Source of the DNA: Akkermansia sp.
Lineage (GTDB): Bacteria > Verrucomicrobiota > Verrucomicrobiia > Verrucomicrobiales > Akkermansiaceae
Assembly: GCA_030523775.1 (NCBI GenBank)
Contig: JAUNHW010000003.1
Coordinates: 62,001 to 126,000 of the forward strand
Direction: 5' to 3'
Length of the DNA stretch: 64,000 bases
The notes beneath the pieces were generated by a model. The model was given only the letters and a program-made list of their open reading frames with translations. It did no database searches and had not been told where the DNA came from. This document shows, one piece after another, positions 1 to 64,000 of this stretch. Both the position numbers and the translations under genes were made by a program. Each line of letters opens with the position of its first letter. The stretch's first letter is position 1.

Positions 1-2
1 TG

Positions 3-461
3 GTAACCATACTGGTGGACAACCTCATGGTGCAGCGGCGCAACGAGGAGGCGGAAATCCTGATGCGCCGCATGTACCCCGGGGACGGCTTGGCCAATTG
101 CATGCTCAACAACTGGGCCTCGTTCTACATTCTGAACCTTCTGGAGTGGGGGCAGAACGAGATGCTTGCCGGCCGCACCCAGCGTGCGTACTCCATGATG
201 GAGTATGCCTTCAACATCTCCAGGCACAAACGCCATGATATCGACTTTTTGCTGCGCTACCGTACGGGTGAGCAGCCCTGGGCCGAATACGGCGGCGTCA
301 AGCCCAATCTCAAACCTTTCCTCGAGGCTCGCAGGCACGATGTTGCCCTCTGGCGCGCCTTGAAGCTGGAAAAGGACGATTCCTGGCAGCAGCCCTTGGA
401 GCCCGGCGGCAAGCCCGCCCTCTATCAAAGCCAGCAGGAACCCCCGAAAAAGGACAAATGA
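3..461 (+). CDS. C-terminal part of an unrecognised protein (cut by window edge)
   Basis: The frame is open to the first bases of the window without a stop, so the gene most likely begins upstream; a GTG at 15 and ATG at 27 are internal candidates only. The visible 150 or so residues are soluble and rich in Arg, Glu, Leu and aromatic residues, with no signal peptide or membrane segment. Helical stretches such as NNWASFYILNLLEWGQNEML followed by a second Ala/Tyr/Met-rich helix resemble a TPR-like repeat, but no family is recognised. The C-terminus is a proline/lysine-rich tail. It ends at TGA 459-461, 123 bp before the next gene, which has its own promoter. Confidence 0.6.
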   Translation, partial: VTILVDNLMVQRRNEEAEILMRRMYPGDGLANCMLNNWASFYILNLLEWGQNEMLAGRTQRAYSMMEYAFNISRHKRHDIDFLLRYRTGEQPWAEYGGVKPNLKPFLEARRHDVALWRALKLEKDDSWQQPLEPGGKPALYQSQQEPPKKDK

Positions 462-514
462 CCCGGCCCGTTCACCTTTTTTGCGCAAAAAAATGCCCTG
501 TGCGCGTTTTCTGC

Positions 515-542
515 TTGCATTCCCGCCAGGAATTTGCATAAT
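515..542 (+). promoter_or_regulatory. Sigma-70-like promoter for the proline-rich membrane protein
   Basis: TTGCAT at 515-520 and CATAAT at 537-542 are separated by 16 bp. The predicted start of transcription lies about 35 nt before the ATG at 585. Confidence 0.6.
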
Positions 543-584
543 GGGGGAAATGCACAATGTGTGCATCTAGACTTTACTAACATT

Positions 585-1232
585 ATGAGCACGCCTCCAC
601 CACCGCCCGCAGCACCGCGTCCCGTAGCACCGGTTCCCACCCCTGTATCTGCACCCAAGCCCCCCACCGCGCCGCGTCTCACGCCCACGGTGCCGCTGAG
701 CGTGCCCGCCAAGCCCTCCGCACCGCGCCTCACGCCCACGGTGCCGCTGAGCGTGCCCACCAAGCCCTCCGCACCGCGTCTCACGCCCACGGTGCCGCTG
801 AGCGTGCCCGCCAAGCCTTCTGCTCCCCAGGCCGCTGCTCCCGCTGCACAGCCTGCATCTGCGCCCGCCGCCCCGGCTTCCAAGCCTACGGCCACGGTCT
901 CCTTGTCCACGGCCACGGTGCCGCTGAGCAAGCCAGCTTCCCCCACCATGCCCGCCGGCTTTGTGAAGCCCGCCGGGTTCAGCCGCCCCTCCGCAGAGCC
1001 GGAGGAGGATGTGCCCACCCCCACCTGGCTGGTTGTGGCCTCATGGATTGGCGTGGTGCTCATGCTTGTCTTCTGCTACCAGCAGTTCGTGGTTGACCAG
1101 CATGGCGAGCGCGCCACAGAGCCTACCCTGGGCTGGCCGGCTGACGCCGTTGCCTCCGCTGAAGCTTCCGATGAGGGCGATGCCGAGGAGGCTCCCGCCG
1201 AAGAGGAGGCCGATGACGAGGAAGAGGAGTAA
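585..1232 (+). CDS. Proline-rich membrane protein with three 17-residue tandem repeats
   Basis: A 215-residue protein. Residues 1-145 are almost entirely Pro/Ala/Ser/Thr/Val and contain three near-identical copies of a 17-residue unit (APRLTPTVPLSVPAKPS-like, residues 29-79). One hydrophobic helix follows at about 148-170 (WLVVASWIGVVLMLVF core), then an acidic tail of Glu/Asp/Ala. This looks like a bitopic membrane protein with an extended, probably unstructured N-terminal arm; such arms often span the periplasm or dock partners, but no function can be assigned. The start at 585 is preferred over an in-frame ATG at 534 because 534 lies inside the promoter. Thioredoxin follows 42 bp downstream. 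Confidence 0.75.
   Translation: MSTPPPPPAAPRPVAPVPTPVSAPKPPTAPRLTPTVPLSVPAKPSAPRLTPTVPLSVPTKPSAPRLTPTVPLSVPAKPSAPQAAAPAAQPASAPAAPASKPTATVSLSTATVPLSKPASPTMPAGFVKPAGFSRPSAEPEEDVPTPTWLVVASWIGVVLMLVFCYQQFVVDQHGERATEPTLGWPADAVASAEASDEGDAEEAPAEEEADDEEEE
669..821 (+). repeat. Three tandem 51-bp coding repeats
   Basis: Three consecutive 51-bp units, nearly identical at the DNA level, encode the 17-residue APRLTPTVPLSVP(A/T)KPS repeat. The low divergence suggests recent expansion, and copy number is likely to vary between strains. Confidence 0.85.
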
Positions 1233-1274
1233 ACCCTTGAACGTTTCTGCGCGCATTCGCGTCTCCCTTGCGAT

Positions 1275-1598
1275 ATGGCACTCCAGATTACAGAAGACAG
1301 CTTTGAGGAGGAAGTCCTGAAATCCCCCGTCCCCGTGCTGGTGGATTTCTGGGCCACCTGGTGCGGTCCCTGCAAGATGATTTCCCCCATTGTTGACCAG
1401 ATAGCCACAGAACTGGCCGGGCAGGCCAAGGTGTGCAAGGCCAACGTGGACGAGGGCGGCAACCAGAACCTGGCTTCCCGCTTCGGCATCCGCTCCATCC
1501 CCACGCTCCTGTTCTTCAAGAACGGCGAGCTGGTGGACACCATTGTGGGTGCCACCTCCAAGGACAACATCGTGGCGCGCCTGCGCGCCTGCATGTAA
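1275..1598 (+). CDS. trxA: Thioredoxin
   Basis: A 107-residue protein of normal thioredoxin length. It has the redox motif WCGPC at residues 29-33 in the usual context (LVDFWATWCGPCK), the later cis-proline segment (IRSIPTLLFF) and the GATSKDNI-type C-terminal helix. It reduces protein disulfides in the cytoplasm using electrons from thioredoxin reductase, which is not in this window. There is no signal peptide. A strong terminator follows at 1623-1658, closing the transcript before the metalloprotease pair. Confidence 0.97.
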   Translation: MALQITEDSFEEEVLKSPVPVLVDFWATWCGPCKMISPIVDQIATELAGQAKVCKANVDEGGNQNLASRFGIRSIPTLLFFKNGELVDTIVGATSKDNIVARLRACM

Positions 1599-1622
1599 GT
1601 CCCTGATTCCATCCTTTCCACC

Positions 1623-1658
1623 AGCCACCGTGCGGCATGCCGCATCGGTGGCTTTTTT
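1623..1658 (+). terminator. Rho-independent terminator after trxA
   Basis: The arms AGCCACCG and CGGTGGCT enclose an inner TGCGGCATGCCGCA palindrome and are followed by a run of T. Confidence 0.9.
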
Positions 1659-1683
1659 CCAAACATACAACCGTAACAAGACC

Positions 1684-2901
1684 ATGAGCATCAAGACACC
1701 ATTTGCCGTTGCCGCGCTGGCGGCCCTGCTGCCGCTTTACGCGGGCCAGGCGGATATCCCGCAGCATTTCTCAGACGCAGCCAAGGCCAAGCTGGCGGAT
1801 AGCGTGAAGATTGCCCCCTCCGAACACCAGCTCAACATTGTCTATTTCCACGGAAACGATGTGGAACCCGCCAAAGACTACGAGCGCCGCCTCAGCGAGC
1901 TGTTTGTCTACCTGCAGCAGTTCTACGCCAGGGAGATGGCGCGCAACGGATTCGGCCACCGCTCGTTCGGGCTCTCCATGCTGCCGAACGGCAACGTGGA
2001 TATCACCACCATCAAGGGTTCCCTGCCGCACAAGGAGTACCCGTACAGCGGCGGCCACGGCAAGGTGCAGCATGAGGTTGCCGCCTACTTTGCCGCCCAC
2101 CCGGAGAAGAAGCGCAGTCACCATACCCTGATTTTGATGCCCACCTGGCAGGATGCCCAGTACAGTGATGCCAACCCCGGCGGCGTGCCCTTCTACGGCG
2201 TGGGGCAGACCTGCTACGCCCTGGACTACGCGGATTTCGACCTGCGCCACCTGGGGGAAAACACGCCGCAGGGCCGTTTGCTCACTAAATGGTTCGGCGG
2301 CATGGCCCATGAGCTGGGCCACGGTCTCAACCTGCCGCACAACAACGGCACCGCCCAGGAGATGAAGGAGCTTGGCACCCCGCTCATGGGCGCCGGCAAC
2401 TACACCTTCGGCATGACCCCCACCTTCCTCACCAAGGCCACATGCCGTATCCTGGACCGCTCGGAAACCTTTGCCCCGGCGGGGGACAAGACCGCGTTCT
2501 ACACCACGAACGAGCCCGTGACGGTGGAGAACCCGCAGATGAAGCTGAAGGACGGCGCGCTGGTGTACCGTTTCCGCGCCGGCTCCAATTTCAAGCACGT
2601 GAACGCGTACATCCAGGATGCCCCCTTTGCCGTGAACCAGGACTATGAGAAGGTGGCATTCACCGATGTGAAACGCAAGAACGGCGAGTGCCTCCTGCGC
2701 ATCCCCCTGGATGCCATCTCCGCCCTGGCCGGCGCCAAAGAGCTGCGCGGGGAAAACGCGCAGAAGGGCGTGGGCGGGATCGACCTCGTATTCGTGCAGG
2801 AGGACGGCACCCGCTACACCCACCGCGTCACCTTCAACTGGGCGGATATCTCCGCCAAGGGCACGCCTTTCATTGAGGTGAAATCCTTCAAGGGCTGCTG
2901 A
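1684..2901 (+). CDS. Secreted metzincin-like zinc metalloprotease, copy 1
   Basis: A 405-residue protein with a hydrophobic signal peptide (residues 1-23, cleaved near YAGQA). The zinc motif HELGHGLNLPH at 209-219 gives three histidines spaced as in metzincins (HExxHxxxxxH), and a methionine about 16 residues later (PLMGAGN, M235) could be the Met-turn. The usual metzincin glycine at motif position 8 is asparagine (N216). A C-terminal domain of about 120 residues follows the catalytic region. The next gene is a close paralogue 23 bp downstream, so the two probably share a transcript. Export and zinc proteolysis are well supported; the substrate is unknown, though host glycoproteins would be plausible. 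The start at MSIKTP places the signal peptide correctly. Confidence 0.85.
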   Translation: MSIKTPFAVAALAALLPLYAGQADIPQHFSDAAKAKLADSVKIAPSEHQLNIVYFHGNDVEPAKDYERRLSELFVYLQQFYAREMARNGFGHRSFGLSMLPNGNVDITTIKGSLPHKEYPYSGGHGKVQHEVAAYFAAHPEKKRSHHTLILMPTWQDAQYSDANPGGVPFYGVGQTCYALDYADFDLRHLGENTPQGRLLTKWFGGMAHELGHGLNLPHNNGTAQEMKELGTPLMGAGNYTFGMTPTFLTKATCRILDRSETFAPAGDKTAFYTTNEPVTVENPQMKLKDGALVYRFRAGSNFKHVNAYIQDAPFAVNQDYEKVAFTDVKRKNGECLLRIPLDAISALAGAKELRGENAQKGVGGIDLVFVQEDGTRYTHRVTFNWADISAKGTPFIEVKSFKGC

Positions 2902-2924
2902 ACCCCTTAACCATACATCCACAC

Positions 2925-4130
2925 ATGAACACCAAGACACCACTGATAATCACCGCGCTGGCGGCCCTGCTGCCGCTCTCTGCCGCAGATATTCCAGCGC
3001 ACTTCTCTGATGGCGCCAAGGCCAAGCTGGCGGACAGCATCCAGCTTGCCCCCAGCGAGTACCAGCTCAACGTCGTCTACTTCTACGGGTGCGATTTCCA
3101 GCCCGCCACGGATCATGAGCGCCGCCTCAGCGAGCTGTTCACCTACGTGCAGCAGTTCTACGGCAAGGCCATGCAGAGAAACGGCTTCGGCCCGCGCTCC
3201 TTCGGCCTGCCCATCCTGCCCAACGGCAATGTGGACATCATCACCATCAAGGGCAAGCTGCCCCACAAGGACTACCCGTACAGCGGCGGGCACAACAAGG
3301 TGCAGGCCGAACTCGCGGAATACTTTGCCGCCCACCCGGAGAAGCACCGCAGCGGCCACACCTTCATTCTGATGCCCACCTGGCTGGACGATAAGTTTAG
3401 CAACGAGAACCCCGGCGGCGTGCCCTACTACGGCGTGGGCGTGACCGCCTTTGCCATGGACTATGCGGATTTCGACCTGCAGTACCTGGGGGACGACACG
3501 CCCAAGGGCCGCCTGCTCACCAAGTACCTGGGCGGGCTCGCCCATGAGCTCGGCCATGCGCTGAACCTGCCGCACAACAACGGAACACCGGACCAGAACA
3601 AGGCCATGGGCACCCCGCTCATGAACGCCGGCAACTACACCTTCGGCATGAAGCCCACCTATCTCACCAAGGCCTCATGCAAGATTCTGGATACCTCCCA
3701 AACCTTTGCCCCCAAGGGCTGCAAGACCGCTTTCTACACCTCGCAGCAGGACGTGAAGGTGACCGACCAGGAGCTCACGCTGGAGAACGGCGACACGCTC
3801 GTGTTCAAGTTCCACACCAACGCCAGGTTCAAGTGCGTGAACGCCTATATCCAGGATGCCCCCTTTGCCGTGAACGAGGACTATGAGAAGGTGGTGTTCG
3901 ACGAGGTTGTGCGCGATTCCGCGGATCCCACCCTGTACACCGTGCGCATGCCGTTGAAGGATATCGCAAGCCTCAAGGGCGTGCAGCAGCACGCCGGCGT
4001 GGGCGGCATCGACCTCGTCTTCGTGGAGGAGGACGGCACCCGCCACAGCTACCGCGTGCAGTTTGATTGGAACGCCATCACCCCGCAGGGCACGCCCCTG
4101 CGCGATATCATCCACTTCAAAGGCTGCTGA
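2925..4130 (+). CDS. Secreted metzincin-like zinc metalloprotease, copy 2
   Basis: A 401-residue paralogue of the preceding gene, alignable end to end with high identity: same signal peptide type (MNTKTPLIITALAALLP), same zinc motif HELGHALNLPH (207-217) with Asn in place of the metzincin Gly, same PLMNAGNYTFGM Met-turn region and same C-terminal domain. The pair is a tandem duplication with the two copies 23 bp apart. Differences cluster on surface-type residues and in the C-terminal domain (an extra RDSADPTLYT segment here), which could mean different substrates. A terminator follows at 4152-4187. Confidence 0.85.
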   Translation: MNTKTPLIITALAALLPLSAADIPAHFSDGAKAKLADSIQLAPSEYQLNVVYFYGCDFQPATDHERRLSELFTYVQQFYGKAMQRNGFGPRSFGLPILPNGNVDIITIKGKLPHKDYPYSGGHNKVQAELAEYFAAHPEKHRSGHTFILMPTWLDDKFSNENPGGVPYYGVGVTAFAMDYADFDLQYLGDDTPKGRLLTKYLGGLAHELGHALNLPHNNGTPDQNKAMGTPLMNAGNYTFGMKPTYLTKASCKILDTSQTFAPKGCKTAFYTSQQDVKVTDQELTLENGDTLVFKFHTNARFKCVNAYIQDAPFAVNEDYEKVVFDEVVRDSADPTLYTVRMPLKDIASLKGVQQHAGVGGIDLVFVEEDGTRHSYRVQFDWNAITPQGTPLRDIIHFKGC

Positions 4131-4151
4131 TTCCCCGGCAGCGAGAAAGGC

Positions 4152-4187
4152 AAGGCCCCGCCCGGTTTCCGCCGCGCGGGGCCTTTT
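4152..4187 (+). terminator. Rho-independent terminator after the metalloprotease pair
   Basis: AAGGCCCCGC pairs with GCGGGGCCTT and runs into TTTT. The convergent agmatine deiminase ends at 4193, so the hairpin may also serve that strand, although the minus-strand T-tract is weaker. Confidence 0.85.
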
Positions 4188-4192
4188 CCTGC

Positions 4193-5239
4193 TTATTCCC
4201 CAGCCGCGGGTTGCTGCTGGGTGATGCAGTGGATGGCGCCGCCCTCTATCACCAGGCGGCGCGCATCTATGCCGATGACTTGCTTGCCGGGGAAACACTC
4301 GCGCAGGATGCCCAGTGCGCGGTCGTCGTTCTTTTCCTGCATGAACACGGGCACAATCACGGCATTGTTGCAGATGAGGAAGTTTGCGTAGCTGGCGGGC
4401 AGCTGCTCCAGGCGCCAGTCATGCGCCACCAGCGGCTCAGGCATGGGCAGGGGCACAATTTCCACGCGGTGCCCGGCGGGCGTGCGCAGGTCTTGCAGCC
4501 GCTCGTTGTTTTCCGCCAGGTTGCGGTAGTGCGGGGAGTGCGGGTCCGGCTCCACAATGGAGACCGCTGCTTCCGCGTTCACAAAGCGCACCATGTCGTC
4601 TATGTGGCCGTCCGTGTCGTCCCCCTCAATGCCCTTGCCGAGCCAGAAGATTTGCTCCACGCCCAGCATGCGGCGCAGCTCAGCCTCCACCGCAGCCTTG
4701 TCCAGGCGCGGGTTGCGGTTCGGGTTGAGCAGCACGGCCTCCGTGGTGAGAAGAAGCCCCCCGCCGTTGCCCTCTATGGCGCCGCCCTCCAGCACCATGC
4801 CGCTTTCCAGCCGCGGCAGGGAGAGGCTTTGCGCAATGAGGGCGGGGATGCCGTTGTCCAAATCCCAGGGTGCAAACTTGCCGCCCCAGGCATTGAACTG
4901 CCAGTCCGCCACCTGCAGCGTGCCGTCCTGCCGCCGGGTGAATACGGGTCCGTGGTCGCGGCACCACACATCGTTGGTGGGGTGGTTGTACAAGCGGAAG
5001 TTCTGCACGCCGCCGCGCTGCAGCTGCATGCGTATGCCGGCATGCAGGCTTTCCGCCGCGTTGATGCGCACCTGCGCGTGCGCGGAGATGGCGGCGGCCA
5101 GCTGCACGTAGCGTTCCTGCAGCTCGGCCAGGCCGCCCTGCCACAGGTCATCCCGGTGCGGCCAGGATATCCACACGGCTTCCTGCGGTTCCCATTCTGC
5201 CGGCCAGCGCAGTGCGTGTCCCTCTTGCGGTGCGGTCAT
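4193..5239 (-). CDS. aguA: Agmatine deiminase
   Basis: A 348-residue protein of the agmatine deiminase/peptidyl-arginine deiminase fold, which converts agmatine to N-carbamoylputrescine and ammonia. Family signatures are in order: substrate-binding TNDVWCRDHGP (about 88-98), EGGAIEGNG (151-159), DDTDGHIDD (207-215, with the catalytic His 212) and, near the C-terminus, GAIHCITQQ with nucleophile Cys 338. Length matches bacterial AguA. No signal peptide is present, so it is cytoplasmic, unlike secreted Porphyromonas PPAD. It overlaps the upstream gene by ATGA. No N-carbamoylputrescine amidase (AguB) is visible in this window, so the rest of the putrescine route must be elsewhere. Confidence 0.95.
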   Translation of the reverse strand: MTAPQEGHALRWPAEWEPQEAVWISWPHRDDLWQGGLAELQERYVQLAAAISAHAQVRINAAESLHAGIRMQLQRGGVQNFRLYNHPTNDVWCRDHGPVFTRRQDGTLQVADWQFNAWGGKFAPWDLDNGIPALIAQSLSLPRLESGMVLEGGAIEGNGGGLLLTTEAVLLNPNRNPRLDKAAVEAELRRMLGVEQIFWLGKGIEGDDTDGHIDDMVRFVNAEAAVSIVEPDPHSPHYRNLAENNERLQDLRTPAGHRVEIVPLPMPEPLVAHDWRLEQLPASYANFLICNNAVIVPVFMQEKNDDRALGILRECFPGKQVIGIDARRLVIEGGAIHCITQQQPAAGE

Positions 5240-5607
5240 GGTTCGTAGGGGGTGTCCAGCAGCTCTTCCATGGGCTGCAGGTTGTCGAACTGTTCGCGGG
5301 TGTCGCTCTCCTGGCGGCCGAAAACGCCCACGTGGATGAGGTTGTAGACGATGTTGCCCACGTCCGCGGAGCCGCTAATGCCCCAGTGCTCCATCACCGC
5401 GGCGGCCATGGGGCCGTATTCCTGCAGGGCGTACGCGCAAAATCCCAGGTAAAGCTCCTCCGCGCTCAGGTCTGGGCTCTCTGCGGTCTTGTGGAACTGC
5501 TCCAACGCGTAGTCCATGGCTTGCCGCATGAAAGCGTATGCATCCGGCGCGTACGAGTTGTCGCGCCGCATGATTTCATCCAGGGCATCCTCGAAATTGA
5601 ATGGCAT
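5236..5607 (-). CDS. Minf_1886-type small conserved protein
   Basis: A 123-residue soluble protein (MPFNFEDALDEIMRRDNSY start) that matches my memory of the Minf_1886 / Verruc_Plancto-restricted family (TIGR04138): an N-terminal EDAL..I..RD.RY segment, the ELYLGFC.YAL.E.G core and a C-terminal IVYNLI..G..G.QESD.R segment. The function is unknown. It is one of the best pointers to a Verrucomicrobia or Planctomycetes origin. Its stop overlaps the aguA start (ATGA), so the two are translationally coupled. The -10 element sits about 7 bp before the ATG, implying a leaderless or nearly leaderless message. Confidence 0.85.
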   Translation of the reverse strand: MPFNFEDALDEIMRRDNSYAPDAYAFMRQAMDYALEQFHKTAESPDLSAEELYLGFCAYALQEYGPMAAAVMEHWGISGSADVGNIVYNLIHVGVFGRQESDTREQFDNLQPMEELLDTPYEP

Positions 5608-5613
5608 GGCTGC

Positions 5614-5642
5614 ATGCTACCATGAAATTGCGGGCCTGGCAA
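5614..5642 (-). promoter_or_regulatory. Sigma-70-like promoter of the Minf_1886-type gene and aguA
   Basis: On the minus strand TTGCCA and TAGCAT are separated by 17 bp. The -10 ends 7 bp before the ATG at 5607, so the leader is essentially absent. Confidence 0.6.
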
Positions 5643-5659
5643 TATCTTACCCCCCGCAT

Positions 5660-5683
5660 CACCATGCCGCCGGCGGCATGGTG
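5660..5683. promoter_or_regulatory. Perfect 24-bp palindrome in a divergent intergenic region
   Basis: CACCATGCCGCC is followed directly by GGCGGCATGGTG, a perfect inverted repeat with no loop. It lies between the minus-strand promoter at 5614-5642 and the start of the tandem-HTH gene at 5741. A gapless palindrome is more typical of a dimeric repressor site than of a terminator, and no T-run follows. Candidate operator; the regulator is unknown, and autoregulation by the adjacent DNA-binding protein is possible. Confidence 0.45.
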
Positions 5684-5740
5684 GCGCGGCACCGCGGATA
5701 ATGTTGAGGCTGCCCGCACCGCCTGTTAGCGTGGCTCTCC

Positions 5741-6316
5741 ATGATCCTGCAATCCAACAGCCTGATGCGCACACGCCGCGGCCTGGGCGGCGTGAAGCTT
5801 TTCAACATTCCCGGTGTCATCTACCCGGAGAGCATGTTTGCGGCGCCGCCCGGTATGCACCCCCGCACGGGGCTCCCGTATTCCAGGCCCCCCGCTAACA
5901 CCGTCAGCACCTATGCGGTGGCAAAGCGGCTCGGCATTCTGCCCTCGTCTGCACGCGCTCTCCTGCGCCGCCACAAGGTGCGCTTCTACATTGTGCAGGC
6001 CGGCACGGCCCCGTGGACCAAGTACTGGAGCCGCCGGCAGGTGCAGCGCCTGCTGGAGAAAATGCCGCGGCAGCCCGCAAGGCAGCCGCGCGGCACGCTC
6101 ACGCTCCACCAAACCATGGAGATGTTGCCGTGCTCCCGCTCCACCCTGCAGCGCCACACCGCGAATGGCCGCGTGCGGGTGGTGGTGCGGCGCCATGCCA
6201 CGCCGCGCGGGTTGCGCGCGGTGTACTACTACAATGCGGCGGATGTGAAAAAACTGCGCACCTACCTGTTGTTCTGCGCGCAGCAGCGGGAGGCCCGCGC
6301 AAGCAAATTCGGTTGA
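5741..6316 (+). CDS. Small DNA-binding protein with two helix-turn-helix-like modules
   Basis: A 191-residue, very basic protein. Two similar segments can be seen. The first is STYAVAKRLGILPSSARALL followed by a basic loop and KYWSRRQVQRLLEK (about 55-110). The second is TLHQTMEMLPCSRSTLQRH followed by RVVVRR and YNAADVKKLRTYL (about 122-178). Each resembles an excisionase/MerR-type winged helix (helix-turn-helix, wing, closing helix). This suggests a sequence-specific DNA-binding protein with two half-site readers in one chain. No effector or catalytic domain is visible. The upstream region holds a 24-bp perfect palindrome that could be its target. I do not recognise a named family. Confidence 0.65.
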   Translation: MILQSNSLMRTRRGLGGVKLFNIPGVIYPESMFAAPPGMHPRTGLPYSRPPANTVSTYAVAKRLGILPSSARALLRRHKVRFYIVQAGTAPWTKYWSRRQVQRLLEKMPRQPARQPRGTLTLHQTMEMLPCSRSTLQRHTANGRVRVVVRRHATPRGLRAVYYYNAADVKKLRTYLLFCAQQREARASKFG

Positions 6317-6335
6317 AATACCCGCCCCTTTTTCC

Positions 6336-6363
6336 TTGCCAACCACGCTCGCGGTGGTAGAAT
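6336..6363 (+). promoter_or_regulatory. Sigma-70-like promoter for the nucleotidyltransferase/kinase pair
   Basis: TTGCCA and TAGAAT are separated by 16 bp, with GG immediately before the -10. The start codon is at 6398. Confidence 0.65.
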
Positions 6364-6397
6364 GGGCTTGTACGCGAATTGTACGCAGTTTAAGACT

Positions 6398-7306
6398 ATG
6401 AAACCTACACTCCTCGTTCTCGCAGCAGGTATGGGCAGCCGCTACGGCGGCCTCAAGCAGCTGGACCCCATGGGCCCCAATGGTGAAGTTATCCTGGACT
6501 ATTCCGTCTATGATGCCATCCGCGCCGGTTTCGGCAAGGTCGTCTTTATCATCCGCAAGGATTTTGAAGAGGCCTTCAAGAGCCAGGTGGGCGCCCGTTT
6601 CGCCGGCAAGATTGAAGTGGACTACGCCTTCCAGTGCCTGGACGACCTGCCGGAGGGATACTCCGTGCCGGAGGGCCGCGTGAAGCCCTGGGGCACCGCG
6701 CACGCCCTGCTGGCCGCGCGCAATGTGGTGCATGAGCCCTTCGGCGTGGTGAATGCAGACGACTTCTACGGCGCGGACGCCTTTGCCAAGGCCGCAGAGT
6801 TCCTGACCGCCGCCCCAGCCGCAGACGGCAAGGAGCACTACGGCATGATCGGCTACCCGCTCAAGAACACCCTCTCCGACCACGGGGATGTGAACCGCGG
6901 CATCTGCGGCATTGTGGACGGCCACCTGGACAGCGTGGAGGAATACACCAAGATCATGCGCGAGGAAGACGGCGTGTGCCGCGGCGACAGCCTGAGCGGC
7001 GAGCGCAAGGTGGTGGACCCGGAGGAGCTCGTCTCCATGAACTTCTGGGTGTTCCCCGCCTCCTTCATCGGCCAAATTAAAGAGCATTTCGCCAAGTTCA
7101 TCGCAGAGCGCGGCACGGAGCTCAAGAGCGAGTGCTACATCCCCACCGTGGTGGATGAGCTTATCCACAACGGCAAGGCGGATTGCCGCGTCATCAAGAC
7201 CACCGCCAACTGGCTCGGCGTCACCTACCCCAGCGACAAGCCCGCCGTGGTGGAGAGCATTGCCAAGCTCGTGGAGCAGGGCGTGTATCCTGCCAAGCTC
7301 GGTTAA
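6398..7306 (+). CDS. Sugar-1-phosphate nucleotidyltransferase
   Basis: A 302-residue NTP transferase of the GT-A-like fold. The N-terminus LVLAAGMGSRYGGLKQLDPMG (residues 5-25) is the nucleotide/phosphate-binding signature. VKPWGTAHALLAAR (about 92-105) and FGVVNADDFYG (about 112-122, metal-binding Asp pair) complete the catalytic core. It would transfer a nucleotide to a sugar 1-phosphate, releasing pyrophosphate. The next gene, 21 bp downstream, is an N-acetylhexosamine 1-kinase homologue; together they could convert free GlcNAc or GalNAc (for example from mucin) to the UDP-sugar. Substrate and nucleotide are inferred. The start at MKPTLL is chosen because it lies downstream of a clear promoter. 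Confidence 0.85.
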   Translation: MKPTLLVLAAGMGSRYGGLKQLDPMGPNGEVILDYSVYDAIRAGFGKVVFIIRKDFEEAFKSQVGARFAGKIEVDYAFQCLDDLPEGYSVPEGRVKPWGTAHALLAARNVVHEPFGVVNADDFYGADAFAKAAEFLTAAPAADGKEHYGMIGYPLKNTLSDHGDVNRGICGIVDGHLDSVEEYTKIMREEDGVCRGDSLSGERKVVDPEELVSMNFWVFPASFIGQIKEHFAKFIAERGTELKSECYIPTVVDELIHNGKADCRVIKTTANWLGVTYPSDKPAVVESIAKLVEQGVYPAKLG

Positions 7307-7327
7307 TCCAAACCCTGCACCATCGCC

Positions 7328-8419
7328 ATGTTCGATTTGAAAGCCATCGCCGGCATGTTCGACCTGCGCGCGGACTACGTCTGCGGCGCTCCCTACGGCT
7401 CCGGCCACATCAACGATACCTTCCGCATCGAGACGGACCAGGCCGGCCTGCGCGTGAACTTCATCCTCCAGCGCGTCAACAGCAACGTCTTCCGCCAGCC
7501 CATCCCGCTCATGGATAACGTGAAGCGCGTCACGGACGAGGCCCTGCGCGTGCTCCAGGAGGAGGGCTGCAAGGAGGCCTACCGCCGCACGCTCACCCTC
7601 ATCCCCGCCAAGGACGGCAAACCCTACGCCCAGGACGCGGAGGGCAACGTGTGGCGCGTGTACCCCTGCATTGAGCGCGCTCGCACGTACGACATGATCG
7701 AGAACCCCGGCCAGTGCATCGAGGTGGCGCGCGCCTTCGGCAACTTCCAGAAGCTCGGCGCCAACCTGCCCGGCAAGCCCCTCTTCGAGACCATCCCGGA
7801 TTTCCACAACACCACCAAGCGTTTCGAGACCTTCCAGAAGGCCATCGCCGCAGACCCCCTGGGCCGCGCCGCTTCCGTGCAGAAGGAAATCGACTGGTAC
7901 CTCTCACGCGAGGCAGACTGCCACAAGGTGGTCAACTACCTCAAGAGCGGCGAGCTCCCCATGCGCGTCACCCACAACGACACCAAGCTCAACAACGTCA
8001 TGCTCGATGACGTCACTGGCGAGGGTATCTGCGTGATTGATCTGGACACCACCATGCCCGGTTCCTCCCTGTACGACTTCGGCGACATGATCCGCACTTC
8101 CACCTCCCCCGCCGCGGAGGATGAGAAGGACATTTCGCTGGTGACCATGCGCATGGAGTACTTCGAGGCGCTGGCCAAGGGTTACTGCGAGGCCGCAACC
8201 TTCCTCACCCCGCTGGAGAAGGAGCTGCTGCCGTTCTCCGGCAAGCTCCTCACCATGGAGTGCGGCATGCGCTTCCTCACGGACTACCTGGAGGGCGACA
8301 CCTACTTCAAGATCAAGCGCCCGGAGCACAACCTGGACCGCACTCGCACCCAGATGGCTCTTGTGGAATCCATCGAACTGCAGATGGACGCCATGATGAA
8401 GGTGGTGCAACAATATTGA
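7328..8419 (+). CDS. N-acetylhexosamine 1-kinase-like phosphotransferase (NahK family)
   Basis: A 363-residue aminoglycoside-phosphotransferase-fold kinase. The glycine-rich entry GAPYGSGHINDTF (20-32), catalytic loop THNDTKLNNVMLD (215-227, catalytic Asp 218) and metal-binding segment VIDLDTTMPGSSLYDFGDMI (236-255) match the NahK group, which phosphorylates GlcNAc/GalNAc at C1 in the lacto-N-biose/galacto-N-biose salvage route. Homologues are sometimes mislabelled mucin desulfatase. Pairing with a nucleotidyltransferase supports salvage of host-derived amino sugars. Exact sugar specificity cannot be read from sequence. The stop is followed within one base by an interspersed repeat. Confidence 0.85.
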   Translation: MFDLKAIAGMFDLRADYVCGAPYGSGHINDTFRIETDQAGLRVNFILQRVNSNVFRQPIPLMDNVKRVTDEALRVLQEEGCKEAYRRTLTLIPAKDGKPYAQDAEGNVWRVYPCIERARTYDMIENPGQCIEVARAFGNFQKLGANLPGKPLFETIPDFHNTTKRFETFQKAIAADPLGRAASVQKEIDWYLSREADCHKVVNYLKSGELPMRVTHNDTKLNNVMLDDVTGEGICVIDLDTTMPGSSLYDFGDMIRTSTSPAAEDEKDISLVTMRMEYFEALAKGYCEAATFLTPLEKELLPFSGKLLTMECGMRFLTDYLEGDTYFKIKRPEHNLDRTRTQMALVESIELQMDAMMKVVQQY

Positions 8420-8473
8420 TTTACAATTTACAATTGACAATTTACAATTTGGAAAGTTAGGCGGCTACGCCGC
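8420..8473 (+). repeat. Interspersed TTACAA repeat with GC hairpin, element 1
   Basis: Four TTTACAATT/TTGACAATT-type units in tandem are followed by AAGTTAG and a 5-bp hairpin (GCGGC, TAC, GCCGC). Related elements occur at 35645-35703, 38642-38700 and 40696-40862. It starts directly after the kinase stop codon. Confidence 0.7.
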
Positions 8474-8803
8474 GTGATTTTGCGAGCCCCTGCGCCCGTC
8501 TTCGCCAAGGCTATGCCGAGGCAGGCTGAAAGGCGCAGGGGCTTGTGCATTTTGCTCCCTTGCTTCCGTCTTAGCGAAAGATACGACGAGACCCGCGGGA
8601 GGTGCAACCCTTGATTCGGTGCCGCCTCACGTCACCTCACCCCTGCGGGGCAAACACGCTTCGTGGTTTATCCAAGCTGCCTTACGGCCATCGGCAGCTT
8701 TCTCACCGTGGGCTTACTGCAAGGTAGCACCCCGCATACGCGGGGTGCATGGGAAAGCTGACGGTGATGGCATCAGCGAATTTTTAAGTCTCTGGGGAAC
8801 TTT
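8474..8803. other. 330-bp gene-free, hairpin-rich intergenic region; possible structured RNA
   Basis: No convincing gene is present on either strand. Strong pairings are visible: a 12-bp stem (AGCCCCTGCGCC at 8485-8496 with 8532-8543), an 8-bp stem (AAGCTGCC 8674-8681 with 8693-8700), and a 9-bp stem-loop (GCACCCCGC 8727-8735 with 8740-8748, loop ATAC). Two adjacent interleaved pairings, 8695-8702 with 8753-8760 and 8703-8709 with 8761-8767, have the order of an H-type pseudoknot. The first of these competes with the 8-bp stem. No RNase P, SRP or tmRNA signature is seen. Confidence 0.35.
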
Positions 8804-9409
8804 CTATTCAGCCAGCGGGGGCAGGTTGTAGGAGGCGCGCCAGCGTTCGATGGCGGCCTTTCGGCGTTCCGGGGATGGTTCTGCCTTCTCGATGAACTGC
8901 ACATACCACTTGTATGCGGTTTCGAGGTTTTTCTCCACGCCGTAGCCGTTTGCATAGCATGAGCTGAGGTAGCGGGCATCCTGCTCGTTCTTCTCGGCCT
9001 TGGCCTGGATGAGCTGCACGCCCTTGCGGGCCAGCTCGGCACATTTCTCTACCGGCAGCTCCTTGACGCCGTTGAGGCGCATGGCCAAATCGAGCATGGC
9101 GTACGGACAGCCGTCCTCCGCCGCCTTTTGGAACCAGAAGTTCTCCAGCTCCAGCGCGTCATCGTCGCCGTCGGCGTAGCTATAGACCATGAGCATCAGC
9201 CCACCCAGTTTCCATTCGGATTCGGGGTCGCCATTTTCCGCGCCGGCCAGGGTGGCCTTGAGCATTTCCTGATTGATGTTGTCCCTGTGGTCCTCCAAGA
9301 TTTCCATGGTGTCGGAAATCCGGTCTTCGATGCTGGCAGCGTCCTTTGAGCAGCCGCAAAGCATGAGCGCGCACAGGCACCATGCGAGTTGTTTTGTCTT
9401 TGTGTTCAT
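8804..9409 (-). CDS. Lipoprotein with Sel1-like repeats
   Basis: A 201-residue protein with a lipoprotein signal peptide (lipobox LCGC, Cys about 20). After a coiled helical stretch, segments such as ENGDPESEWKLGGL, AAEDGCPYAMLDLAMRLNG and YLSSCYANGYGVEKNLETA fit the Sel1/TPR-like helical repeat consensus (A...G...A...L...Y..G.GV..D...A). Sel1 lipoproteins usually act as periplasmic protein-interaction scaffolds; the partner here is unknown. It is transcribed alone from a promoter at 9424-9453 and ends facing the hairpin-rich region. Confidence 0.75.
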   Translation of the reverse strand: MNTKTKQLAWCLCALMLCGCSKDAASIEDRISDTMEILEDHRDNINQEMLKATLAGAENGDPESEWKLGGLMLMVYSYADGDDDALELENFWFQKAAEDGCPYAMLDLAMRLNGVKELPVEKCAELARKGVQLIQAKAEKNEQDARYLSSCYANGYGVEKNLETAYKWYVQFIEKAEPSPERRKAAIERWRASYNLPPLAE

Positions 9410-9423
9410 GAGTACTGAGCTTC

Positions 9424-9453
9424 TCTATACCCTATTAAGCCACCACAAGGCAA
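9424..9453 (-). promoter_or_regulatory. Sigma-70-like promoter for the Sel1 lipoprotein
   Basis: Minus-strand TTGCCT and TATAGA are separated by 18 bp, 14 bp before the ATG at 9409. An A/T-rich tract with T7 and A-runs lies just upstream (about 9455-9487). Confidence 0.5.
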
Positions 9454-9586
9454 AATGTTCAAACAAAAATGATTTTTTTCAAAAAATGCGTGGCTGCAAC
9501 GGAAGGGGTAGTCTCGTTGAGTCAACACCTCTGACTCTGGATGGAAACCGCCGTATGCCGTAATTGGCACGTGCGGTAATGAGAGA

Positions 9587-9608
9587 GGGGGGGGCGAAAG
9601 CCCCCCCC
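9587..9608. terminator. Very stable G/C hairpin between two minus-strand genes
   Basis: Eight G and one C pair with G and eight C around a GAAA tetraloop. It lies just downstream (minus strand) of the barrel gene ending at 9635. There is no T-run, so it may be a transcript-stabilising or pausing hairpin rather than a classical terminator. A second hairpin, GAGTCA...TGACTC, lies at about 9518-9536. Confidence 0.5.
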
Positions 9609-9634
9609 TACTCGATTCGGTTGGTGATTCTGGG

Positions 9635-10612
9635 TTAGAACGTGAAACCGCCCTCCACGCCAACCGTGGTCTGGAAGTCGTCGATGGCGCCGGAGTGCAT
9701 GGCGCGGCGGATCTTGCTCTTGTTGCTGCCCGCCCAGGAGAACTGGATCCACGGCTTGATGTAGAGCTTTGCATCACGCCCGAACTTGCCGAGCTTGGAG
9801 TACGGCGCCACCGCCGCCTTGATGCGGTAGGCATCGATACCCTCCACGTGGCCCCCCCAGTAGCCCAGAGATGGGGCTATGCCGCCGGATACCTCCAGGT
9901 CGAACCCGTAGTTGCCGCGGGAGAGGATATCCGTGAGCCTGTAGCCCGCTTCAAAGTCAAAGAACGTGCCGGTAAGCCCGTAAATGCCCACGCCCATGAG
10001 CGCGTGCCCGAAGAAGCCGCGCTGGTGGTCGTTGAAGGTCAGGGTGAAGTTCAGGTCCTGCGTGAAGCGGTGGGGCACGTGGCCCTGCCACTTGGCCAGG
10101 CCGCCTTCCAGCCCGCCGCGGTGCATGGTGTAGCCCAGCTCGGCCTTCAGGTTCGGGAAGAGTTCCTTGCCCAAGCCGTAGTGCAGGTTCCACATCGGCG
10201 TGTCGCCCAGGTAGTTTGCAGCATCCCAGATGATGCCGAGCTCACCGCCGATGCGCTGGTAGATGCCGCGGTTGAAAAGGTTGCGGTTGCGCAGTGTGTA
10301 GGACCCGCGGATTGAGCTCCAGCCGTGGTCGCTGTAGCTGTTGGTCACGCCCATGCCGCGCACCTGGTAGTTGCTGGTGTAGGCGTTGAGTTCCACATAC
10401 CCGCGCTGCTCGGAGCTGGCTGCGGTGATAGGCCCGGCGGCAGGCAGCGCGGGAGCCGTGGCCGCATCGGGTGCCGGAATATCGGTTGCGGCGGGGGCAT
10501 CGTAGCTCACGCTGCTGTAGGTCACGGGACCATCGGGAATGGGCGGGGGCGGCGCCACGGCGTACACGGCCGGCATTGCCGCACAAAGCAGAAGAAGTGC
10601 ATAGGTTCTCAT
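9635..10612 (-). CDS. Outer-membrane beta-barrel-like protein
   Basis: A 325-residue protein with a signal peptide (MRTYALLLLCAAMPAVYA), a short Pro/Ala-rich linker, then alternating aromatic/glycine-rich strands (for example YVELNAYTSNYQVRG, FFDFEAGYRLTDIL, KLYIKPWIQFSWAG) and a terminal phenylalanine (VEGGFTF), as expected for a Bam-inserted outer-membrane barrel. No enzymatic motif is visible. Its general design matches the smaller barrel at 22397-23227. The start is placed at 10612 rather than the in-frame ATG at 10621, because the predicted -10 (10622-10627) adjoins the latter and predicts transcription beginning near 10615. Confidence 0.75.
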   Translation of the reverse strand: MRTYALLLLCAAMPAVYAVAPPPPIPDGPVTYSSVSYDAPAATDIPAPDAATAPALPAAGPITAASSEQRGYVELNAYTSNYQVRGMGVTNSYSDHGWSSIRGSYTLRNRNLFNRGIYQRIGGELGIIWDAANYLGDTPMWNLHYGLGKELFPNLKAELGYTMHRGGLEGGLAKWQGHVPHRFTQDLNFTLTFNDHQRGFFGHALMGVGIYGLTGTFFDFEAGYRLTDILSRGNYGFDLEVSGGIAPSLGYWGGHVEGIDAYRIKAAVAPYSKLGKFGRDAKLYIKPWIQFSWAGSNKSKIRRAMHSGAIDDFQTTVGVEGGFTF

Positions 10613-10621
10613 ACAATCCAC

Positions 10622-10650
10622 ACTTTACACGCCCGCCATCCCTAAATCAA
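10622..10650 (-). promoter_or_regulatory. Sigma-70-like promoter for the barrel protein
   Basis: Minus-strand TTGATT and TAAAGT are separated by 17 bp. It implies a leader of only a few nucleotides and decides the start codon at 10612. Confidence 0.6.
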
Positions 10651-10692
10651 GGAAAATCCACCAACAGGCGAAAGAAGCCCGCCGCGCCGGGC

Positions 10693-11484
10693 TCACAATA
10701 TCTTGCGGATGTATTCTTCCGAGTCCTTGAACTGGAGGAAGGTGGTGAGGCGTTCGTTCTCCAGCAGGGAGACGTAGCTCTTCTCCTGCACCATGGTGCG
10801 CAGGCCGGGGTCGCGGAACAGGTCCAGCAGGCGGTACGGGTGGGGGATGCCGCGGTTGGCGAGCTGGCCTTGGTAGAAGCTCATGCAGGTGGGTTCATCC
10901 AGCGTGCAGCCGAAGGCCACCAGGCATGCCAGGTTGGTTTGGGCGGGGTTGTCCAGGGGGTCGATGCGCTCCAGCCATGCGGTGAGGCCGCTGGTGCGGA
11001 TGGCCTCCTTGGCGCGGGTGAAGAAGGGGAGCTGCGGCTGTTCCGCGCGCCCCATCTGGGCCTCCGCCAGGTCGTGGTAGTAGGCGATGCGGCAGATATC
11101 CCCGTAGTAGGAGATTCCGATGGTGGTGACCCAGAGCATGAGCATGCACATGAGGATGGTGGTGATGACGCCGGTGGGCCCGCCGTTGCGGTGCAGGGTG
11201 AAAACGTTGGCGCACCAGCGCATGCCGTGGATCATGACGACGATGATGAGGATGGCCACGCCCCAGGCGAGCACGTGCACCATCCACGGCTGGGGAGAGG
11301 CGATGACCAGCGAGATGAAGGTGGCGCCGTTCTTGTAGAAGAAGATCCACGCACCCGCGGCCAGTGCAATGCCGCCGGCGAGCAGGAGCATGCGCATCAC
11401 GCCCTTGAGCAGGCAGAAGAGCAGGATGGCAATGAGGATGCCGCCGCCCACGGCGGCAATGATGGTGTTGTTGTCGAATTCCAT
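10693..11484 (-). CDS. Multi-spanning membrane protein of unknown function
   Basis: A 263-residue protein with four predicted membrane helices in its first 125 residues (GGGILIAILLFCLL, MLLLAGGIALAAGAWIFF, MVHVLAWGVAILIIVVMI, GVITTILMCMLMLWVTTIGI), then a soluble region of about 140 residues. The arrangement recalls CvpA-like proteins, but the match is weak and no motif confirms it. It begins 3 bp after the stop of the octaheme cytochrome gene, so it is in the same operon. It may anchor or assist that cytochrome; this is inference from spacing alone. Confidence 0.6.
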   Translation of the reverse strand: MEFDNNTIIAAVGGGILIAILLFCLLKGVMRMLLLAGGIALAAGAWIFFYKNGATFISLVIASPQPWMVHVLAWGVAILIIVVMIHGMRWCANVFTLHRNGGPTGVITTILMCMLMLWVTTIGISYYGDICRIAYYHDLAEAQMGRAEQPQLPFFTRAKEAIRTSGLTAWLERIDPLDNPAQTNLACLVAFGCTLDEPTCMSFYQGQLANRGIPHPYRLLDLFRDPGLRTMVQEKSYVSLLENERLTTFLQFKDSEEYIRKIL

Positions 11485-11487
11485 GGC

Positions 11488-13557
11488 CTAGGGTTGCAGG
11501 GAGCGCAGAAGCTGTGCGGCTTCCGCGTGGTTGGGGTTGATTTCAAGCGCCTTGCCGGCGGCGTGGCGGGCGGCGTTCACCTGGCCCACCTCCGCCAGGA
11601 TGAGTGCCAGGCGGTACTGCACCTCTGCATCGCGCGGGTTGGCTGCGGCGCAGTCCAGCATCTGCTGCAGGGCTTCCACGGGGCGGTTCATGCGGTCCAG
11701 GAACACGGCGTAGTCCAACCGCGGTACGGTGGAAGCGGGGTCCAGGGCAATGGCGCGCCTGTACTGGGCTTCCGCGGCGCCGTTGTTCCGGCGCATGAGC
11801 GCCAGCTGGGCAAGCTGCATGGCCCCGGCGGGCTGGTCTGCCTGCAGGCGCAGGGTTTCCTCGTACTCGCCCATGGGCGGGGAGTCCTGCGGCAGGGTGG
11901 GTGCCAGGGCACGCTCCGCCGCGTGGCGCACGGTGCGGCAGGAATCCTTGAGCAGGCGCTCCGGGCACTTGCCCACCGTTCCCAGCAGGTCTGCCGCCGC
12001 GGCGCGCACCATGGGGCTGGCATCCCCGGCGGCTTTCACGGCAATTTGCTCCACGGCGGGCGTAAGGGGCATCTGGGAGAGCAGGCCGAGCATGGTGGCG
12101 CGCCAGGCGGGGTTTTCCTCATCCGCGTAGGCGGCCAGCATCTCGTCTTGGTTGAGCCTGCCCTCCATGGCGTGTGCCACGGCACGGAAGCGGGGGCGGT
12201 AGCCCTCCAGCCAGGAGTGTTGGCCGTAGCGTTTCTCCACGGCTTTGGCGGCCCACTCGTTGTCCTTGCCCCGGTGGCACATCACGCATGCGTTCGGCGT
12301 GCCTATCTCCAGGCTCAGGCGCGGGTCCGGCGGCAGCAGGGTGTGGTCGCGCCGCGGGTCGCGCCCCATGTAGGTGCTTTCCGGCATGTGGCATTCCACG
12401 CACATGTGGCCCTTGGTTCCGGCGGGGCAGGTGAAGGTGTCCTTGCGGTCCACGTAGGGGGCTTCCACGCCGTTGACCTTCTGGTGCTCGGCATGGCAGC
12501 GCAGGCAGAGCTCGTTGTTCTCCGCGGGGTGGAGCAGGGCACCGGTGTGGGCATCATGGCACTCGATGCAGGTGACGCCGCGCATGCCCATGCGGCTCAG
12601 GCGGAACCCGGTTTCGCAGTAGTCCTCGTCCCGCTGCATGCCGTTCGGATAAAAGACACCCGGCACGCGCGGCAGTTCCAGGCGGAAATGGTCGTCGAAG
12701 CGGTCGCCCGCGGTGAAGTTGTCGTCCAGCTCCTCCCGCCGCGCGTGGCATGAGGCGCAGTTGTCGTGTGCGCGTTTGGGGGAGAGCTTGCGGTCTGCGG
12801 GGGCCACCAGGCAGCCGTCCGCCGCGGGCTTGTCCGCCACCTTGTGGCATTGGATGCAGGTGACGCCGAGCTCCTGCCACTGTGCGTTGTAGCGGTCGGT
12901 GAGGGGGTCGTAGTTCTTGCGGAACCCGGAGGTGTGGCACCAGGCGCACTGGGAGTCCCAGTTCATGCCGCGGCCCTGCCAGTGGCCCCAGTCCCCGGCC
13001 GTGCGCTCGCCCATGCCGTTGCTGCGCTGGCGTGCATCGTCGCGGAAGACATCAAACCACTGGTAGCCGTTCTCCCTGTCCACGGAGCGCAGGCCGTCGC
13101 GCCCGCGCTCGCCGGAATCCCAGGCGGCGCTGGTCACTTGGAACCCGCCGTCCCCGCCGCGCACCAGATACTGCACCAGCGGCACCTTGCCGATGGCGAA
13201 CACGGCATCGAACTCCGCGGGTGCGCGGTCTTCCGCCTCCACGCGCAGGTAGGGCGCGCCGTTCGGGCGGGTGAGGAAGTGCACGGTTTCGCCGTGCGCC
13301 TGCTGCGCCTGCCCGCGGAAGGGGGCGGTGTCCAGCTTGCGGCTGATGTTGCGCATGGCCCAGGCGTGGTCGCTGCCCGCCCACTCCTCGAACTGCTTGG
13401 GATGGCACGCCGCGCACTGCATGGAAACCGGAACGGCGTTCTGATCCCAGTGCGCGCTTTGCCCGGTGTACGCCCGGGCGCGGCGGCCGGGCTTGCCGTC
13501 GCAGCTTGCCAGAACCAGCACCGCCGCTAATCCCGCTATGGCTTTGTAGGATACCAT
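11488..13557 (-). CDS. Octaheme c-type cytochrome lipoprotein with HEAT/TPR C-terminus
   Basis: A 689-residue protein. It has a lipoprotein-type signal (VLVLASC) and eight heme-binding CxxCH motifs: CAACH, CAWCH, CIQCH, CASCH, CIECH, CLRCH, CVECH and CVMCH, spread over about residues 50-410. The remaining 270 residues hold HEAT-like (MVRAAAADLLGTVG) and TPR-like (AEAQYRRAIALDPASTVPRLDYAVFL) repeats ending LEINPNHAEAAQLLRSLQP. This matches multiheme cytochromes of the c554/TPR-linked type. It likely sits at the periplasmic membrane face and moves electrons in respiration; donor and acceptor are not evident. It is first gene of an operon with the membrane protein downstream. No CxxCK catalytic heme of NrfA type is present. 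Confidence 0.85.
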   Translation of the reverse strand: MVSYKAIAGLAAVLVLASCDGKPGRRARAYTGQSAHWDQNAVPVSMQCAACHPKQFEEWAGSDHAWAMRNISRKLDTAPFRGQAQQAHGETVHFLTRPNGAPYLRVEAEDRAPAEFDAVFAIGKVPLVQYLVRGGDGGFQVTSAAWDSGERGRDGLRSVDRENGYQWFDVFRDDARQRSNGMGERTAGDWGHWQGRGMNWDSQCAWCHTSGFRKNYDPLTDRYNAQWQELGVTCIQCHKVADKPAADGCLVAPADRKLSPKRAHDNCASCHARREELDDNFTAGDRFDDHFRLELPRVPGVFYPNGMQRDEDYCETGFRLSRMGMRGVTCIECHDAHTGALLHPAENNELCLRCHAEHQKVNGVEAPYVDRKDTFTCPAGTKGHMCVECHMPESTYMGRDPRRDHTLLPPDPRLSLEIGTPNACVMCHRGKDNEWAAKAVEKRYGQHSWLEGYRPRFRAVAHAMEGRLNQDEMLAAYADEENPAWRATMLGLLSQMPLTPAVEQIAVKAAGDASPMVRAAAADLLGTVGKCPERLLKDSCRTVRHAAERALAPTLPQDSPPMGEYEETLRLQADQPAGAMQLAQLALMRRNNGAAEAQYRRAIALDPASTVPRLDYAVFLDRMNRPVEALQQMLDCAAANPRDAEVQYRLALILAEVGQVNAARHAAGKALEINPNHAEAAQLLRSLQP

Positions 13558-13567
13558 CTCGCGCGGT

Positions 13568-13597
13568 ATTTTAGCATTCCGCTCGCGGACATGGCAA
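13568..13597 (-). promoter_or_regulatory. Sigma-70-like promoter for the octaheme cytochrome operon
   Basis: Minus-strand TTGCCA and TAAAAT are separated by 18 bp. The ATG at 13557 lies 11 bp past the -10, so the leader is very short. Confidence 0.6.
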
Positions 13598-13627
13598 ACA
13601 ATTTATTCACTTTTCTTAACATTTGGC

Positions 13628-13655
13628 TTGAAAACGCCCCGAGCGGGAGTATCAT
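13628..13655 (+). promoter_or_regulatory. Sigma-70-like promoter for the twin polysaccharide deacetylase
   Basis: TTGAAA and TATCAT are separated by 16 bp. The start codon lies 9 bp past the -10, at 13664, which rules out the in-frame ATG at 13628. Confidence 0.6.
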
Positions 13656-13663
13656 CTGCGCGC

Positions 13664-15724
13664 ATGAATCGAAGGGTCCAGCTTCTGGTCGTGGGTGCGG
13701 CGCTTCTGCTTGCATGGCAGGCGGTGGCGGCACCTGGCGGTCTGTCGCGCGAGGCCCTTCCTGACCTGGCAGTGCCCGCCCCGCCGCCCGTTTCAGTGGA
13801 GCCGGCGGAAATCCCCACTCCCGCCCTGGTCCCTGCATCCGCTCCGGTTCCTGCGCCCGCTCCGCAAGTGCACCAGCCCGCAGCGGCACCCAAGGCACCC
13901 GTGGTGCTGGGGTACGGCCATTTTTCCGGGGACGGGGCAAGGGGAACCATGAGCGCGGAGCAATTCGCGCGGCAGATGGACCACCTGCAGGGCAGCGGCC
14001 TGCACCCTATCTCCCTGCAGAGCTACATTGATTGGCGAGAGGGGCGCCGCATGCTGCCGAGCGGCAGCGTGCTCATCACGCTGGACGAGGCGGACCGCGG
14101 CGTGTACGAGGTGGCCTACCCCATTCTCAAGAAACACCATTTCGCCTATGTGGTGTTTGTGGACGGCCGCAACTTTGCAGAGGGAGACCCCGACCGCGCC
14201 ACGCTGCCCCAGCTGCAGGAGATGGCCATGAACGGCGCGGAGATAGGCAGCCACACCGTTACGCGCCCCGGCAGCTACGAATGGCAGTTTGCCGCCCTTT
14301 CCGGCGGGGCGGATTTCACCCGTCTCGTGGAGCGTGAAATCGGCAACTCCGTGCGCTCCATCGCCGCCGCCTTCGGCTCCTGCCGCGCGCTTTCCTACCC
14401 GCACGGCGTGGCGGACGACCGCCTGGCCGAAGCCCTGCCGAACTACGGTATCAAGCTGGCCTTCACCACGCAGGAGGGGCACGCCACACGCACCACCCAG
14501 CCCTACGCCCAGTACCGCTGCATGGTGCGGGACGAGGCTTCCTTCCTGCAGGCCGTGGGCGGTTTCCCAAACGCGCAGGAGGAGCCCGCAGCCGAGCCGG
14601 AACCCGCGCCGCAGGATGCGCACGACGACCTGCTGGTGCCCATTGAGACGGACACGGAACAGCCCTCCGCCGAACCTGCCGGGCCAGAGGAACCGACCGT
14701 GCCGGAATTCGCGGATGACGACGTGGCTGAGGAAGTGGAGGCGGAACCCGCGGAACAGGCGCAGGAAGCCTATCCCGCCGTGCCCGCCATCCAAGGCAAC
14801 CTGGGCCGCCGCATGCCCGGCGGGGACTGGGTGACATGCCGTTTTGCCGCCCCTTTGGTGCCGCGGGAGAAAACGCGCGTGGCCGTGCTGGGCTACCACA
14901 ATTTCAGCAACACCAGGCCCGCCACGGAAATGCGCATCAAAACCGCGGAGTTCTGCCAGCAGATGCAGTACATCAAGGATGCCGGCCTCAGCGTGGTCAC
15001 CATGCAGGATTTCCTGGAGTGGCTCAACGGCACGCGCATGCTGCCGGAACGCTGCGTGCTCATCACCATAGACGACGGCTGGAAGAGCGTGTACACGGAT
15101 GCCTTCCCCGTGCTGCGCGCATACGGCTACCCCTTCACCATGTTCCTCTACACCACCTACATTGATGTGCATGGGGACTCTATGACGAGCAAGCAGATCC
15201 AGGCCATGATACGCTGCGGCGCCACCATCGGCAGCCATTCCACCAACCACCTCTACCCCAAGAAGTGGAAGCGCTACGCCATGGAATCAGAGCAGTACAA
15301 GGCCCAGCTGCAGGTGGAGCTGCTGGATTCCCGCGCCGCGCTGCTGCAATTGTTCGGCAACTGCTCCACCTACTGCTTCCCGGGCGGCTACAACACCCCG
15401 CCCATGCTGGATACCCTGGCCGCATCCGACTACCAGGCCGCCTTCACCGTGGAGGAGGCCAAGGTGGAGTGCACGGAAAACCCGCTGCTCATCCACCGCT
15501 ACATGGTGTTCGGCACAGACCACAACATCTTCCGCCGCGCCGTGAACTTTGACGGCGAGCCGGGTATCAGCGCCACCAGGGAGGGAATCCGGGCCGCCCT
15601 GCCGCGCGCCATGCAATTCTTCCCCCACGCCTTCCCCAAACCCGCCCCGCAGCCCCCGGCCCGCAGGGGGGAATCCGCCGCCCCCGCCGCAACCCCGCCT
15701 GTTCCCGCACCGCCAGCGCTTTGA
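13664..15724 (+). CDS. Secreted twin-domain polysaccharide deacetylase; N-terminal domain degenerate
   Basis: A 686-residue protein with a signal peptide (about 1-23), a Pro/Ala-rich linker, and two NodB-type (CE4-like) domains joined by an acidic Pro/Glu linker (about 300-390). In the second domain (about 405-640) the motif ITIDDGW (Asp 470, Asp 471) and SHSTNH (His 525, His 529) keep the catalytic and metal ligands. In the first (about 80-300) the equivalents read ITLDEAD (141-144) and SHTVTR, so one Asp and one His are missing and it is probably inactive. Likely role: removal of N-acetyl groups from a cell-surface or host polysaccharide, with domain 1 binding substrate or stabilising the fold. 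A Pro/Ala-rich tail ends the protein. Confidence 0.85.
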   Translation: MNRRVQLLVVGAALLLAWQAVAAPGGLSREALPDLAVPAPPPVSVEPAEIPTPALVPASAPVPAPAPQVHQPAAAPKAPVVLGYGHFSGDGARGTMSAEQFARQMDHLQGSGLHPISLQSYIDWREGRRMLPSGSVLITLDEADRGVYEVAYPILKKHHFAYVVFVDGRNFAEGDPDRATLPQLQEMAMNGAEIGSHTVTRPGSYEWQFAALSGGADFTRLVEREIGNSVRSIAAAFGSCRALSYPHGVADDRLAEALPNYGIKLAFTTQEGHATRTTQPYAQYRCMVRDEASFLQAVGGFPNAQEEPAAEPEPAPQDAHDDLLVPIETDTEQPSAEPAGPEEPTVPEFADDDVAEEVEAEPAEQAQEAYPAVPAIQGNLGRRMPGGDWVTCRFAAPLVPREKTRVAVLGYHNFSNTRPATEMRIKTAEFCQQMQYIKDAGLSVVTMQDFLEWLNGTRMLPERCVLITIDDGWKSVYTDAFPVLRAYGYPFTMFLYTTYIDVHGDSMTSKQIQAMIRCGATIGSHSTNHLYPKKWKRYAMESEQYKAQLQVELLDSRAALLQLFGNCSTYCFPGGYNTPPMLDTLAASDYQAAFTVEEAKVECTENPLLIHRYMVFGTDHNIFRRAVNFDGEPGISATREGIRAALPRAMQFFPHAFPKPAPQPPARRGESAAPAATPPVPAPPAL

Positions 15725-15741
15725 CGCCGCGTCCTATTTGC

Positions 15742-15770
15742 TGGACATCGCGCGCGCGCTGGAATATAAT
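15742..15770 (+). promoter_or_regulatory. Sigma-70-like promoter for the dynamin-like GTPase and rarA
   Basis: TGGACA and a perfect TATAAT are separated by 17 bp, 14 bp before the ATG at 15785. Confidence 0.7.
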
Positions 15771-15784
15771 GCCGCCACGCCGGT

Positions 15785-17428
15785 ATGCTCAAACGCAGTC
15801 ACAGAGTGCAGGAGAGCCTGGTGCGCTATTGGGCGCAGCAGGCCATGGAGATGTACGGCGTCATTGGTGATGATTCCATGCAGCCCCAGCTGGAGGCCGT
15901 GCAGCAGTCCCTGGCCGCCATGGAGGGTGACCGACGCGTTGTTGTGATGGGCGGCGCGCGCTGCGGCAAGACTTCCCTCCTTTCCTACATCTCCGGTCTT
16001 CCCGTCATACGCGGCGGCAAGCAGCTGGAGTTCCCCTACCTGCGCTGGCGGTACGGCAATGACGACGGCGATGCCGGGCACTCCCGCTTCCTGCCGCTGG
16101 AAGAGTTGCGTGGAATCGAGTTCGTGGACACCGGAGACTGCGCGCAGCCGGAGGTGCAGGAGGAGCTGTTGCACCTGCTGCCCGGCAGTGATGCCGCCGT
16201 GGTGGTGCTGGATGCCCGCAACGGCGTGCAGTCCCCCGCCTGGGACGTGCTGGAGCAGCTTCCCATCAACGCCGTGGCCAACGTGCTGGTGGCCCTCACC
16301 TTCACCGACAAGATACCCGCCGCAGAGGCCCTGGAGCTCTCCGCGCGCATCCGCGAGATGTGCCGCGACCGCCTGCGCCTGGTGGTGCTGGTGTGCAACG
16401 TGTGCCCCACTTCAGACCAGGGGGTGGAGATGTTTGTGACCCGCGTGCAGGAAACGCTGGACTCCCCGGAGGGCGCCCGCCGAGCCATCCGCAACGCCCT
16501 GGAGGCCACGGGCCGCCTCATGACCCGCCAGTCCGGCATCATCAACGCCCGCACCGCCGCCATGAAGGACGAGAGCGGCTTCCTCAGCGGCATAGAGGAA
16601 GAAATCAACACCTTCCTCTCCCACCAGCTGGACGGAGCTGGGGAATGCGCGGCAGACTATTCCACCGTGCCCATGGGCGTGCTGCCCGCGCTCATGCGCA
16701 AGCTGCGCCGCAGCTTCGGCTACACCCTCTCGCCCGTGGCCCTCGTGCAGCTGGAGGACATGGGCGCCGGCGCTGAAAGCTCCTTCTACCGCCTCGTCTG
16801 CAAAGGCATACTGGACAAGCAGAAGGAGTCCGACGCCCGTTTCGTGGCATCCTGCCAGGCCCATTGGCGCAGTGTGCGCCCCCGCATGAAGGAGGCCATC
16901 GAATGCGAGATCAACGATTTCCCGCAGGACGTGCTGGAGGCGGATCTCAACCGCCTGCGCCGCCAGATGGAGCACGGACTCTACGAACCGTTCGCCAACC
17001 TGCGCATCCGCAACTCGCTGGACACGGAATTCAAATCCCACGCGGGCTGGATGCAGGGCATGCACACCCTGCTGTGCCTCACCCTGGTGCTGGCGGGGCT
17101 CTGCGGTGCGCTGGGCTTTGACACGCTGGCCCTCTGGATGCTCATGCTCATGCTGCTGGTGTGGGCTGGCGGCGTGTGGCGGCACGGGCGCGCGCTCCGC
17201 GAGCTGGGCAAGGCGTTCTCCCGTGAGGCGGAGATGCTGGATGCCGCCATGCATGATGCGCTGCCCGCGCTGGTGCGCGACATGGTGGTATCCCGCGTGG
17301 GCGCATACCGCCGCCTGTACTCCGTGGCCGGGTTCCGCGTGCAGGAGTACGTGGAGAAGCTGCGCCCCCTGCAGGAACGCCACAATGCCATCCTCCGCGA
17401 GCTCCGCACCACCGCCCCGCGAATATAA
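15785..17428 (+). CDS. Dynamin-like membrane GTPase
   Basis: A 547-residue protein. The P-loop GGARCGKTSLL (56-66, Lys 62), a G3-like FVDTGD (about 118-123) and a G4-like TFTDK (about 172-176) define a GTPase domain over about residues 45-250. Long amphipathic helices follow, then two adjacent membrane helices near 425-465 (LCLTLVLAGLCGALGF and LALWMLMLMLLVWAGG) and a C-terminal helical region. This is the layout of bacterial dynamin-like proteins, which remodel or tether membranes. G4 departs from the N/TKxD form. The physiological role is unknown. rarA follows after 28 bp and is probably co-transcribed. Confidence 0.7.
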   Translation: MLKRSHRVQESLVRYWAQQAMEMYGVIGDDSMQPQLEAVQQSLAAMEGDRRVVVMGGARCGKTSLLSYISGLPVIRGGKQLEFPYLRWRYGNDDGDAGHSRFLPLEELRGIEFVDTGDCAQPEVQEELLHLLPGSDAAVVVLDARNGVQSPAWDVLEQLPINAVANVLVALTFTDKIPAAEALELSARIREMCRDRLRLVVLVCNVCPTSDQGVEMFVTRVQETLDSPEGARRAIRNALEATGRLMTRQSGIINARTAAMKDESGFLSGIEEEINTFLSHQLDGAGECAADYSTVPMGVLPALMRKLRRSFGYTLSPVALVQLEDMGAGAESSFYRLVCKGILDKQKESDARFVASCQAHWRSVRPRMKEAIECEINDFPQDVLEADLNRLRRQMEHGLYEPFANLRIRNSLDTEFKSHAGWMQGMHTLLCLTLVLAGLCGALGFDTLALWMLMLMLLVWAGGVWRHGRALRELGKAFSREAEMLDAAMHDALPALVRDMVVSRVGAYRRLYSVAGFRVQEYVEKLRPLQERHNAILRELRTTAPRI

Positions 17429-17456
17429 TTTTTCCCACCCCCAACACCCGCCGCCC

Positions 17457-18839
17457 ATGGCAGACCTCTTCACACCCCACGGCAGCAGCCGTGAACAGAA
17501 GGAAGCCCCCAACCGCGATATGCCGCTGGCCGCACGCATGCGCCCGGAATCCCTGGAGGAGGTGGCCGGCCAGCAGCACCTGCTGGCACCCGGCAAGCTC
17601 CTGCGCCGCGCCATTGAGACGGACCGCTTCTCCTCGCTCATCTTCTACGGCCCCCCCGGCGTGGGCAAAACCACACTCGCCTACGTCATCGCCCGCTGCA
17701 CCAGCGCGTACTTCGTCATGCTCAACGGCGTGGAGTCCGGCAAGGGAGACATTTTGGAGAAAATCGCGGAGGCCCGCACCCGCCAGGCCCTGCACGGCCA
17801 GAAAACCATCCTCTTCGTGGATGAGCTGCACCGCTTCAACAAGGCCCAGCAGGATGTGCTGCTGCCCCACCTGGAGCGCGGAACGGTGCGCTTCATCGGC
17901 GCCACCACGGAAAACCCGTTCTTCGCCATCAACTCCGCCATGCTCTCCCGCTCCCAGATTTTCCCGCTGGAGCCCGTGCCGGACGAGGAAATCATCGCCC
18001 TCATGCGCCGCGCCGCCGCGGATGCGGAGCGCGGGCTGGGAAACATGCCGCTGGATATCTCGGACGATGCCTACCGGCACATGGCGCTCAAGGCGGACGG
18101 CGATGCCCGCAAGGCCCTCACCGCGCTGGAGGTGGCAGCCCTCTCCACCCCGCCGGGCGAGAACGGCCGCATCTGCATCGACCTCGCCGTGGCGGAGGAA
18201 TCCATCCAGAAGAAAGCCGTGCGGTACGACCGCATGGGGGATGGCCACTACGACACCATCTCCGCCTTCATCAAATCCATGCGCGGCAGCGACCCCGATG
18301 CCGCGCTCTACTGGCTGGCCACCATGCTCAACGCCGGGGAGGACCCGCGCTTCATCGCCCGCCGCATTGTCATCTGCGCCAGCGAGGACATAGGCCTGGC
18401 GGATTCCAACGCCCTGCGCGTGGCGCTGGATGCCGCCCGCGCCGTGGAGATGGTGGGCATGCCGGAGGGGCGCATCCCGCTGGCTCACGCCGCCGCCTAC
18501 CTGGCCACTGCACCCAAGAGCAACTCCGCCTACGCCGCCCTGGGCGCCGCCATGAAAGACGTGCAGGAGGGCAAGACCCTGGCCGTGCCCCCGCACCTCT
18601 CCACCCCCACACGCAAGAAGCTCGCCAAGCTCCGCGGCGTGGCGGAGGAGGACACCGAATACAAGTACGCCCACGACTTTGGCGAGGACCACTTCGTGCC
18701 CCAGGCATACCTGCCGGAGGGCCGCGTCTACTACCATCCCACCCGCAACGGCATGGAGCTGCGCATCTCCGAGCGCCTGGAATACCTGCGCCAGCTCCGC
18801 GAGCAGCAGGAAAACAAGGGGCGGGGCGGCCAGGCCTGA
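17457..18839 (+). CDS. rarA: Replication-associated recombination protein A (RarA/MgsA AAA+ ATPase)
   Basis: A 460-residue AAA+ ATPase of the clamp-loader clade. It has Walker A GPPGVGKT (65-72), Walker B FVDELHRF (120-127), sensor 1 GATTENP and the MgsA C-terminal domain beginning near KAVRYDRMGDGHYDTISAFIKS and ending with FGEDHFVPQAYLPEG. It acts at stalled or collapsed replication forks with SSB and RecA. Length is standard. The start at MADLFTPH is the family's usual N-terminus (short SSB-facing leader before PLAARMRPESLEEVAGQ). It shares a transcript with the GTPase upstream. Confidence 0.95.
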   Translation: MADLFTPHGSSREQKEAPNRDMPLAARMRPESLEEVAGQQHLLAPGKLLRRAIETDRFSSLIFYGPPGVGKTTLAYVIARCTSAYFVMLNGVESGKGDILEKIAEARTRQALHGQKTILFVDELHRFNKAQQDVLLPHLERGTVRFIGATTENPFFAINSAMLSRSQIFPLEPVPDEEIIALMRRAAADAERGLGNMPLDISDDAYRHMALKADGDARKALTALEVAALSTPPGENGRICIDLAVAEESIQKKAVRYDRMGDGHYDTISAFIKSMRGSDPDAALYWLATMLNAGEDPRFIARRIVICASEDIGLADSNALRVALDAARAVEMVGMPEGRIPLAHAAAYLATAPKSNSAYAALGAAMKDVQEGKTLAVPPHLSTPTRKKLAKLRGVAEEDTEYKYAHDFGEDHFVPQAYLPEGRVYYHPTRNGMELRISERLEYLRQLREQQENKGRGGQA

Positions 18840-18853
18840 TTTGCACATTGTGC

Positions 18854-18883
18854 TTGATAAGCGCCGCCGTTTCATGCTATAAG
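18854..18883 (+). promoter_or_regulatory. Sigma-70-like promoter for the ROK-like kinase operon
   Basis: TTGATA and TATAAG are separated by 18 bp, 15 bp before the ATG at 18899. The -35/-10 pair is almost the same as that at 61028-61057. Confidence 0.65.
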
Positions 18884-18898
18884 GGGGGCGTAACCGTT

Positions 18899-20293
18899 AT
18901 GAATATTCAAGCGAAATACACACCGGTGTTGGACCCGGACTTCATTGCTCCGGTGCTCTGGACAAAAGCTTTCGAGGAAAAAGTGGCGGCCGAGCCGAAT
19001 TCCCACGTGGTTGAGCTGGCGCTCACCCGCCTGGACGGCACGTGCTTCCGCTGGAGCGGCAAACTGCTCCCCAACGAGGGGGAGAACGTGGCCCTCAACC
19101 ACTTCTACGTGGAGCGCATCGTGAAGTTCCTGCTCTGGATGAAGGGCGGCTGCACCATCCTGGTGGCAGGCGACGACTCCGTGGCGGAAATGCTGGCGGC
19201 CACCTACTGCAAGGGCGGCGCGCGCGAGTTCGACTGGGACTTCATCGGCACGCAAATTTATGACCAGCCCATCCAGGTGAAGGCCGTGCCCGCAGCGGAG
19301 CTGCCTGCGGAGAAATCCACCTCCGTGGCGCTGGGCCGCAATTTGGACGGCTACCGCATCGGTTTCGACCTGGGCGGCTCCGACCGCAAGGCCGCCGCCG
19401 TGGTCAACGGCGAGGTGGTCTTCTCCGAGGAGGTGGTGTGGGACCCCTACCACCAGAAGGACCCCAACTACCAGCTGGAGGGCGTTGACGATTCCCTTAT
19501 CCGCGCTGCCAAGCACCTGCCGCAGGTGGATGCCATCGGCGGTTCCGCCGCCGGCGTGTACGTGAACAGCGAGCCCCGCGTGGGTTCCCTCTTCCGCGGC
19601 ATCTCCAAGGAGGATTTCCAGCGCGTCATCCGCCGCATGTTCTACACCCTGAAAGACCGCTGGTGCGAGCGCATGGGCAAGGATGTGCCCTTTGAGGTGG
19701 TGAACGATGGCGAGGTGACCGCCCTGGCAGGCGCCATGGGCATGAACGACGACGCCGTGCTCGGCATCGCCATGGGCACCTCCCTGGCTGCCGGTTACGT
19801 GGACCCGGAGGGCCACATCATGCCCTGGCTCAACGAGCTCGCATTCGTCCCCGTGGACTACCAGGAGGACGGCGGCGTGGACGAGTGGTCCAAGGACAAG
19901 GGCGTGGGCGCCATGTACTTCTCCCAGCAGGCCGTGGCCCGTTTGGCGCCGCGCGCCGGATTCAGCTTCGGCGACATGCCGTTCCCGGAGCAGCTCAAGA
20001 AGGTGCAGGCCGCCATGGCGGAGGGTGACGAGCGCGCTCGCAAGATCTACGAGACCATCGGCGTGGAGTTCGGCTACACCATTGCGTATTTCGCCAACTT
20101 CTACGGCATCCGCAACCTCCTGTTCCTGGGCCGCGTGGCCACGGGCGACGGCGGCCAGCTCATCATCGACAAGGCCAACGAGGTGCTTGCGGGCGAGTTC
20201 CCGGAGCTGCACATCAACCTGTGCGTGCCGGACGAGAAGACCAAGCGCCACGGCCAGGCCGTGGCCGCCGCATCCCTGCCCAAGCTCGGGTAA
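18899..20293 (+). CDS. ROK/ASKHA-type sugar kinase-like protein
   Basis: A 464-residue protein. After about 155 N-terminal residues of unclear fold, an ASKHA ATPase domain starts at YRIGFDLGGSDRKAAAVVNG (phosphate-1 loop), followed by AIGGSAAGVYVNSEPRVGSLFRG, the probable catalytic NDGEVTALAGAMG and the second phosphate loop GIAMGTSLAAGYVD, ending with VATGDGGQLIIDKANEVL. This is the arrangement of ROK-like hexokinases/glucokinases, but the chain is about 150 residues longer than usual ROK kinases. Phosphorylation of a sugar is likely; the substrate is unknown. An 18-bp gap leads to the Ser/Thr kinase gene, so both are probably co-transcribed. Confidence 0.7.
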   Translation: MNIQAKYTPVLDPDFIAPVLWTKAFEEKVAAEPNSHVVELALTRLDGTCFRWSGKLLPNEGENVALNHFYVERIVKFLLWMKGGCTILVAGDDSVAEMLAATYCKGGAREFDWDFIGTQIYDQPIQVKAVPAAELPAEKSTSVALGRNLDGYRIGFDLGGSDRKAAAVVNGEVVFSEEVVWDPYHQKDPNYQLEGVDDSLIRAAKHLPQVDAIGGSAAGVYVNSEPRVGSLFRGISKEDFQRVIRRMFYTLKDRWCERMGKDVPFEVVNDGEVTALAGAMGMNDDAVLGIAMGTSLAAGYVDPEGHIMPWLNELAFVPVDYQEDGGVDEWSKDKGVGAMYFSQQAVARLAPRAGFSFGDMPFPEQLKKVQAAMAEGDERARKIYETIGVEFGYTIAYFANFYGIRNLLFLGRVATGDGGQLIIDKANEVLAGEFPELHINLCVPDEKTKRHGQAVAAASLPKLG

Positions 20294-20311
20294 CGCACCG
20301 CCGCACCTCCC

Positions 20312-22330
20312 ATGGCGGAAGAAGTGGCCAGCTCATGGAAATGCCCGGATTGCGGGGAGTCCCTGGACTCCTCCAAACTGAGCTTCCTGGCGGATGTCAC
20401 CTGCCCCAAGTGCGGCAGGGAGGGCCACGCCAACACCTCGCTCGCCAACTTCCGCCTGGACAGCATCCTCGGCATCGGCGGCATGAGCGTGGTCATGCGC
20501 GCGTATGACCCCGCACTGGGGCGCCCCGTGGCCATCAAGCTGCTCAACGACACCTACCGGGACCAGGAGGACCGCATCCGCAAGTTCGAGGGCGAATGCT
20601 CGCTCATGGCCAAGGTGCGGCATGAGAACGTGGTGTCCGTGTACTCCGCCGGCTGGGCGCGCGGCCAGTTCTACATTGCCATGGAGCTGGTGGACGGCGA
20701 GAACCTGGAGTTCATCATCGACCGCCGCAAGTTCCTGCTGCCCAACCAGGCCGTGGATATCATCCGCCAGGTGGCCTTGGGCCTCAAGGCCGCGCACGAG
20801 GCCGGCCTCCTCCACCGCGATGTCAAGCCCGGCAACGTCATCATCACCAAGAACAACCAGGCCAAGGTGCTGGATTTCGGCCTCTCCATGGAAGACCTCC
20901 AAGAGGAGGCCGACAAGGAGGAGGTCATCTGGGCCACTCCCTTCTACGTGCCGCCGGAGACCCTGCGCCGCGAGCGCGAGGACGTGCGCAGCGACATCTA
21001 CGCGCTGGGCATGACCTTGCGCAACCTTCTCACCGGGGAGGACAAGCTCAACGGCGAGTTCCACTCCGTCACCTCCCTGCTGCAGCTCAAGGAGAAATAC
21101 CCCACCATGCGCAGCACCTACCCGCACCTGGACGCGGAGCTGTGCGACTTTGTGGACCGCATGTCCGCCTTCAAGCCGGACGACCGCCCGGCAGACTACG
21201 GGGAGGTGCTGGCAGAGCTGGCGGAGGTGAGCGAGCACCTGGCCAAGGTGGGCCAGCGCCGCGCCACGCGCCTGTGGCTCGCGGAGAAGAAGCGCGAAAT
21301 CATGATTCTGGCGGGGTCCGCCCTGCTGGGCATTATCCTGGCCACCACCGTGGTGTGTTCCACCACCGAGGTGGAGGAGCAGCGCTATCTCAACGTTCCC
21401 GCTGAATCCACCTCTGCGGAATGGCAGGAGCTCACCCAGGCGGAGAACATGCTCATTTCCGCACAATGGAAACCCGCCGCGGATTTGTACGCCAAGCTTG
21501 CGGAAAAGGCGAACGACCCCGCCGCGGGGCTGCGCGCGGGCATGCTGGGTGCAGCCCTCAAGACCATGCTGCTGGAGCCGGATGCCGCCGCCCAATGCCG
21601 GGCCCTCGCCAACCGCCACCTTGCAGCCGCTGCGGAGAATCCCCTGATGGCACAGGGAGACTGGCAGGAGATGGAGCAGGTGCTGCAGGCCCTGCAGGAG
21701 GATGCTCACCCTGATGCCCGCACCGTGGACAAACAGCGCCAACCCATGCTGCGCGTGGTGCTGGGCGTGCTTGCCGCCGCTGACGCCATGAACGATGGCC
21801 GCACGGCGGAGGCCCAATCGCTCGCGGAGGCTGCCGTGGCTGTGGCAGAGCAGGGGAGCGGCGGCGTGGGTGAACTGGCCACCATCCTCAACCGCTACAA
21901 GCTGGAGCTCGCCCACCAGACTGTTCCCAAGCTGCGGGAGCTTGTGCTCCGGCAGCTCGGCGGCGGCATGCTGGAGCAGGCCCAGGAAAGCATGAACCGC
22001 CTTGCGGAGCTGCAGCTCTCCCCGGCGGAGAAGGCCGAGATGGAGGTGCAGCGGGAGCTCTGCCTCCTGGCGCAGGCCGCGTTTGAGGCCTACCGCAAGC
22101 ATGGGCAGGATCCCATGCTCATGTTCGCCTCCCCCAAGCTGGCGCATGATGCCGCCAAACATGTGAAAAACGATCCCACCTTCATCAACGAGATGTCCTG
22201 CCTGTCCCACATGCTGCGCGGAGAATACGGCAAGGCCTTTGCCGAGGACCCGTACAAGGACAGCGCGGATTCCCAAAAGCCTTTCGCCGTGCTCATGCGC
22301 GCGTGGAGGCAGAAGCTTGGCCGCCCATAG
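20312..22330 (+). CDS. Membrane Ser/Thr protein kinase with N-terminal zinc ribbon
   Basis: A 672-residue protein. A zinc ribbon (Cys 11, 14, 31, 34) precedes a Hanks-type kinase: glycine loop GIGGMSVVM (54-62), Lys 76 (AIKLL), HRDVKPGNV (168-176), DFGLS (188-192) and the PPE substrate-side motif YVPPETL. All catalytic residues are present, so it should be active. One membrane helix (about 329-350, EIMILAGSALLGIILATTVV) leads to about 320 exported residues rich in Ala/Leu/Glu helices resembling TPRs, presumably a sensor or interaction domain. The placement of a Zn ribbon before the kinase is common in Planctomycetes/Verrucomicrobia, as I recall. The signal and substrates are unknown. Confidence 0.9.
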   Translation: MAEEVASSWKCPDCGESLDSSKLSFLADVTCPKCGREGHANTSLANFRLDSILGIGGMSVVMRAYDPALGRPVAIKLLNDTYRDQEDRIRKFEGECSLMAKVRHENVVSVYSAGWARGQFYIAMELVDGENLEFIIDRRKFLLPNQAVDIIRQVALGLKAAHEAGLLHRDVKPGNVIITKNNQAKVLDFGLSMEDLQEEADKEEVIWATPFYVPPETLRREREDVRSDIYALGMTLRNLLTGEDKLNGEFHSVTSLLQLKEKYPTMRSTYPHLDAELCDFVDRMSAFKPDDRPADYGEVLAELAEVSEHLAKVGQRRATRLWLAEKKREIMILAGSALLGIILATTVVCSTTEVEEQRYLNVPAESTSAEWQELTQAENMLISAQWKPAADLYAKLAEKANDPAAGLRAGMLGAALKTMLLEPDAAAQCRALANRHLAAAAENPLMAQGDWQEMEQVLQALQEDAHPDARTVDKQRQPMLRVVLGVLAAADAMNDGRTAEAQSLAEAAVAVAEQGSGGVGELATILNRYKLELAHQTVPKLRELVLRQLGGGMLEQAQESMNRLAELQLSPAEKAEMEVQRELCLLAQAAFEAYRKHGQDPMLMFASPKLAHDAAKHVKNDPTFINEMSCLSHMLRGEYGKAFAEDPYKDSADSQKPFAVLMRAWRQKLGRP

Positions 22331-22396
22331 TTTTTTCTGTTCGCCTTGCATAAATGCCGCCCTGCGGCGCGCCCCGTCTATAAACAACCATCTATT

Positions 22397-23227
22397 ATGA
22401 AAACCGCATGCATCACCCTGTTGGCCCTGCTGCCGGCTGTTTCATTCGCCGCCCCTCTGCCCACGGGCGTTCCCGTGTACGGAGCAACACCCGCCCCTGC
22501 ACCCGCACCCGTAACGCTTCAGGAACCGGGCACGGCCGCATCCCCAATCATGGAGGGCGCCGTCCCTTCGCCGGAGATGGCACCCTACACGGCCACTCCC
22601 GTTCCCTACGTGGAAGGCCCGTTCCGCGGCTTCTCCGTGCATGCCCTGTACGGGTTCAACGGCTCCCCGCGCAGCGAGTTCGCCACGGATGTCTTCGGCG
22701 TCGTCCTCCAGGGCATCTGGTCCTTTACCCCCCACCAGGCTCTCACGTTTGATATCTCCTTTGCCGGCGGTACGGACCATGAGCGCCTGGCTGCGCTGGA
22801 CGACCACCACCAAGCCTGGTTTGAGAACTACCGTTTCTACCGCAGCCGTATCTCCCTCATGCCGGGGTACCAGGTGCGCGTGCCGCTCAACAATGCGCAC
22901 AACGCCTATTTCTACGCCGGGGCCAAGGCCGGGTTGGATGTCTCCATGCTCAGTGTCACGGACAACGACCGCTATTACTACGACCACGGCCGCTACTACG
23001 ATGATTTCCACACCCGGGGCACCGCGGGGTTCGCCTATGCCGGTTCGGTTGGCTTTTCCTTCCGCGTCAGCCGCCGCGGGTATGTGGATGTGGGCTACCA
23101 GTACTTCGGCAGCACCGCAGAGCCGGATGTCACCTACCACTCACGCTACCATGGCGCCCGCACCAAGCTGCAGGCCCGCTCCATGCGCTGGCATGAGGTC
23201 CACTTCGGCGTGAGCGTGGGCTTCTGA
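22397..23227 (+). CDS. Small outer-membrane beta-barrel-like protein
   Basis: A 276-residue protein with a signal peptide (MKTACITLLALLPAVSFA), a Pro/Ala linker and then alternating beta strands rich in Tyr, Phe and Gly (GFSVHALYGFNG, YFYAGAKAGLDVSML, GFAYAGSVGFSFRVS, YVDVGYQYFGS), ending VHFGVSVGF with terminal Phe. This is the OmpA/OmpX-like barrel form, in design like the barrel at 9635-10612. A His/Tyr-rich loop (NDRYYYDHGRYYDDFHTRG) may be surface exposed. It converges with the NadE-like gene with only 6 bp between stops. I found no confident promoter in the 66-bp gap upstream; a TATAAA lies at 22379-22384 without a good -35. Confidence 0.75.
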   Translation: MKTACITLLALLPAVSFAAPLPTGVPVYGATPAPAPAPVTLQEPGTAASPIMEGAVPSPEMAPYTATPVPYVEGPFRGFSVHALYGFNGSPRSEFATDVFGVVLQGIWSFTPHQALTFDISFAGGTDHERLAALDDHHQAWFENYRFYRSRISLMPGYQVRVPLNNAHNAYFYAGAKAGLDVSMLSVTDNDRYYYDHGRYYDDFHTRGTAGFAYAGSVGFSFRVSRRGYVDVGYQYFGSTAEPDVTYHSRYHGARTKLQARSMRWHEVHFGVSVGF

Positions 23228-23233
23228 GGCAAA

Positions 23234-24712
23234 TCAGTCGTTGAGGCGGTGGGCCACGGGGAAGTGCAGCTGCTCTGCGGGTGCATCCACGTGCAGGATG
23301 GTGGGCAGGATGGTGCGTTTGAGCGCGGCGGCAATCATGCGGCGCTGAATGCGGCGTACAACGTCCTCAGGGAAGAGCCCGCCGCAGTTGGCTATCAGGT
23401 CGGTGGGCGGCACGTTGCGGTCTGCCAGCTCGTGGATGATGCGGTCCACCTCCGGCTGGGCGGGTTCCGTGAGCGCGCCGAAGAGTTGGGCGTTCTCCTC
23501 TTGCAGGAGGGCGCGCAGCATGTGCAGGTCCATCTCGTACAGGTTGCCGAGCGGCGCTAGCGAGCCGCAGGTCTCCGCGTAGGGAGTGAACTCGCCGAGC
23601 ATGATTTCACGCCGTCCCAGCGGGCAGAGCAGCATGTGCCCCAGCTCGTCCGCCACGGCGGCGGTGAGCATGGCCCGCATGCGCGCCTGCAGGGCGGGGT
23701 TATCCTTTCCTGCGGGTTGGGGCGGGGCATCCGGCGTGCGCACGGTGATGCCCAGCTGCGCCGCAAGCGGGGATTCCCCCTGCGCAAAGGTGACGCCGCA
23801 CACGTGGGCGGCCCCGAGCGCGCCGGTGCAGAGTGCGGCCAGGAGCGTGCCGTTCGGGTGGTCCAGCGGAATGCACACGCCGGTGTAGCCGTTGTTGCGC
23901 ACGGTGTCCGCAATGCCGCGCTGCAGGGCCTGGCGCAGGAGCTCGCGCGGCTCCGGCAGGGCGGCGCAGGGACGCCCCTTGTCCACATCCGCCACCTTGG
24001 CGGCAGGCTCGAAGAACGGTAGGCGCAGCAGGGGTTTCCCCTCTGCGGAAAGGATGAAGGACCCGCCCGCGTAGATATCCCGCCCGGCGGTGCCCACGGG
24101 GGCGCACATCACCACGGGGACCCCGTTGGTGGTGGCTTCCCAGCCCAGGGTGTCCTGAAGGTCCGCCGCGGCGGTGGCGTGCCAGGGGCGGCAGGAGAGG
24201 TGCACCAGCAGGTCGAAATCCGGGCCGTCAGGCAGGATGTCCTCCTCCCCCAGCTGCACGTAGATGTTGCAACCGTTCACTTCTGTCACCGCGCCGTCGT
24301 CCAGCTCGGTCACGGTGTCGCTTTCCAGCAGGTAGGGCACCAGTGCGGCGCGGCGGCGCTTGCGGCGCAGTTCCTGCGGGTCGTCTTCCTCTCCGTCGTC
24401 TTCTCCCAGCATGCCGTCCCACAGGTCGTCCTCCCCTATGAATCGGAAGTATGCTCCCAGGATGAGCGGCGCGGTGCCGAGCTCGCGCGAGAGGGCGTCC
24501 AGCGCGCGGCGCGTCTGGCGTTCGAAGGAGTCGCGCTCCGCCAGGTCCTGCGGGTTGAGGCCGCACAGGGCCTCTGCGGGAGCGATGACAAGCTCCGCGC
24601 CGTGGTCGATGCAGTCGCGGTATCCCTGCACGATGGCGCGGAGGTTGTTGGGGAAGTCGCCGGGGAGGGGGTTGTTCTGGATGATGCCGATGCGGTGGAT
24701 AGTGGGGGCCAT
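23234..24712 (-). CDS. NadE-like nitrilase/NAD-synthase fusion protein, probably catalytically dead
   Basis: A 492-residue protein with the two-domain layout of glutamine-dependent NAD synthetase. In the nitrilase domain Glu 47 (APAEALCG) remains, but where the family has an ICEDIW-type cysteine the sequence reads QLGEEDI (153-159), with no cysteine. The lysine expected before the LPNY-like motif is not obvious (RRRAALVPYL, 119-128). In the synthetase domain the ATP-binding SGGxDS loop is replaced by LDHPNGT (283-289), although flanking family segments (LCTGALGAAHVCGVT and LGEFTPYAETCGSLAPLGNLYEMDL) align well. It is therefore probably not an NAD synthetase; it could be a regulatory or scaffolding paralogue. 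It is the last gene of an operon with lptD and an acyltransferase. Confidence 0.75.
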   Translation of the reverse strand: MAPTIHRIGIIQNNPLPGDFPNNLRAIVQGYRDCIDHGAELVIAPAEALCGLNPQDLAERDSFERQTRRALDALSRELGTAPLILGAYFRFIGEDDLWDGMLGEDDGEEDDPQELRRKRRRAALVPYLLESDTVTELDDGAVTEVNGCNIYVQLGEEDILPDGPDFDLLVHLSCRPWHATAAADLQDTLGWEATTNGVPVVMCAPVGTAGRDIYAGGSFILSAEGKPLLRLPFFEPAAKVADVDKGRPCAALPEPRELLRQALQRGIADTVRNNGYTGVCIPLDHPNGTLLAALCTGALGAAHVCGVTFAQGESPLAAQLGITVRTPDAPPQPAGKDNPALQARMRAMLTAAVADELGHMLLCPLGRREIMLGEFTPYAETCGSLAPLGNLYEMDLHMLRALLQEENAQLFGALTEPAQPEVDRIIHELADRNVPPTDLIANCGGLFPEDVVRRIQRRMIAAALKRTILPTILHVDAPAEQLHFPVAHRLND

Positions 24713-24725
24713 GGGTGTTGTTCGG

Positions 24726-27302
24726 TTAGTAGAGGGATACGGGGAGAGAGGTTCCCGTTTCAGAGAAGGTGAAGGAGAGCCCCGCGCCGGCTTCTCGCTT
24801 GCCGCCGTTGTTGCGCAGGTAGAGGTTGAATCCCACGTACCAGGCGCCGGAGTTGCGGAAGAGGGAGAGCTGCTGCATGGGGCTGCGGCCTTCTGTGATA
24901 TCCATGTAGGCGCGGCCTGCCAGGGTGTAGTTCTCGTTGATGCGCAGGTTGCCCTGGGCGTAGAACTGGTTGGAGTCCTTCTGGATGGGGTGGTGTTCGA
25001 TGTAGCGGTGGCCCAGGGTGTATTCGAACCAGGCGCAGGGCATGTGCGAGACGCTGGTGTTGTACTGGTGGAAATCCTCGCCGTTCCGGAAGGTGGGGGT
25101 GAGCGATTCGAAGCGCACGGTGAAGGTGTCCGCCGGGTTCAGGCGCACCACGGAGTACACATCGGAGAACGGGCGGTGGGTGTTGGAGTTGTTGCCGTTG
25201 TAGTCCACAAAGGCGTTCCAGTCCAGCACGTTCATCCGTTCTCCGTCCCGCAGCGAGGAAAAGGTGTTCTGCATGCCGAACCTCCACACGGAGTTCTTGC
25301 CCCAGCCGTCCACACCGGTGAAGCTGCACAGGTCCATGGGCATGGGGGATGCCGTGCAGGCCCCCATGGTGGTGGACCAGCAGTCGATGCGCGGCACCAG
25401 CGCGTTGGAGGCGGAGATGACCATGTGCGAGTACGAGGTGTACGGGCGCAGCACGTGCGTGAGCCCCTGGAAGCCTAGCCGGTCGTACCGGAACCCGGCG
25501 TAGTGGCGCTGCAGGCGGATGCCCAGGTCACAGCCCAGGTAGCCCATGAAACGGTTGTCCGCGCCTATGCCTTCCACGTCGTAGTACCCGGAGTAGCCGA
25601 ACCCGGCTTTGGGTGTGACGTTCAGGAAGCGCATCACCTTGAAGCTGGTGGTGAATTCGTGCAGGGTGTAGGCGCGGGCGTAGGCGTCCGTTTGCAGCAG
25701 GCGGGTGTAGTAATCCCGTTCAGGGCCCTCACGCAGACGGCTCAGCGCGTCTTGGTACGCAGTGCGCTGGATGGGTGAGATATACTGGTGCATCACCCCG
25801 GCTCCGGTGCGGGTTTCGTAGTTGATGCGGGTGCCGAGGAGCGGCGTGCGCACGCGGTAGAAGCTGCCTTCCGCGCGCTCGTCCGTGGCGTAGTAGTCGT
25901 TGGGGGCGAAACGCGTGTAGAACATGCCCTGCGTGAGCGCGGAGGTACGGGAGAGGCGCACGGTGTTGTCCGGCTTGTCGTTGGTCTGGCAATCCGTGGT
26001 GAAGAAGTCGCGCAGCATGTAGCGGTCGCTCACGGCGTTCACGTTGGCGGCGGCTGTCCAGCGTGCATTGCGGTCGAAGGTGGGCTTGGCGTCCCAGGCG
26101 GCCATCATGCTGGCGTAGTAGCGGTTGTCGCTCACCTTGCTGCGCGGCGTTTCGGACGGGTTGATCATGGGGTCGCGGTCCGGCGCGTAGTAGAACTTGA
26201 TGCCGCGCAGCTCCTTGTTGCGCGATGTCATGCCCAAATCCTGGAGGTCTAGCCCGGTGGCGAACCCGCGGCGGGTACGGTAGTCGGCATGCAGGGTTGC
26301 CAGGTAGTCCGCGGTGGGCATGATGCCCTGGGTCCTGCGGTTGCCGAAGAGGAATCCGTAGCTGTTGAAGAGGTAGGCGCCCCAGTAGGAGCGGGTACCC
26401 AGGTTGGGCAGGTATCCCTCCCTGGGGTTGAGGGAGTGGGAGAGGGGAATCCAGCCGATGACGGGCACGGCCACATCATGGCTGCGGGAGGCGATGCTTA
26501 GGCGGGAGACCGAGCCGTAATCCCCCGGCACTACGCGCAGCGTGCCCGCGCCTACCCAGGAGCGCGGGTGCTGGATATCCTCCGTGGTCACATAGGCATC
26601 ATGGATGATGATAACGTTTCTCCCCTGCGCGTCCTTGGTGTATTCAATGCGGGAGCCGCGCACCAGCATGCCGTTCACCTTGGCGCGCACGCCGTTGAGA
26701 TCCGCGGTGCCGGAACCCCAGCGGTAGGTTCCGCCACCGCTGCTGCGCAGCAGCATTTCGCTCTGGCACACGGTGAGCGGGCCGTGCAGCTCTGCCACGT
26801 TTTCTGCCAGGTTGGCGGCCATGCCGCCCGCGTAGATATCCGCCCCGGTGTCCGCCAAGATATGGATGGGCTTGCCGCCGCCCTCGTAGGTGACGCTGCG
26901 TTGCCCGGCATCGTAGCGTATATCCGCCCCCGTGCTTTCCACCGCCAGGTTGGAGGGGATTTTGGGCGTGGCGGAAAGGGTGCCCAGCTGGTTCATGCCG
27001 GAGATTTCCGCCACGGTGGGTGAGGCGGGGCGTTCCGCCGCCGTGATGTTTTGCGGCAGGGGCAGCACGTTCCTGTCTTCCGGTATGGTGGGCATCTCTG
27101 CCGCGCGGGCGGGAAGCGCCGGCAGTTTCGGGAAATCCGCATGCCGCGGTTCCGGCGGGGTGATGGCGGCGTGCTCTTCCACCTGCGGCAGCGGGGCGGG
27201 GGCTGCATCCTGCGCGCACAGACCGCCCGCCAGAAGGACAACGGGCAGTGCCCCGCGCCCTATCATGCGTACGCCGCATCCGCTGAAACGCACATCTGCC
27301 AT
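24726..27302 (-). CDS. lptD: LPS-assembly outer-membrane protein LptD-like (OstA family)
   Basis: An 858-residue protein. Near the N-terminus is a secretion signal (about 13-31, MIGRGALPVVLLAGGLCAQ), then a Pro/Glu linker and an OstA/LptA-like beta-jellyroll region (DIRYDAGQRSVTYEGG... MAANLAENVAELHG ... ADLNGVRAKVNGMLVRGSRIEYTKD). About 600 residues follow with barrel strands containing PVIGWIPLSHSLNPREGYLP, EFTTSFKVMRFLNVTPKAGFGYSG and a C-terminal FTFSETGTSLPVSLY. This is the LptD architecture for inserting lipopolysaccharide in the outer leaflet. Start choice is uncertain: an internal ATG at 27266 would begin right at the signal peptide. The acyltransferase ends 13 bp upstream; the NadE-like gene starts 13 bp downstream. 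Confidence 0.8.
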   Translation of the reverse strand: MADVRFSGCGVRMIGRGALPVVLLAGGLCAQDAAPAPLPQVEEHAAITPPEPRHADFPKLPALPARAAEMPTIPEDRNVLPLPQNITAAERPASPTVAEISGMNQLGTLSATPKIPSNLAVESTGADIRYDAGQRSVTYEGGGKPIHILADTGADIYAGGMAANLAENVAELHGPLTVCQSEMLLRSSGGGTYRWGSGTADLNGVRAKVNGMLVRGSRIEYTKDAQGRNVIIIHDAYVTTEDIQHPRSWVGAGTLRVVPGDYGSVSRLSIASRSHDVAVPVIGWIPLSHSLNPREGYLPNLGTRSYWGAYLFNSYGFLFGNRRTQGIMPTADYLATLHADYRTRRGFATGLDLQDLGMTSRNKELRGIKFYYAPDRDPMINPSETPRSKVSDNRYYASMMAAWDAKPTFDRNARWTAAANVNAVSDRYMLRDFFTTDCQTNDKPDNTVRLSRTSALTQGMFYTRFAPNDYYATDERAEGSFYRVRTPLLGTRINYETRTGAGVMHQYISPIQRTAYQDALSRLREGPERDYYTRLLQTDAYARAYTLHEFTTSFKVMRFLNVTPKAGFGYSGYYDVEGIGADNRFMGYLGCDLGIRLQRHYAGFRYDRLGFQGLTHVLRPYTSYSHMVISASNALVPRIDCWSTTMGACTASPMPMDLCSFTGVDGWGKNSVWRFGMQNTFSSLRDGERMNVLDWNAFVDYNGNNSNTHRPFSDVYSVVRLNPADTFTVRFESLTPTFRNGEDFHQYNTSVSHMPCAWFEYTLGHRYIEHHPIQKDSNQFYAQGNLRINENYTLAGRAYMDITEGRSPMQQLSLFRNSGAWYVGFNLYLRNNGGKREAGAGLSFTFSETGTSLPVSLY

Positions 27303-27315
27303 GGGTTCTGCAATA

Positions 27316-29058
27316 TCAGTTGGAGGTCCCCATGTAGCGCTTCATGAAGCGAGCCGCGGTGGATTGCAGGTTCTGGAGCACCATGCAGTCCAGCGTGCCG
27401 CCGAAACTCTCGTCGATGCCGAAGGAGAGCATCCTGCCGTTGATGCGGAGATACTGGCGCAGCAGCACGGGAATGCCCTTGCCGTCCGGTTCCGCCTCGC
27501 TCACCAGGATGCTCAGCAGGCGCACATCCGTGAGCCCGGTTTGCAGCAGGCGCATTTCCTCTGCGCGCATGCCCAGGCTCTCCGGCGGGAAATTGGCCCG
27601 CACGTGCCGCGCCAGCCGCGGCTCCATGCAGTGTACGCGCAGCCAGCCCAGAATCAGGCGGCGGGAGTATTCCGTGTATTCGCCGGAAATGCTCACTGTG
27701 CCGTACAGGTAGCGGTATTCCGGGTGCTTGAGCAGGTAGCGCCCTATGCCCATCCACAGCGTGTCCAGGGAGGCCGCCATCCTCTGGTACGGCGGCGTGA
27801 TGAACGCCCGCCCCATCTCCAGACCGTGGGATATGACATCCAGCACAGGCTTGCCGAAGCGGAAGAACTGGGCATTGTAGAGCCCCGCTATTCCCTTGTT
27901 GCGGATGATGAAATCCGTTCGTCCGATGCGGTAGGCTCCCGCCAGCTGCCTGTTGCGGGCATCCCACATCACCAGGTGGATATAGTGGGGGTCGTACTGG
28001 TCCAGGTCGCACGCGGTGCCGGTGCCCTCGCCCACGGCGCGGAAGGTGTTCTCGCGCTGCAGGCCGATCTCGTGGAGCAGGCGGGGAATCTGCTCCGCCT
28101 CCGCGGCGTACACCTGCAGGCCGTAGTTCTCGCTGTTGTAGCAGAAGCAGTTCTCCGGCAACGCGTCAATCTCCTCCTGCAACAGCTCCGGCGGTTCCGG
28201 GGAGTCCACAACGCAGGGCGCATCATTTGCCGCCCGCGCGGGCTCGGCGGCGCCCTTACCCTGATAGCGCAGCAGGGAGGAGCACAGCTGCAGGTAGTCG
28301 CTGAGGGCCTGGGGGTCTTTGAAGAGTGAGATAATCTTGGGCTCCACGGGCTTGCCCAGGCGGATGCTGTGGCGCATGCGCCCGTCTCTCTTGATTTCGC
28401 GAGGCAGGAAAGTGGAGCGGTGAGCCTTGGCCAGCACGGTCACCAGCTGGAAGAACCAGCCCGTGTGGCCGGATATGTGCATGGGCACCACCGTGGCCCC
28501 GGTCTTGATGATGATGGAGGCTATGTTGGTCTGCCAGGGATCCTCCTGGATTTCGCGGTGGCGCAGGGAGAGGGAAGCCACGGAGCCGCTCGGGAACACA
28601 AGCAGGCAGTGCCCTGCGCGCAGCCACGCCAGCATTTCCTTCATGCCGGCTATGTTCGCGCGTGTAGCCTCGTTTCCACCGTACACGTTCACCGTGATGG
28701 ATTGCGGCCGCATGCCCCGCACGCAGTACAGGAAATCGTTCACCACAATCCGCACGTCCTTGCGCCGCCGCATCACCGCCGCGCCGAACATGATACCGTC
28801 GCTCAGCCCATGCGGGTGGTTGGAGGCCACCACGCACGGCCCTTCCGCGGGGATGTTCTCCAGCCCCTCCAAATCAAAGTCCAGGTTGAGGTATTTGCAG
28901 GCCAGCGTGAAGAAATCCTCCCCGCTGCCGTTCTCCCAGTCCTCCTCTATATGGTCGTGCGCGTAGTTGAAATTGCTGAACCCCAGACGCCTCTCTCCCC
29001 ACTCTACAAGCCACCGCGGCAGCTTCAGCCACTGCGGCAGGTATTCGGTGAGGTCCAT
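27316..29058 (-). CDS. Bifunctional acyltransferase: PlsC-like plus GNAT (OlsF-like aminolipid synthase)
   Basis: A 580-residue protein with two domains. The first (about 1-290) is a lysophospholipid-acyltransferase fold with NHPHGLSDG (80-88) as the catalytic His/Asp motif and LLVFPSGSVA as the substrate site. The second (about 310-560) is a GNAT of the N-acyl amino acid synthase group (YNSENYGLQVYAAEAEQIP, then VISHGLEMGRAFITPPYQ). O-acyl domain first and N-acyl domain second is the arrangement described for OlsF, which builds ornithine lipids in one protein; glycine or other amino acid lipids are equally possible. It lies directly before lptD, consistent with an envelope-lipid role. The start at MDLTEYL is preferred. 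Confidence 0.8.
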   Translation of the reverse strand: MDLTEYLPQWLKLPRWLVEWGERRLGFSNFNYAHDHIEEDWENGSGEDFFTLACKYLNLDFDLEGLENIPAEGPCVVASNHPHGLSDGIMFGAAVMRRRKDVRIVVNDFLYCVRGMRPQSITVNVYGGNEATRANIAGMKEMLAWLRAGHCLLVFPSGSVASLSLRHREIQEDPWQTNIASIIIKTGATVVPMHISGHTGWFFQLVTVLAKAHRSTFLPREIKRDGRMRHSIRLGKPVEPKIISLFKDPQALSDYLQLCSSLLRYQGKGAAEPARAANDAPCVVDSPEPPELLQEEIDALPENCFCYNSENYGLQVYAAEAEQIPRLLHEIGLQRENTFRAVGEGTGTACDLDQYDPHYIHLVMWDARNRQLAGAYRIGRTDFIIRNKGIAGLYNAQFFRFGKPVLDVISHGLEMGRAFITPPYQRMAASLDTLWMGIGRYLLKHPEYRYLYGTVSISGEYTEYSRRLILGWLRVHCMEPRLARHVRANFPPESLGMRAEEMRLLQTGLTDVRLLSILVSEAEPDGKGIPVLLRQYLRINGRMLSFGIDESFGGTLDCMVLQNLQSTAARFMKRYMGTSN

Positions 29059-29122
29059 TATCTTTTGCCTTGTTCTCACGTCTCGCGTTCGTTCTGCCCG
29101 GTGCACACCGCACCGTGGGGGA

Positions 29123-29152
29123 ATTCTACCACGCCCCCGGCGTGAACGTCAA
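29123..29152 (-). promoter_or_regulatory. Sigma-70-like promoter for the acyltransferase-lptD-NadE-like operon
   Basis: Minus-strand TTGACG and TAGAAT (preceded by GG) are separated by 18 bp, about 65 bp before the ATG at 29058. The remaining bases up to the nuoA promoter (29153-29274) hold nothing I recognise. Confidence 0.65.
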
Positions 29153-29274
29153 CCACCAAATTCGCCCGCACGCGCGTATATGCGTGTAGCGCGAGAGTTG
29201 CACCGCATGTGGCCCCCTGCCTGGCGCATTTAATTTTGCAATGAACCCTTGATAGTCACGCCGCAGCAAAAACC

Positions 29275-29303
29275 TTGACATGGGCATGGGGAGGTGGCAT
29301 AAT
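29275..29303 (+). promoter_or_regulatory. Sigma-70-like promoter for nuoA and metH
   Basis: A perfect TTGACA and CATAAT are separated by 17 bp. The ATG at 29321 is 17 bp past the -10, giving a leader of about 10 nt without a Shine-Dalgarno sequence. Confidence 0.75.
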
Positions 29304-29320
29304 GCGCGCGCATACAAGCC

Positions 29321-29713
29321 ATGCAGGAATATTTTTCAGCGTTGATCCAGTTGGTGGCGGGCTTCGGCTTTGCCGGGATGATTATTGTATTGAGCATTGT
29401 CTTCGGGCGGCGCTCGAAGATGCGCAACGCCATGGACGTGCCGTACGAGTGCGGCAACGTGCCGGAGGGCGATGGCGCCCCCGCCATGTTCTCCATCAAG
29501 TTCTACCTGGTTGCCATCCTGTTCCTGGTGTTTGACCTGGAGGTGGTGTTCCTGTACCCGTGGGCGCTGGGCTTCAACGATTTCGTGGTGAACAACGGTG
29601 CGGCCTTCGCGGCCATGGCGGTGTTCATCGGCGTGCTGATGATTGCCTACCTGTACGCGGTGGGCAAGGGCGCCATCACCTGGCACCGCAACCCCGCCCC
29701 GCGCAAATTCTGA
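29321..29713 (+). CDS. nuoA: NADH-quinone oxidoreductase subunit A
   Basis: A 130-residue protein with three membrane helices. [40 protein letters not shown], about residues 42-82, is the NuoA/ND3 hallmark, including the ECG loop and the DLE motif of the second helix. It is a membrane-arm subunit of complex I near the quinone site. Unusually it stands alone: nuoB and the other subunits are absent from this window, and metH follows after 28 bp. Other nuo genes must be elsewhere, or this is a second, isolated copy. Confidence 0.95.
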
Positions 29714-29741
29714 TTGCGCGCGGCCCAGCCGCTGCACGCCC

Positions 29742-33452
<3,711 letters not shown>

Positions 33453-33519
33453 TTTTTCGTTTGGCTTTTTGAATTTGGTCTTGGCAAATTTCTGTAATTT
33501 CAGAAAATAGGGTCATGCG

Positions 33520-33713
33520 GTGAGCGCGGTGCAGGAGTGTCTCGCCTCCGCCAAGCGGGGGGGCGATAAATTGCTCACCAGGCGCATGAAGGCACTGCAG
33601 GAGCTGCTGGACGCAGCGGACACCGTGGCCGCCGCAGCCTGCGGGAGTGGGCGGCTCTTCATGCCGGCAGCCTGGGCAGGGCCTACGCCAGCGAGCTGTC
33701 CCGCCGCCGCTGA
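33520..33713 (+). pseudogene. Possible decayed short gene with one frameshift
   Basis: From GTG 33520 the frame reads as plausible protein (SAVQECLASAKRGGDKLLTR, then MKALQELLDAADTVAAAA). A shift of one frame near 33625-33645 continues into LREWAALHAGSLGRAYASEL and stops at TGA 33711-33713. Joined, the two pieces would make a helical protein of about 64 residues. No family is recognised. It could be chance coding-like sequence in GC-rich DNA. The rest of the 415-bp gap (33453-33519 and 33714-33867) holds only short weak hairpins. Confidence 0.25.
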
Positions 33714-33867
33714 ATTCGTTAGTCGTCCACGTGTGTCCCAAGGAATTCTTTTCTGCCTTGCAAGGTGCTGATGCTCACAATCATGGGAAATTCGTGAAAA
33801 ACGAAGCACCCCTCTTGCGAAGCGCCGGAGAAAGCGCTTATTGTAATGCAAAGAGCCGTTTGTTCAA

Positions 33868-34578
33868 CTACTCTTGTCCCTTGTTGAGCTTGCGAGTGGT
33901 GATTTCCAGCAGGGGAAGCAGGTTGCCGCCCACAAAGTTGCCCAGGGAGATGAAAAGCAGGGCCTTGAACACGGGCAGGGGATTGGAGTAGATGGCGCCG
34001 GAAACGCAGAAGTAGTACATGTCTGCAATGCTGTGTTCACTGCCTGCGCAGATAAAGCCCATCACACCGAAGATGATGGCCAGGTACTTGCCCAACTGGT
34101 GGGGATTGTCGCGGTAGCCGTTCACGGCAATGAACATGAAGATGTTGCAGATGATGCCCAGCACGAACAGGGAGAGCGGCGCGCTGTCCATCTTGGCTTG
34201 CGCCATGGCCAGGGCCGTGGCGTTGATGCCCGCCTCCCCGCAGATGGCGGAGGCGTTTTCTATGCAGCCCATGAACATGCAGCCCAGCAGGTTGCCCAGC
34301 CACACCAGCAGCAGACCCGCCGCATAGCTGGGCTTTTTGTGCAGCACGTAGCACAGTTTGCCCGTGAACAGCGGGTAGCTGCGCGTGCACACCGCAAACA
34401 GACCCACCGCGAACAGGAAGGAACCCACCACCGTGCCGCCCGGGAACGCGTCTTTTATGCGCAGGAACACCGTGCCGCCCAGGCTGATGGCCACGCCGGC
34501 CATGAGAGAGCCGATGATGCGTGCCGTCAACAGGCGTGCGCGGGAGGGTGTTTCTGCATTGGCTTCAATATTGCTCAT
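33868..34578 (-). CDS. Formate/nitrite transporter family channel
   Basis: A 236-residue membrane protein with six predicted helices. FNT features include the first helix GSLMAGVAISLGGTVFLRI, the VWLGNLLGCMFMGCIENA segment, CNIFMFIAVNGYR, and GSEHSIADMYYF containing the conserved pore histidine. The C-terminus GNFVGGNLLPLLE is also typical. It is a pentameric channel for formate, nitrite or similar monovalent anions; FocA versus NirC cannot be decided. It is somewhat shorter than E. coli FocA. Own promoter at 34585-34613 overlaps the end of the upstream gene. The start at MSNIEANAE follows that promoter closely. Confidence 0.92.
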   Translation of the reverse strand: MSNIEANAETPSRARLLTARIIGSLMAGVAISLGGTVFLRIKDAFPGGTVVGSFLFAVGLFAVCTRSYPLFTGKLCYVLHKKPSYAAGLLLVWLGNLLGCMFMGCIENASAICGEAGINATALAMAQAKMDSAPLSLFVLGIICNIFMFIAVNGYRDNPHQLGKYLAIIFGVMGFICAGSEHSIADMYYFCVSGAIYSNPLPVFKALLFISLGNFVGGNLLPLLEITTRKLNKGQE

Positions 34579-34584
34579 GTCCCC

Positions 34585-34613
34585 ACTATAGGCCATGCAT
34601 GCCGCCAAGTCAA
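34585..34613 (-). promoter_or_regulatory. Strong sigma-70-like promoter for the FNT channel
   Basis: Minus-strand TTGACT and TATAGT are separated by 17 bp. The -10 ends 7 bp before the ATG at 34578, predicting a leaderless message. Confidence 0.7.
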
Positions 34614-35632
34614 CGCAATTCCCCCGACTGCGGCTGGGCGTTGTTTGCGCCGCTGCGGCACACCCCGGTGACCACGGCCACGGAGTCCGTGTTCGGCAGG
34701 ATGAATTTGTGCAGGGTGACCGTGGCGGACGGTGCGCCGAATTCCTCCACGCAGCAGGTGGCGAGCCTGTGGGCCAGCGTTTCCACCAGCTTCACCGGTT
34801 GCTCCGCGGCCAGTGCGGTGAGACGCCGCGCCACGGCATCGTAGTCGATGGTGTTCGCCAAATCCTCCGCGCATTGGGCAAAGGGCACGGGCGCCTGCAT
34901 TTCCACATCCGCCTTCAGAGTTTGCAGCCCCGCTCGCTCCTCGTCCGGCCAGCCGATGTGGCAGGCGAGCTCCAGTCCGTTGATGCGGATGGCGTCCGGC
35001 GCGTCTGTGCGCTCCAGCAGGGCCTGCAGGGCAGCCAGGTCCGGCAGCATGATATCCGGGCGGGCTTGTGAGAGCTGGTTGGCATCATTGTACCCTGTGA
35101 GCACGCCGATGGCCGTGACCCCGGCGCGGTGCGCGGCTGCCATATCGTGCTGCATATCGCCCACGAAGGCGGTCTCCGCGGGGTTGAGCCCGTGCATGCG
35201 CATGAGGGTGGGGATGTACTCCTCCTTGTTGTGGATGCCGGAGTGGATGTGCTCGAAGTAGTCGTGGAATCCCAGTTCCCTGGATTGCTCCACGAAGGCC
35301 TTGGGGTCCATGCTGGTGAGGGTGAAGAGGCGGATGCCGCGGCGCTTGCAGTACTCCAGGAACTCCGCCGCGTGGGGAATGCGGGCCACGCCCACGGTGG
35401 AGCGGGCAAAGGAATAGCGGAAATAGTCCTCCAGCTGCTCCAGCGGCACCTCCGGCGTTTTCCAGGCATAGTAGTCTGGGTAGGGAAGCTGGAATTCCGC
35501 GCGGAACTGCTCGCGCGTGAGCGGCGCGCGCCCGCAGCGGGAGAGCACGTAGTTGGTGGCCTCGATGGTGAGGTCGAGGTCGTCGCACAGCGTGCCGGAC
35601 CAATCAAAAATTATATTGCGGAAAACTTGCAT
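34610..35632 (-). CDS. Fusion of a HAD-family hydrolase and dihydroneopterin aldolase (FolB)
   Basis: A 340-residue protein. Residues 1-210 are a HAD hydrolase: FDWSGTL (9-15, nucleophile Asp 10, with Ser where many phosphatases have a second Asp), LTSMD as motif II and FVGDMQHDM as motif IV, with a phosphoglycolate-phosphatase-like cap. Residues 213-327 are FolB: DAIRINGLELACHIGWPDEERAGLQ (Glu 232), the VETLAHRL helix with Glu 284 and HKFILPNTDSVAVV with Lys 309. FolB converts dihydroneopterin to 6-hydroxymethyl-dihydropterin for folate. The HAD part may remove the last phosphate of dihydroneopterin phosphate, making the FolB substrate. The start at MQVFRN is set because the frame upstream is repeat DNA. 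Confidence 0.85.
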   Translation of the reverse strand: MQVFRNIIFDWSGTLCDDLDLTIEATNYVLSRCGRAPLTREQFRAEFQLPYPDYYAWKTPEVPLEQLEDYFRYSFARSTVGVARIPHAAEFLEYCKRRGIRLFTLTSMDPKAFVEQSRELGFHDYFEHIHSGIHNKEEYIPTLMRMHGLNPAETAFVGDMQHDMAAAHRAGVTAIGVLTGYNDANQLSQARPDIMLPDLAALQALLERTDAPDAIRINGLELACHIGWPDEERAGLQTLKADVEMQAPVPFAQCAEDLANTIDYDAVARRLTALAAEQPVKLVETLAHRLATCCVEEFGAPSATVTLHKFILPNTDSVAVVTGVCRSGANNAQPQSGELR

Positions 35633-35644
35633 TTGGAGGAGAGG

Positions 35645-35703
35645 ATGTACAAAGTACAATGTACAATGTACAAATTGAAAAGTTAGGCGCGGCAAAGCCG
35701 CGC
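35645..35703 (+). repeat. Interspersed TACAAT repeat with GC hairpin, element 2
   Basis: Tandem TGTACAAAG/TGTACAATG units are followed by AAGTTAG and the hairpin GCGCGGC-AAA-GCCGCGC (35687-35703). It fills most of the gap between the RlpA-like gene (stop at 35712) and the HAD-FolB gene. In frame it would add spurious residues to the fusion protein. Confidence 0.75.
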
Positions 35704-35711
35704 GGGCTGAT

Positions 35712-36860
35712 TCATCTTGTTCTGAGTTTGGAGTCTTTGAGCTTGGCGGGATCCACGCTGTGCTTGACGTAGGGAGCGCGGCCCTTGGTGCGCAGGGGTT
35801 CGGCATCACCCTTGCGCTTGAGCACCGTGCCGCCCTCCGTGGTTTTCTTCACCAGTTTCTTGCCGCTCTTGGTGACAATGTGGTTCTTGATCTGGTACTT
35901 GCGGACCGCCTGGGTGAGGGCGGGGTTGACGAAGGGGTTGTCCTTGCCGTAGCGGGCCCAGGGACCGCCGGGGACGAGGGAGAATTCAACGAATCGCCAG
36001 TGCACGGTGGCCATGCCGCCGGGGATGCCCAGGTAGTCGCGTACGGCGGGCGAGATGTCGATTCCGGCGCACTTGTTGGCGGTGTTGCGCGGGCGCGCGC
36101 CCTTGAAGACATACTCCCAGTCGTCCACGCAGAAGGGGCCCACATCCTCCCACTGGGCGAAGCAGTATTTGCCGTTGTAGTAGATTTGCACCCACATGCC
36201 GCGGCACACGGATTCATACTTGCCGGCCTTGTCGCGCTTGTACCAGGGGATGACTGCGGAAGCCTCCGGGCGCGGCCCGCCGTGCTGGATGTCGTTGTAC
36301 GGCAGGGCCACGTAGAACGGGTTGAGCTGCGGCGTGAAGCTCTTGGGCGCGTAGGTCACGGGGTCGCGGTTGGCGGGGTTGGGGTCGTCGTACCCGCCGT
36401 AGTTGTCGTCCCACATGCTGTCCCAGCTGCTGGCGGTATTGGGCACGGGGTTGTTCTTGGATGCGAGCTCACCGATGAAGAAGTAGGTGGCGGTGATATC
36501 GAAATGCCACGGGTAGGCGCCGATTCTCTTGGTTTGCGGCAGGGTCTTGGGATCCGGGAAATTCTTGCGGTGGCTCTGGTCGATGGTGGGTTTGATGGGG
36601 CCGTTGCGGATGGAGGCCTCCCGCAGGTTCTCCACGTCCATCTGGCGGCGCGTGGCATCCGTGGCGCGCGGCACCAGGCGGCTGGCGGACTGGGAGGTGG
36701 GTTTTACGTCTGCCGCCGGTTTGGCGGGTGTCTCCTGCTGTTGCTCCGCGGCTGGTTTGGCGGGCTTGTTCCCCGCGCCGGAGACACCGACCGCCCAGGC
36801 GCTGCCGGAAAGGAGCAGCGCAGCGAGCAGGCAGGCGGTGCAGGGCAGGGGTGCCTTCAT
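35712..36860 (-). CDS. Secreted protein with RlpA-like double-psi beta-barrel segment
   Basis: A 382-residue protein with a signal peptide (about 1-23, ending SGSAWA) and a Pro/Lys/Gln-rich linker to about residue 70. The body has many Trp, Tyr and Asn. The segment WVQIYYNGKYCFAQWEDVGPF followed, after an insertion, by AGIDISPAVRDYLGIPGG resembles the double-psi beta-barrel of RlpA (GPF...DLS.AAA..LG). RlpA proteins bind or cut denuded peptidoglycan, but the catalytic Asp/His could not be located with confidence. A basic Lys/Arg-rich tail ends the chain. The gene starts 17 bp after nadB and is probably co-transcribed. Confidence 0.6.
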   Translation of the reverse strand: MKAPLPCTACLLAALLLSGSAWAVGVSGAGNKPAKPAAEQQQETPAKPAADVKPTSQSASRLVPRATDATRRQMDVENLREASIRNGPIKPTIDQSHRKNFPDPKTLPQTKRIGAYPWHFDITATYFFIGELASKNNPVPNTASSWDSMWDDNYGGYDDPNPANRDPVTYAPKSFTPQLNPFYVALPYNDIQHGGPRPEASAVIPWYKRDKAGKYESVCRGMWVQIYYNGKYCFAQWEDVGPFCVDDWEYVFKGARPRNTANKCAGIDISPAVRDYLGIPGGMATVHWRFVEFSLVPGGPWARYGKDNPFVNPALTQAVRKYQIKNHIVTKSGKKLVKKTTEGGTVLKRKGDAEPLRTKGRAPYVKHSVDPAKLKDSKLRTR

Positions 36861-36877
36861 GCGGGGGAGGTATTGGG

Positions 36878-38476
36878 TTACCAGTTGTGCAGCAGGCTTG
36901 GGTGGGCCTCCGGCAGCTTTTCCGGGTGGTCCAGCGTGTAGTGCAGCCCGCGTGATTCCTCTCGGCGGATGGCGCAGTCCACTATCAGCGAGGCGGTGAG
37001 CGCCAGGTTGCGCAGGTCGATGATTTCCGGGGTTACGCGGTAGCCCCAGTAGTACTCGTTGATTTCACGGTTGATGTTGCGCAGGCGCGTGGCGGCGCGC
37101 TGCAGGCGGTGGTTGGTGCGCACAATGCTCACGTAGTCGGTCATGGTGCGGCGCACTTCGTCCCAGCAGTGGTAGAGGATGGCCAGGTCGTCGCGCTCGG
37201 CCCTTTCTCCGTGCTGCCATTCGGGGATGGGGTATTCCTCCATCTTGTGGGCCAGGGGCAGGGTGGTGAGCATGCACTCGATGGCGCGCTTGGTGATGAC
37301 CACGCATTCCAGCAGGGAGTTGCTGGCCAGACGGTTGGCGCCGTGCAGCCCGGTACAGCCGCACTCGCCCGCCACAAAGAGCCCGCGCAGGGAGGAGCGC
37401 CCGTTGGTGTCCGTGGCCACGCCGCCGCACTGGTAGTGTGCGGAGGGCACCACGGGTATCATGTCCACCTCCGCGTCCACGCCATAGCTCTTGCAGGTCT
37501 CGTAGATGTACGGGAAGCGCTCCGCCATGAATCCCTTGGGCTTGTGGGTCATGTCCAGGTACATGCAGGGGTGGCCGGTGCGCAGAATCTCGCTGTTGAT
37601 GGCGCGCGCCACGATGTCGCGCGGGGCCAGGCTTCCGCGCTTGTCGTACTTGTGCATGAACTCCTGCCCGTCCGGGCCGCGGAGCACGCCGCCTTCGCCG
37701 CGCACGGCTTCGGAGATGAGGAAGGTGAGCCCGTCGTGGTCCTTGCCGTTGGGGTTGTAGAAGGTGGTGGGGTGGAACTGCACGAACTCCAGGTTGGAGA
37801 CAATGGCTCCGGCGCGCCAGGCCATGGCCTCGCCGTCCCCGGTGGCGGTGGGCGGGTTGGTGGTGTACATGTAGCAGCGCCCCGTGCCCCCGGTGGCCAG
37901 CAGCACGCGGTCGCTCCGGAAGATGTCCACCTCTCCCGTGGCGGGGTTGAGCACATAGGCTCCCAGCACGCGGTCCTCCGTCACGCAGCCCAGCTTGGCC
38001 GTGGTGATGAGATCGATGGCGATGCGGTGGTCCAGCAGCTGGATGTTGGGGTGGGCCTGGGCGCACTGCAGCAGCTTGGTGCTGATTTCCAGCCCGGTGG
38101 TGTCCTTGGCGTGCAGGATGCGGCGCTTGCCGTGGCCGCCCTCGCGCCCCAGCTCGAACTCGCCGTCCTTCTCCGTGTCGAAATCCACGCCCCACGACAG
38201 CAGCTCGCGGATGGCCTCCGGCGCTTCCGTCACAATGGTGCGCACGGCTTTTTCATCGCACAGCCCGGCACCCGCGTCCAGCGTGTCGGCTATGTGCTCG
38301 TCGAATGTGTCGTTCTTGTCCGTCACGGCAGCAATGCCGCCCTGTGCCTTGGCGGAGCTGGAGACGAGGGGATCGCTCTTGCAGAGCACAATCACCTTGC
38401 CGTGTTCCGCGGCGCGCAGGGCGAAGCTGAGCCCCGCGGCCCCGCTGCCAATCACAAGGAAATCAGATGTTATCAT
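36878..38476 (-). CDS. nadB: L-aspartate oxidase
   Basis: A 532-residue flavoprotein that oxidises L-aspartate to iminoaspartate, the first step of de novo NAD synthesis. FAD-binding VIGSGAAGLSFALRAAEHG (about 7-25), the SSAKAQGGIAAV segment that identifies the succinate dehydrogenase/NadB family, HTKDTTGLEI-type His-containing active-site region (HAKDTTGLEIS), and SEAVRGEGGVLRG, then YQCGGVATDTNGRSSLRGLFVAGECGCTGLHGANRLASNSLLE with the substrate/flavin contacts. The C-terminal helical domain is complete. The start at MITSDFLV follows a promoter whose -35 lies in a 28-bp palindrome. nadA and nadC are not in the window. Confidence 0.95.
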   Translation of the reverse strand: MITSDFLVIGSGAAGLSFALRAAEHGKVIVLCKSDPLVSSSAKAQGGIAAVTDKNDTFDEHIADTLDAGAGLCDEKAVRTIVTEAPEAIRELLSWGVDFDTEKDGEFELGREGGHGKRRILHAKDTTGLEISTKLLQCAQAHPNIQLLDHRIAIDLITTAKLGCVTEDRVLGAYVLNPATGEVDIFRSDRVLLATGGTGRCYMYTTNPPTATGDGEAMAWRAGAIVSNLEFVQFHPTTFYNPNGKDHDGLTFLISEAVRGEGGVLRGPDGQEFMHKYDKRGSLAPRDIVARAINSEILRTGHPCMYLDMTHKPKGFMAERFPYIYETCKSYGVDAEVDMIPVVPSAHYQCGGVATDTNGRSSLRGLFVAGECGCTGLHGANRLASNSLLECVVITKRAIECMLTTLPLAHKMEEYPIPEWQHGERAERDDLAILYHCWDEVRRTMTDYVSIVRTNHRLQRAATRLRNINREINEYYWGYRVTPEIIDLRNLALTASLIVDCAIRREESRGLHYTLDHPEKLPEAHPSLLHNW

Positions 38477-38501
38477 CTCTGGAAAACTGTTAGCGGGCCG
38501 C

Positions 38502-38530
38502 ATTTTACCACCAAAGGCCGCGCATGTCAC
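38502..38530 (-). promoter_or_regulatory. Promoter of nadB
   Basis: Minus-strand GTGACA and TAAAAT are separated by 17 bp. The -35 lies within the palindrome at 38522-38549. Confidence 0.55.
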
Positions 38531-38549
38531 GCGCAAGCGCGAGACATGC
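38522..38549. promoter_or_regulatory. 28-bp near-perfect palindrome overlapping the nadB -35; candidate operator
   Basis: GCATGTC and GACATGC arms flank ACGCGCA/AGCGCGA, giving 12 of 14 matching positions per arm. It covers the nadB -35, an ideal place for repression. A regulator of NAD synthesis would be natural, but the motif does not let me name NiaR, NadQ or NrtR. It could also simply be a hairpin in the DNA or RNA. Confidence 0.4.
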
Positions 38550-38599
38550 ACGCAATTTACGCTTTTGAAAGTCGGCGCGCCGTGCGGTGCGGACAAACG

Positions 38600-38630
38600 A
38601 AACCCGCCTGGCGTTCTGCCAGGCGGGTTT
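38600..38630. terminator. Rho-independent-type hairpin downstream of the PH-like protein gene
   Basis: AAACCCGCCTGGC pairs perfectly with GCCAGGCGGGTTT around GTTCT. It lies about 70 bp past the stop (minus strand) of the gene at 38702-39649. Confidence 0.8.
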
Positions 38631-38641
38631 GAAAAATCCCC

Positions 38642-38700
38642 GCGCGCCTGTGCGCGCTTTATTTACAAATCGTCAATTGTAAATTGTAGATTGTCAATTC
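38642..38700 (-). repeat. Interspersed TTACAA repeat with GC hairpin, element 4
   Basis: Read on the minus strand: AATTGACAA, TCTACAATT, TTACAATTG units, then a GC hairpin (GCGCGC, loop ACAG, GCGCGC at 38642-38657). The AAGTTAG box seen in the other copies is not conserved here. It abuts the stop codon of the PH-like gene. Confidence 0.6.
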
Positions 38701-38701
38701 C

Positions 38702-39649
38702 TCACGCTTGGGGCTGCAGCTTGGCGAGGAGGTTCTCCACCTCCGCCACGTTGCGCAGGTGCAGGAAGCCCTGCTCGTGCTGGCGGGAGAAGTCGCTCAT
38801 GTCCTTCACATCGTAGTCGAGGACGATCTTGCCGCCGCCGTTGGCGTTGATTTCATGGTCCTGCACCATGTTGACGTGCAGGGGGTACTCCTCAATAACG
38901 GTTCCCTGCTGGTTGAAGACGAGGGCGCGCTTGTTGGAGAGGGCGTAGAAGGTGATTTTGCCCTTGCCGCGGGCGGCCTTCACGGAGCCGGCGGGAGTGC
39001 AGGCCCACACGGGGGATTCACCCTCCTGCATGGCCTTGGTGAGCCACTCGCGCTGGTTGTCGGACAGCTTGTCCCAGGCGGGGGATTCCGGCACGGGGAG
39101 GGAGGCGGGAGTCTCTGCCTCCTGCTTGCGCTTGAGCACAATCTCGCGGATTTCCTCTGGGTTGTCCATGCTCAGGAAGCCCCAGCCGCGGTGGCCTGTG
39201 CGGCCATCGATGTAGTAGAAGATGACATCCGCGGTGCCGTCCGGCTTGCGGTTGGTGATCTTGACATCCGTGATGCCCTTGTAGCCGGTGCCGTGCAGGC
39301 GGTAGCTGTGGACCTTGCGGTAGGCCTTGATGGCGCGGTGGTTGGTGAGCACCACCGCCGTTTGGGAGAAGTTGCGGTACACCAGGATGATGTCCAGGAT
39401 GGCCACCAGAATGGCAATCATCAGGAAAATCATCACGGCCAGCACCGGGCCGTTCGTTGTGTTGATGGCTATGTACAGGCCGAGAAGCAGCACAATCGCC
39501 AGGGCTGCCACGGAAAAGATGGTCAGCGAGCGGTTGCGGCTGGGCGCGGCGCCCTGCTTGCCTTTCCAGATGATTTCCTCATCGGGCATCAAGTTTGCAT
39601 CCACCATCTGGCGGATTTCCAAAGCAAGAGTATCGTAATCTGTGCTCAT
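38702..39649 (-). CDS. Membrane protein with PH-like domain(s)
   Basis: A 315-residue protein. Two adjacent membrane helices lie near residues 40-90 (LTIFSVAALAIVLLLGLYIAI and VLAVMIFLMIAILVAILDIIL). YRNFSQTAVVLTNHRAIKAY, just after the second helix, resembles the bacterial PH domain form (Y.lTn.Rli), and a second such segment appears later (KITFYALSNKRALVFNQQGTVIEEYPL). The function is unknown; bacterial PH proteins often act in envelope homeostasis. A related but shorter protein is encoded at 41563-42162, suggesting duplication around the epimerase and SWIM genes. Divergent from the epimerase gene, with promoters back to back. Confidence 0.65.
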   Translation of the reverse strand: MSTDYDTLALEIRQMVDANLMPDEEIIWKGKQGAAPSRNRSLTIFSVAALAIVLLLGLYIAINTTNGPVLAVMIFLMIAILVAILDIILVYRNFSQTAVVLTNHRAIKAYRKVHSYRLHGTGYKGITDVKITNRKPDGTADVIFYYIDGRTGHRGWGFLSMDNPEEIREIVLKRKQEAETPASLPVPESPAWDKLSDNQREWLTKAMQEGESPVWACTPAGSVKAARGKGKITFYALSNKRALVFNQQGTVIEEYPLHVNMVQDHEINANGGGKIVLDYDVKDMSDFSRQHEQGFLHLRNVAEVENLLAKLQPQA

Positions 39650-39656
39650 GGCGCCC

Positions 39657-39685
39657 AATGTACCACACAGCCCCCTCCTTGTAAA
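39657..39685 (-). promoter_or_regulatory. Sigma-70-like promoter for the PH-like membrane protein
   Basis: Minus-strand TTTACA and TACATT are separated by 17 bp, 7 bp before the ATG at 39649. Confidence 0.5.
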
Positions 39686-39714
39686 GCGTAAAGAGTTTGA
39701 TTTGCATTCCGTGC

Positions 39715-39743
39715 TTGAAATCCCGCCCGCGCGGGGGTAGAAT
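39715..39743 (+). promoter_or_regulatory. Sigma-70-like promoter for the sugar-nucleotide epimerase
   Basis: TTGAAA and TAGAAT (preceded by GGGG) are separated by 17 bp. The start codon is at 39772. Confidence 0.7.
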
Positions 39744-39771
39744 GGGGGCACCGTTTAACTTTACCATCACC

Positions 39772-40695
39772 ATGAAAGTACTCATTACCGGCGGCGCCGG
39801 ATTCATCGGTTCTCACATTGCGGAGCACTACCAGGGCATTGCGGACGAGGTTCGCGTGCTGGACAACTTCCGCACGGGCTACAAGAAAAACCTGGACGGC
39901 CTGAAGGTCACGCTGTTCGAGGGGTCCATCACGGACCGCGAGCTGGTGGCGAAGGCCATCGAGGGCGTGGACTACGTGTTCCACATGGCGGCGCTGGTGA
40001 GCGTGCCGGAATCCATGACCAAGATCCGCGAGTGCATCGACCTGAATGTGAACGGCCTGCTCGTGGTGCTGGAGGAGGCCGCCAAGGCCAAGGTGAAGAA
40101 GGTGGTGCTGGCTTCCTCCGCCGCCATCTACGGCGACAACCCCGTGGTGCCCAAGGTGGAGACCATGTACCCGGAGCCCAAGAGCCCCTACGGCATCACC
40201 AAGCTGGACGGCGAGTACTATCTGGAGATGTTCCGCACCACGGGCCAGGTGAACACCGGCGTCTGCCGCTTCTTCAACGTCTTCGGACCCCGCCAGGATC
40301 CCAAGGGCGCCTACGCCGCCGCCGTCCCCATCTTCATGGAGAAGGCCATCAAGGGCGAGGATATCACCGTCTTCGGCGATGGCGAGCAGACCCGCGACTT
40401 CATCTACGTGAAGGACATCGTGGGCGGCCTCACCTACGTGGCCGAGCACCCGGAGGTCACCGGCGTGAACAACGTGGGCTACGGCGGCCAGATCACCATC
40501 AACAAGCTCGCGGAGGTCATCATTGAGGCCGCGGGTTCCTCATCCAAGATTGTGCACCTGCCGGAGCGCCCCGGCGATGTGAAGCACTCCCGCGCCTGTG
40601 CAGACAAGCTGCGCGCCGCCGGATGGACCCCCAAGCACACGCTGGAGGAAGGCCTGAAGGTGACGCTCGAATACTTTAGAAGTGTCACGAAGTGA
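39772..40695 (+). CDS. NAD-dependent sugar-nucleotide epimerase/dehydratase (GalE/WbpP-like)
   Basis: A 307-residue extended short-chain dehydrogenase. Nucleotide-binding GGAGFIGS lies at residues 7-14, the DNFRTGYKKNL loop follows, then catalytic ASSAAIYGDNP and YGITK (Tyr-x-x-x-Lys). CRFFNVFGPRQDP and DFIYVKDIVGG are typical of UDP-hexose and UDP-N-acetylhexosamine 4-epimerases. It would interconvert gluco and galacto forms of UDP-sugars for polysaccharide synthesis or, with the kinase pair at 6.4-8.4 kb, for amino-sugar salvage. Exact substrate cannot be set from sequence. It is followed directly by an interspersed repeat pair. Confidence 0.9.
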   Translation: MKVLITGGAGFIGSHIAEHYQGIADEVRVLDNFRTGYKKNLDGLKVTLFEGSITDRELVAKAIEGVDYVFHMAALVSVPESMTKIRECIDLNVNGLLVVLEEAAKAKVKKVVLASSAAIYGDNPVVPKVETMYPEPKSPYGITKLDGEYYLEMFRTTGQVNTGVCRFFNVFGPRQDPKGAYAAAVPIFMEKAIKGEDITVFGDGEQTRDFIYVKDIVGGLTYVAEHPEVTGVNNVGYGGQITINKLAEVIIEAAGSSSKIVHLPERPGDVKHSRACADKLRAAGWTPKHTLEEGLKVTLEYFRSVTK

Positions 40696-40753
40696 TGTAC
40701 AATGTACAAAGTACAAAGTACAATGTGCAATAATGCCGCCCGCGCCGCGGGCG
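40696..40753 (+). repeat. Interspersed TACAAT repeat with GC hairpin, element 3 left half
   Basis: Tandem TGTACAATG, TACAAAG units start right after the epimerase stop and lead to a GC hairpin (CGCCCGC, GCC, GCGGGCG at 40737-40753). It forms an imperfect inverted pair with the right half at 40807-40862. Confidence 0.7.
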
Positions 40754-40764
40754 GGGATTTTCGC

Positions 40765-40797
40765 AGGAGCATCCGGCAGCATGCCGGGTGCTCCTTT
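40765..40797 (+). terminator. Terminator between the two repeat halves
   Basis: AGGAGCATCCGGCA pairs with TGCCGGGTGCTCCT around GCA, followed by TTT. It ends the epimerase transcript. Confidence 0.8.
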
Positions 40798-40806
40798 CAT
40801 CGCACC

Positions 40807-40862
40807 GCGCCGGTAGGCGCGCTAACTTTCCAATTTGTACATTGTACATTGTACTTTGTACA
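40807..40862 (-). repeat. Interspersed TACAAT repeat with GC hairpin, element 3 right half (inverted)
   Basis: Read on the minus strand: TGTACAAAG, TACAATG, TACAATG, TACAAATTGG units, AAAGTTAG, then a hairpin (GCGCC, TACC, GGCGC at 40807-40820). The SWIM gene starts 8 bp beyond it. Confidence 0.75.
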
Positions 40863-40870
40863 TCCATGTC

Positions 40871-41551
40871 ATGTGTGACGAAGGAACACCGCGGTTGCGG
40901 GCGGCGGATTTGGAGGCGCTGGCCAAGAGGCGCCTGGCGGAGCTGCAGGCGGATGGCGAGGAGCTGCAGCCCGTGGTGGCCACCACCCGCAAGCTCGCGG
41001 AGCACTTCTGGGGAAGCGCGTGGATGAAGCACCTGGCCCGCTGCGAGGCGGGCGGGTTGTGCCTGGCCCCCGGCCGCACCCTGCTGCGCCACGGCTGCGT
41101 GCTGGATTTGCGGCTCGCCCCCGGGCGCATCACCGCCAGGGTGAGCGCGCAGGAGCTCTACGAGGTGCGCCTGCAGCTCAAGCCGCTGGATGCGGAGCGC
41201 ACCACCGCGCTGGCGGAAAGCTGCCGCGGGCACATCGATTCCCTGGTCTCCCTCATGGAGGGCAGGGTGGACACCGCCGTGCTGGAGCGCCTGTGCGACC
41301 CCGATTCCGGCCTGCTGCCGGAACCCGCGGACTGGCGCATGGGCTGCACCTGCCCGGACTGGGCGGAACCCTGCCCGCACGCCGCGGCCGCCATCTACGC
41401 CGCCGGGGTGATGATTGACCGCGACCCCGCGCTGCTCTTCTCCCTGCGCGCGGTGGACCCCGCCGCCCTCATCCAGGGAGAATTCGCCCGCCCCGCATCC
41501 TTCGACCCCGCCTCCCTCGCTGCCACCTTCGGGATTGATATCGATGTCTGA
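40871..41551 (+). CDS. SWIM zinc-finger protein
   Basis: A 226-residue protein with one SWIM zinc finger, CTCPDWAEPCPHAAAAIYA (Cys-x-Cys ... Cys-x-His), near residues 160-178. The upstream part holds AEHFWGSAWMKHL, typical of the N-terminus of SWIM proteins that sit next to SNF2-family helicases. Here no helicase is adjacent: the neighbours are an epimerase and a PH-like membrane protein. The likely role is nucleic-acid or protein binding with a helicase encoded elsewhere. The start (MCDEGTPR) is only 8 bp from a repeat element, so expression signals may lie inside the repeat, or the operon may have been broken here. Confidence 0.8.
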   Translation: MCDEGTPRLRAADLEALAKRRLAELQADGEELQPVVATTRKLAEHFWGSAWMKHLARCEAGGLCLAPGRTLLRHGCVLDLRLAPGRITARVSAQELYEVRLQLKPLDAERTTALAESCRGHIDSLVSLMEGRVDTAVLERLCDPDSGLLPEPADWRMGCTCPDWAEPCPHAAAAIYAAGVMIDRDPALLFSLRAVDPAALIQGEFARPASFDPASLAATFGIDIDV

Positions 41552-41562
41552 TAGCGCGGCTG

Positions 41563-42162
41563 CTATGCCTCGGGGTTGCAATCCGCCGCGGCAGGCTTGG
41601 CGGTGGAAGCCGGAGCCACCACCAGCGCGGCCACCGTTTCCACGTCGGGCAGGTCGAGCAGGCCTACCGGATAAGAGGAGCGGCGGGTATGCCGGTATTC
41701 GTATATGATACTGCCTGCGCCGTTCTTGCCGCGCGTGATTTCCTGATAGTCTTGCGCATCCCAGGCATCGAGCATGTAGTGGAAAGGCCCGCGGATGAGG
41801 GCGATGGCGCGGCGGTTGGTCACGGCGTACACATCGCAGCGGCCAGCCCACAGCCGCGGCAGCAGAGAGGCGATGCCGGTCAGCGGCAGCAGGGCAATTG
41901 CTGTGAAAAGGAGCAGGCTGAACCAGGGGGGATCCTGCAGGTCGACGTTGCTGAAGAACGGCCACAGCATGGCCAACCAGAAGCAGTAGAAGACTACGAC
42001 AAACACCAGTGCCCCCCATGTCGCCAGCTGCTTGCCGGTGCCGGGCTTGGGGCGGCCGAGCCACAGCAGGCGCTCGCCGTCCCGCAGGGTCTCGTTGATG
42101 CGGTGGCGCTGCTCATCCGTGGCGCGGATGCTTTCCCACAGGCTGGCTGAATCCGGTGGCAT
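41563..42162 (-). CDS. Small membrane protein with PH-like domain
   Basis: A 199-residue protein. Two membrane helices (about 48-70, WGALVFVVVFYCFWLAMLW, and 80-105, FSLLLFTAIALLPLTGIASLL) are followed by DVYAVTNRRAIALIRG, the same PH-like strand pattern as in the protein at 38702-39649. A variable tail of Ala/Pro ends the chain. The shared layout (short cytoplasmic start with an ERLLW.G.P motif, two helices, PH-like region) supports common descent. The function is unknown. It converges with the SWIM gene, 11 bp apart. Its promoter is at 42173-42201. Confidence 0.65.
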   Translation of the reverse strand: MPPDSASLWESIRATDEQRHRINETLRDGERLLWLGRPKPGTGKQLATWGALVFVVVFYCFWLAMLWPFFSNVDLQDPPWFSLLLFTAIALLPLTGIASLLPRLWAGRCDVYAVTNRRAIALIRGPFHYMLDAWDAQDYQEITRGKNGAGSIIYEYRHTRRSSYPVGLLDLPDVETVAALVVAPASTAKPAAADCNPEA

Positions 42163-42172
42163 GTGCGGTTGT

Positions 42173-42201
42173 ATTCTATCCTACCTCTATTATGCCAGCA
42201 A
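42173..42201 (-). promoter_or_regulatory. Sigma-70-like promoter for the small PH-like protein
   Basis: Minus-strand TTGCTG and TAGAAT are separated by 17 bp, 10 bp before the ATG at 42162. Confidence 0.6.
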
Positions 42202-42246
42202 ATGGCCAAATGCACAATCAAAATGCATTTTTCCCTGCATTTTTTC

Positions 42247-42367
42247 AAAAAAACGGAACCGGGGCGTGGCGAACCACTACCTCGACTGCGAGGCCATGAG
42301 AGCGTGCCCTCTGCCCCGGAAGAGGGCCAGCCCCCGGAATGAAGGAAGCCCCGCATGATGCGGGGCT
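42247..42367 (-). other. Multi-branched structured element with alternative helices and a T-run; possible small RNA or attenuator
   Basis: A 7-bp closing helix (42259-42265 with 42313-42319) encloses three perfect small hairpins: 42266-42277, 42280-42293 and 42299-42312. On the minus strand the closing helix is followed after five bases by seven T (42247-42253), as in a terminator. A competing 7-bp hairpin (42306-42312 with 42321-42327) would hold one side of the closing helix in its loop. A further 8-bp hairpin lies at 42347-42367. No protein gene is present. Transcription across it would come from the lipoprotein gene upstream or an unseen promoter. Confidence 0.35.
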
Positions 42368-42409
42368 GAACGCCATGATTCTCCGAGTTCACGCCCAATC
42401 AGTGTATAC

Positions 42410-42444
42410 AAAAAGGGAGAAACCCTGCGGGCTCCTCCCTTTTT
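42410..42444. terminator. Bidirectional terminator after the small lipoprotein gene
   Basis: AAAAAGGGAG pairs with CTCCCTTTTT across a 15-nt loop. It lies 44 bp past the stop (minus strand) of the gene at 42488-42952. Confidence 0.85.
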
Positions 42445-42487
42445 GTTTAAGTGTGAACCCACATTATTCGCGCAGGTTCCGGTTATG

Positions 42488-42952
42488 TTAGTCCATATCT
42501 CGGTACTGCCTGAGCGGTTTGAGAGTCTGCCTGCGAGCCGCCCTCCATTCATCCAGCAAGGGTTTGAGCTTTTTCTGGCTATCATGGCCGAGCCTTTCAT
42601 CCAGGGCTTTCATAGCTTCATTCAGAGCCTCACCGACTTCCTCCAGCTCGTGACCATAGTGACTTTTGTCTTTGCGGAGCTTCCTGCTGATTTCGGCCTG
42701 CTGTTCCGGGGTCATCCCTTCCACTCCCTTGGCAAGCAACTTCTGAGTCTCGATAAGTTCCTTGAGGGCTGTCTCCATGTCGGCGATGTTGTCATCGTAA
42801 CAAGCCTTGGCGGCCTCGGTGAAGTCCTTTAGGAGCTTAATCTGTCCTGTGAAAAAGCCCTCCGGGGTGGAGTAGTTCCGGCCATCGCAGGAGACTACCA
42901 GTGCGGGAACGGCCAGCATGGCCGCAAGTGTTGCAGTGTATTTCGTATTCAT
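42488..42952 (-). CDS. Small helical lipoprotein
   Basis: A 154-residue protein with a signal peptide ending in a lipobox (ALVVSC, Cys about 22). The rest is strongly charged and helical, with Glu/Lys/Leu heptad-like patterning (for example IADMETALKELIETQKLLAK and EEVGEALNEAMKALDERLG), so a coiled coil or helical bundle is likely. No family is recognised. The start (MNTKYTAT) fits the promoter at 42980-43008; an ATG ten codons upstream at 42982 overlaps the -10. It is monocistronic. Confidence 0.65.
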   Translation of the reverse strand: MNTKYTATLAAMLAVPALVVSCDGRNYSTPEGFFTGQIKLLKDFTEAAKACYDDNIADMETALKELIETQKLLAKGVEGMTPEQQAEISRKLRKDKSHYGHELEEVGEALNEAMKALDERLGHDSQKKLKPLLDEWRAARRQTLKPLRQYRDMD

Positions 42953-42979
42953 GGTCGTACAGATGGGGTACAGAGTTAC

Positions 42980-43008
42980 CATTTAGCACACTGTTTATCG
43001 GAATGCAA
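42980..43008 (-). promoter_or_regulatory. Sigma-70-like promoter for the small helical lipoprotein
   Basis: Minus-strand TTGCAT and TAAATG are separated by 17 bp. It argues against the in-frame ATG at 42982. A GACATGC-GGTG-GCATGTC inverted repeat lies at 43096-43113, next to the aldo/keto reductase stop. Confidence 0.5.
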
Positions 43009-43113
43009 GAATTTTTATGCAAGAAAATTTTGTTGGCGTGGTTAGGAGCGGTTAGGAACAATGGCGTGTATCCACCCCGCCTTGCACGCGGTTTTGACAT
43101 GCGGTGGCATGTC

Positions 43114-44055
43114 CTACAGTTGAGCGAGGATATCCTCCCCCAGCGGGGGCTGGCCCGCGGCGGCGGCGCATTCCTCCAGCTGGGAGACGCGGCGGGCGCC
43201 GATGAGCACGCTGGTGAGGCCGGGTTGGCAGAGCAGCCAGCGCAGGGCCAGCTGGGTGGGCGGTATACCCGCGCGTTTGGCGGTATCCACGATGCGCTGC
43301 ACCTTGGCATCGTTCTGCCGCGCGCGCTCCGGGTTCAGGAACACGGAATTGTCTCGCACGGCGCGGGAATCCGCTGGCAGGGCGCTGTTCAGGTACTTTC
43401 CTGTGAGCACGCCCTGCGCCAGCGGGGAAAAGGCAATGGAACCCGTCTTCTGCCGCACGGCCTCCGCCAGGCGGGATGCCCCCGGCTCGCGGTCGATGAG
43501 GTTCATGCGGAACTGGTGCAGCAGGCAGGGCACGTGAGCCTCCCGCAGCATGGCGCAGGCCTGTGCGTACAGCTCCGGCGGGTAGTTGGAAAGCCCCGCG
43601 TACAGCGCCTTGCCGCTGCGCACGATGTCGATGAGCGCCTGCATGGTTTCCTCCAGCGGCGTCTCGGGGTCGGGGCGGTGGTGGTAGAACACGTCCACGT
43701 AGTCCAGCTTCATGCGCTTGAGGCTCTGGTTCAGGCTCGCCACCAAATACTTGCGGGAACCCCAGTCACCGTAGGGCCCGCCCCACATCAGGTAGCCCGC
43801 CTTGGTGGAGATGAACATCTCGTCGCGGTGCGCGGAGAACTCGCTTTGCAGCAGGTTGCCGAACCTTTCCTCCGCCGCGCCGGGAGGCGGGCCGTAGTTG
43901 TTGGCCAAATCAAAGTGGCACACGCCCAGCTCCAGCGCCCGCGCAATGAGCGCGCGCCCCTCCGCCGGGTCGTCGCCATCCCCGAAATTGTGCCACAGCC
44001 CCAGAGAAACCTCCGGCAGCAGCACCCCGCTCTCCCCGCATCTCCTGTATTCCAT
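43114..44055 (-). CDS. Aldo/keto reductase
   Basis: A 313-residue AKR-family barrel with the catalytic tetrad in typical contexts: Asp and Tyr in CHFDLANNYGP (about 47-57), Lys in ISTKAGYLMWGGPYG, His in DVFYHHRPDPETPLEETM. The C-terminal NADPH-binding segment VLIGARRVSQLEECAAAA is present. The MWGGPYGDWGSRKYL loop is the mark of the YghZ-like subgroup (L-glyceraldehyde 3-phosphate or methylglyoxal reductases). It would detoxify or reduce a small aldehyde with NADPH; the true substrate is unknown. The start at MEYRRCG follows its promoter closely. Confidence 0.9.
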   Translation of the reverse strand: MEYRRCGESGVLLPEVSLGLWHNFGDGDDPAEGRALIARALELGVCHFDLANNYGPPPGAAEERFGNLLQSEFSAHRDEMFISTKAGYLMWGGPYGDWGSRKYLVASLNQSLKRMKLDYVDVFYHHRPDPETPLEETMQALIDIVRSGKALYAGLSNYPPELYAQACAMLREAHVPCLLHQFRMNLIDREPGASRLAEAVRQKTGSIAFSPLAQGVLTGKYLNSALPADSRAVRDNSVFLNPERARQNDAKVQRIVDTAKRAGIPPTQLALRWLLCQPGLTSVLIGARRVSQLEECAAAAGQPPLGEDILAQL

Positions 44056-44061
44056 GTCTCC

Positions 44062-44090
44062 ATTCAACGGCACGCGGGCGCGCTTGTCAA
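44062..44090 (-). promoter_or_regulatory. Sigma-70-like promoter for the aldo/keto reductase
   Basis: Minus-strand perfect TTGACA and TTGAAT are separated by 17 bp. The -10 ends 6 bp before the ATG at 44055. Confidence 0.65.
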
Positions 44091-44135
44091 TCCCGTTTTG
44101 CAAACTTTCCCGCCCTGCCGGATATTCCAAATGTC

Positions 44136-44164
44136 TTGACCTTGGGGTGGTTCGGTGGTAGGAA
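44136..44164 (+). promoter_or_regulatory. Sigma-70-like promoter for the CAP-like secreted protein
   Basis: TTGACC and TAGGAA are separated by 17 bp, 7 bp before the ATG at 44172. The in-frame ATG at 44136 coincides with the -35 and is rejected. Confidence 0.5.
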
Positions 44165-44171
44165 TAGTATC

Positions 44172-45584
44172 ATGAGATGGAAGTATACCATATGCGCGCT
44201 GGCGCTTGCGGCGCTGCTGGGGGCAACCCCGCCGGGCACCGCGCAGGAGGATGCCGCGCAGGAAGAGACAGCAGATGCACCCAAGGGGCTTTCCCTGAAG
44301 GCGGACCCCGCCAAGGACAAGGAGGCTGCCAAGCAGCTACGCGCGCTTATCAAGGAGCACGCGGAGCAGGGGGATTTCGATGGCTTGCGGGATGAGCTGG
44401 ACCGCCTGTTGAAAGAGGACTTTCCCAAGGCGTTCGAGGATTCCAAGCGCCCCATGTGGAAGGCTGCGGTGAAGGGACCGCTGGCCAAGCATGCGCTGGC
44501 CGTGCGGGTTTGCATCACCCTGGCGCAGCGCAGCGCGGAGGGGCTGGATGCCGCCGCCACGCAGAATGAACCGGCGTTCCTGAAATGGCTCGCCGCAGAC
44601 GCCAAGGCACCCGCCCGCGCCTTTGTGGACGGGCTGAACAAGGGCAAGGTGGCGGATGAGGATGATGCCGTGGCCATGATGGGCGACCTGCGCAACGCCT
44701 ACGCCGATTTCGGCAAGAAGGCCACCGCTGAAATCAAGACCATCACCAACCCCGCCGGCGGCAGCGTGAGCCGCAAATTCTACCCCATGCCCCGCAAGGA
44801 TTTGGAGAAGCGCATCAAGGACATCCTGGCCGCGCGCCCCTCCCGCGGGGCGGACAAGAACCAGCAGGATGCCGTGAACATGGCAAACGTGTACCGCCTG
44901 CTCTGCGGCGTGCCCGCCAACATGGGCTATGATTCCGGCTACGCCAAGGATGCCCAGCAGGCCGCCGAGGCCTGCAAGAAGGCCGGCACCATCGATCACG
45001 GCCTGGGCAGCCACACGGATGAGTGCAACCTGCACATGGGGCCGCCGGGCCTCACTTCCACGGACAGCGTGAAGGAGTACATAGAGGACCCCGGCCAGAA
45101 CAACTACAACGACCGCGGCCACCGTGCCTGGATTCTCTACCCCAAGTCCGTGAAGACCGGATTCGGCATCTCCGGCGGTTTCCACGCCATGCGCACCAGC
45201 GACCTCTCCGGCTCCACGCTCGCCGCTGCGCACAGCTACCCCGGGCGCGGCTTCTTCCCCAAGGAATACCTTCTGGGCGACGGCTGGAGCTACTACCCCG
45301 CGGAGGGGCAGTCCGTGGGCGGCAGTGCCACCGTGCGCATGTGGCGGTTGGCGCGCAGTCCCAAGAACGCCCCCACGGACAAGGAACTGGCGGACGCCAA
45401 GGAAATCAAGATGAAAAAGGTGGTGCCGCACCCCAACAACGGCATGTTCCCCGTGGGCAACTCCATTGTCTTTATGCCGGACTACAGCCAGATGCCCACC
45501 AAGGACGGCAAGCCCGTGGGCGTGTACTGGGTGAAAATCGATTCCGGCGACATCCACGACGGGTACGTGGTGGACCTCTTCTAA
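44172..45584 (+). CDS. Secreted protein with CAP (SCP/PR1)-like domain
   Basis: A 470-residue protein with a signal peptide (about 1-25, ALLGATPPGTAQ). A helical Lys/Glu-rich region occupies about 26-230. The C-terminal half holds a CAP-like domain: QQDAVNMANVYRLLCGVPAN (helix 1 of CAP), QQAAEACKKAGTIDHGLGS with a CAP1-type His, and YIEDPGQNNYNDRGHRAWILYP, resembling the CAP3/CAP4 motif region. CAP domains bind lipids or metal ions at the cell surface or outside the cell. The match is by pattern only and is moderate. The next gene, a lipoprotein, lies 21 bp downstream and is probably co-transcribed. Confidence 0.65.
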   Translation: MRWKYTICALALAALLGATPPGTAQEDAAQEETADAPKGLSLKADPAKDKEAAKQLRALIKEHAEQGDFDGLRDELDRLLKEDFPKAFEDSKRPMWKAAVKGPLAKHALAVRVCITLAQRSAEGLDAAATQNEPAFLKWLAADAKAPARAFVDGLNKGKVADEDDAVAMMGDLRNAYADFGKKATAEIKTITNPAGGSVSRKFYPMPRKDLEKRIKDILAARPSRGADKNQQDAVNMANVYRLLCGVPANMGYDSGYAKDAQQAAEACKKAGTIDHGLGSHTDECNLHMGPPGLTSTDSVKEYIEDPGQNNYNDRGHRAWILYPKSVKTGFGISGGFHAMRTSDLSGSTLAAAHSYPGRGFFPKEYLLGDGWSYYPAEGQSVGGSATVRMWRLARSPKNAPTDKELADAKEIKMKKVVPHPNNGMFPVGNSIVFMPDYSQMPTKDGKPVGVYWVKIDSGDIHDGYVVDLF

Positions 45585-45605
45585 CACAACAACCATACCA
45601 AGCAT

Positions 45606-46151
45606 ATGAATACAACAATCAACAAGGCATTGGCAGCCGCGGCAGCCCTGGCCGTGTGCTCATTCTTCACCGCCTGCGGAAGTGGCGGCGGCAAGGACAA
45701 GAGCGACCCCGACATCTCCAAGCTGGAGGGATACACCCTGTGGGTGGATGCCAACTACCCCGAAGCCATCCCCGGCCAGATATCCTTTGAGATCCAGGAC
45801 GGCTGGCCCTCCCGTGTGAAGGTGGAGAATCCGCTGCCGGAATCCCTGGACGGCATCTACGCGGAGGTGCCCGTAACCGCCAGCCTGGAAGCGCAATCCC
45901 TGCAGTTCAAGAACCGGCACATGACGCTCAACTTCACCCTGGCGTACACGGACGCGGGAGGCGGGCCGCATGCGGAGACGGTGGAAATCCAGTTCACCTT
46001 CACGGACGAAGTGGATTTCCGCGATATGAAGGATTCCATCTTGTGCCACCCCACAGATGCCTCCATCACGCGCTTGCCGGAAGGCTCTGCCGGTACTGAG
46101 GCCCTGCGGTACGAAATCCCCCTGGTCACCGGCGAGTACGACGCCGACTAG
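45606..46151 (+). CDS. Lipoprotein of unknown function
   Basis: A 181-residue protein with a typical lipoprotein signal (AVCSFFTACGS, lipidated Cys about 24) and a Gly/Ser/Lys spacer. The remainder is a compact domain of about 140 residues rich in beta strands (for example GQISFEIQDGWPSRVKVE and MTLNFTLAYTDAGG), perhaps immunoglobulin-like. No family is recognised. It is co-transcribed with the CAP-like gene and followed by a strong terminator at 46174-46203. Confidence 0.7.
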   Translation: MNTTINKALAAAAALAVCSFFTACGSGGGKDKSDPDISKLEGYTLWVDANYPEAIPGQISFEIQDGWPSRVKVENPLPESLDGIYAEVPVTASLEAQSLQFKNRHMTLNFTLAYTDAGGGPHAETVEIQFTFTDEVDFRDMKDSILCHPTDASITRLPEGSAGTEALRYEIPLVTGEYDAD

Positions 46152-46173
46152 GCACCATTCCTCGCAGTCAACC

Positions 46174-46203
46174 AAAAAGGCCCGCGGTTGCGGGCCTTTT
46201 TTT
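46174..46203 (+). terminator. Rho-independent terminator after the lipoprotein gene
   Basis: GGCCCGC pairs with GCGGGCC (46179-46196), preceded by five A and followed by seven T. It can also act on the tRNA transcript from the other strand. Confidence 0.95.
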
Positions 46204-46204
46204 C

Positions 46205-46276
46205 AGCCGGTTGTCAGATTCGAACTGACGACCGTTCGATTACAAATCGAGTGCTCTACCACTGAGCTAAACCGGC
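46205..46276 (-). tRNA. tRNA-Thr (anticodon UGU)
   Basis: On the minus strand a 72-nt cloverleaf folds cleanly: 7-bp acceptor stem (GCCGGTT/AACCGGC), D arm GCTC/GAGC, anticodon arm with loop TTTGTAA, variable loop CGGTC, T arm GTCAG/CTGAC with TTCGAAT loop. Anticodon TGT reads ACA. The outermost anticodon-stem pair is C-A. The terminal CCA is not encoded. Its promoter is at 46289-46317. Confidence 0.95.
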
Positions 46277-46288
46277 GGGTTGGGGCGC

Positions 46289-46317
46289 ATTTTACTGGAT
46301 GGCATGGGCTCTGGCAA
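46289..46317 (-). promoter_or_regulatory. Sigma-70-like promoter for tRNA-Thr
   Basis: Minus-strand TTGCCA and TAAAAT are separated by 17 bp, 12 bp before the tRNA 5' end. Confidence 0.7.
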
Positions 46318-46346
46318 GCCTTTTTTCATCCGCATGCGCCCGTGAA

Positions 46347-47933
46347 TCAGTGGATGCGCTTGAGCAGCCAGTGCAGGATGTCCTTCACGGGCACGCGCTC
46401 CTGTTCCATGGAATCGCGGTGGCGTATGGTCACGGTGTCCTTGAGCGCGGGGTCTGCCCCCTCCTCGCCCAGGGTCTCGAAATCCACGGTGATGCAGAAG
46501 GGGGTGCCCACCTCGTCCTGGCGGCGGTAGCGGCGGCCCACGGCCCCGCCCTCGTCGTAGAACACGTTCATGTACGGGCGCAGGGTTTCTTCAATCTCAT
46601 GGGCAATGCGCACCTGCTCCTCGTTCTTCTTGAGCAGGGGGAAGATGGCGGCCTTGATGGGGGCCATGCGCGGGTGGAAGCGCATCACGATGCGGATGTC
46701 GCTCTTGCCGTCCGTTCCCAGCTCCTCCTCGTCGTAGGCCTCGCACAGCACGGCGAGCACGGTGCGGTCGCACCCGGCGGAGGGTTCCACCACGTGCGGG
46801 ATGAATTTCTCGCGCGTGGTCTCGTCGAAGTATTCCATGGGCTTGCCGGAGCCCTCCTGGTGGCGCGTCAGGTCGTAGCAGGTGCGGTAGGCCACGCCCT
46901 GCAGCTCCTGCAGGCCGAACGGGAACAGGTATTCCAGGTCGTACGTCTTCTTGGAGTAGAAGGCGCGCTCCTCCGCCGGCACGTCCAGCACGTTGATTTT
47001 GTCGCGGGGAATGCCGATGTTCTCGTAGAAGGTGAGGCAGCGCTCCAGCCATTCGTCGGTGAGGCGGAATCCGTCCTCCTCGCGGCAGAAGTATTCAATC
47101 TCCATCTGCTCGAATTCGCGGGAGCGGAAGGTGAAGTTGCGCGGGTTGATTTCGTTGCGGAAGGATTTGCCGATCTGCGCGATGCCGAAGGGTATCTTCA
47201 TGCGTGAGGAATCCAGGATGTTCTTGTACTGGCAGAAGATGCTCTGCGCGGTCTCCGGGCGCAGCCAGCCGATGCTGGACGGGTCGTTCTCGTCCGATGC
47301 CGCGCCGATGGTGGTCTTGAACATCAGGTTGAAGGAGCGGGCCTCCGTCACCAGCGAGCCGTTGGCGGGGTTGTAGCGCACGGAGTCCGTCACGTTTTCC
47401 GTGCTTTCCTCCTTGAGCTCCAGGTCGCCGGGCTGGGTGCCCTTGCCGGCAATCTGGCTGTAGTACTGCAGCGCTCCCTTGCGCGCCAGCTTGGCGCTCT
47501 TCTCCTCCGTATCCGGCACCAGCATGGAGAATTCCTTGGCGGTGCTCCAGCTGCCGTCTTTCTTGGCCGCGCCCTTCCACCAGTACGCCACGCCGCTCTG
47601 CGCGGGTATCTGGTCCGCGCGCAGGCGCTCCTTGCTCAGCAGGCAGTCGCACAGCGGGTCCGTGAAGCCGTTCACGTGGCCGGAGGCCGTGAGCACGGAG
47701 TTGTGCGTGAGGATGGCGCCGTCCATGCCCACAATGTCCGGCCGCTCCTGCACGTTCACGCGCCACCAGTAGTCCTTGAGGTTGCGCTTGAGCTCCGCGC
47801 CCAGGGGACCGTAGTCCCAGCAGCCGTTCAGGCCGCCGTAGATTTCGGCTGATTGAAAGATAAATCCCTTGCGCTTGCAAAGGCTCACGATTTTCTCCAT
47901 GCGGACGGGGTCCTGCTGCGTGCGATCTGCCAT
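46347..47933 (-). CDS. glyQS: Glycyl-tRNA synthetase, single-chain type
   Basis: A 528-residue class II synthetase of the homodimeric type, not the two-subunit form. The N-terminus CKRKGFIFQSAEIYGGLNGCWDYGPLGAELK is diagnostic; motif 2 lies in GKSFRNEINPRNFTFRSREFEQMEIEYFC-type sequence near residues 225-255; motif 3 and the anticodon-binding domain follow (VEPSAGCDRTVLAVLCEAYDEE). It charges tRNA-Gly in the cytoplasm. The start at MADRTQQD is chosen because the -10 box (47944-47949) overlaps the in-frame ATG at 47945. Confidence 0.97.
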   Translation of the reverse strand: MADRTQQDPVRMEKIVSLCKRKGFIFQSAEIYGGLNGCWDYGPLGAELKRNLKDYWWRVNVQERPDIVGMDGAILTHNSVLTASGHVNGFTDPLCDCLLSKERLRADQIPAQSGVAYWWKGAAKKDGSWSTAKEFSMLVPDTEEKSAKLARKGALQYYSQIAGKGTQPGDLELKEESTENVTDSVRYNPANGSLVTEARSFNLMFKTTIGAASDENDPSSIGWLRPETAQSIFCQYKNILDSSRMKIPFGIAQIGKSFRNEINPRNFTFRSREFEQMEIEYFCREEDGFRLTDEWLERCLTFYENIGIPRDKINVLDVPAEERAFYSKKTYDLEYLFPFGLQELQGVAYRTCYDLTRHQEGSGKPMEYFDETTREKFIPHVVEPSAGCDRTVLAVLCEAYDEEELGTDGKSDIRIVMRFHPRMAPIKAAIFPLLKKNEEQVRIAHEIEETLRPYMNVFYDEGGAVGRRYRRQDEVGTPFCITVDFETLGEEGADPALKDTVTIRHRDSMEQERVPVKDILHWLLKRIH

Positions 47934-47943
47934 AACGGCATTC

Positions 47944-47971
47944 ATTCTACCCCCGCGCGCCCGCATTGCAA
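47944..47971 (-). promoter_or_regulatory. Sigma-70-like promoter for glycyl-tRNA synthetase
   Basis: Minus-strand TTGCAA and TAGAAT (preceded by GGGG) are separated by 16 bp. It resembles the epimerase promoter at 39715-39743 closely and sets the start codon at 47933. Confidence 0.7.
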
Positions 47972-48009
47972 GCCTAATCCGCGCCACAAGCGGCCATCTT
48001 TCATGGGGA

Positions 48010-51000
48010 TTACTTCCCCTTGCAGATGGCTTTCAGGCGGCGGGCGGCTATGAGTATGGGGATGAGGCCCATGAAGAAGAGGTAGACGGAGTTGCGGCCA
48101 ATGGTGGAGACGGAGCCGGAGTCCGTGTCCTGGTCGAAGCTGGCGAAGGGTGCCGGCTGGCGGGGGGCCAGGAAGAAGCCGCGGTTCTCATCGCTGCGGG
48201 AGTCTTTTCGCGCTGTTTTCACGCCCTCGCGCACGGAGGCGAGCTTGCGGTTGGAGAAGAAGAATTCCGCCGGGTGGTCTGCTGCGTTGGGCGGGCGGTT
48301 CTCCTGCTCGGCGGTGATTTGCTCCAGGAATTTTTCATCCATGGTGAGGGCGGCCTTGCGCACGCGGCGCAGCAGGCTGCGCGCCTCCTCGTCGTTCGCG
48401 GCCATGCCGTTGAAAGCCAGAGCTGCACGCTGGATGAAGCGCAGGTCCTCCTCCGTGCCGTGTTCCTTGAGCTCATCTCGGAATTCGTTCACGTAGTTGT
48501 TCTCCCGGTCCCAGAGGTTGTCGGAGGTCTGCATCACGAACATCATCTCGAAGGCGTAGCGCAGGGGGCAGAACTCCGCGATAAGCGGCACGGGCTTGGA
48601 GCTGATGTTGTGGGTCGTTTCGTCCTGGTAGGCCACGCGGTGGCGCATGGTGGAGAGCTTGTGGTCCAGCGCGGCGGGCAGCACGCCCTGCGGAATGTTG
48701 GGGCTGAACTCGTTCATCTCCTCGAACCGCACCAGCGCGCCCGCCAGCAGGATTTGCGGCACCAGCAGCAGGGGCACAATATTAAGCGCCGTGCGTTCCG
48801 ACCGCACGAAGGCGGAGACGCAGAGCGACAGGGAGATGCCCACGAAGGCCGTGAGCAGCATCACCAAAAAGTGCTCCCAGAACATGGAGTAGATGCCCAG
48901 CACGGCATTGCCCACCCACAGGTAGAGCGCGCACTGCAGGCCAGCAATGCCCGTGAGCACCAGGGTTTTGGCCAGCAGGTAGCCGCCGGTGAAGAGCTTG
49001 TAGTTGCTCTCGCGGCGCAGGATGGGGCGGTCTCGCAGGATTTCGCACGCGGAGTCCGTGAGCCCGAAGAACATGGCCAGCACCAGCGAGAGGAACAGGT
49101 ATTCTGTTATGTGCAGGGATTTGTAGAAGGTGTACGGCGCATCCGTGGCGGCGCGCAGCGTGCCCGCTATCAGCAACGCCAGCACCGGGCCCTCCAGCAG
49201 CAGCGCGTACAGGCCCATGCGGCTGCGCAGGCGCGAGAGGAACGTGCGCGACACCCACATGCAGAACAGGCGCCACAGCTCTGCGGGGCGGCGGCGCGGC
49301 ATCACCGGGATGGGCTTGGGCTGTTCCTTGGGGGATTCCGCGTGCGCGTTTTCCACGGTGCGGCTGTAGGCGTATGCCTCGTAGCGCTCCTGCCACAGGT
49401 CCGGGGAGACATCCAGGCGGTTGTCCAACGTGCGGAAGGGGGCGTCCAGCACCTCGAACACGTAGTCTGCGCCGCCTGCGGCAACGGCTTCCTTGGTCAC
49501 GTGCAGCTCAAGCTCCTCCGCGGCGTTGCGGAAGTAGTCCACCATCTCCTGCGGGGAGCCCCAGAAGGCCATCTTGCCGTGCGGGTCCAGCACCATCACC
49601 TTGGTGAAGCGGTTGAGCAGCACCTGCGCGGGGCGGTGCAGGGTGCAGATGAGCATGCGCCCGTAGGTCATGTTCTCCAGGGTCTGGATCACGCGCTCCG
49701 CATCACCGGAGGAGAGCCCGCTGATGGGTTCGTCGATGAGGAATACCTCTGCCGTGCCGGTGAGGTCCAGCCCCAGGTTCAGGCGGGTACGTTCGCCGTC
49801 GGAGATGGTACGTTCTCCCGCGCGGCCCACGTTTCTCTTGGCCAAGTGGGAAATGCCCACGAAGTTGAGTACGGCCAGGGTGCGGCGCAGGCGGTCCGCC
49901 GGGCTGAGCAGCGGGCGGCGTGCAATGGAGGCCTGGTACACGTGCTCCTCCACGGTCATGGCCTCGTCCAGAATGTCTTCCCGCGGAATGAAGGCGATGT
50001 AGCGGCGCAGGTTCTGGGAATTGGGTGTCAGCTGCTCGCTGTTGTAGGTGATGGTGCCGATGGTGGGCTCCAGGTGGCCGGCGAGCATGGAGAGCAGGGT
50101 GCTCTTGCCGGATCCGCTGGGGCCCAGCACACAGGCCATCTCACCGCGCTTCAGGGAGAAGTCTATGTTGTTCACCACGCGGCCTGCGCGCACGAAATCG
50201 CGGGAGAGGCCGCGCACGCGCAGGGTGGATACGGCGCTGGATTCCTCCTCCAGCACCCCGGCGGAGAAGCGGCAGCGCAGGTACTGCACGGCGCTCAGGC
50301 CAATGAGGTCGCCATCGATGAGCTTGGTGTCGCCGCGCACGGGCTGGTCTCCCACGGTGATGCTGTGGGCATCTCCCTCCAGCACGCGGAGCACGCCGGT
50401 GTTGCGGGAGTAGGTTACCTCGAACACGGTTCCGGGAGCCAGTCCCGGGGTGAGCATGAGCGCGCCGGGGCGGTTCATGTAGGGCATGTTGCTCACCAGG
50501 ATGCGGCGGTTGCCGGGGTCCAGCTGGAAACTGTGTCCGGTGGGATCCTTGTCTGCCAGGGATGCGAAGGTGAAGGGCCCCTGGCCTTGCACGGTGAAGG
50601 GCGTGTAGAAGGAGGTTCCCACGGAATCCCCGTAGTGCAGCAGCTTGCCATCGAGCACGAACTGCACATCGTGCCGCATGATTTCGATTTCCACGTGCAC
50701 GCCGAATTTGAGCTTGGCGATGCAGTTGAGCGGGCGCTGGCGGGTGATGGACACCATGTCTCCCTCCATTTCCAGGTAGTACACGAGCATCATGCCGGAG
50801 TACTGGGCCTGCAGCAGGGAGCGCATGGTCCTGTAGCTGAAGTGGCAGCTGCCCAGCTCCACCTTCTGGCCCTGGGAGAGCGGCAGCGTGTCACCCTTCT
50901 GCAGGTAGCGGCCGCGCACGGAGATGGGTTTCACGCCATCGTTCACCACCAGCAGCAGGTTCACGCAGTGCAGCACGCGGAAGCGCACGCCGTCCTCCTC

Positions 51001-51624
51001 CGGCGGCAGCTGCACGTTGCCGGCGGAAATATCCGTGGAGAAGGAAAGGCTTTCCACGGGGCGGGTGGCCACCATGCCGGGCGTGTTCACCAGCTTGGCG
51101 ATAATGCGTGCGGCACCGGGGAGGTTGAGCCCGTTTGCCACTTCCTCGAAAAGGGCGGGCGTGTTTTCGTTCTCGCCGATGCGGTGCAGGAGGGTGTAGA
51201 CCTCCAGCGCCAAGGCAATGCGTTCCTCCTGGGTGCGGTGCGCCACGGCCACTGCCAGGGTGGTTTGCAGGGGGTAGCGCGCCTCGTATGATTTGCGGAA
51301 GCGCTCCGCCAGCCAGATGTGCTCCACATTCGGGAAATCGTAGCGCAGGATATCCATGGCGGCGTACAGCATGTCCGCGCCGGGGTTCTCGATTTGCCCC
51401 AGGATGGAGGCGAAGAGGTCTGCTATGATGCCGGCGTGTGCGCGGTCGCTTTCGTTTTTGGGAACGAAGCGGCGCGGGGCCTCTTGCGCAAAAGCGATGA
51501 GTGAGGAATAGGCGTGCACCAGCGAGCGGTGGCCGCGCAGTACGGCATCCCACGCCATGGCGCGGGCGTTGCCCAGAAAGGCCACAACGTCCGTCAGGAA
51601 TTGCGTGAAATCCTTCATCTTCAT
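48010..51624 (-). CDS. Giant ABCG-like transporter with TerB-like and FHA-like N-terminal regions
   Basis: A 1204-residue protein. About residues 1-170 are helical and TerB-like. About 180-450 hold beta-rich modules; the last, with GVLRVLEGDAHSITVGD and LIDGDLIGLSAVQYLRC, resembles an FHA domain. An ABC ATPase follows (about 455-720): Walker A GPSGSGKST, Walker B VFLIDEPISGLSSGD, and a signature reading ISDGERTRLN instead of the usual (L/V)SGGE. The rest is an ABC-2/ABCG membrane domain with about six helices and a long insertion before the last helix (LFFMGLIPILIAARR). ATPase before membrane domain is the ABCG order. Cargo unknown. It is the last gene of a nine-gene run and overlaps the previous gene by ATGA. 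Confidence 0.75.
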   Translation of the reverse strand: MKMKDFTQFLTDVVAFLGNARAMAWDAVLRGHRSLVHAYSSLIAFAQEAPRRFVPKNESDRAHAGIIADLFASILGQIENPGADMLYAAMDILRYDFPNVEHIWLAERFRKSYEARYPLQTTLAVAVAHRTQEERIALALEVYTLLHRIGENENTPALFEEVANGLNLPGAARIIAKLVNTPGMVATRPVESLSFSTDISAGNVQLPPEEDGVRFRVLHCVNLLLVVNDGVKPISVRGRYLQKGDTLPLSQGQKVELGSCHFSYRTMRSLLQAQYSGMMLVYYLEMEGDMVSITRQRPLNCIAKLKFGVHVEIEIMRHDVQFVLDGKLLHYGDSVGTSFYTPFTVQGQGPFTFASLADKDPTGHSFQLDPGNRRILVSNMPYMNRPGALMLTPGLAPGTVFEVTYSRNTGVLRVLEGDAHSITVGDQPVRGDTKLIDGDLIGLSAVQYLRCRFSAGVLEEESSAVSTLRVRGLSRDFVRAGRVVNNIDFSLKRGEMACVLGPSGSGKSTLLSMLAGHLEPTIGTITYNSEQLTPNSQNLRRYIAFIPREDILDEAMTVEEHVYQASIARRPLLSPADRLRRTLAVLNFVGISHLAKRNVGRAGERTISDGERTRLNLGLDLTGTAEVFLIDEPISGLSSGDAERVIQTLENMTYGRMLICTLHRPAQVLLNRFTKVMVLDPHGKMAFWGSPQEMVDYFRNAAEELELHVTKEAVAAGGADYVFEVLDAPFRTLDNRLDVSPDLWQERYEAYAYSRTVENAHAESPKEQPKPIPVMPRRRPAELWRLFCMWVSRTFLSRLRSRMGLYALLLEGPVLALLIAGTLRAATDAPYTFYKSLHITEYLFLSLVLAMFFGLTDSACEILRDRPILRRESNYKLFTGGYLLAKTLVLTGIAGLQCALYLWVGNAVLGIYSMFWEHFLVMLLTAFVGISLSLCVSAFVRSERTALNIVPLLLVPQILLAGALVRFEEMNEFSPNIPQGVLPAALDHKLSTMRHRVAYQDETTHNISSKPVPLIAEFCPLRYAFEMMFVMQTSDNLWDRENNYVNEFRDELKEHGTEEDLRFIQRAALAFNGMAANDEEARSLLRRVRKAALTMDEKFLEQITAEQENRPPNAADHPAEFFFSNRKLASVREGVKTARKDSRSDENRGFFLAPRQPAPFASFDQDTDSGSVSTIGRNSVYLFFMGLIPILIAARRLKAICKGK

Positions 51625-51962
51625 GCTCGTTCCTCCTTTCCATACCCCGGGCAGCGCGCCTCCCAGCCGGGGAAGTTCCATTTCTGCGGGAAATCACGGC
51701 ACTGCTGCGGTTTCACGGGCTGAATGCGGCAGGTGTTGTCTGCGTTGAGCATGATGCACGCGCCGTCCGGGGCCTCTGTGAGCGAGAGCCCGCGGCGGTT
51801 GCTCTGCAGGCGGCAGTACGTGTCGATGAACGCCTCCTCCGCCAAGCGCAGGTGGGCGGCAATGGCGGTGATATCCGCATCCGTGAGGCACACGTTGCCG
51901 TCCCAGCGGCAGCATGCGCCGCAGCGTTGGCAGGTGTGGGGGCGTGTGAGCGGGGTGGTCAT
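51621..51962 (-). CDS. YkgJ-family cysteine-cluster protein
   Basis: A 113-residue protein with the YkgJ pattern: CQRCGACCRWDG near residues 14-25, then CIMLNADNTCRIQPVKPQQCRDFP with further cysteines, and a last CPGYG. Eight or so cysteines suggest a metal or iron-sulfur centre; the biochemical role of the family is not settled. It overlaps the transporter start by ATGA and begins 13 bp after tsaB. The start at MTTPLTR is the first ATG in register after the tsaB stop. Confidence 0.85.
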   Translation of the reverse strand: MTTPLTRPHTCQRCGACCRWDGNVCLTDADITAIAAHLRLAEEAFIDTYCRLQSNRRGLSLTEAPDGACIMLNADNTCRIQPVKPQQCRDFPQKWNFPGWEARCPGYGKEERA

Positions 51963-51975
51963 GCGGCGAAAATTC

Positions 51976-52611
51976 TCAATGCGGGATTTCCCAGGGTTTG
52001 CGGTGGGCGTTCGTGATGTGCGGCGGGCGCACGTAGATGGGTTCCGCCGGCTTGGCGGCCAGCGCGGCTCGGGCGGCGTCATCCATCCCCAGCCAGGTTT
52101 CCACCAAACCGCGTGCCGTGGGTTGCAGCCCGCAACGTTCCGCGGGTATGCGGGTGCCGCGCATGCACTCTGCATCTTCCACACTGTAGATGGGCGTGCC
52201 TGCCGCTGCTAGGCGCTCCAGTTCGTTGCAGTTGATGACATCAATGGTTCCGTCTGGCTTGCGGAGGGTCCAGCCGCCGCGGCGCGCGTTGGAAACAATG
52301 GATGCGCCGTCCCGTGCCAGTTGGTCCCAGGAGGGCACGGCCACAAGGCTGGCGCCGCGCACCAGGGAGACGCCCACGCCGGCGGCCAGGGCCACGCGCA
52401 CGCCGCCGTAACTGCCGGGGCCGGCCCCCACCAGCACGGCATCCAGCGCGGTGCATTCGCCCAGCTCCTCCAGCGCGCGCTGCAGGGCGGGGAAGAGGAA
52501 TTCATCATGGTTGCGCTCCGCCTCCCAGTGCGCATCTGCCGCAAACTGCCCATCCCTGTAGAGGCAAAGGGAGGCGTGGGGGACGGATGTTTCTATGGCG
52601 AGCAGGTTCAT
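51976..52611 (-). CDS. tsaB: tRNA threonylcarbamoyladenosine biosynthesis protein TsaB
   Basis: A 211-residue ASKHA-fold protein. LAIETSVPHASLCLYRDG at the N-terminus and VGAGPGSYGGVRVALAAGVGVSL near 62-84 are the family marks (usually GPGSFTGLRIG). TsaB has no catalysis of its own but scaffolds TsaD and TsaE, which build t6A at position 37 of ANN-decoding tRNAs, such as the tRNA-Thr in this window. Length is typical. It overlaps the prmA stop by ATGA. tsaD and tsaE are not in the window. Confidence 0.93.
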   Translation of the reverse strand: MNLLAIETSVPHASLCLYRDGQFAADAHWEAERNHDEFLFPALQRALEELGECTALDAVLVGAGPGSYGGVRVALAAGVGVSLVRGASLVAVPSWDQLARDGASIVSNARRGGWTLRKPDGTIDVINCNELERLAAAGTPIYSVEDAECMRGTRIPAERCGLQPTARGLVETWLGMDDAARAALAAKPAEPIYVRPPHITNAHRKPWEIPH

Positions 52612-53459
52612 GCGCGGGAGAGCAGGGCGGTGGTCCATTTGCCGCGGGAGACTTTTTTCTGCAGCCGCAGCCCGGCGGCTTGGGCGGCGCAAAGCGTTTC
52701 CTCCCACTGGGAGTTCAGGATGCCGGAGATGATGAGCACGCCCTGCGGTTTCATGGCGGCCAGCAGGCGCGGGAACGCCTTTTGGAGCACGGCGGAGAAG
52801 AGGTTGGCCAGCACCACGTCCGCCACCTCCGCCTTGCGCGGCTTCCACTTGAACACGTCTGCCTGGAAAAGCCGCAGGTTGGGCGCGCCGCCGTTGCGGG
52901 TGATGTTGCGCTGCGCCACCTCCACGGCCTTGGGGTCGAAATCGAATGCCACGGCGCGCGCCGCCCCCAGCCGCAGCCCCGCCAGCGCCAGCACGCCCGT
53001 GCCGCAGCCAATGTCTGCCAGCGTCCATTCCCTGCCGTGCAGGGACCGTGCGCAGTCGCACAGCAGGCGCAGGCAGGTGGAGGTGGTGGCGTGGTTCCCC
53101 GTGCCGAACGCCTGCTCCGCCGGGAAGGTGAGCAGGATGCGCCCGGGGTATTTCTTTTGCAGCTGCGCCAGCACCTTCGGTGCGTCCGATGCGGAAATCA
53201 CCAGGCGGTCCCGTATGATGAGCGGGGGCGTGTTCTCCGGTGCGGTGGCAGCCACCCAGTCCACATCCTGCACGCGCTCCACGGAGCCGCCATGGCAGGC
53301 TTGCAGCACCAGCAGCTCTTCCGCGCTGTCGGCGTACACGTCAACCGATGCGGTGCGGGCGTGGAAGCCCGCGGAGACCACGGCGCCGGGAAAGGCGGCC
53401 AGGCGGGATTGCCAAAGCTCCTCTTGCGCGGCGGGAACGCTCTTGTGCCACTTCCACAT
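52608..53459 (-). CDS. prmA: Ribosomal protein L11 methyltransferase
   Basis: A 283-residue methyltransferase that trimethylates ribosomal protein L11. An N-terminal substrate-recognition domain (about 1-95) precedes the SAM-binding core: AFGTGNHATT (the family's FGTG.H.TT substrate motif), LADIGCGTGVLALAGLRLGA (motif I), AFDFDPKAVEVAQRN and the VLANLFSAVL motif near the active site. The C-terminal strands end with WTTALLSR. The start at MWKWHK gives the expected length. It is coupled to tsaB by ATGA and lies 13 bp after the fucosidase. Confidence 0.93.
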   Translation of the reverse strand: MWKWHKSVPAAQEELWQSRLAAFPGAVVSAGFHARTASVDVYADSAEELLVLQACHGGSVERVQDVDWVAATAPENTPPLIIRDRLVISASDAPKVLAQLQKKYPGRILLTFPAEQAFGTGNHATTSTCLRLLCDCARSLHGREWTLADIGCGTGVLALAGLRLGAARAVAFDFDPKAVEVAQRNITRNGGAPNLRLFQADVFKWKPRKAEVADVVLANLFSAVLQKAFPRLLAAMKPQGVLIISGILNSQWEETLCAAQAAGLRLQKKVSRGKWTTALLSRA

Positions 53460-53472
53460 GGTGGTGATTGTA

Positions 53473-55365
53473 CTACTTGGCGGGATAGATGTTGATTTCC
53501 GCGGCGGATGAGCCGGAGCCCTCGATGGAGCGAGTGGCGGTGAAGCGGAAGAAGCGAGCCTCCACGGGGGAGAAGTCCACCCGCTGCTCAATGGGGTTGG
53601 CGCGCAGGTTGCCGAACTCGCCCTCGCTCACCTTCTTCCAGTTCTTGCCGTTCGCGCTCACCTCCAGGGTGTAGCGGTCCGTCATATCCTTCACGGTACC
53701 GTCTTGGCGCGGCGTGTAGGAGAATGCGGCAATCTTCTGCTTCTGCCCCATGTCCACGGTGATGGAGGCGGGGCACTTGTCGGAATGCCACATGGTGTCC
53801 TCCTTGCCATCAATGGCGGCGGCTCCCTTCTTGCTCGTCCAGGAGCCCTTGGCCAACCCGGTGTCTTGCACGGCGGGGGCTGTCACGGACGCGATGTCCG
53901 GCATCTTCAGCAGGGAGAGCTCGCTGATGCAGGGGCAGGCGCGGCTCTTGGTGATGCGCAGGCGCACCTTGTCCGTGGTGGTGGGTTGCACGCGTCGCAT
54001 CACCTGGTTGCCGATGCTCTTGCCGGCGGCTTCCTCCTTGTCGATGGTCTGCCACTGTCCGTCCACCCAGGCATCGATGGCGAAGTCCTGCACGCGCTGG
54101 CCCAGGCGAATCTGCTCGCGGACGCGCACCACGTCGAACGTGGCGGGCTTCTTGAGCTGCAGCTCCACCTCGCCCGTGGTCACCTTGTCGTCCGTGCACC
54201 AGTAGGATTCGATGTCGCCGTCCGTCAGCTTTTCCGGGCCGAAGTTCTTCGCGTCGTTGCCGCGCACGTTGCTGGCCTTGCCCTTGGCGCCCTTCGCAAA
54301 GTCCGTGGCCAGCAGCTGGCGGCGCGCCTCGCCGAAGCGCAGCAGGGCGTCCACGTCCGCCGGGTCAAGCTGCCCGTCGCGGTTGGCCGCCACGTTCAGG
54401 ATGAGGTTGGCGCCGTAGCCCACGCTCTTCATGTACACGTCGTCCATGAGCTTCTGAGGGCTTTTCACGCGGCCTTCCTGGTTGGGGTGCCAGAACCAGC
54501 CGGAGCCGTTGATGGTGGTGTCCGCCTCCAGCGCGAGCCACTTCTCGCTCTTGTCGGGCGTGTCTGCCAGCGTGCGGGGATGGCGCTCGTTGGCGGCGTT
54601 CTCCGTGTTGATGACGTTCCAGTAGGGGTATTTCACGAAGCCCTGCTCGGAGCCGCCCCAGGAGGCGTCACCGCGTCCCGCGGCGCCCCAGATGATGCAG
54701 TTGGGCTGCAGCTTGCGGATGAGCTTCACCACGTCCGCGAACTTGTAGTAGTCGTCCGCCTTGCCGATGTTGCGCCTCTCCTTGGCGCCGCCGTAGAAAC
54801 CGTCGCCGCCGTTGGCGCCGTCGAACCAGATTTCGAAGATGTTGCCGTACTTGGTGAGCAGCTCCTCAATCTGCTTGTAGTAGACCTTCAGGTAGCCGGG
54901 GCGGCCGTACTCCGCGCAGTTGCGGTCCCAGGGGGAGAGGTACACGCCGAAGCGCATGCCGTGGTTCTTGCAGGCGGTGGAGAATTCGCGCGCCACATCG
55001 CCCTTGCCCTTTTTCCACGGGGATTGGGAGATGTTGTGCTTGGTGGCCTTGGTCTGCCAGAGGCAGAAGCCATCATGGTGCTTGGCGGTGTAGATCATGC
55101 CCTTCATGCCGGCCTGCTTGAAGGTGGAGACGATTTTGTCCGCATCGAACTTGGTGGGGTTGAACATGGCGGGGTCCTCGTCTCCGTATCCCCATTCCTT
55201 GTTGGTGTAGGTATTGAGACCGAAATGGACGAAGGCGTACCACTCCATGCGTTGCCACTGGATTTGCTGTTCCGTGGGCACGGCGCCGCAGGGTGCGGGA
55301 GGATTGGCGGCCCCTGCGGTGGAAGCCAGCGCCAGGAGGGCGGTGATGATGTGTTTCGTGTTCAT
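53473..55365 (-). CDS. Secreted alpha-L-fucosidase (GH29) with C-terminal discoidin/CBM32-like domains
   Basis: A 630-residue protein with a signal peptide (about 1-19). The GH29 barrel spans about 25-350: WYAFVHFGLNTYT with His 48, YTAKHHDGFCLW (His 96, His 97), and EIWFDGANGGDG with nucleophile Asp 182. Two beta-sandwich domains of F5/8 type C or CBM32 type follow (about 360-490 and 500-628, the latter beginning WTSKKGAAAIDGKEDTMWHSD). It releases alpha-L-fucose from glycans such as mucin or blood-group antigens; linkage preference is not readable. It is unusually placed between an ABC exporter operon and prmA, with its ATG overlapping the previous stop. Confidence 0.95.
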   Translation of the reverse strand: MNTKHIITALLALASTAGAANPPAPCGAVPTEQQIQWQRMEWYAFVHFGLNTYTNKEWGYGDEDPAMFNPTKFDADKIVSTFKQAGMKGMIYTAKHHDGFCLWQTKATKHNISQSPWKKGKGDVAREFSTACKNHGMRFGVYLSPWDRNCAEYGRPGYLKVYYKQIEELLTKYGNIFEIWFDGANGGDGFYGGAKERRNIGKADDYYKFADVVKLIRKLQPNCIIWGAAGRGDASWGGSEQGFVKYPYWNVINTENAANERHPRTLADTPDKSEKWLALEADTTINGSGWFWHPNQEGRVKSPQKLMDDVYMKSVGYGANLILNVAANRDGQLDPADVDALLRFGEARRQLLATDFAKGAKGKASNVRGNDAKNFGPEKLTDGDIESYWCTDDKVTTGEVELQLKKPATFDVVRVREQIRLGQRVQDFAIDAWVDGQWQTIDKEEAAGKSIGNQVMRRVQPTTTDKVRLRITKSRACPCISELSLLKMPDIASVTAPAVQDTGLAKGSWTSKKGAAAIDGKEDTMWHSDKCPASITVDMGQKQKIAAFSYTPRQDGTVKDMTDRYTLEVSANGKNWKKVSEGEFGNLRANPIEQRVDFSPVEARFFRFTATRSIEGSGSSAAEINIYPAK

Positions 55366-57596
55366 AAGTCAAGCATGTCTCCGGCTAGCCCCTGCGCGTC
55401 CTCATAGCGCAGAATGAATAATTCCCCGGTCTCCCCGAGCCTGCCGTAGAAGAAGGGAGTGTCCGATGTGTTGTCGCCCGGCACTATCTGTATGGTGCGG
55501 GTTTCCCTGTGGGTTTTCGGTGCGGCCGCGACCGGCTCGCTGAACGGGTCTTCCTGCCCGGCGGCGTTCAAGAGCTCCTCCGGCGTGCCGTCCGTGGTCT
55601 CCACCTGCGGGTGGGCGTCATCCATCAGCGCGCGGTCTGCGGCGCTGGTGTCCGCCAGCTCCAGTTCCACCTTTACGGAGAACACGGGATTCTGCAGCGC
55701 CTTGAGCGCGTCCTCGTCCGTGGGGTCCAGCCATTGCGCCACCTTGAGCTGCTGGAGGCTGCGCAGGTAGTATTCCGCGCGGTGGATGTTGATGTTGGGG
55801 GTCACGTCCTTGTCGCCCAGTCTGCCGGTCCAGGATTCGCCGATGTGGTCGTAGTCCATGACGAGGGGGGCCTGCTTGTAGCCGAGGGTGAGGCGGCGCA
55901 CGGCGGAGATGGGGATTTCCGCCACGTTGCGGTTTTTCCACTTGGCGGGGCGCAGGGAGACGAGGCGGGTGAACTTGGTGTTGAGGCGGAAGACGGAGCT
56001 GCCGCCCAGCTCCATGCCGAACCAGGCCGCCTTGCCGGTGGCGGGGTCCGCATGGCGGCTGATGAGGAAGGTGCGGGCCTCCCGGTCCTTCACCAGCGGC
56101 AGGTCGCAGCCGAAGATGATGGCGCGCACGTTGCAGGGGTTGGGCAGCACGGAGAGCACGTAGTTGGGCGTGTCCAGCCCGTATGCGGCCGCCATGGGCG
56201 CGGTGTCCTCGCCCGGCTTGGCATCCGCCGCCACGGCATCCACGGGTATGTCCCGCATGCCGTGCAGCAGGCTCACCACGGCGTTGTTCTCCGCCTTGCG
56301 GAAAGGTTGCTGCCCCTCGGCGTACATCCACTGGTCGTTCACGGCGCCCTCCGTGTTGCCGGGGATTTTCACCAGGCGAATGGAGTCTGCGGAGCGCAGG
56401 GAGCGGATGGAGATGCGGGCCACATCGTTGGCGGCCAGGTCGGAGAATTGGTGGGAGCGCAGCTCGTCTGCGGTGAGCTCCAAGCTGCGGGTGTAGGCGG
56501 GGCGGTTGCCGGATTTGATTTGCGCCAGGGCCTTCTCCGGCAGGATGGGCAGCTCCAGCATGCCGTTCAGGAGCGTGGCGTAGGTGCCGCCGCGCTGCAC
56601 GTCCTCGCATGCCTGCAGCAGGAACACGGAATCGCGGTCCGGCACCTTGGCGTAGCGGTAGGTGCGCTTGTCGTCCTCTGCCGTGAACTCCGGGTACAGG
56701 TCAATCTGCATGGGTTGCTCACCCCAGGAGCCGCGCAGCTGCACGCGCATTTCCGGCTTCTCCGGCAGCTTGGCGTCCGCCGGGCCGAGCACGCGCCTGG
56801 CCCGCAGCTTCAGCAGGTCCAGCAGCACGCCGTCCGCCTTGTCACGGTCCGCCGCCGCCAGCACGGGCGCGGTGATGGCCCAATCCGCCTCTGCGCTGAC
56901 GCGCTGCAGGGTGATGTCCTGCTGTCCTTCGCGCTGCAGGGTGATGCCCAGGATGGTGTCGGGGTCGAAGAGCAGGGGGTGGGGGTCGCGCAGGGATTCC
57001 AGCCCTTCCTTGAAGATGGGCAGGATGTTGCACGTGACCACGTGGATGCGCTTGTCGCGCCCGTAGAAATCCGTGCGCAGGTAGACGGTGGGGATGATGT
57101 CCTTGCCGTTGCCGGCGTCCGCCATCCAGGGGGAGGTGCTGCCCAGGGTGTAGCGTGCCACGGTGTGGCGCTTGCCGCCCTGGTGAGCGGGGGCCTTGAG
57201 CGTGATGGTGTGCGGGGTGGTTTCCACGCCGAATTCGCGCAGGCTTTGGCGGGTGGTGTTGTTGAGGGGCAGGGTGTCCACCAGCCGCGTCTTGGCGGTG
57301 AAGGTGAGGATGGCTTCCGCGGCGGCGGCAGACATGCGGTCGCGGAAGGGTTTTTCAATCCACCACACGCCGCGCTCGTCCCGCGTGCACACAATCTCGT
57401 CGTGCAGGTCGCGTATGCGTATCCAGTCCACGTTTTCCAGCTGCGCCAGGTTGCCCGCGGAGAACAGGGGCATGCCGGGCTCGAAGCGGTACCAGCCCGT
57501 GATGCGGGAGAGGTTGCCGTCCACGGCCAGGAACACGCCCATGGTTACCGTGAGCGCGGCCAGCAGGGCCAGGAGGATGGTTTTGATGGCGTGCAT
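55362..57596 (-). CDS. DUF4340-type protein of a gliding-type ABC system
   Basis: A 744-residue protein with an N-terminal membrane anchor (about 5-25, TILLALLAALTVTMGVFLAV) and a large exported domain. VDWIRIRDLHDEIVCTRDERGVWWIEKPFRDRM near residues 55-88 and later repeats of strand-rich segments match the DUF4340 family, which accompanies GldG-like proteins and ABC-2 permeases in many bacteria. It probably forms the periplasmic part of the complex encoded by the three genes upstream. It begins 11 bp after the GldG-like gene and overlaps the fucosidase by ATGA. Confidence 0.8.
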   Translation of the reverse strand: MHAIKTILLALLAALTVTMGVFLAVDGNLSRITGWYRFEPGMPLFSAGNLAQLENVDWIRIRDLHDEIVCTRDERGVWWIEKPFRDRMSAAAAEAILTFTAKTRLVDTLPLNNTTRQSLREFGVETTPHTITLKAPAHQGGKRHTVARYTLGSTSPWMADAGNGKDIIPTVYLRTDFYGRDKRIHVVTCNILPIFKEGLESLRDPHPLLFDPDTILGITLQREGQQDITLQRVSAEADWAITAPVLAAADRDKADGVLLDLLKLRARRVLGPADAKLPEKPEMRVQLRGSWGEQPMQIDLYPEFTAEDDKRTYRYAKVPDRDSVFLLQACEDVQRGGTYATLLNGMLELPILPEKALAQIKSGNRPAYTRSLELTADELRSHQFSDLAANDVARISIRSLRSADSIRLVKIPGNTEGAVNDQWMYAEGQQPFRKAENNAVVSLLHGMRDIPVDAVAADAKPGEDTAPMAAAYGLDTPNYVLSVLPNPCNVRAIIFGCDLPLVKDREARTFLISRHADPATGKAAWFGMELGGSSVFRLNTKFTRLVSLRPAKWKNRNVAEIPISAVRRLTLGYKQAPLVMDYDHIGESWTGRLGDKDVTPNINIHRAEYYLRSLQQLKVAQWLDPTDEDALKALQNPVFSVKVELELADTSAADRALMDDAHPQVETTDGTPEELLNAAGQEDPFSEPVAAAPKTHRETRTIQIVPGDNTSDTPFFYGRLGETGELFILRYEDAQGLAGDMLDL

Positions 57597-57607
57597 TGCG
57601 GCTTGGC

Positions 57608-59137
57608 TTAGTGGCGGCGGGTGTTCCAGACGATGAGGGCGATGAGCAGGGCGCAGAGGGGCATCACCAGCAGGGTGAGCGTTTCCAGCATGCTGCGGGA
57701 GTGGCGGTTCAGGTCAATCTTCACCGTCATGTCGTGGTTGGCGCTCTTGCCGGCGTATTCCGGGCGGTCGCTCATCCAGGACCACAGGGAGTGCAGGTAG
57801 TCCCGCTGTTCGGCGCGCGCGTTGTCGCGCAGGAGCACATCCGTGCTGCCCAGCACCAGGAGTGTCGACATGTCGTTGGGGTGCTGCGGGTTGCCGCGGG
57901 TCACGGCGGCTTCCAGGCAGAGCGGCCCCTCGCGGTCCTCGCGCGGGGTGAAGGTGGGGTTGAGTTCCAGGCGCGTTTCGCCGTAGTATTCCGCCGTGGT
58001 CATGAGCAGGGGGAATATGGTGAGCTTGCGCATGCTGGCGTCTGCCTCGTCCGCATGTTCCAGGGTGAGGGACATGCACTGGCCCTCCAGGTGGGTGGTG
58101 CCGTTCCAGAAGCTCTTGGTGCAGTTAAGGCTGCGCGGGAAGACGGCGGAGATGTCGAAATAGGCGCGGGAGCGGTCGCGCAGCAGCACGCGGTCTGCAT
58201 TGGGGCGGATGCCCTGTTCGCGCAGGAAGCGGTAGAGGTAGGGCAGCTTCTCCGTGAGCGTGGGGTTGAGCGCCACAAAGATGGAGTTGCGGCCTTCCCG
58301 TTCCCAGAACTCGCGCACCACGTCCATTTCCTTTTCCGTGAAGTCCGTGCTCGGGGAGACGATGAGCAGCCCCTCCGCATCGTCCGGCAGGCGGTCCACC
58401 TGCCCCACGTCCACCCAGGAGAGCTGGATGTTCAGGGAGTTCGTGATGTCGCCGATGAGCTCCAGCAGCTTCTGGTCGTCGCGCGACACGCCGCCCTTGC
58501 CCTCCACGGCGTACATGTGGCGCATGTTGCCCTCCACGGCTTCCGTGAGCGCACCGCACACCACCTCGTCCATCATGAGCGCCACGGCGCGGCGCGTTTC
58601 GTCCGGCAGGGTCTCGTACTTCACGAAGGCGGTTCCCGGGCGTATGCGCACGTGCTGGCGGTCACCCTGCTGCTCCTCAAAGGTCTTGATGGGTTGGGTG
58701 GGGTCCTTGCGGGCATCCACCACGCAGAGGTTCTGGTTGAAGTCGATGCCGTATATCTGGGAGATTTCGCGGGCGCGGTTGGGCTGGCGCATGGGGTCGA
58801 AATACTCCACCTCCACCTTGCCGTTGCCGTGGCGCACGTATTCCTCCAGCAGGTAGCGCATGCGGGCGTAGTTGGGGGTGGAGCGCTTGAAGGCGAAGAT
58901 GATGCGCACGGGGGTCTCGCGCTTCTGGATGCGGTCGCTCTTCAGCACGTTCTGCGTGCGCTCGGAGATGGAGAAGCGCTGCTCCTCGCCGGTGAGGTCC
59001 TTGCGGGCGTACTCGTGGCAGCCTATGTAGTTGCAGGCGATGACGATGACCGCCAGCAGCAGGAGGTTGAGCCAGGCAAGCGGGTTGCCCTTGGGCTTGC
59101 GGGCGTCCGGGTGCCCGGTGTATTCGTTCGTGCTCAT
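57608..59137 (-). CDS. GldG-like ABC-transporter auxiliary protein
   Basis: A 509-residue protein with one membrane helix near each end (about 22-40, WLNLLLLAVIVIACNYIGC, and 480-503, LTLLVMPLCALLIALIVW). The large exported domain between them has RFSISERTQNVLKSDRIQKRETPVRIIFAF and EGLLIVSPSTDFTEKEMDVVREFWERGG-like segments, typical of the ABC_transp_aux/GldG family. In Bacteroidota GldG works with GldA and GldF in gliding motility; outside gliding bacteria the same set occurs with no known cargo. It lies 27 bp after the permease. Confidence 0.85.
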   Translation of the reverse strand: MSTNEYTGHPDARKPKGNPLAWLNLLLLAVIVIACNYIGCHEYARKDLTGEEQRFSISERTQNVLKSDRIQKRETPVRIIFAFKRSTPNYARMRYLLEEYVRHGNGKVEVEYFDPMRQPNRAREISQIYGIDFNQNLCVVDARKDPTQPIKTFEEQQGDRQHVRIRPGTAFVKYETLPDETRRAVALMMDEVVCGALTEAVEGNMRHMYAVEGKGGVSRDDQKLLELIGDITNSLNIQLSWVDVGQVDRLPDDAEGLLIVSPSTDFTEKEMDVVREFWEREGRNSIFVALNPTLTEKLPYLYRFLREQGIRPNADRVLLRDRSRAYFDISAVFPRSLNCTKSFWNGTTHLEGQCMSLTLEHADEADASMRKLTIFPLLMTTAEYYGETRLELNPTFTPREDREGPLCLEAAVTRGNPQHPNDMSTLLVLGSTDVLLRDNARAEQRDYLHSLWSWMSDRPEYAGKSANHDMTVKIDLNRHSRSMLETLTLLVMPLCALLIALIVWNTRRH

Positions 59138-59164
59138 GGAAATGGGGAAGGGGGACGGAATGGT

Positions 59165-59992
59165 TCAGCGGTGCCAGCGGCGGTAGTCCACAATGCGCTT
59201 GGTGAGCGCCAGCGTGAACACGGTGAGGGTGAGGTAGAGCACCAGCGGGCGCGTATCCAGCAGCCCGCGGGAGAAGGCGCCCACCTGCTCCGTGCAGGAG
59301 AGGTAGTGGAAGGCCGGGGCTGCGGGGAATTCTCCCCAGAGCTCCGTTACGCGGCCTGCAAAGTAGAACATGATCATGAAGCAGGTGGTGATGATGCCCG
59401 CGATAATCTGGCTGCGCGTGAGGGATGAGCACAGCACGCCCACCGCAATGAAGAACGCCCCGGCCAGCGCCAGGATGCAGTACGGGCCCACCCAGTCCGC
59501 GAGCGTGTAGGAGATGCAGCCCTCCGGGGTCACTCCGTAGCGCACGCTGGTGTACCAGTTGCCTATCTCGCTCATCCACGGATACAGGTACATGGGCAGC
59601 CACAGCAGCAGGTAGAACAGGTACGCCGCGAAATACTTGCCCAGCACAATCTGCCCCGTCGTCACGGGCGCGGTGAGCAGGCCCTCCAGCGTGCCCTGCC
59701 GCTCCTCGTCCGCGAAGGTGCGCATGGTGATGAGCGGGAAGATGAAGATGAAGTAGAACCAGAAGTTCACGCTGCCGAGCATGTAGTACATCACGCTCTC
59801 GCCGCTGGCCTTGGCCATGGTTTGGATGACCGCCTGCAGCCAGAAGCCCTCCAGCGCCATGGTGCAGGCCAGGATGACCCAGCCGAACGGCGTGCAGAGG
59901 TAGGAGCGCAGCTCCTTGCAGAAGATGGTGAGGAACGCGCGCAGGCTGCTGCGCGTACGCTTGATTTCTTGGGTTGTTGCAGTGTCTGCCAT
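59165..59992 (-). CDS. ABC-2 type permease (GldF-like)
   Basis: A 275-residue membrane protein with six predicted helices. After a basic cytoplasmic start, FLTIFCKELRSYLCTPFGWVI is the ABC-2 N-terminal motif, followed by FYFIFIFPLITMRTFADEERQGTLEGLLTAPVTTGQIVLGKY, the most conserved stretch of the family. It forms the membrane channel with the ATPase encoded 17 bp upstream. Its closest functional parallels are GldF and NosY-type permeases. Confidence 0.92.
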   Translation of the reverse strand: MADTATTQEIKRTRSSLRAFLTIFCKELRSYLCTPFGWVILACTMALEGFWLQAVIQTMAKASGESVMYYMLGSVNFWFYFIFIFPLITMRTFADEERQGTLEGLLTAPVTTGQIVLGKYFAAYLFYLLLWLPMYLYPWMSEIGNWYTSVRYGVTPEGCISYTLADWVGPYCILALAGAFFIAVGVLCSSLTRSQIIAGIITTCFMIMFYFAGRVTELWGEFPAAPAFHYLSCTEQVGAFSRGLLDTRPLVLYLTLTVFTLALTKRIVDYRRWHR

Positions 59993-60009
59993 GGGTTGGG
60001 GAAGGGGGG

Positions 60010-60951
60010 TTAGTCTCGGCGAGTCATTTCCACGAACACGTCCTCCAGGCTGGGAATGTGGCGGTACACGTGGCGCAGCGCACCACCGTGCGCCGTCACA
60101 ATGGCCGCTGCCTTCTCGCGCGTGTCCGTGCCCGGCTCCGCGCGCAGCACCAGCCGGTGCCAGCCGTCCGGTTGGGGGTCCTCCACCATCACCTTCTTGA
60201 TGGGTTCCAGGGCCTCCAGCTCCGCCACCACGGGGTCCAGCTCGCCCTTGAACTCAATGGACACGCGCCCTGCGGCGCGCAGCCCGGCGGTGAGGTTGGC
60301 GGGGGTGTCCGCAGCCTTGATTTCTCCCTGGTCGATGATGATGACCTTGTTGCAGATCATCTCCACCTCGCTGAGGATGTGTGTGGAGAGAATGACGGTG
60401 TGCTCCTCCGCCAGCGAGCGTATCAGTTCGCGTATCTGGCGGATTTGGTTGGGGTCCAGCCCGTTGGTGGGCTCGTCCAGGATGAGCAGGTCCGGGTTGC
60501 CCAGCAGGGCATCCGCCAGGCCTGTGCGCTGCCGGTAGCCCTTGGAGAGCGTGGAAATCATGTTCCTGCGCTTGGGCTCCAGGCCGCAGCGGTCAATGGC
60601 CCAGCCCACCTGTTGGCGCACGCTGGAGCCGCAGATGCCTTTCAGCTTGGCGCGGTACTCCAGGTAGTCGTACACGCGCATGTCCTCGTAGAGCGGCACG
60701 TTTTCCGGCATGTAGCCTAGGTGGCGGCGGGCCTCCAGAGGCTCGTCCAGAATATCGTGCCCGGCAATGCAGGCCGTGCCGCTGCTGGGGGGCAGGTAGC
60801 CCGTGAGCATCTTCATCGTGGTGGTTTTCCCGGCGCCGTTGGGCCCCAGGAAACCCACAATCTCCCCCTTGTCCACGGAAAAGCTTGCATCGCGTACCGC
60901 CACAAAGCGGCCGAAGCTCTTGTGCAAGTGCTGCGCTGTCACCATACTCAT
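60010..60951 (-). CDS. ABC transporter ATPase (GldA-like)
   Basis: A 313-residue ATPase. Walker A GPNGAGKTTT lies at about 36-45, the Q-loop-region GYMPENVPLYEDMRV follows, then the signature LSKGYRQRTGLADALL (GYRQR in place of GGQ), Walker B LLILDEPTNGLDPNQ, and the H-loop STHILSEV. The C-terminal 90 residues form the usual regulatory domain of ABC-2 ATPases. It powers the GldF-like permease downstream. It is first gene of a nine-gene minus-strand run. The start at 60951 is closest to the promoter; an ATG two codons later (60945) is also possible. Confidence 0.93.
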   Translation of the reverse strand: MSMVTAQHLHKSFGRFVAVRDASFSVDKGEIVGFLGPNGAGKTTTMKMLTGYLPPSSGTACIAGHDILDEPLEARRHLGYMPENVPLYEDMRVYDYLEYRAKLKGICGSSVRQQVGWAIDRCGLEPKRRNMISTLSKGYRQRTGLADALLGNPDLLILDEPTNGLDPNQIRQIRELIRSLAEEHTVILSTHILSEVEMICNKVIIIDQGEIKAADTPANLTAGLRAAGRVSIEFKGELDPVVAELEALEPIKKVMVEDPQPDGWHRLVLRAEPGTDTREKAAAIVTAHGGALRHVYRHIPSLEDVFVEMTRRD

Positions 60952-60962
60952 ATCGCGCGCAT

Positions 60963-60991
60963 ATATTACCACGGCGCGCGCGCGTATGCAA
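60963..60991 (-). promoter_or_regulatory. Sigma-70-like promoter for the nine-gene ABC-fucosidase-prmA-tsaB run
   Basis: Minus-strand TTGCAT and TAATAT are separated by 17 bp. The -10 ends 11 bp before the ATG at 60951, predicting a leader of about 5 nt. The largest gap in the run below it is 27 bp, and I see no other promoter that clearly starts a new unit. Confidence 0.65.
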
Positions 60992-61027
60992 ACCTTATAT
61001 CCCTGCACGCACTCCGTGTTTTTGGGC

Positions 61028-61057
61028 TTGATGGGCGGGTGGTGCCTGTGCTATAAG
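61028..61057 (+). promoter_or_regulatory. Sigma-70-like promoter for the two small genes
   Basis: TTGATG and TATAAG are separated by 18 bp, 8 bp before the ATG at 61066. Confidence 0.65.
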
Positions 61058-61065
61058 CGTGGCGT

Positions 61066-61347
61066 ATGGCAGCAGATTTCAGTATCGGGCGGGAGGAGCT
61101 GGCAGACGCCATTGTGGAGCTCAATTCCATGAGCCCCTGTGATGGCGTCATCATGACCCGCAGCGGCGGGGTGAAGGCCGGCTACGCTGCAGATGCAGAT
61201 TTCCTCTGCATGCTCATTCCCGCGCCCGTGCTCGCCCGCCAGCTCACGGCAGACGGCCTCTCGTCATACACCGGCAAGGAGCTCCGCAAGTGGGCGGAGG
61301 CGTACGATACCGCGCCCCTGCTGGAGAAGGTTGCCGCCGCCAGATAG
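61066..61347 (+). CDS. Small conserved-looking protein of unknown function
   Basis: A 93-residue soluble protein. It opens with a helix (GREELADAIVELNSM), then a short strand (DGVIMTRSGGVKAGYAADADFLCMLIPA), and ends with helices (TGKELRKWAEAYDTAPLLEKVAAA). A compact alpha/beta domain is likely. No family or motif is recognised and no signal peptide is present. The promoter 8 bp upstream and 22-bp spacing to the next gene support it as a real gene and a two-gene operon. Confidence 0.6.
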   Translation: MAADFSIGREELADAIVELNSMSPCDGVIMTRSGGVKAGYAADADFLCMLIPAPVLARQLTADGLSSYTGKELRKWAEAYDTAPLLEKVAAAR

Positions 61348-61369
61348 TTTTTACCTTTCCCTCAAATCC

Positions 61370-61804
61370 ATGAACAAGCATCTCATTCCCGTATTTGCAC
61401 TGGCCGCCCTGGTGGGCGCCGCTCCCCTGGCGCACGCCGATGGCGACGCCAAGGAGGACCGCCTTACCGCCAAGGCGCTCAAGGCCGACAGCAAGGCTTT
61501 CATGAAGCTCCAGAAGAAGGCACTGGGCATCGTGAAGGGAATTCACGACAACAAGGGAGCCCAGCGCGCTCTCCAGCAGGTGCAGAAGCTTTACGGGCTC
61601 GGTGGCAAGAAGGATACCGCCATGGGCAGCAAGAAGGATCCCAACGCTGCCCCCGGCGAGCTCAAGCTGGATGAGAAGAGCCAGGAGCAGTACGACAAGC
61701 TCATGGACAACCTCTCCACGGAAGAGGGCCGCATCCGCGACGAGGGAGTGGACGCCGCGGAGCTGGACGATGTCCTGAAGATTATCCGCAACGCGCGGCC
61801 CTGA
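61370..61804 (+). CDS. Small exported protein of unknown function
   Basis: A 144-residue protein with a signal peptide (MNKHLIPVFALAALVGAAPLAHA, cleaved after residue 23). The mature part is charged, rich in Lys, Asp and Leu and mostly helical (LTAKALKADSKAFMKLQKKA, DNKGAQRALQQVQKLYG), with a short Gly/Lys/Asp-rich centre and an acidic C-terminal helix. No family is recognised. It lies 22 bp after the previous small gene. The following 236 bp (61805-62040) contain one imperfect 10-bp hairpin (about 61835-61857) and the rimO promoter. Confidence 0.65.
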   Translation: MNKHLIPVFALAALVGAAPLAHADGDAKEDRLTAKALKADSKAFMKLQKKALGIVKGIHDNKGAQRALQQVQKLYGLGGKKDTAMGSKKDPNAAPGELKLDEKSQEQYDKLMDNLSTEEGRIRDEGVDAAELDDVLKIIRNARP

Positions 61805-62004
61805 ACCGCCGCTGCGCTTGCCCGAATCCTCCAACAGGCGGGGCCCAGCCCTGCCTGTGCCCATGCACCCCGGCCCCCAAACGGAAAGGCACTGTATACC
61901 ACAAGGCGGGCGAGATGTCAAGAACGCAGGGCGGCATGCGGGCATGTTTCTATACCGGTGGCGGTGGATTTTGGGGGATAAATTTCCAAACTCTGCAAAA
62001 AGGC

Positions 62005-62034
62005 TTCACAGGGTGCTTGCGGAAATGTTAGGAT
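62005..62034 (+). promoter_or_regulatory. Sigma-70-like promoter for rimO
   Basis: TTCACA and TAGGAT are separated by 18 bp. The -10 ends 6 bp before the ATG at 62041, so the message should be leaderless. Confidence 0.5.
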
Positions 62035-62040
62035 GGCGCC

Positions 62041-63369
62041 ATGGGGAAACGTTTCGCGCTGGTTTCCCTTGGTTGCGCCAAGAACCAAGTGGACTCCGAA
62101 ATCATGTCCGGCATCCTGCAGGAGGCCGGATACCGCGAGGTCCCCAGGAATAGGGCGGATATCCTCATCATCAACACCTGCGCGTTCATCGACCCCGCCA
62201 AGCAGGAGGCCATCGACACCATCTTTGATGCCGTGCGGGCGCGCGCGGCGGGCGATTCCCCCGCCGGGCAGAAAATCCTGGTGTGCGGCTGCCTTTCCCA
62301 GCGCTACGCGGCGCAGTTGCCCAAGCTCATCCCGGAGGCGGACTGCTTCATCGGCGTGGACCGCATCGGCGAGATTGCGGAGATAGCCGCCGCCTGCCAG
62401 GCGGGCACGCAGGAGAAGGTGTACACCACCAAGGTGTCCAAGCTGGTGCCGGATTTCGGGCAGCCGCGCGCGCTGATGTCGCCCCCGCACTATGCGTACG
62501 TGAAGATAGCGGAGGGCTGCAACCACGCGTGCGCGTACTGCGCCATCCCGCGCATCCGCGGCGGCCACCGCAGCCGCTCCGTGCAGAACATCCTCAAGGA
62601 AATTCGCCACTGGCTCAAGCGCGGCGTGAAGGAAATCAACCTCATTGCGCAGGATACCACCTACTACGGCGTGGACGCCCGAAACGGCGACTCCCTGGCG
62701 GGCCTGCTGCGCGCCATCAACGCGCTGCCGGGGGATTTCTGGGTGCGCGTGCTCTACACGCATCCCGCCCACTGGAACCGCGAGCTCATCGATGCCTTCG
62801 CGGAATGCAAGAAGGTGGTGAAGTACATCGATATCCCGCTACAGCATATTGCCGACCACCTGCTGAAGTCCATGCGCCGCAAGACGGACGGCGACTACAT
62901 CCGCCGCCTACTGCGGGATATCCGCCAGGCCGTGCCGGGTATCGGCATCCGCACCACCTTCATCAGCGGCCTTCCCGGCGAGACCGAGGAGGACCACGCC
63001 GAGCTGCGCGACTTTATCCGCGAGTTCCGCTTCGAGCGCGCAGGCGTATTCCCGTACTCGCGCGAGGAGGGAACCCCCGCCGCCAAGATGCCCGGCCAGG
63101 TGCACCACGCCACCAAGAAGCGCCGCGCCAACGAGCTCTCCATGCTCATGGCCGGGATAGCGGACGACATAGGGCAGCACTTGCTAGGAAAGCGCCTGCG
63201 GGTGCTGGTGGACGCGCCGGGGCTGGCGCGCGGCCCGTGGGATGCACCGGATGTGGATGCGGCCATCCATGTGGACCCGGCCCTGCCGGTGGGCGAGTTT
63301 GCGGAAGTGGAGATTGAGGATTCCATCGCGTACGAGCTGTTCGCCAAGGGCGCCGCCCCGGAAGATTAA
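62041..63369 (+). CDS. rimO: Ribosomal protein S12 methylthiotransferase
   Basis: A 442-residue radical-SAM methylthiotransferase that modifies an aspartate of ribosomal protein S12. The N-terminal UPF0004 domain begins SLGCAKNQVDSE (Cys 12) and carries INTCAFIDPAKQE and VCGCLSQRY, the other two cluster cysteines. The radical-SAM motif CNHACAYCAIPRIRGGHRSR (Cys 160, 164, 167) follows, and a TRAM domain closes the chain. RimO rather than MiaB is indicated by SLGCAKNxVDSE and by GCLSQRY. Its start codon coincides with the predicted transcription start. Confidence 0.96.
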   Translation: MGKRFALVSLGCAKNQVDSEIMSGILQEAGYREVPRNRADILIINTCAFIDPAKQEAIDTIFDAVRARAAGDSPAGQKILVCGCLSQRYAAQLPKLIPEADCFIGVDRIGEIAEIAAACQAGTQEKVYTTKVSKLVPDFGQPRALMSPPHYAYVKIAEGCNHACAYCAIPRIRGGHRSRSVQNILKEIRHWLKRGVKEINLIAQDTTYYGVDARNGDSLAGLLRAINALPGDFWVRVLYTHPAHWNRELIDAFAECKKVVKYIDIPLQHIADHLLKSMRRKTDGDYIRRLLRDIRQAVPGIGIRTTFISGLPGETEEDHAELRDFIREFRFERAGVFPYSREEGTPAAKMPGQVHHATKKRRANELSMLMAGIADDIGQHLLGKRLRVLVDAPGLARGPWDAPDVDAAIHVDPALPVGEFAEVEIEDSIAYELFAKGAAPED

Positions 63370-63384
63370 GACTTTTTCATATTT

Positions 63385-64000
63385 ATGGCAGAGATTACGA
63401 CAACTCATTGGATATGCCTGCTGCTGACCATCCTGGTGGTGATCGTGGCAGGCATTTTGTATGCCGGCAAGCAGACGGGCGCCGCGGGCTTCAGCCTGGC
63501 GGGCCGCAAATCAGGCCCCGTGATGATAGCGGGCGCCTTCGCGGGCTCCGCGCTGGGCGGCGCCGCCACCGTGGGCACCGCCACCACCGCCGCGTTCGAC
63601 GGCATGGTGGCGTGGTACTTCACGCTTGGCATGGGCATCGGCATGATCCTGATGGGCCTGTTCTACGCCCGCAAGCTGCGCGAAAGCGAGCTGGAGACCG
63701 TGCCCCAGTTCCTCGGCCTGAACTTCGGCAAGGTGGCGGCCCCCGTGGCGAGCGTCATCACCTGCTGCGGCATCTTCTTCGCCTGCTCCGGCAGCGTGCT
63801 GCCCGGCTCGCACATGATATGCTCCCTGCTGGGCGTGCCGCCGGTGCTGGGCGCGTGCATCCTGGTGCTGCTGATGGTGGCGTACATCACCTTCGGCGGG
63901 CAGAAGGGCTCCAGCTTCAGCGGCGTGTTGAAGGTGGCCGTGCTCTTCACCGCGCTGCTCGCCGCCACGTTCATCGCCCTGTACAACTACCATGACGGCG
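63385..64000 (+). CDS. Sodium:solute symporter family protein, N-terminal part (runs off the window)
   Basis: From ATG 63385 about 205 residues are visible without a stop before the window ends. The opening helix (ICLLLTILVVIVAGILYAG), then FSLAGRKSGPVMIAGAFAGSALGGAATVGTA, is the classic start of the sodium:solute symporter (SSS) family, in which AGR and the following helix line the sodium site. Five helices are seen. Substrate unknown; SSS members carry sugars, amino acids, organic acids or sialic acid. It lies 15 bp after rimO. Confidence 0.85.
   Translation, partial: MAEITTTHWICLLLTILVVIVAGILYAGKQTGAAGFSLAGRKSGPVMIAGAFAGSALGGAATVGTATTAAFDGMVAWYFTLGMGIGMILMGLFYARKLRESELETVPQFLGLNFGKVAAPVASVITCCGIFFACSGSVLPGSHMICSLLGVPPVLGACILVLLMVAYITFGGQKGSSFSGVLKVAVLFTALLAATFIALYNYHDG

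Follow-up and report, generated by a model that had tools for sequence, protein, structure and literature searches.

NAD synthetase is normally an indispensable enzyme. The described systems closest to the protein studied here are the dimeric type 2 NadE-Gln (PRK13981; PDB 3n05, 4f4h and 5kha), the octameric type 1 NadE-Gln of the same superfamily (PRK02628; M. tuberculosis 3dla) and the ammonia-dependent NAD synthetase. In distant bacteria the dimeric type 2 enzyme is bound by PII (PMC7196632); PII regulation is a property of several members of this type and does not strictly define it.

The protein is encoded in a stretch of 64,000 nucleotides of an Akkermansia genome, the whole of which is referred to here as the window. 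With type 2 it has the two-domain layout, the fold and the descent in common, the link being provided by the syntenic copy of another Akkermansia genome (G012) and by the copy of a sister genus (G124). It differs from type 2 in the loss of its two active sites and of the P1 and P2 loop segments, and in that the PII regulator is missing from Akkermansia. The octameric type 1, to which the intact NadE of the same genome belongs, forms an intact lineage of its own (632-680 aa), from which the window protein does not descend. The ammonia-dependent enzyme is what the G012 copy should resemble; in the window protein the synthase site, too, is gone.

Fold and active sites of the window protein

The open reading frame at 23234..24712 (minus strand, as are all window features given below) begins with ATG and encodes a product of 492 aa. 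It is matched by the Pfam models of both domains, CN_hydrolase (PF00795; 33.2 bits, cut-off 23.2) and NAD_synthase (PF02540; 26.9 bits, cut-off 21), whereas it stays well below the cut-off of PRK13981, the NCBI equivalog for NAD+ synthase (95.3 against 479 bits). The sister-genus orthologue reaches 698 bits. The AlphaFold2 model (pLDDT 90.6, pTM 0.89) has as its top solved structure the Streptomyces NAD synthetase 3n05_A (Z 33.5, rmsd 2.8, 468 residues). An earlier note on this DNA had suggested that the protein could represent a family derived from NadE and had proposed to model its structure; the Pfam layout and the match of the predicted fold to 3n05 support a NadE-derived family. Residues 7-244 (23981..24694) constitute the former nitrilase-type glutaminase domain, recognized by CN_hydrolase and stripped of its Glu, Lys and Cys triad. 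Residues 255-473 (23294..23950) constitute the former NAD synthetase domain, delimited by Pfam and the alignment. As modelled, the chain has the whole two-domain fold of NadE and lacks the known catalytic residues.

The window protein and 26 close Akkermansia homologues (27 core sequences) were aligned with seven intact NadE sequences from the order that includes Akkermansia; residues of the intact enzymes are numbered as in L038. None of the 27 keeps any member of the triad Glu41, Lys112 and Cys148; the column of the catalytic Glu holds A46 in the window protein and an alanine in 24 of the 27. The motif of the catalytic Cys, ICEDIW, has become QLGEEDI (residues 153-159; 24236..24256), and the ATP-pyrophosphatase loop SGGxDS has become LDHPNGT (residues 283-289; 23846..23866), one residue shorter than in NadE, its glycines and Asp being kept in 0/27. 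The Tyr of GYCT is likewise kept in none. In the human enzyme Tyr525 stabilises the nicotinic moiety (PMC6946656), and by matching to it the Tyr of GYCT would be the nicotinate-stacking residue. The dead synthase loops differ between lineages: that of the A. muciniphila clade has its full length (NLLESAFSSL), that of the core sequences is one residue shorter (PLDHP-NSAL). The alignment further reveals the deletion from the core homologues of two active-site loop segments, which correspond to P1 and P2 of the family. The earlier note had read both active sites as gone, the amidase Lys as not obvious and the two motifs as replaced at exactly these residues, all of which the alignment confirms.

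Motifs that had merely shifted along the chain were ruled out by the alignment together with a motif scan of all copies, in which neither SGGxDS nor ICEDxW was found anywhere in 57 distinct Akkermansia copies, G012 excluded. The loci examined gave 66 distinct sequences, among which ICEDxW is limited to the eight intact non-Akkermansia copies, and SGGxDS to these eight and the copy of G012. A sequencing or assembly artefact was also rejected, because identical losses occur in single-contig genomes.

Conservation in the family lies elsewhere. The best-conserved stretch is formed by residues 25-36 (R.IVQGYReClD, mean identity 0.89) of helix 1 (residues 20-36; 24605..24655), a candidate interaction surface. 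Other highly conserved stretches are 385-395, 424-433 and 457-470. The C-terminal HRLND tail (23237..23251) has a low pLDDT, yet is near-invariant across the family.

Distribution, selection and the replacement NadE

A profile search of 76 Akkermansia genomes found the orthologue in 67, counting cases that are weak, frameshifted or located at a contig edge. It was not found in G004, G007, G013, G024, G025, G085, G090, G094 and G096, at least five of which (G007, G013, G024, G025 and G094) are 94-99% complete. The copy of the draft genome G036 is frameshifted. These absences and the frameshift indicate that the gene is dispensable in some lineages. Across the genus, this orthologue represents the ancestral NadE itself rather than an extra copy that arose to serve a new role.

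Pairwise dN/dS (NG86) was 0.11 at a dS of 0.21 for the closest pair (L045/L046) and 0.09-0.12 for the pairs L011/L014, L025/L036 and L012/L018. In the GC-rich clade to which the window belongs it ranged from 0.25 to 0.5, compared with 0.35-0.58 for LptD and 0.19-0.37 for OlsF in the same genome pairs, and was thus about equal to or below that of LptD and somewhat above that of OlsF. In the genomes putatively assigned to the A. muciniphila clade it was 0.2-0.55. The copies there have 466-470 aa in 11 genomes and 449 aa in the twelfth (G069), and they evolve much faster than mlaE, which is far more conserved. The suggestion that the frame is maintained rather than decaying is in line with these values (about 0.09-0.55 overall) and with open frames in nearly all copies (one draft copy is frameshifted). 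With its catalytic residues lost and both its fold and purifying selection kept, the protein has the features expected of a pseudoenzyme.

The earlier note had expected a real NadE elsewhere in the genome, and had proposed to search for it. Such a protein is indeed encoded at G000:C2:61499-63394 (632 aa), with the motifs ICEDLW and SGGLDST, a score of 752 bits on PRK02628 (cut-off 473) and M. tuberculosis NadE as its closest solved structure (E 4e-112). The presence of nadB in the window was likewise confirmed (TIGR00551, 568 bits, cut-off 453). A PRK02628-type NadE scores above the cut-off in 69 of the 76 Akkermansia genomes; the exceptions are G012, two genomes in which the gene is split over contigs (G017 and G029), two that are less than 80% complete (G034 and G075), G094 and G095. 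Searches with the pseudoenzyme profile and with PRK02628 found no NAD synthetase in G094 (97% complete), probably owing to a missing contig. Among outgroup genomes within the order, the long NadE type tends to alternate with the short one, but the sister genus G124 has a fully intact type 2 NadE and another, long NadE.

In G004, G006, G010, G017, G023, G059, G071, G073, G078 and G080 the long NadE is accompanied by an additional short one, which has some 260 aa and appears to depend on ammonia.

The G012 copy and the order of the losses

A PRK02628-type NadE is missing from G012, a genome 99% complete. Its sole identified NAD synthetase is the syntenic copy L034:6971-8557 (G012:C40:23970-25556), which has SGGVDSAL and a Pfam synthase score of 238 bits and lacks the Glu-Lys-Cys triad. 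Of the 221 positions at which intact NadE does not vary, the G012 copy has retained 36% in the glutaminase part, against 33% in the core, and 70% in the synthase part, against 27%. Its glutaminase is eroded as in the core and its synthase is not; death of the glutaminase therefore preceded release of the synthase. Since only its synthase domain is intact, the G012 protein should act as an ammonia-dependent synthetase; judged from its sequence it should use free ammonia only, and G012 is predicted to make its NAD from that source alone, via an enzyme whose glutaminase domain is dead. The estimated contamination of G012 is 6%. The contig has the genus-typical order lptD-nifA-nadE and a nifA-like protein 80% identical to that of G027, and therefore looks genuine.

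The trees differ on how often the synthase was lost. In whole-gene trees G012 lies outside a single clade of all degenerate copies (100/100; 98/90), which favours a single loss. In the rpoB tree the A. muciniphila clade and G014 branch off first and G012 groups with the rest of the species (100/100); a grouping of all other Akkermansia to the exclusion of G012 is rejected (p-AU 1e-43). The tree of the glutaminase domain supports the rpoB topology (91/95) and that of the synthase domain does not, a conflict that is expected if relaxed lineages attract each other. The dead synthase loops of the A. muciniphila clade and of the core sequences, described above, are different as well. We therefore prefer parallel loss over the single loss, which the rpoB and glutaminase-domain trees disfavour; the synthase site probably died at least two independent times. 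Gene conversion or recombination in G012 may be an alternative to parallel loss.

A history in several steps would follow. Comparison of the genomes shows the loss of the glutaminase triad in the ancestor of the genus, which would have left at most an ammonia-using synthetase, as G012 appears to have. The Mycobacterium-type NadE would then have taken over NAD synthesis; its distribution is observed, its place in the order is our reading. The old synthase site would have died afterwards, probably independently in the A. muciniphila and window clades, a step on which the trees conflict.

Gene neighbourhood and possible function

In the window the pseudoenzyme gene is the third after those of an OlsF-like bifunctional acyltransferase (27316..29058; NCBIfam orn_lipid_OlsF, 338 bits, below the cut-off of 620) and an LptD-like outer-membrane protein (24726..27302), with gaps of 13 bp. 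This order had been described correctly in the earlier note. The position of its lptD stands as well, while the name is weakly supported: there is no Pfam or NCBIfam match, and a profile built from 11 sequences has similarity to an LptA-type N-domain at E 0.0026. The LptD of Akkermansia appears to be very divergent.

The envelope operon did not hold up as a clue to function. When the order was followed through the relatives, much of the genus was found to have the ancestral arrangement olsF - lptD - nifA-like - nadE(-like), the third gene encoding a protein with GAF, sigma-54 activator and Fis HTH domains. The nifA-like gene has been lost in the window lineage, so that the adjacency to lptD looks left over; the best match in the window genome is a different activator of 463 aa. 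In G013, G024 and G025 olsF-lptD-nifA is kept and the pseudoenzyme is absent. Elsewhere the pseudoenzyme precedes mlaE (A. muciniphila clade), follows gltB-nifA (G014), or adjoins gatB-region genes, leuA/pth-type genes or an RND pump. An obligate partnership with the nifA-like regulator is not supported, as the regulator is gone from the window genome and the pseudoenzyme persists.

NifA-like GAF/sigma-54 activators recur beside gltB or nadE in Akkermansia (L034:8567-10144, L027:5591-7138 and L064:5624-7102), and this family possibly acts as a nitrogen regulator in a genus that lacks PII.

PII itself (PF00543) was found in none of the 76 Akkermansia genomes; of the 57 other genomes sampled from the order, 54 encode it, as do 13 of the 14 controls. 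This genus-wide absence excludes a PII-based role, and it may be the reason why the native NadE became replaceable. It leaves extremely little room for the idea that the protein is a PII-docking platform remaining from a PII-regulated type 2 NadE and linking nitrogen status to NAD metabolism. The binding of PII by the type 2 enzyme and the nifA-like activator that ancestrally adjoined the gene are in its favour, yet it is already refuted for PII, and the nifA-like gene, too, is gone from the window genome.

Since the replacement NadE took over NAD synthesis, the old protein probably does something without catalysis. We consider it fairly probable that it is the original dimeric type 2 NadE-Gln of Akkermansia, now a pseudoenzyme that is retained for a function other than catalysis, probably in binding or scaffolding. 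Such a role would explain the purifying selection on a chain that, in most lineages, appears to be needed for neither active site. The absences of the gene, the frameshift in G036, the fast evolution relative to mlaE, the conflict of the gene tree with rpoB and the chance, as far as sequence can tell, of some residual or new chemistry were counted against this reading. The absent or frameshifted copies and the fast A. muciniphila sequences are what a slowly decaying relic without current function would show; the open frame in nearly every copy across a large divergence, a constraint like that of LptD and the full length kept in separate lineages after catalytic death make such a relic quite unlikely. 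It is unlikely that the protein has remained an enzyme whose rebuilt pocket serves a different reaction, for instance on another dinucleotide or amide. The conserved fold and length, the invariant polar residues new to the family (D284, R367, H427, Y392 and W177) and the retained C-terminal KRxQ of NadE would suit it, but both catalytic sets are gone, the P1 and P2 segments closing off the synthase site have been excised, and the former glutaminase elbow is among the less conserved parts and has acquired no new conserved Cys, His or Asp. A part in envelope lipid transport together with LptD and OlsF, or with MlaE in A. muciniphila, draws on two different contexts that both hold envelope-lipid genes; given the nifA-like gene as ancestral immediate neighbour and the variety of the other contexts, we regard it as very unlikely.

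The likeliest function would be that of a binding or scaffolding protein, dimeric if the ancestral state is kept. Helix 1, the 385-395 segment and the C-terminal region from KRxQ to HRLND are the candidate working surfaces. The regulatory or scaffolding function suggested in the earlier note appears plausible. Tentatively, the ancestral NadE may already have had a second, non-catalytic job, catalysis having been lost in parallel after the arrival of the foreign synthetase and the job having been kept.

In the literature searched (Akkermansia NAD synthetase and NifA, NAD synthetase and nitrilase pseudoenzymes, transposon essentiality in Akkermansia) we found nothing on this gene and no earlier account of a NadE that is maintained with both sites dead. 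The pseudoenzyme genes are recognized by NAD-synthase models, and annotations may list them as NAD synthases, an error that would misdirect metabolic models and lists of targets. One and the same gene is available in four states, intact in the sister genus, half-dead in G012, fully dead in most species and absent in others, so that the non-catalytic role of a core metabolic enzyme becomes testable in a cultivable human gut bacterium. If the second job indeed pre-dated the loss of catalysis, Akkermansia would represent a genus-wide natural experiment in which a moonlighting role has been separated from the chemistry.
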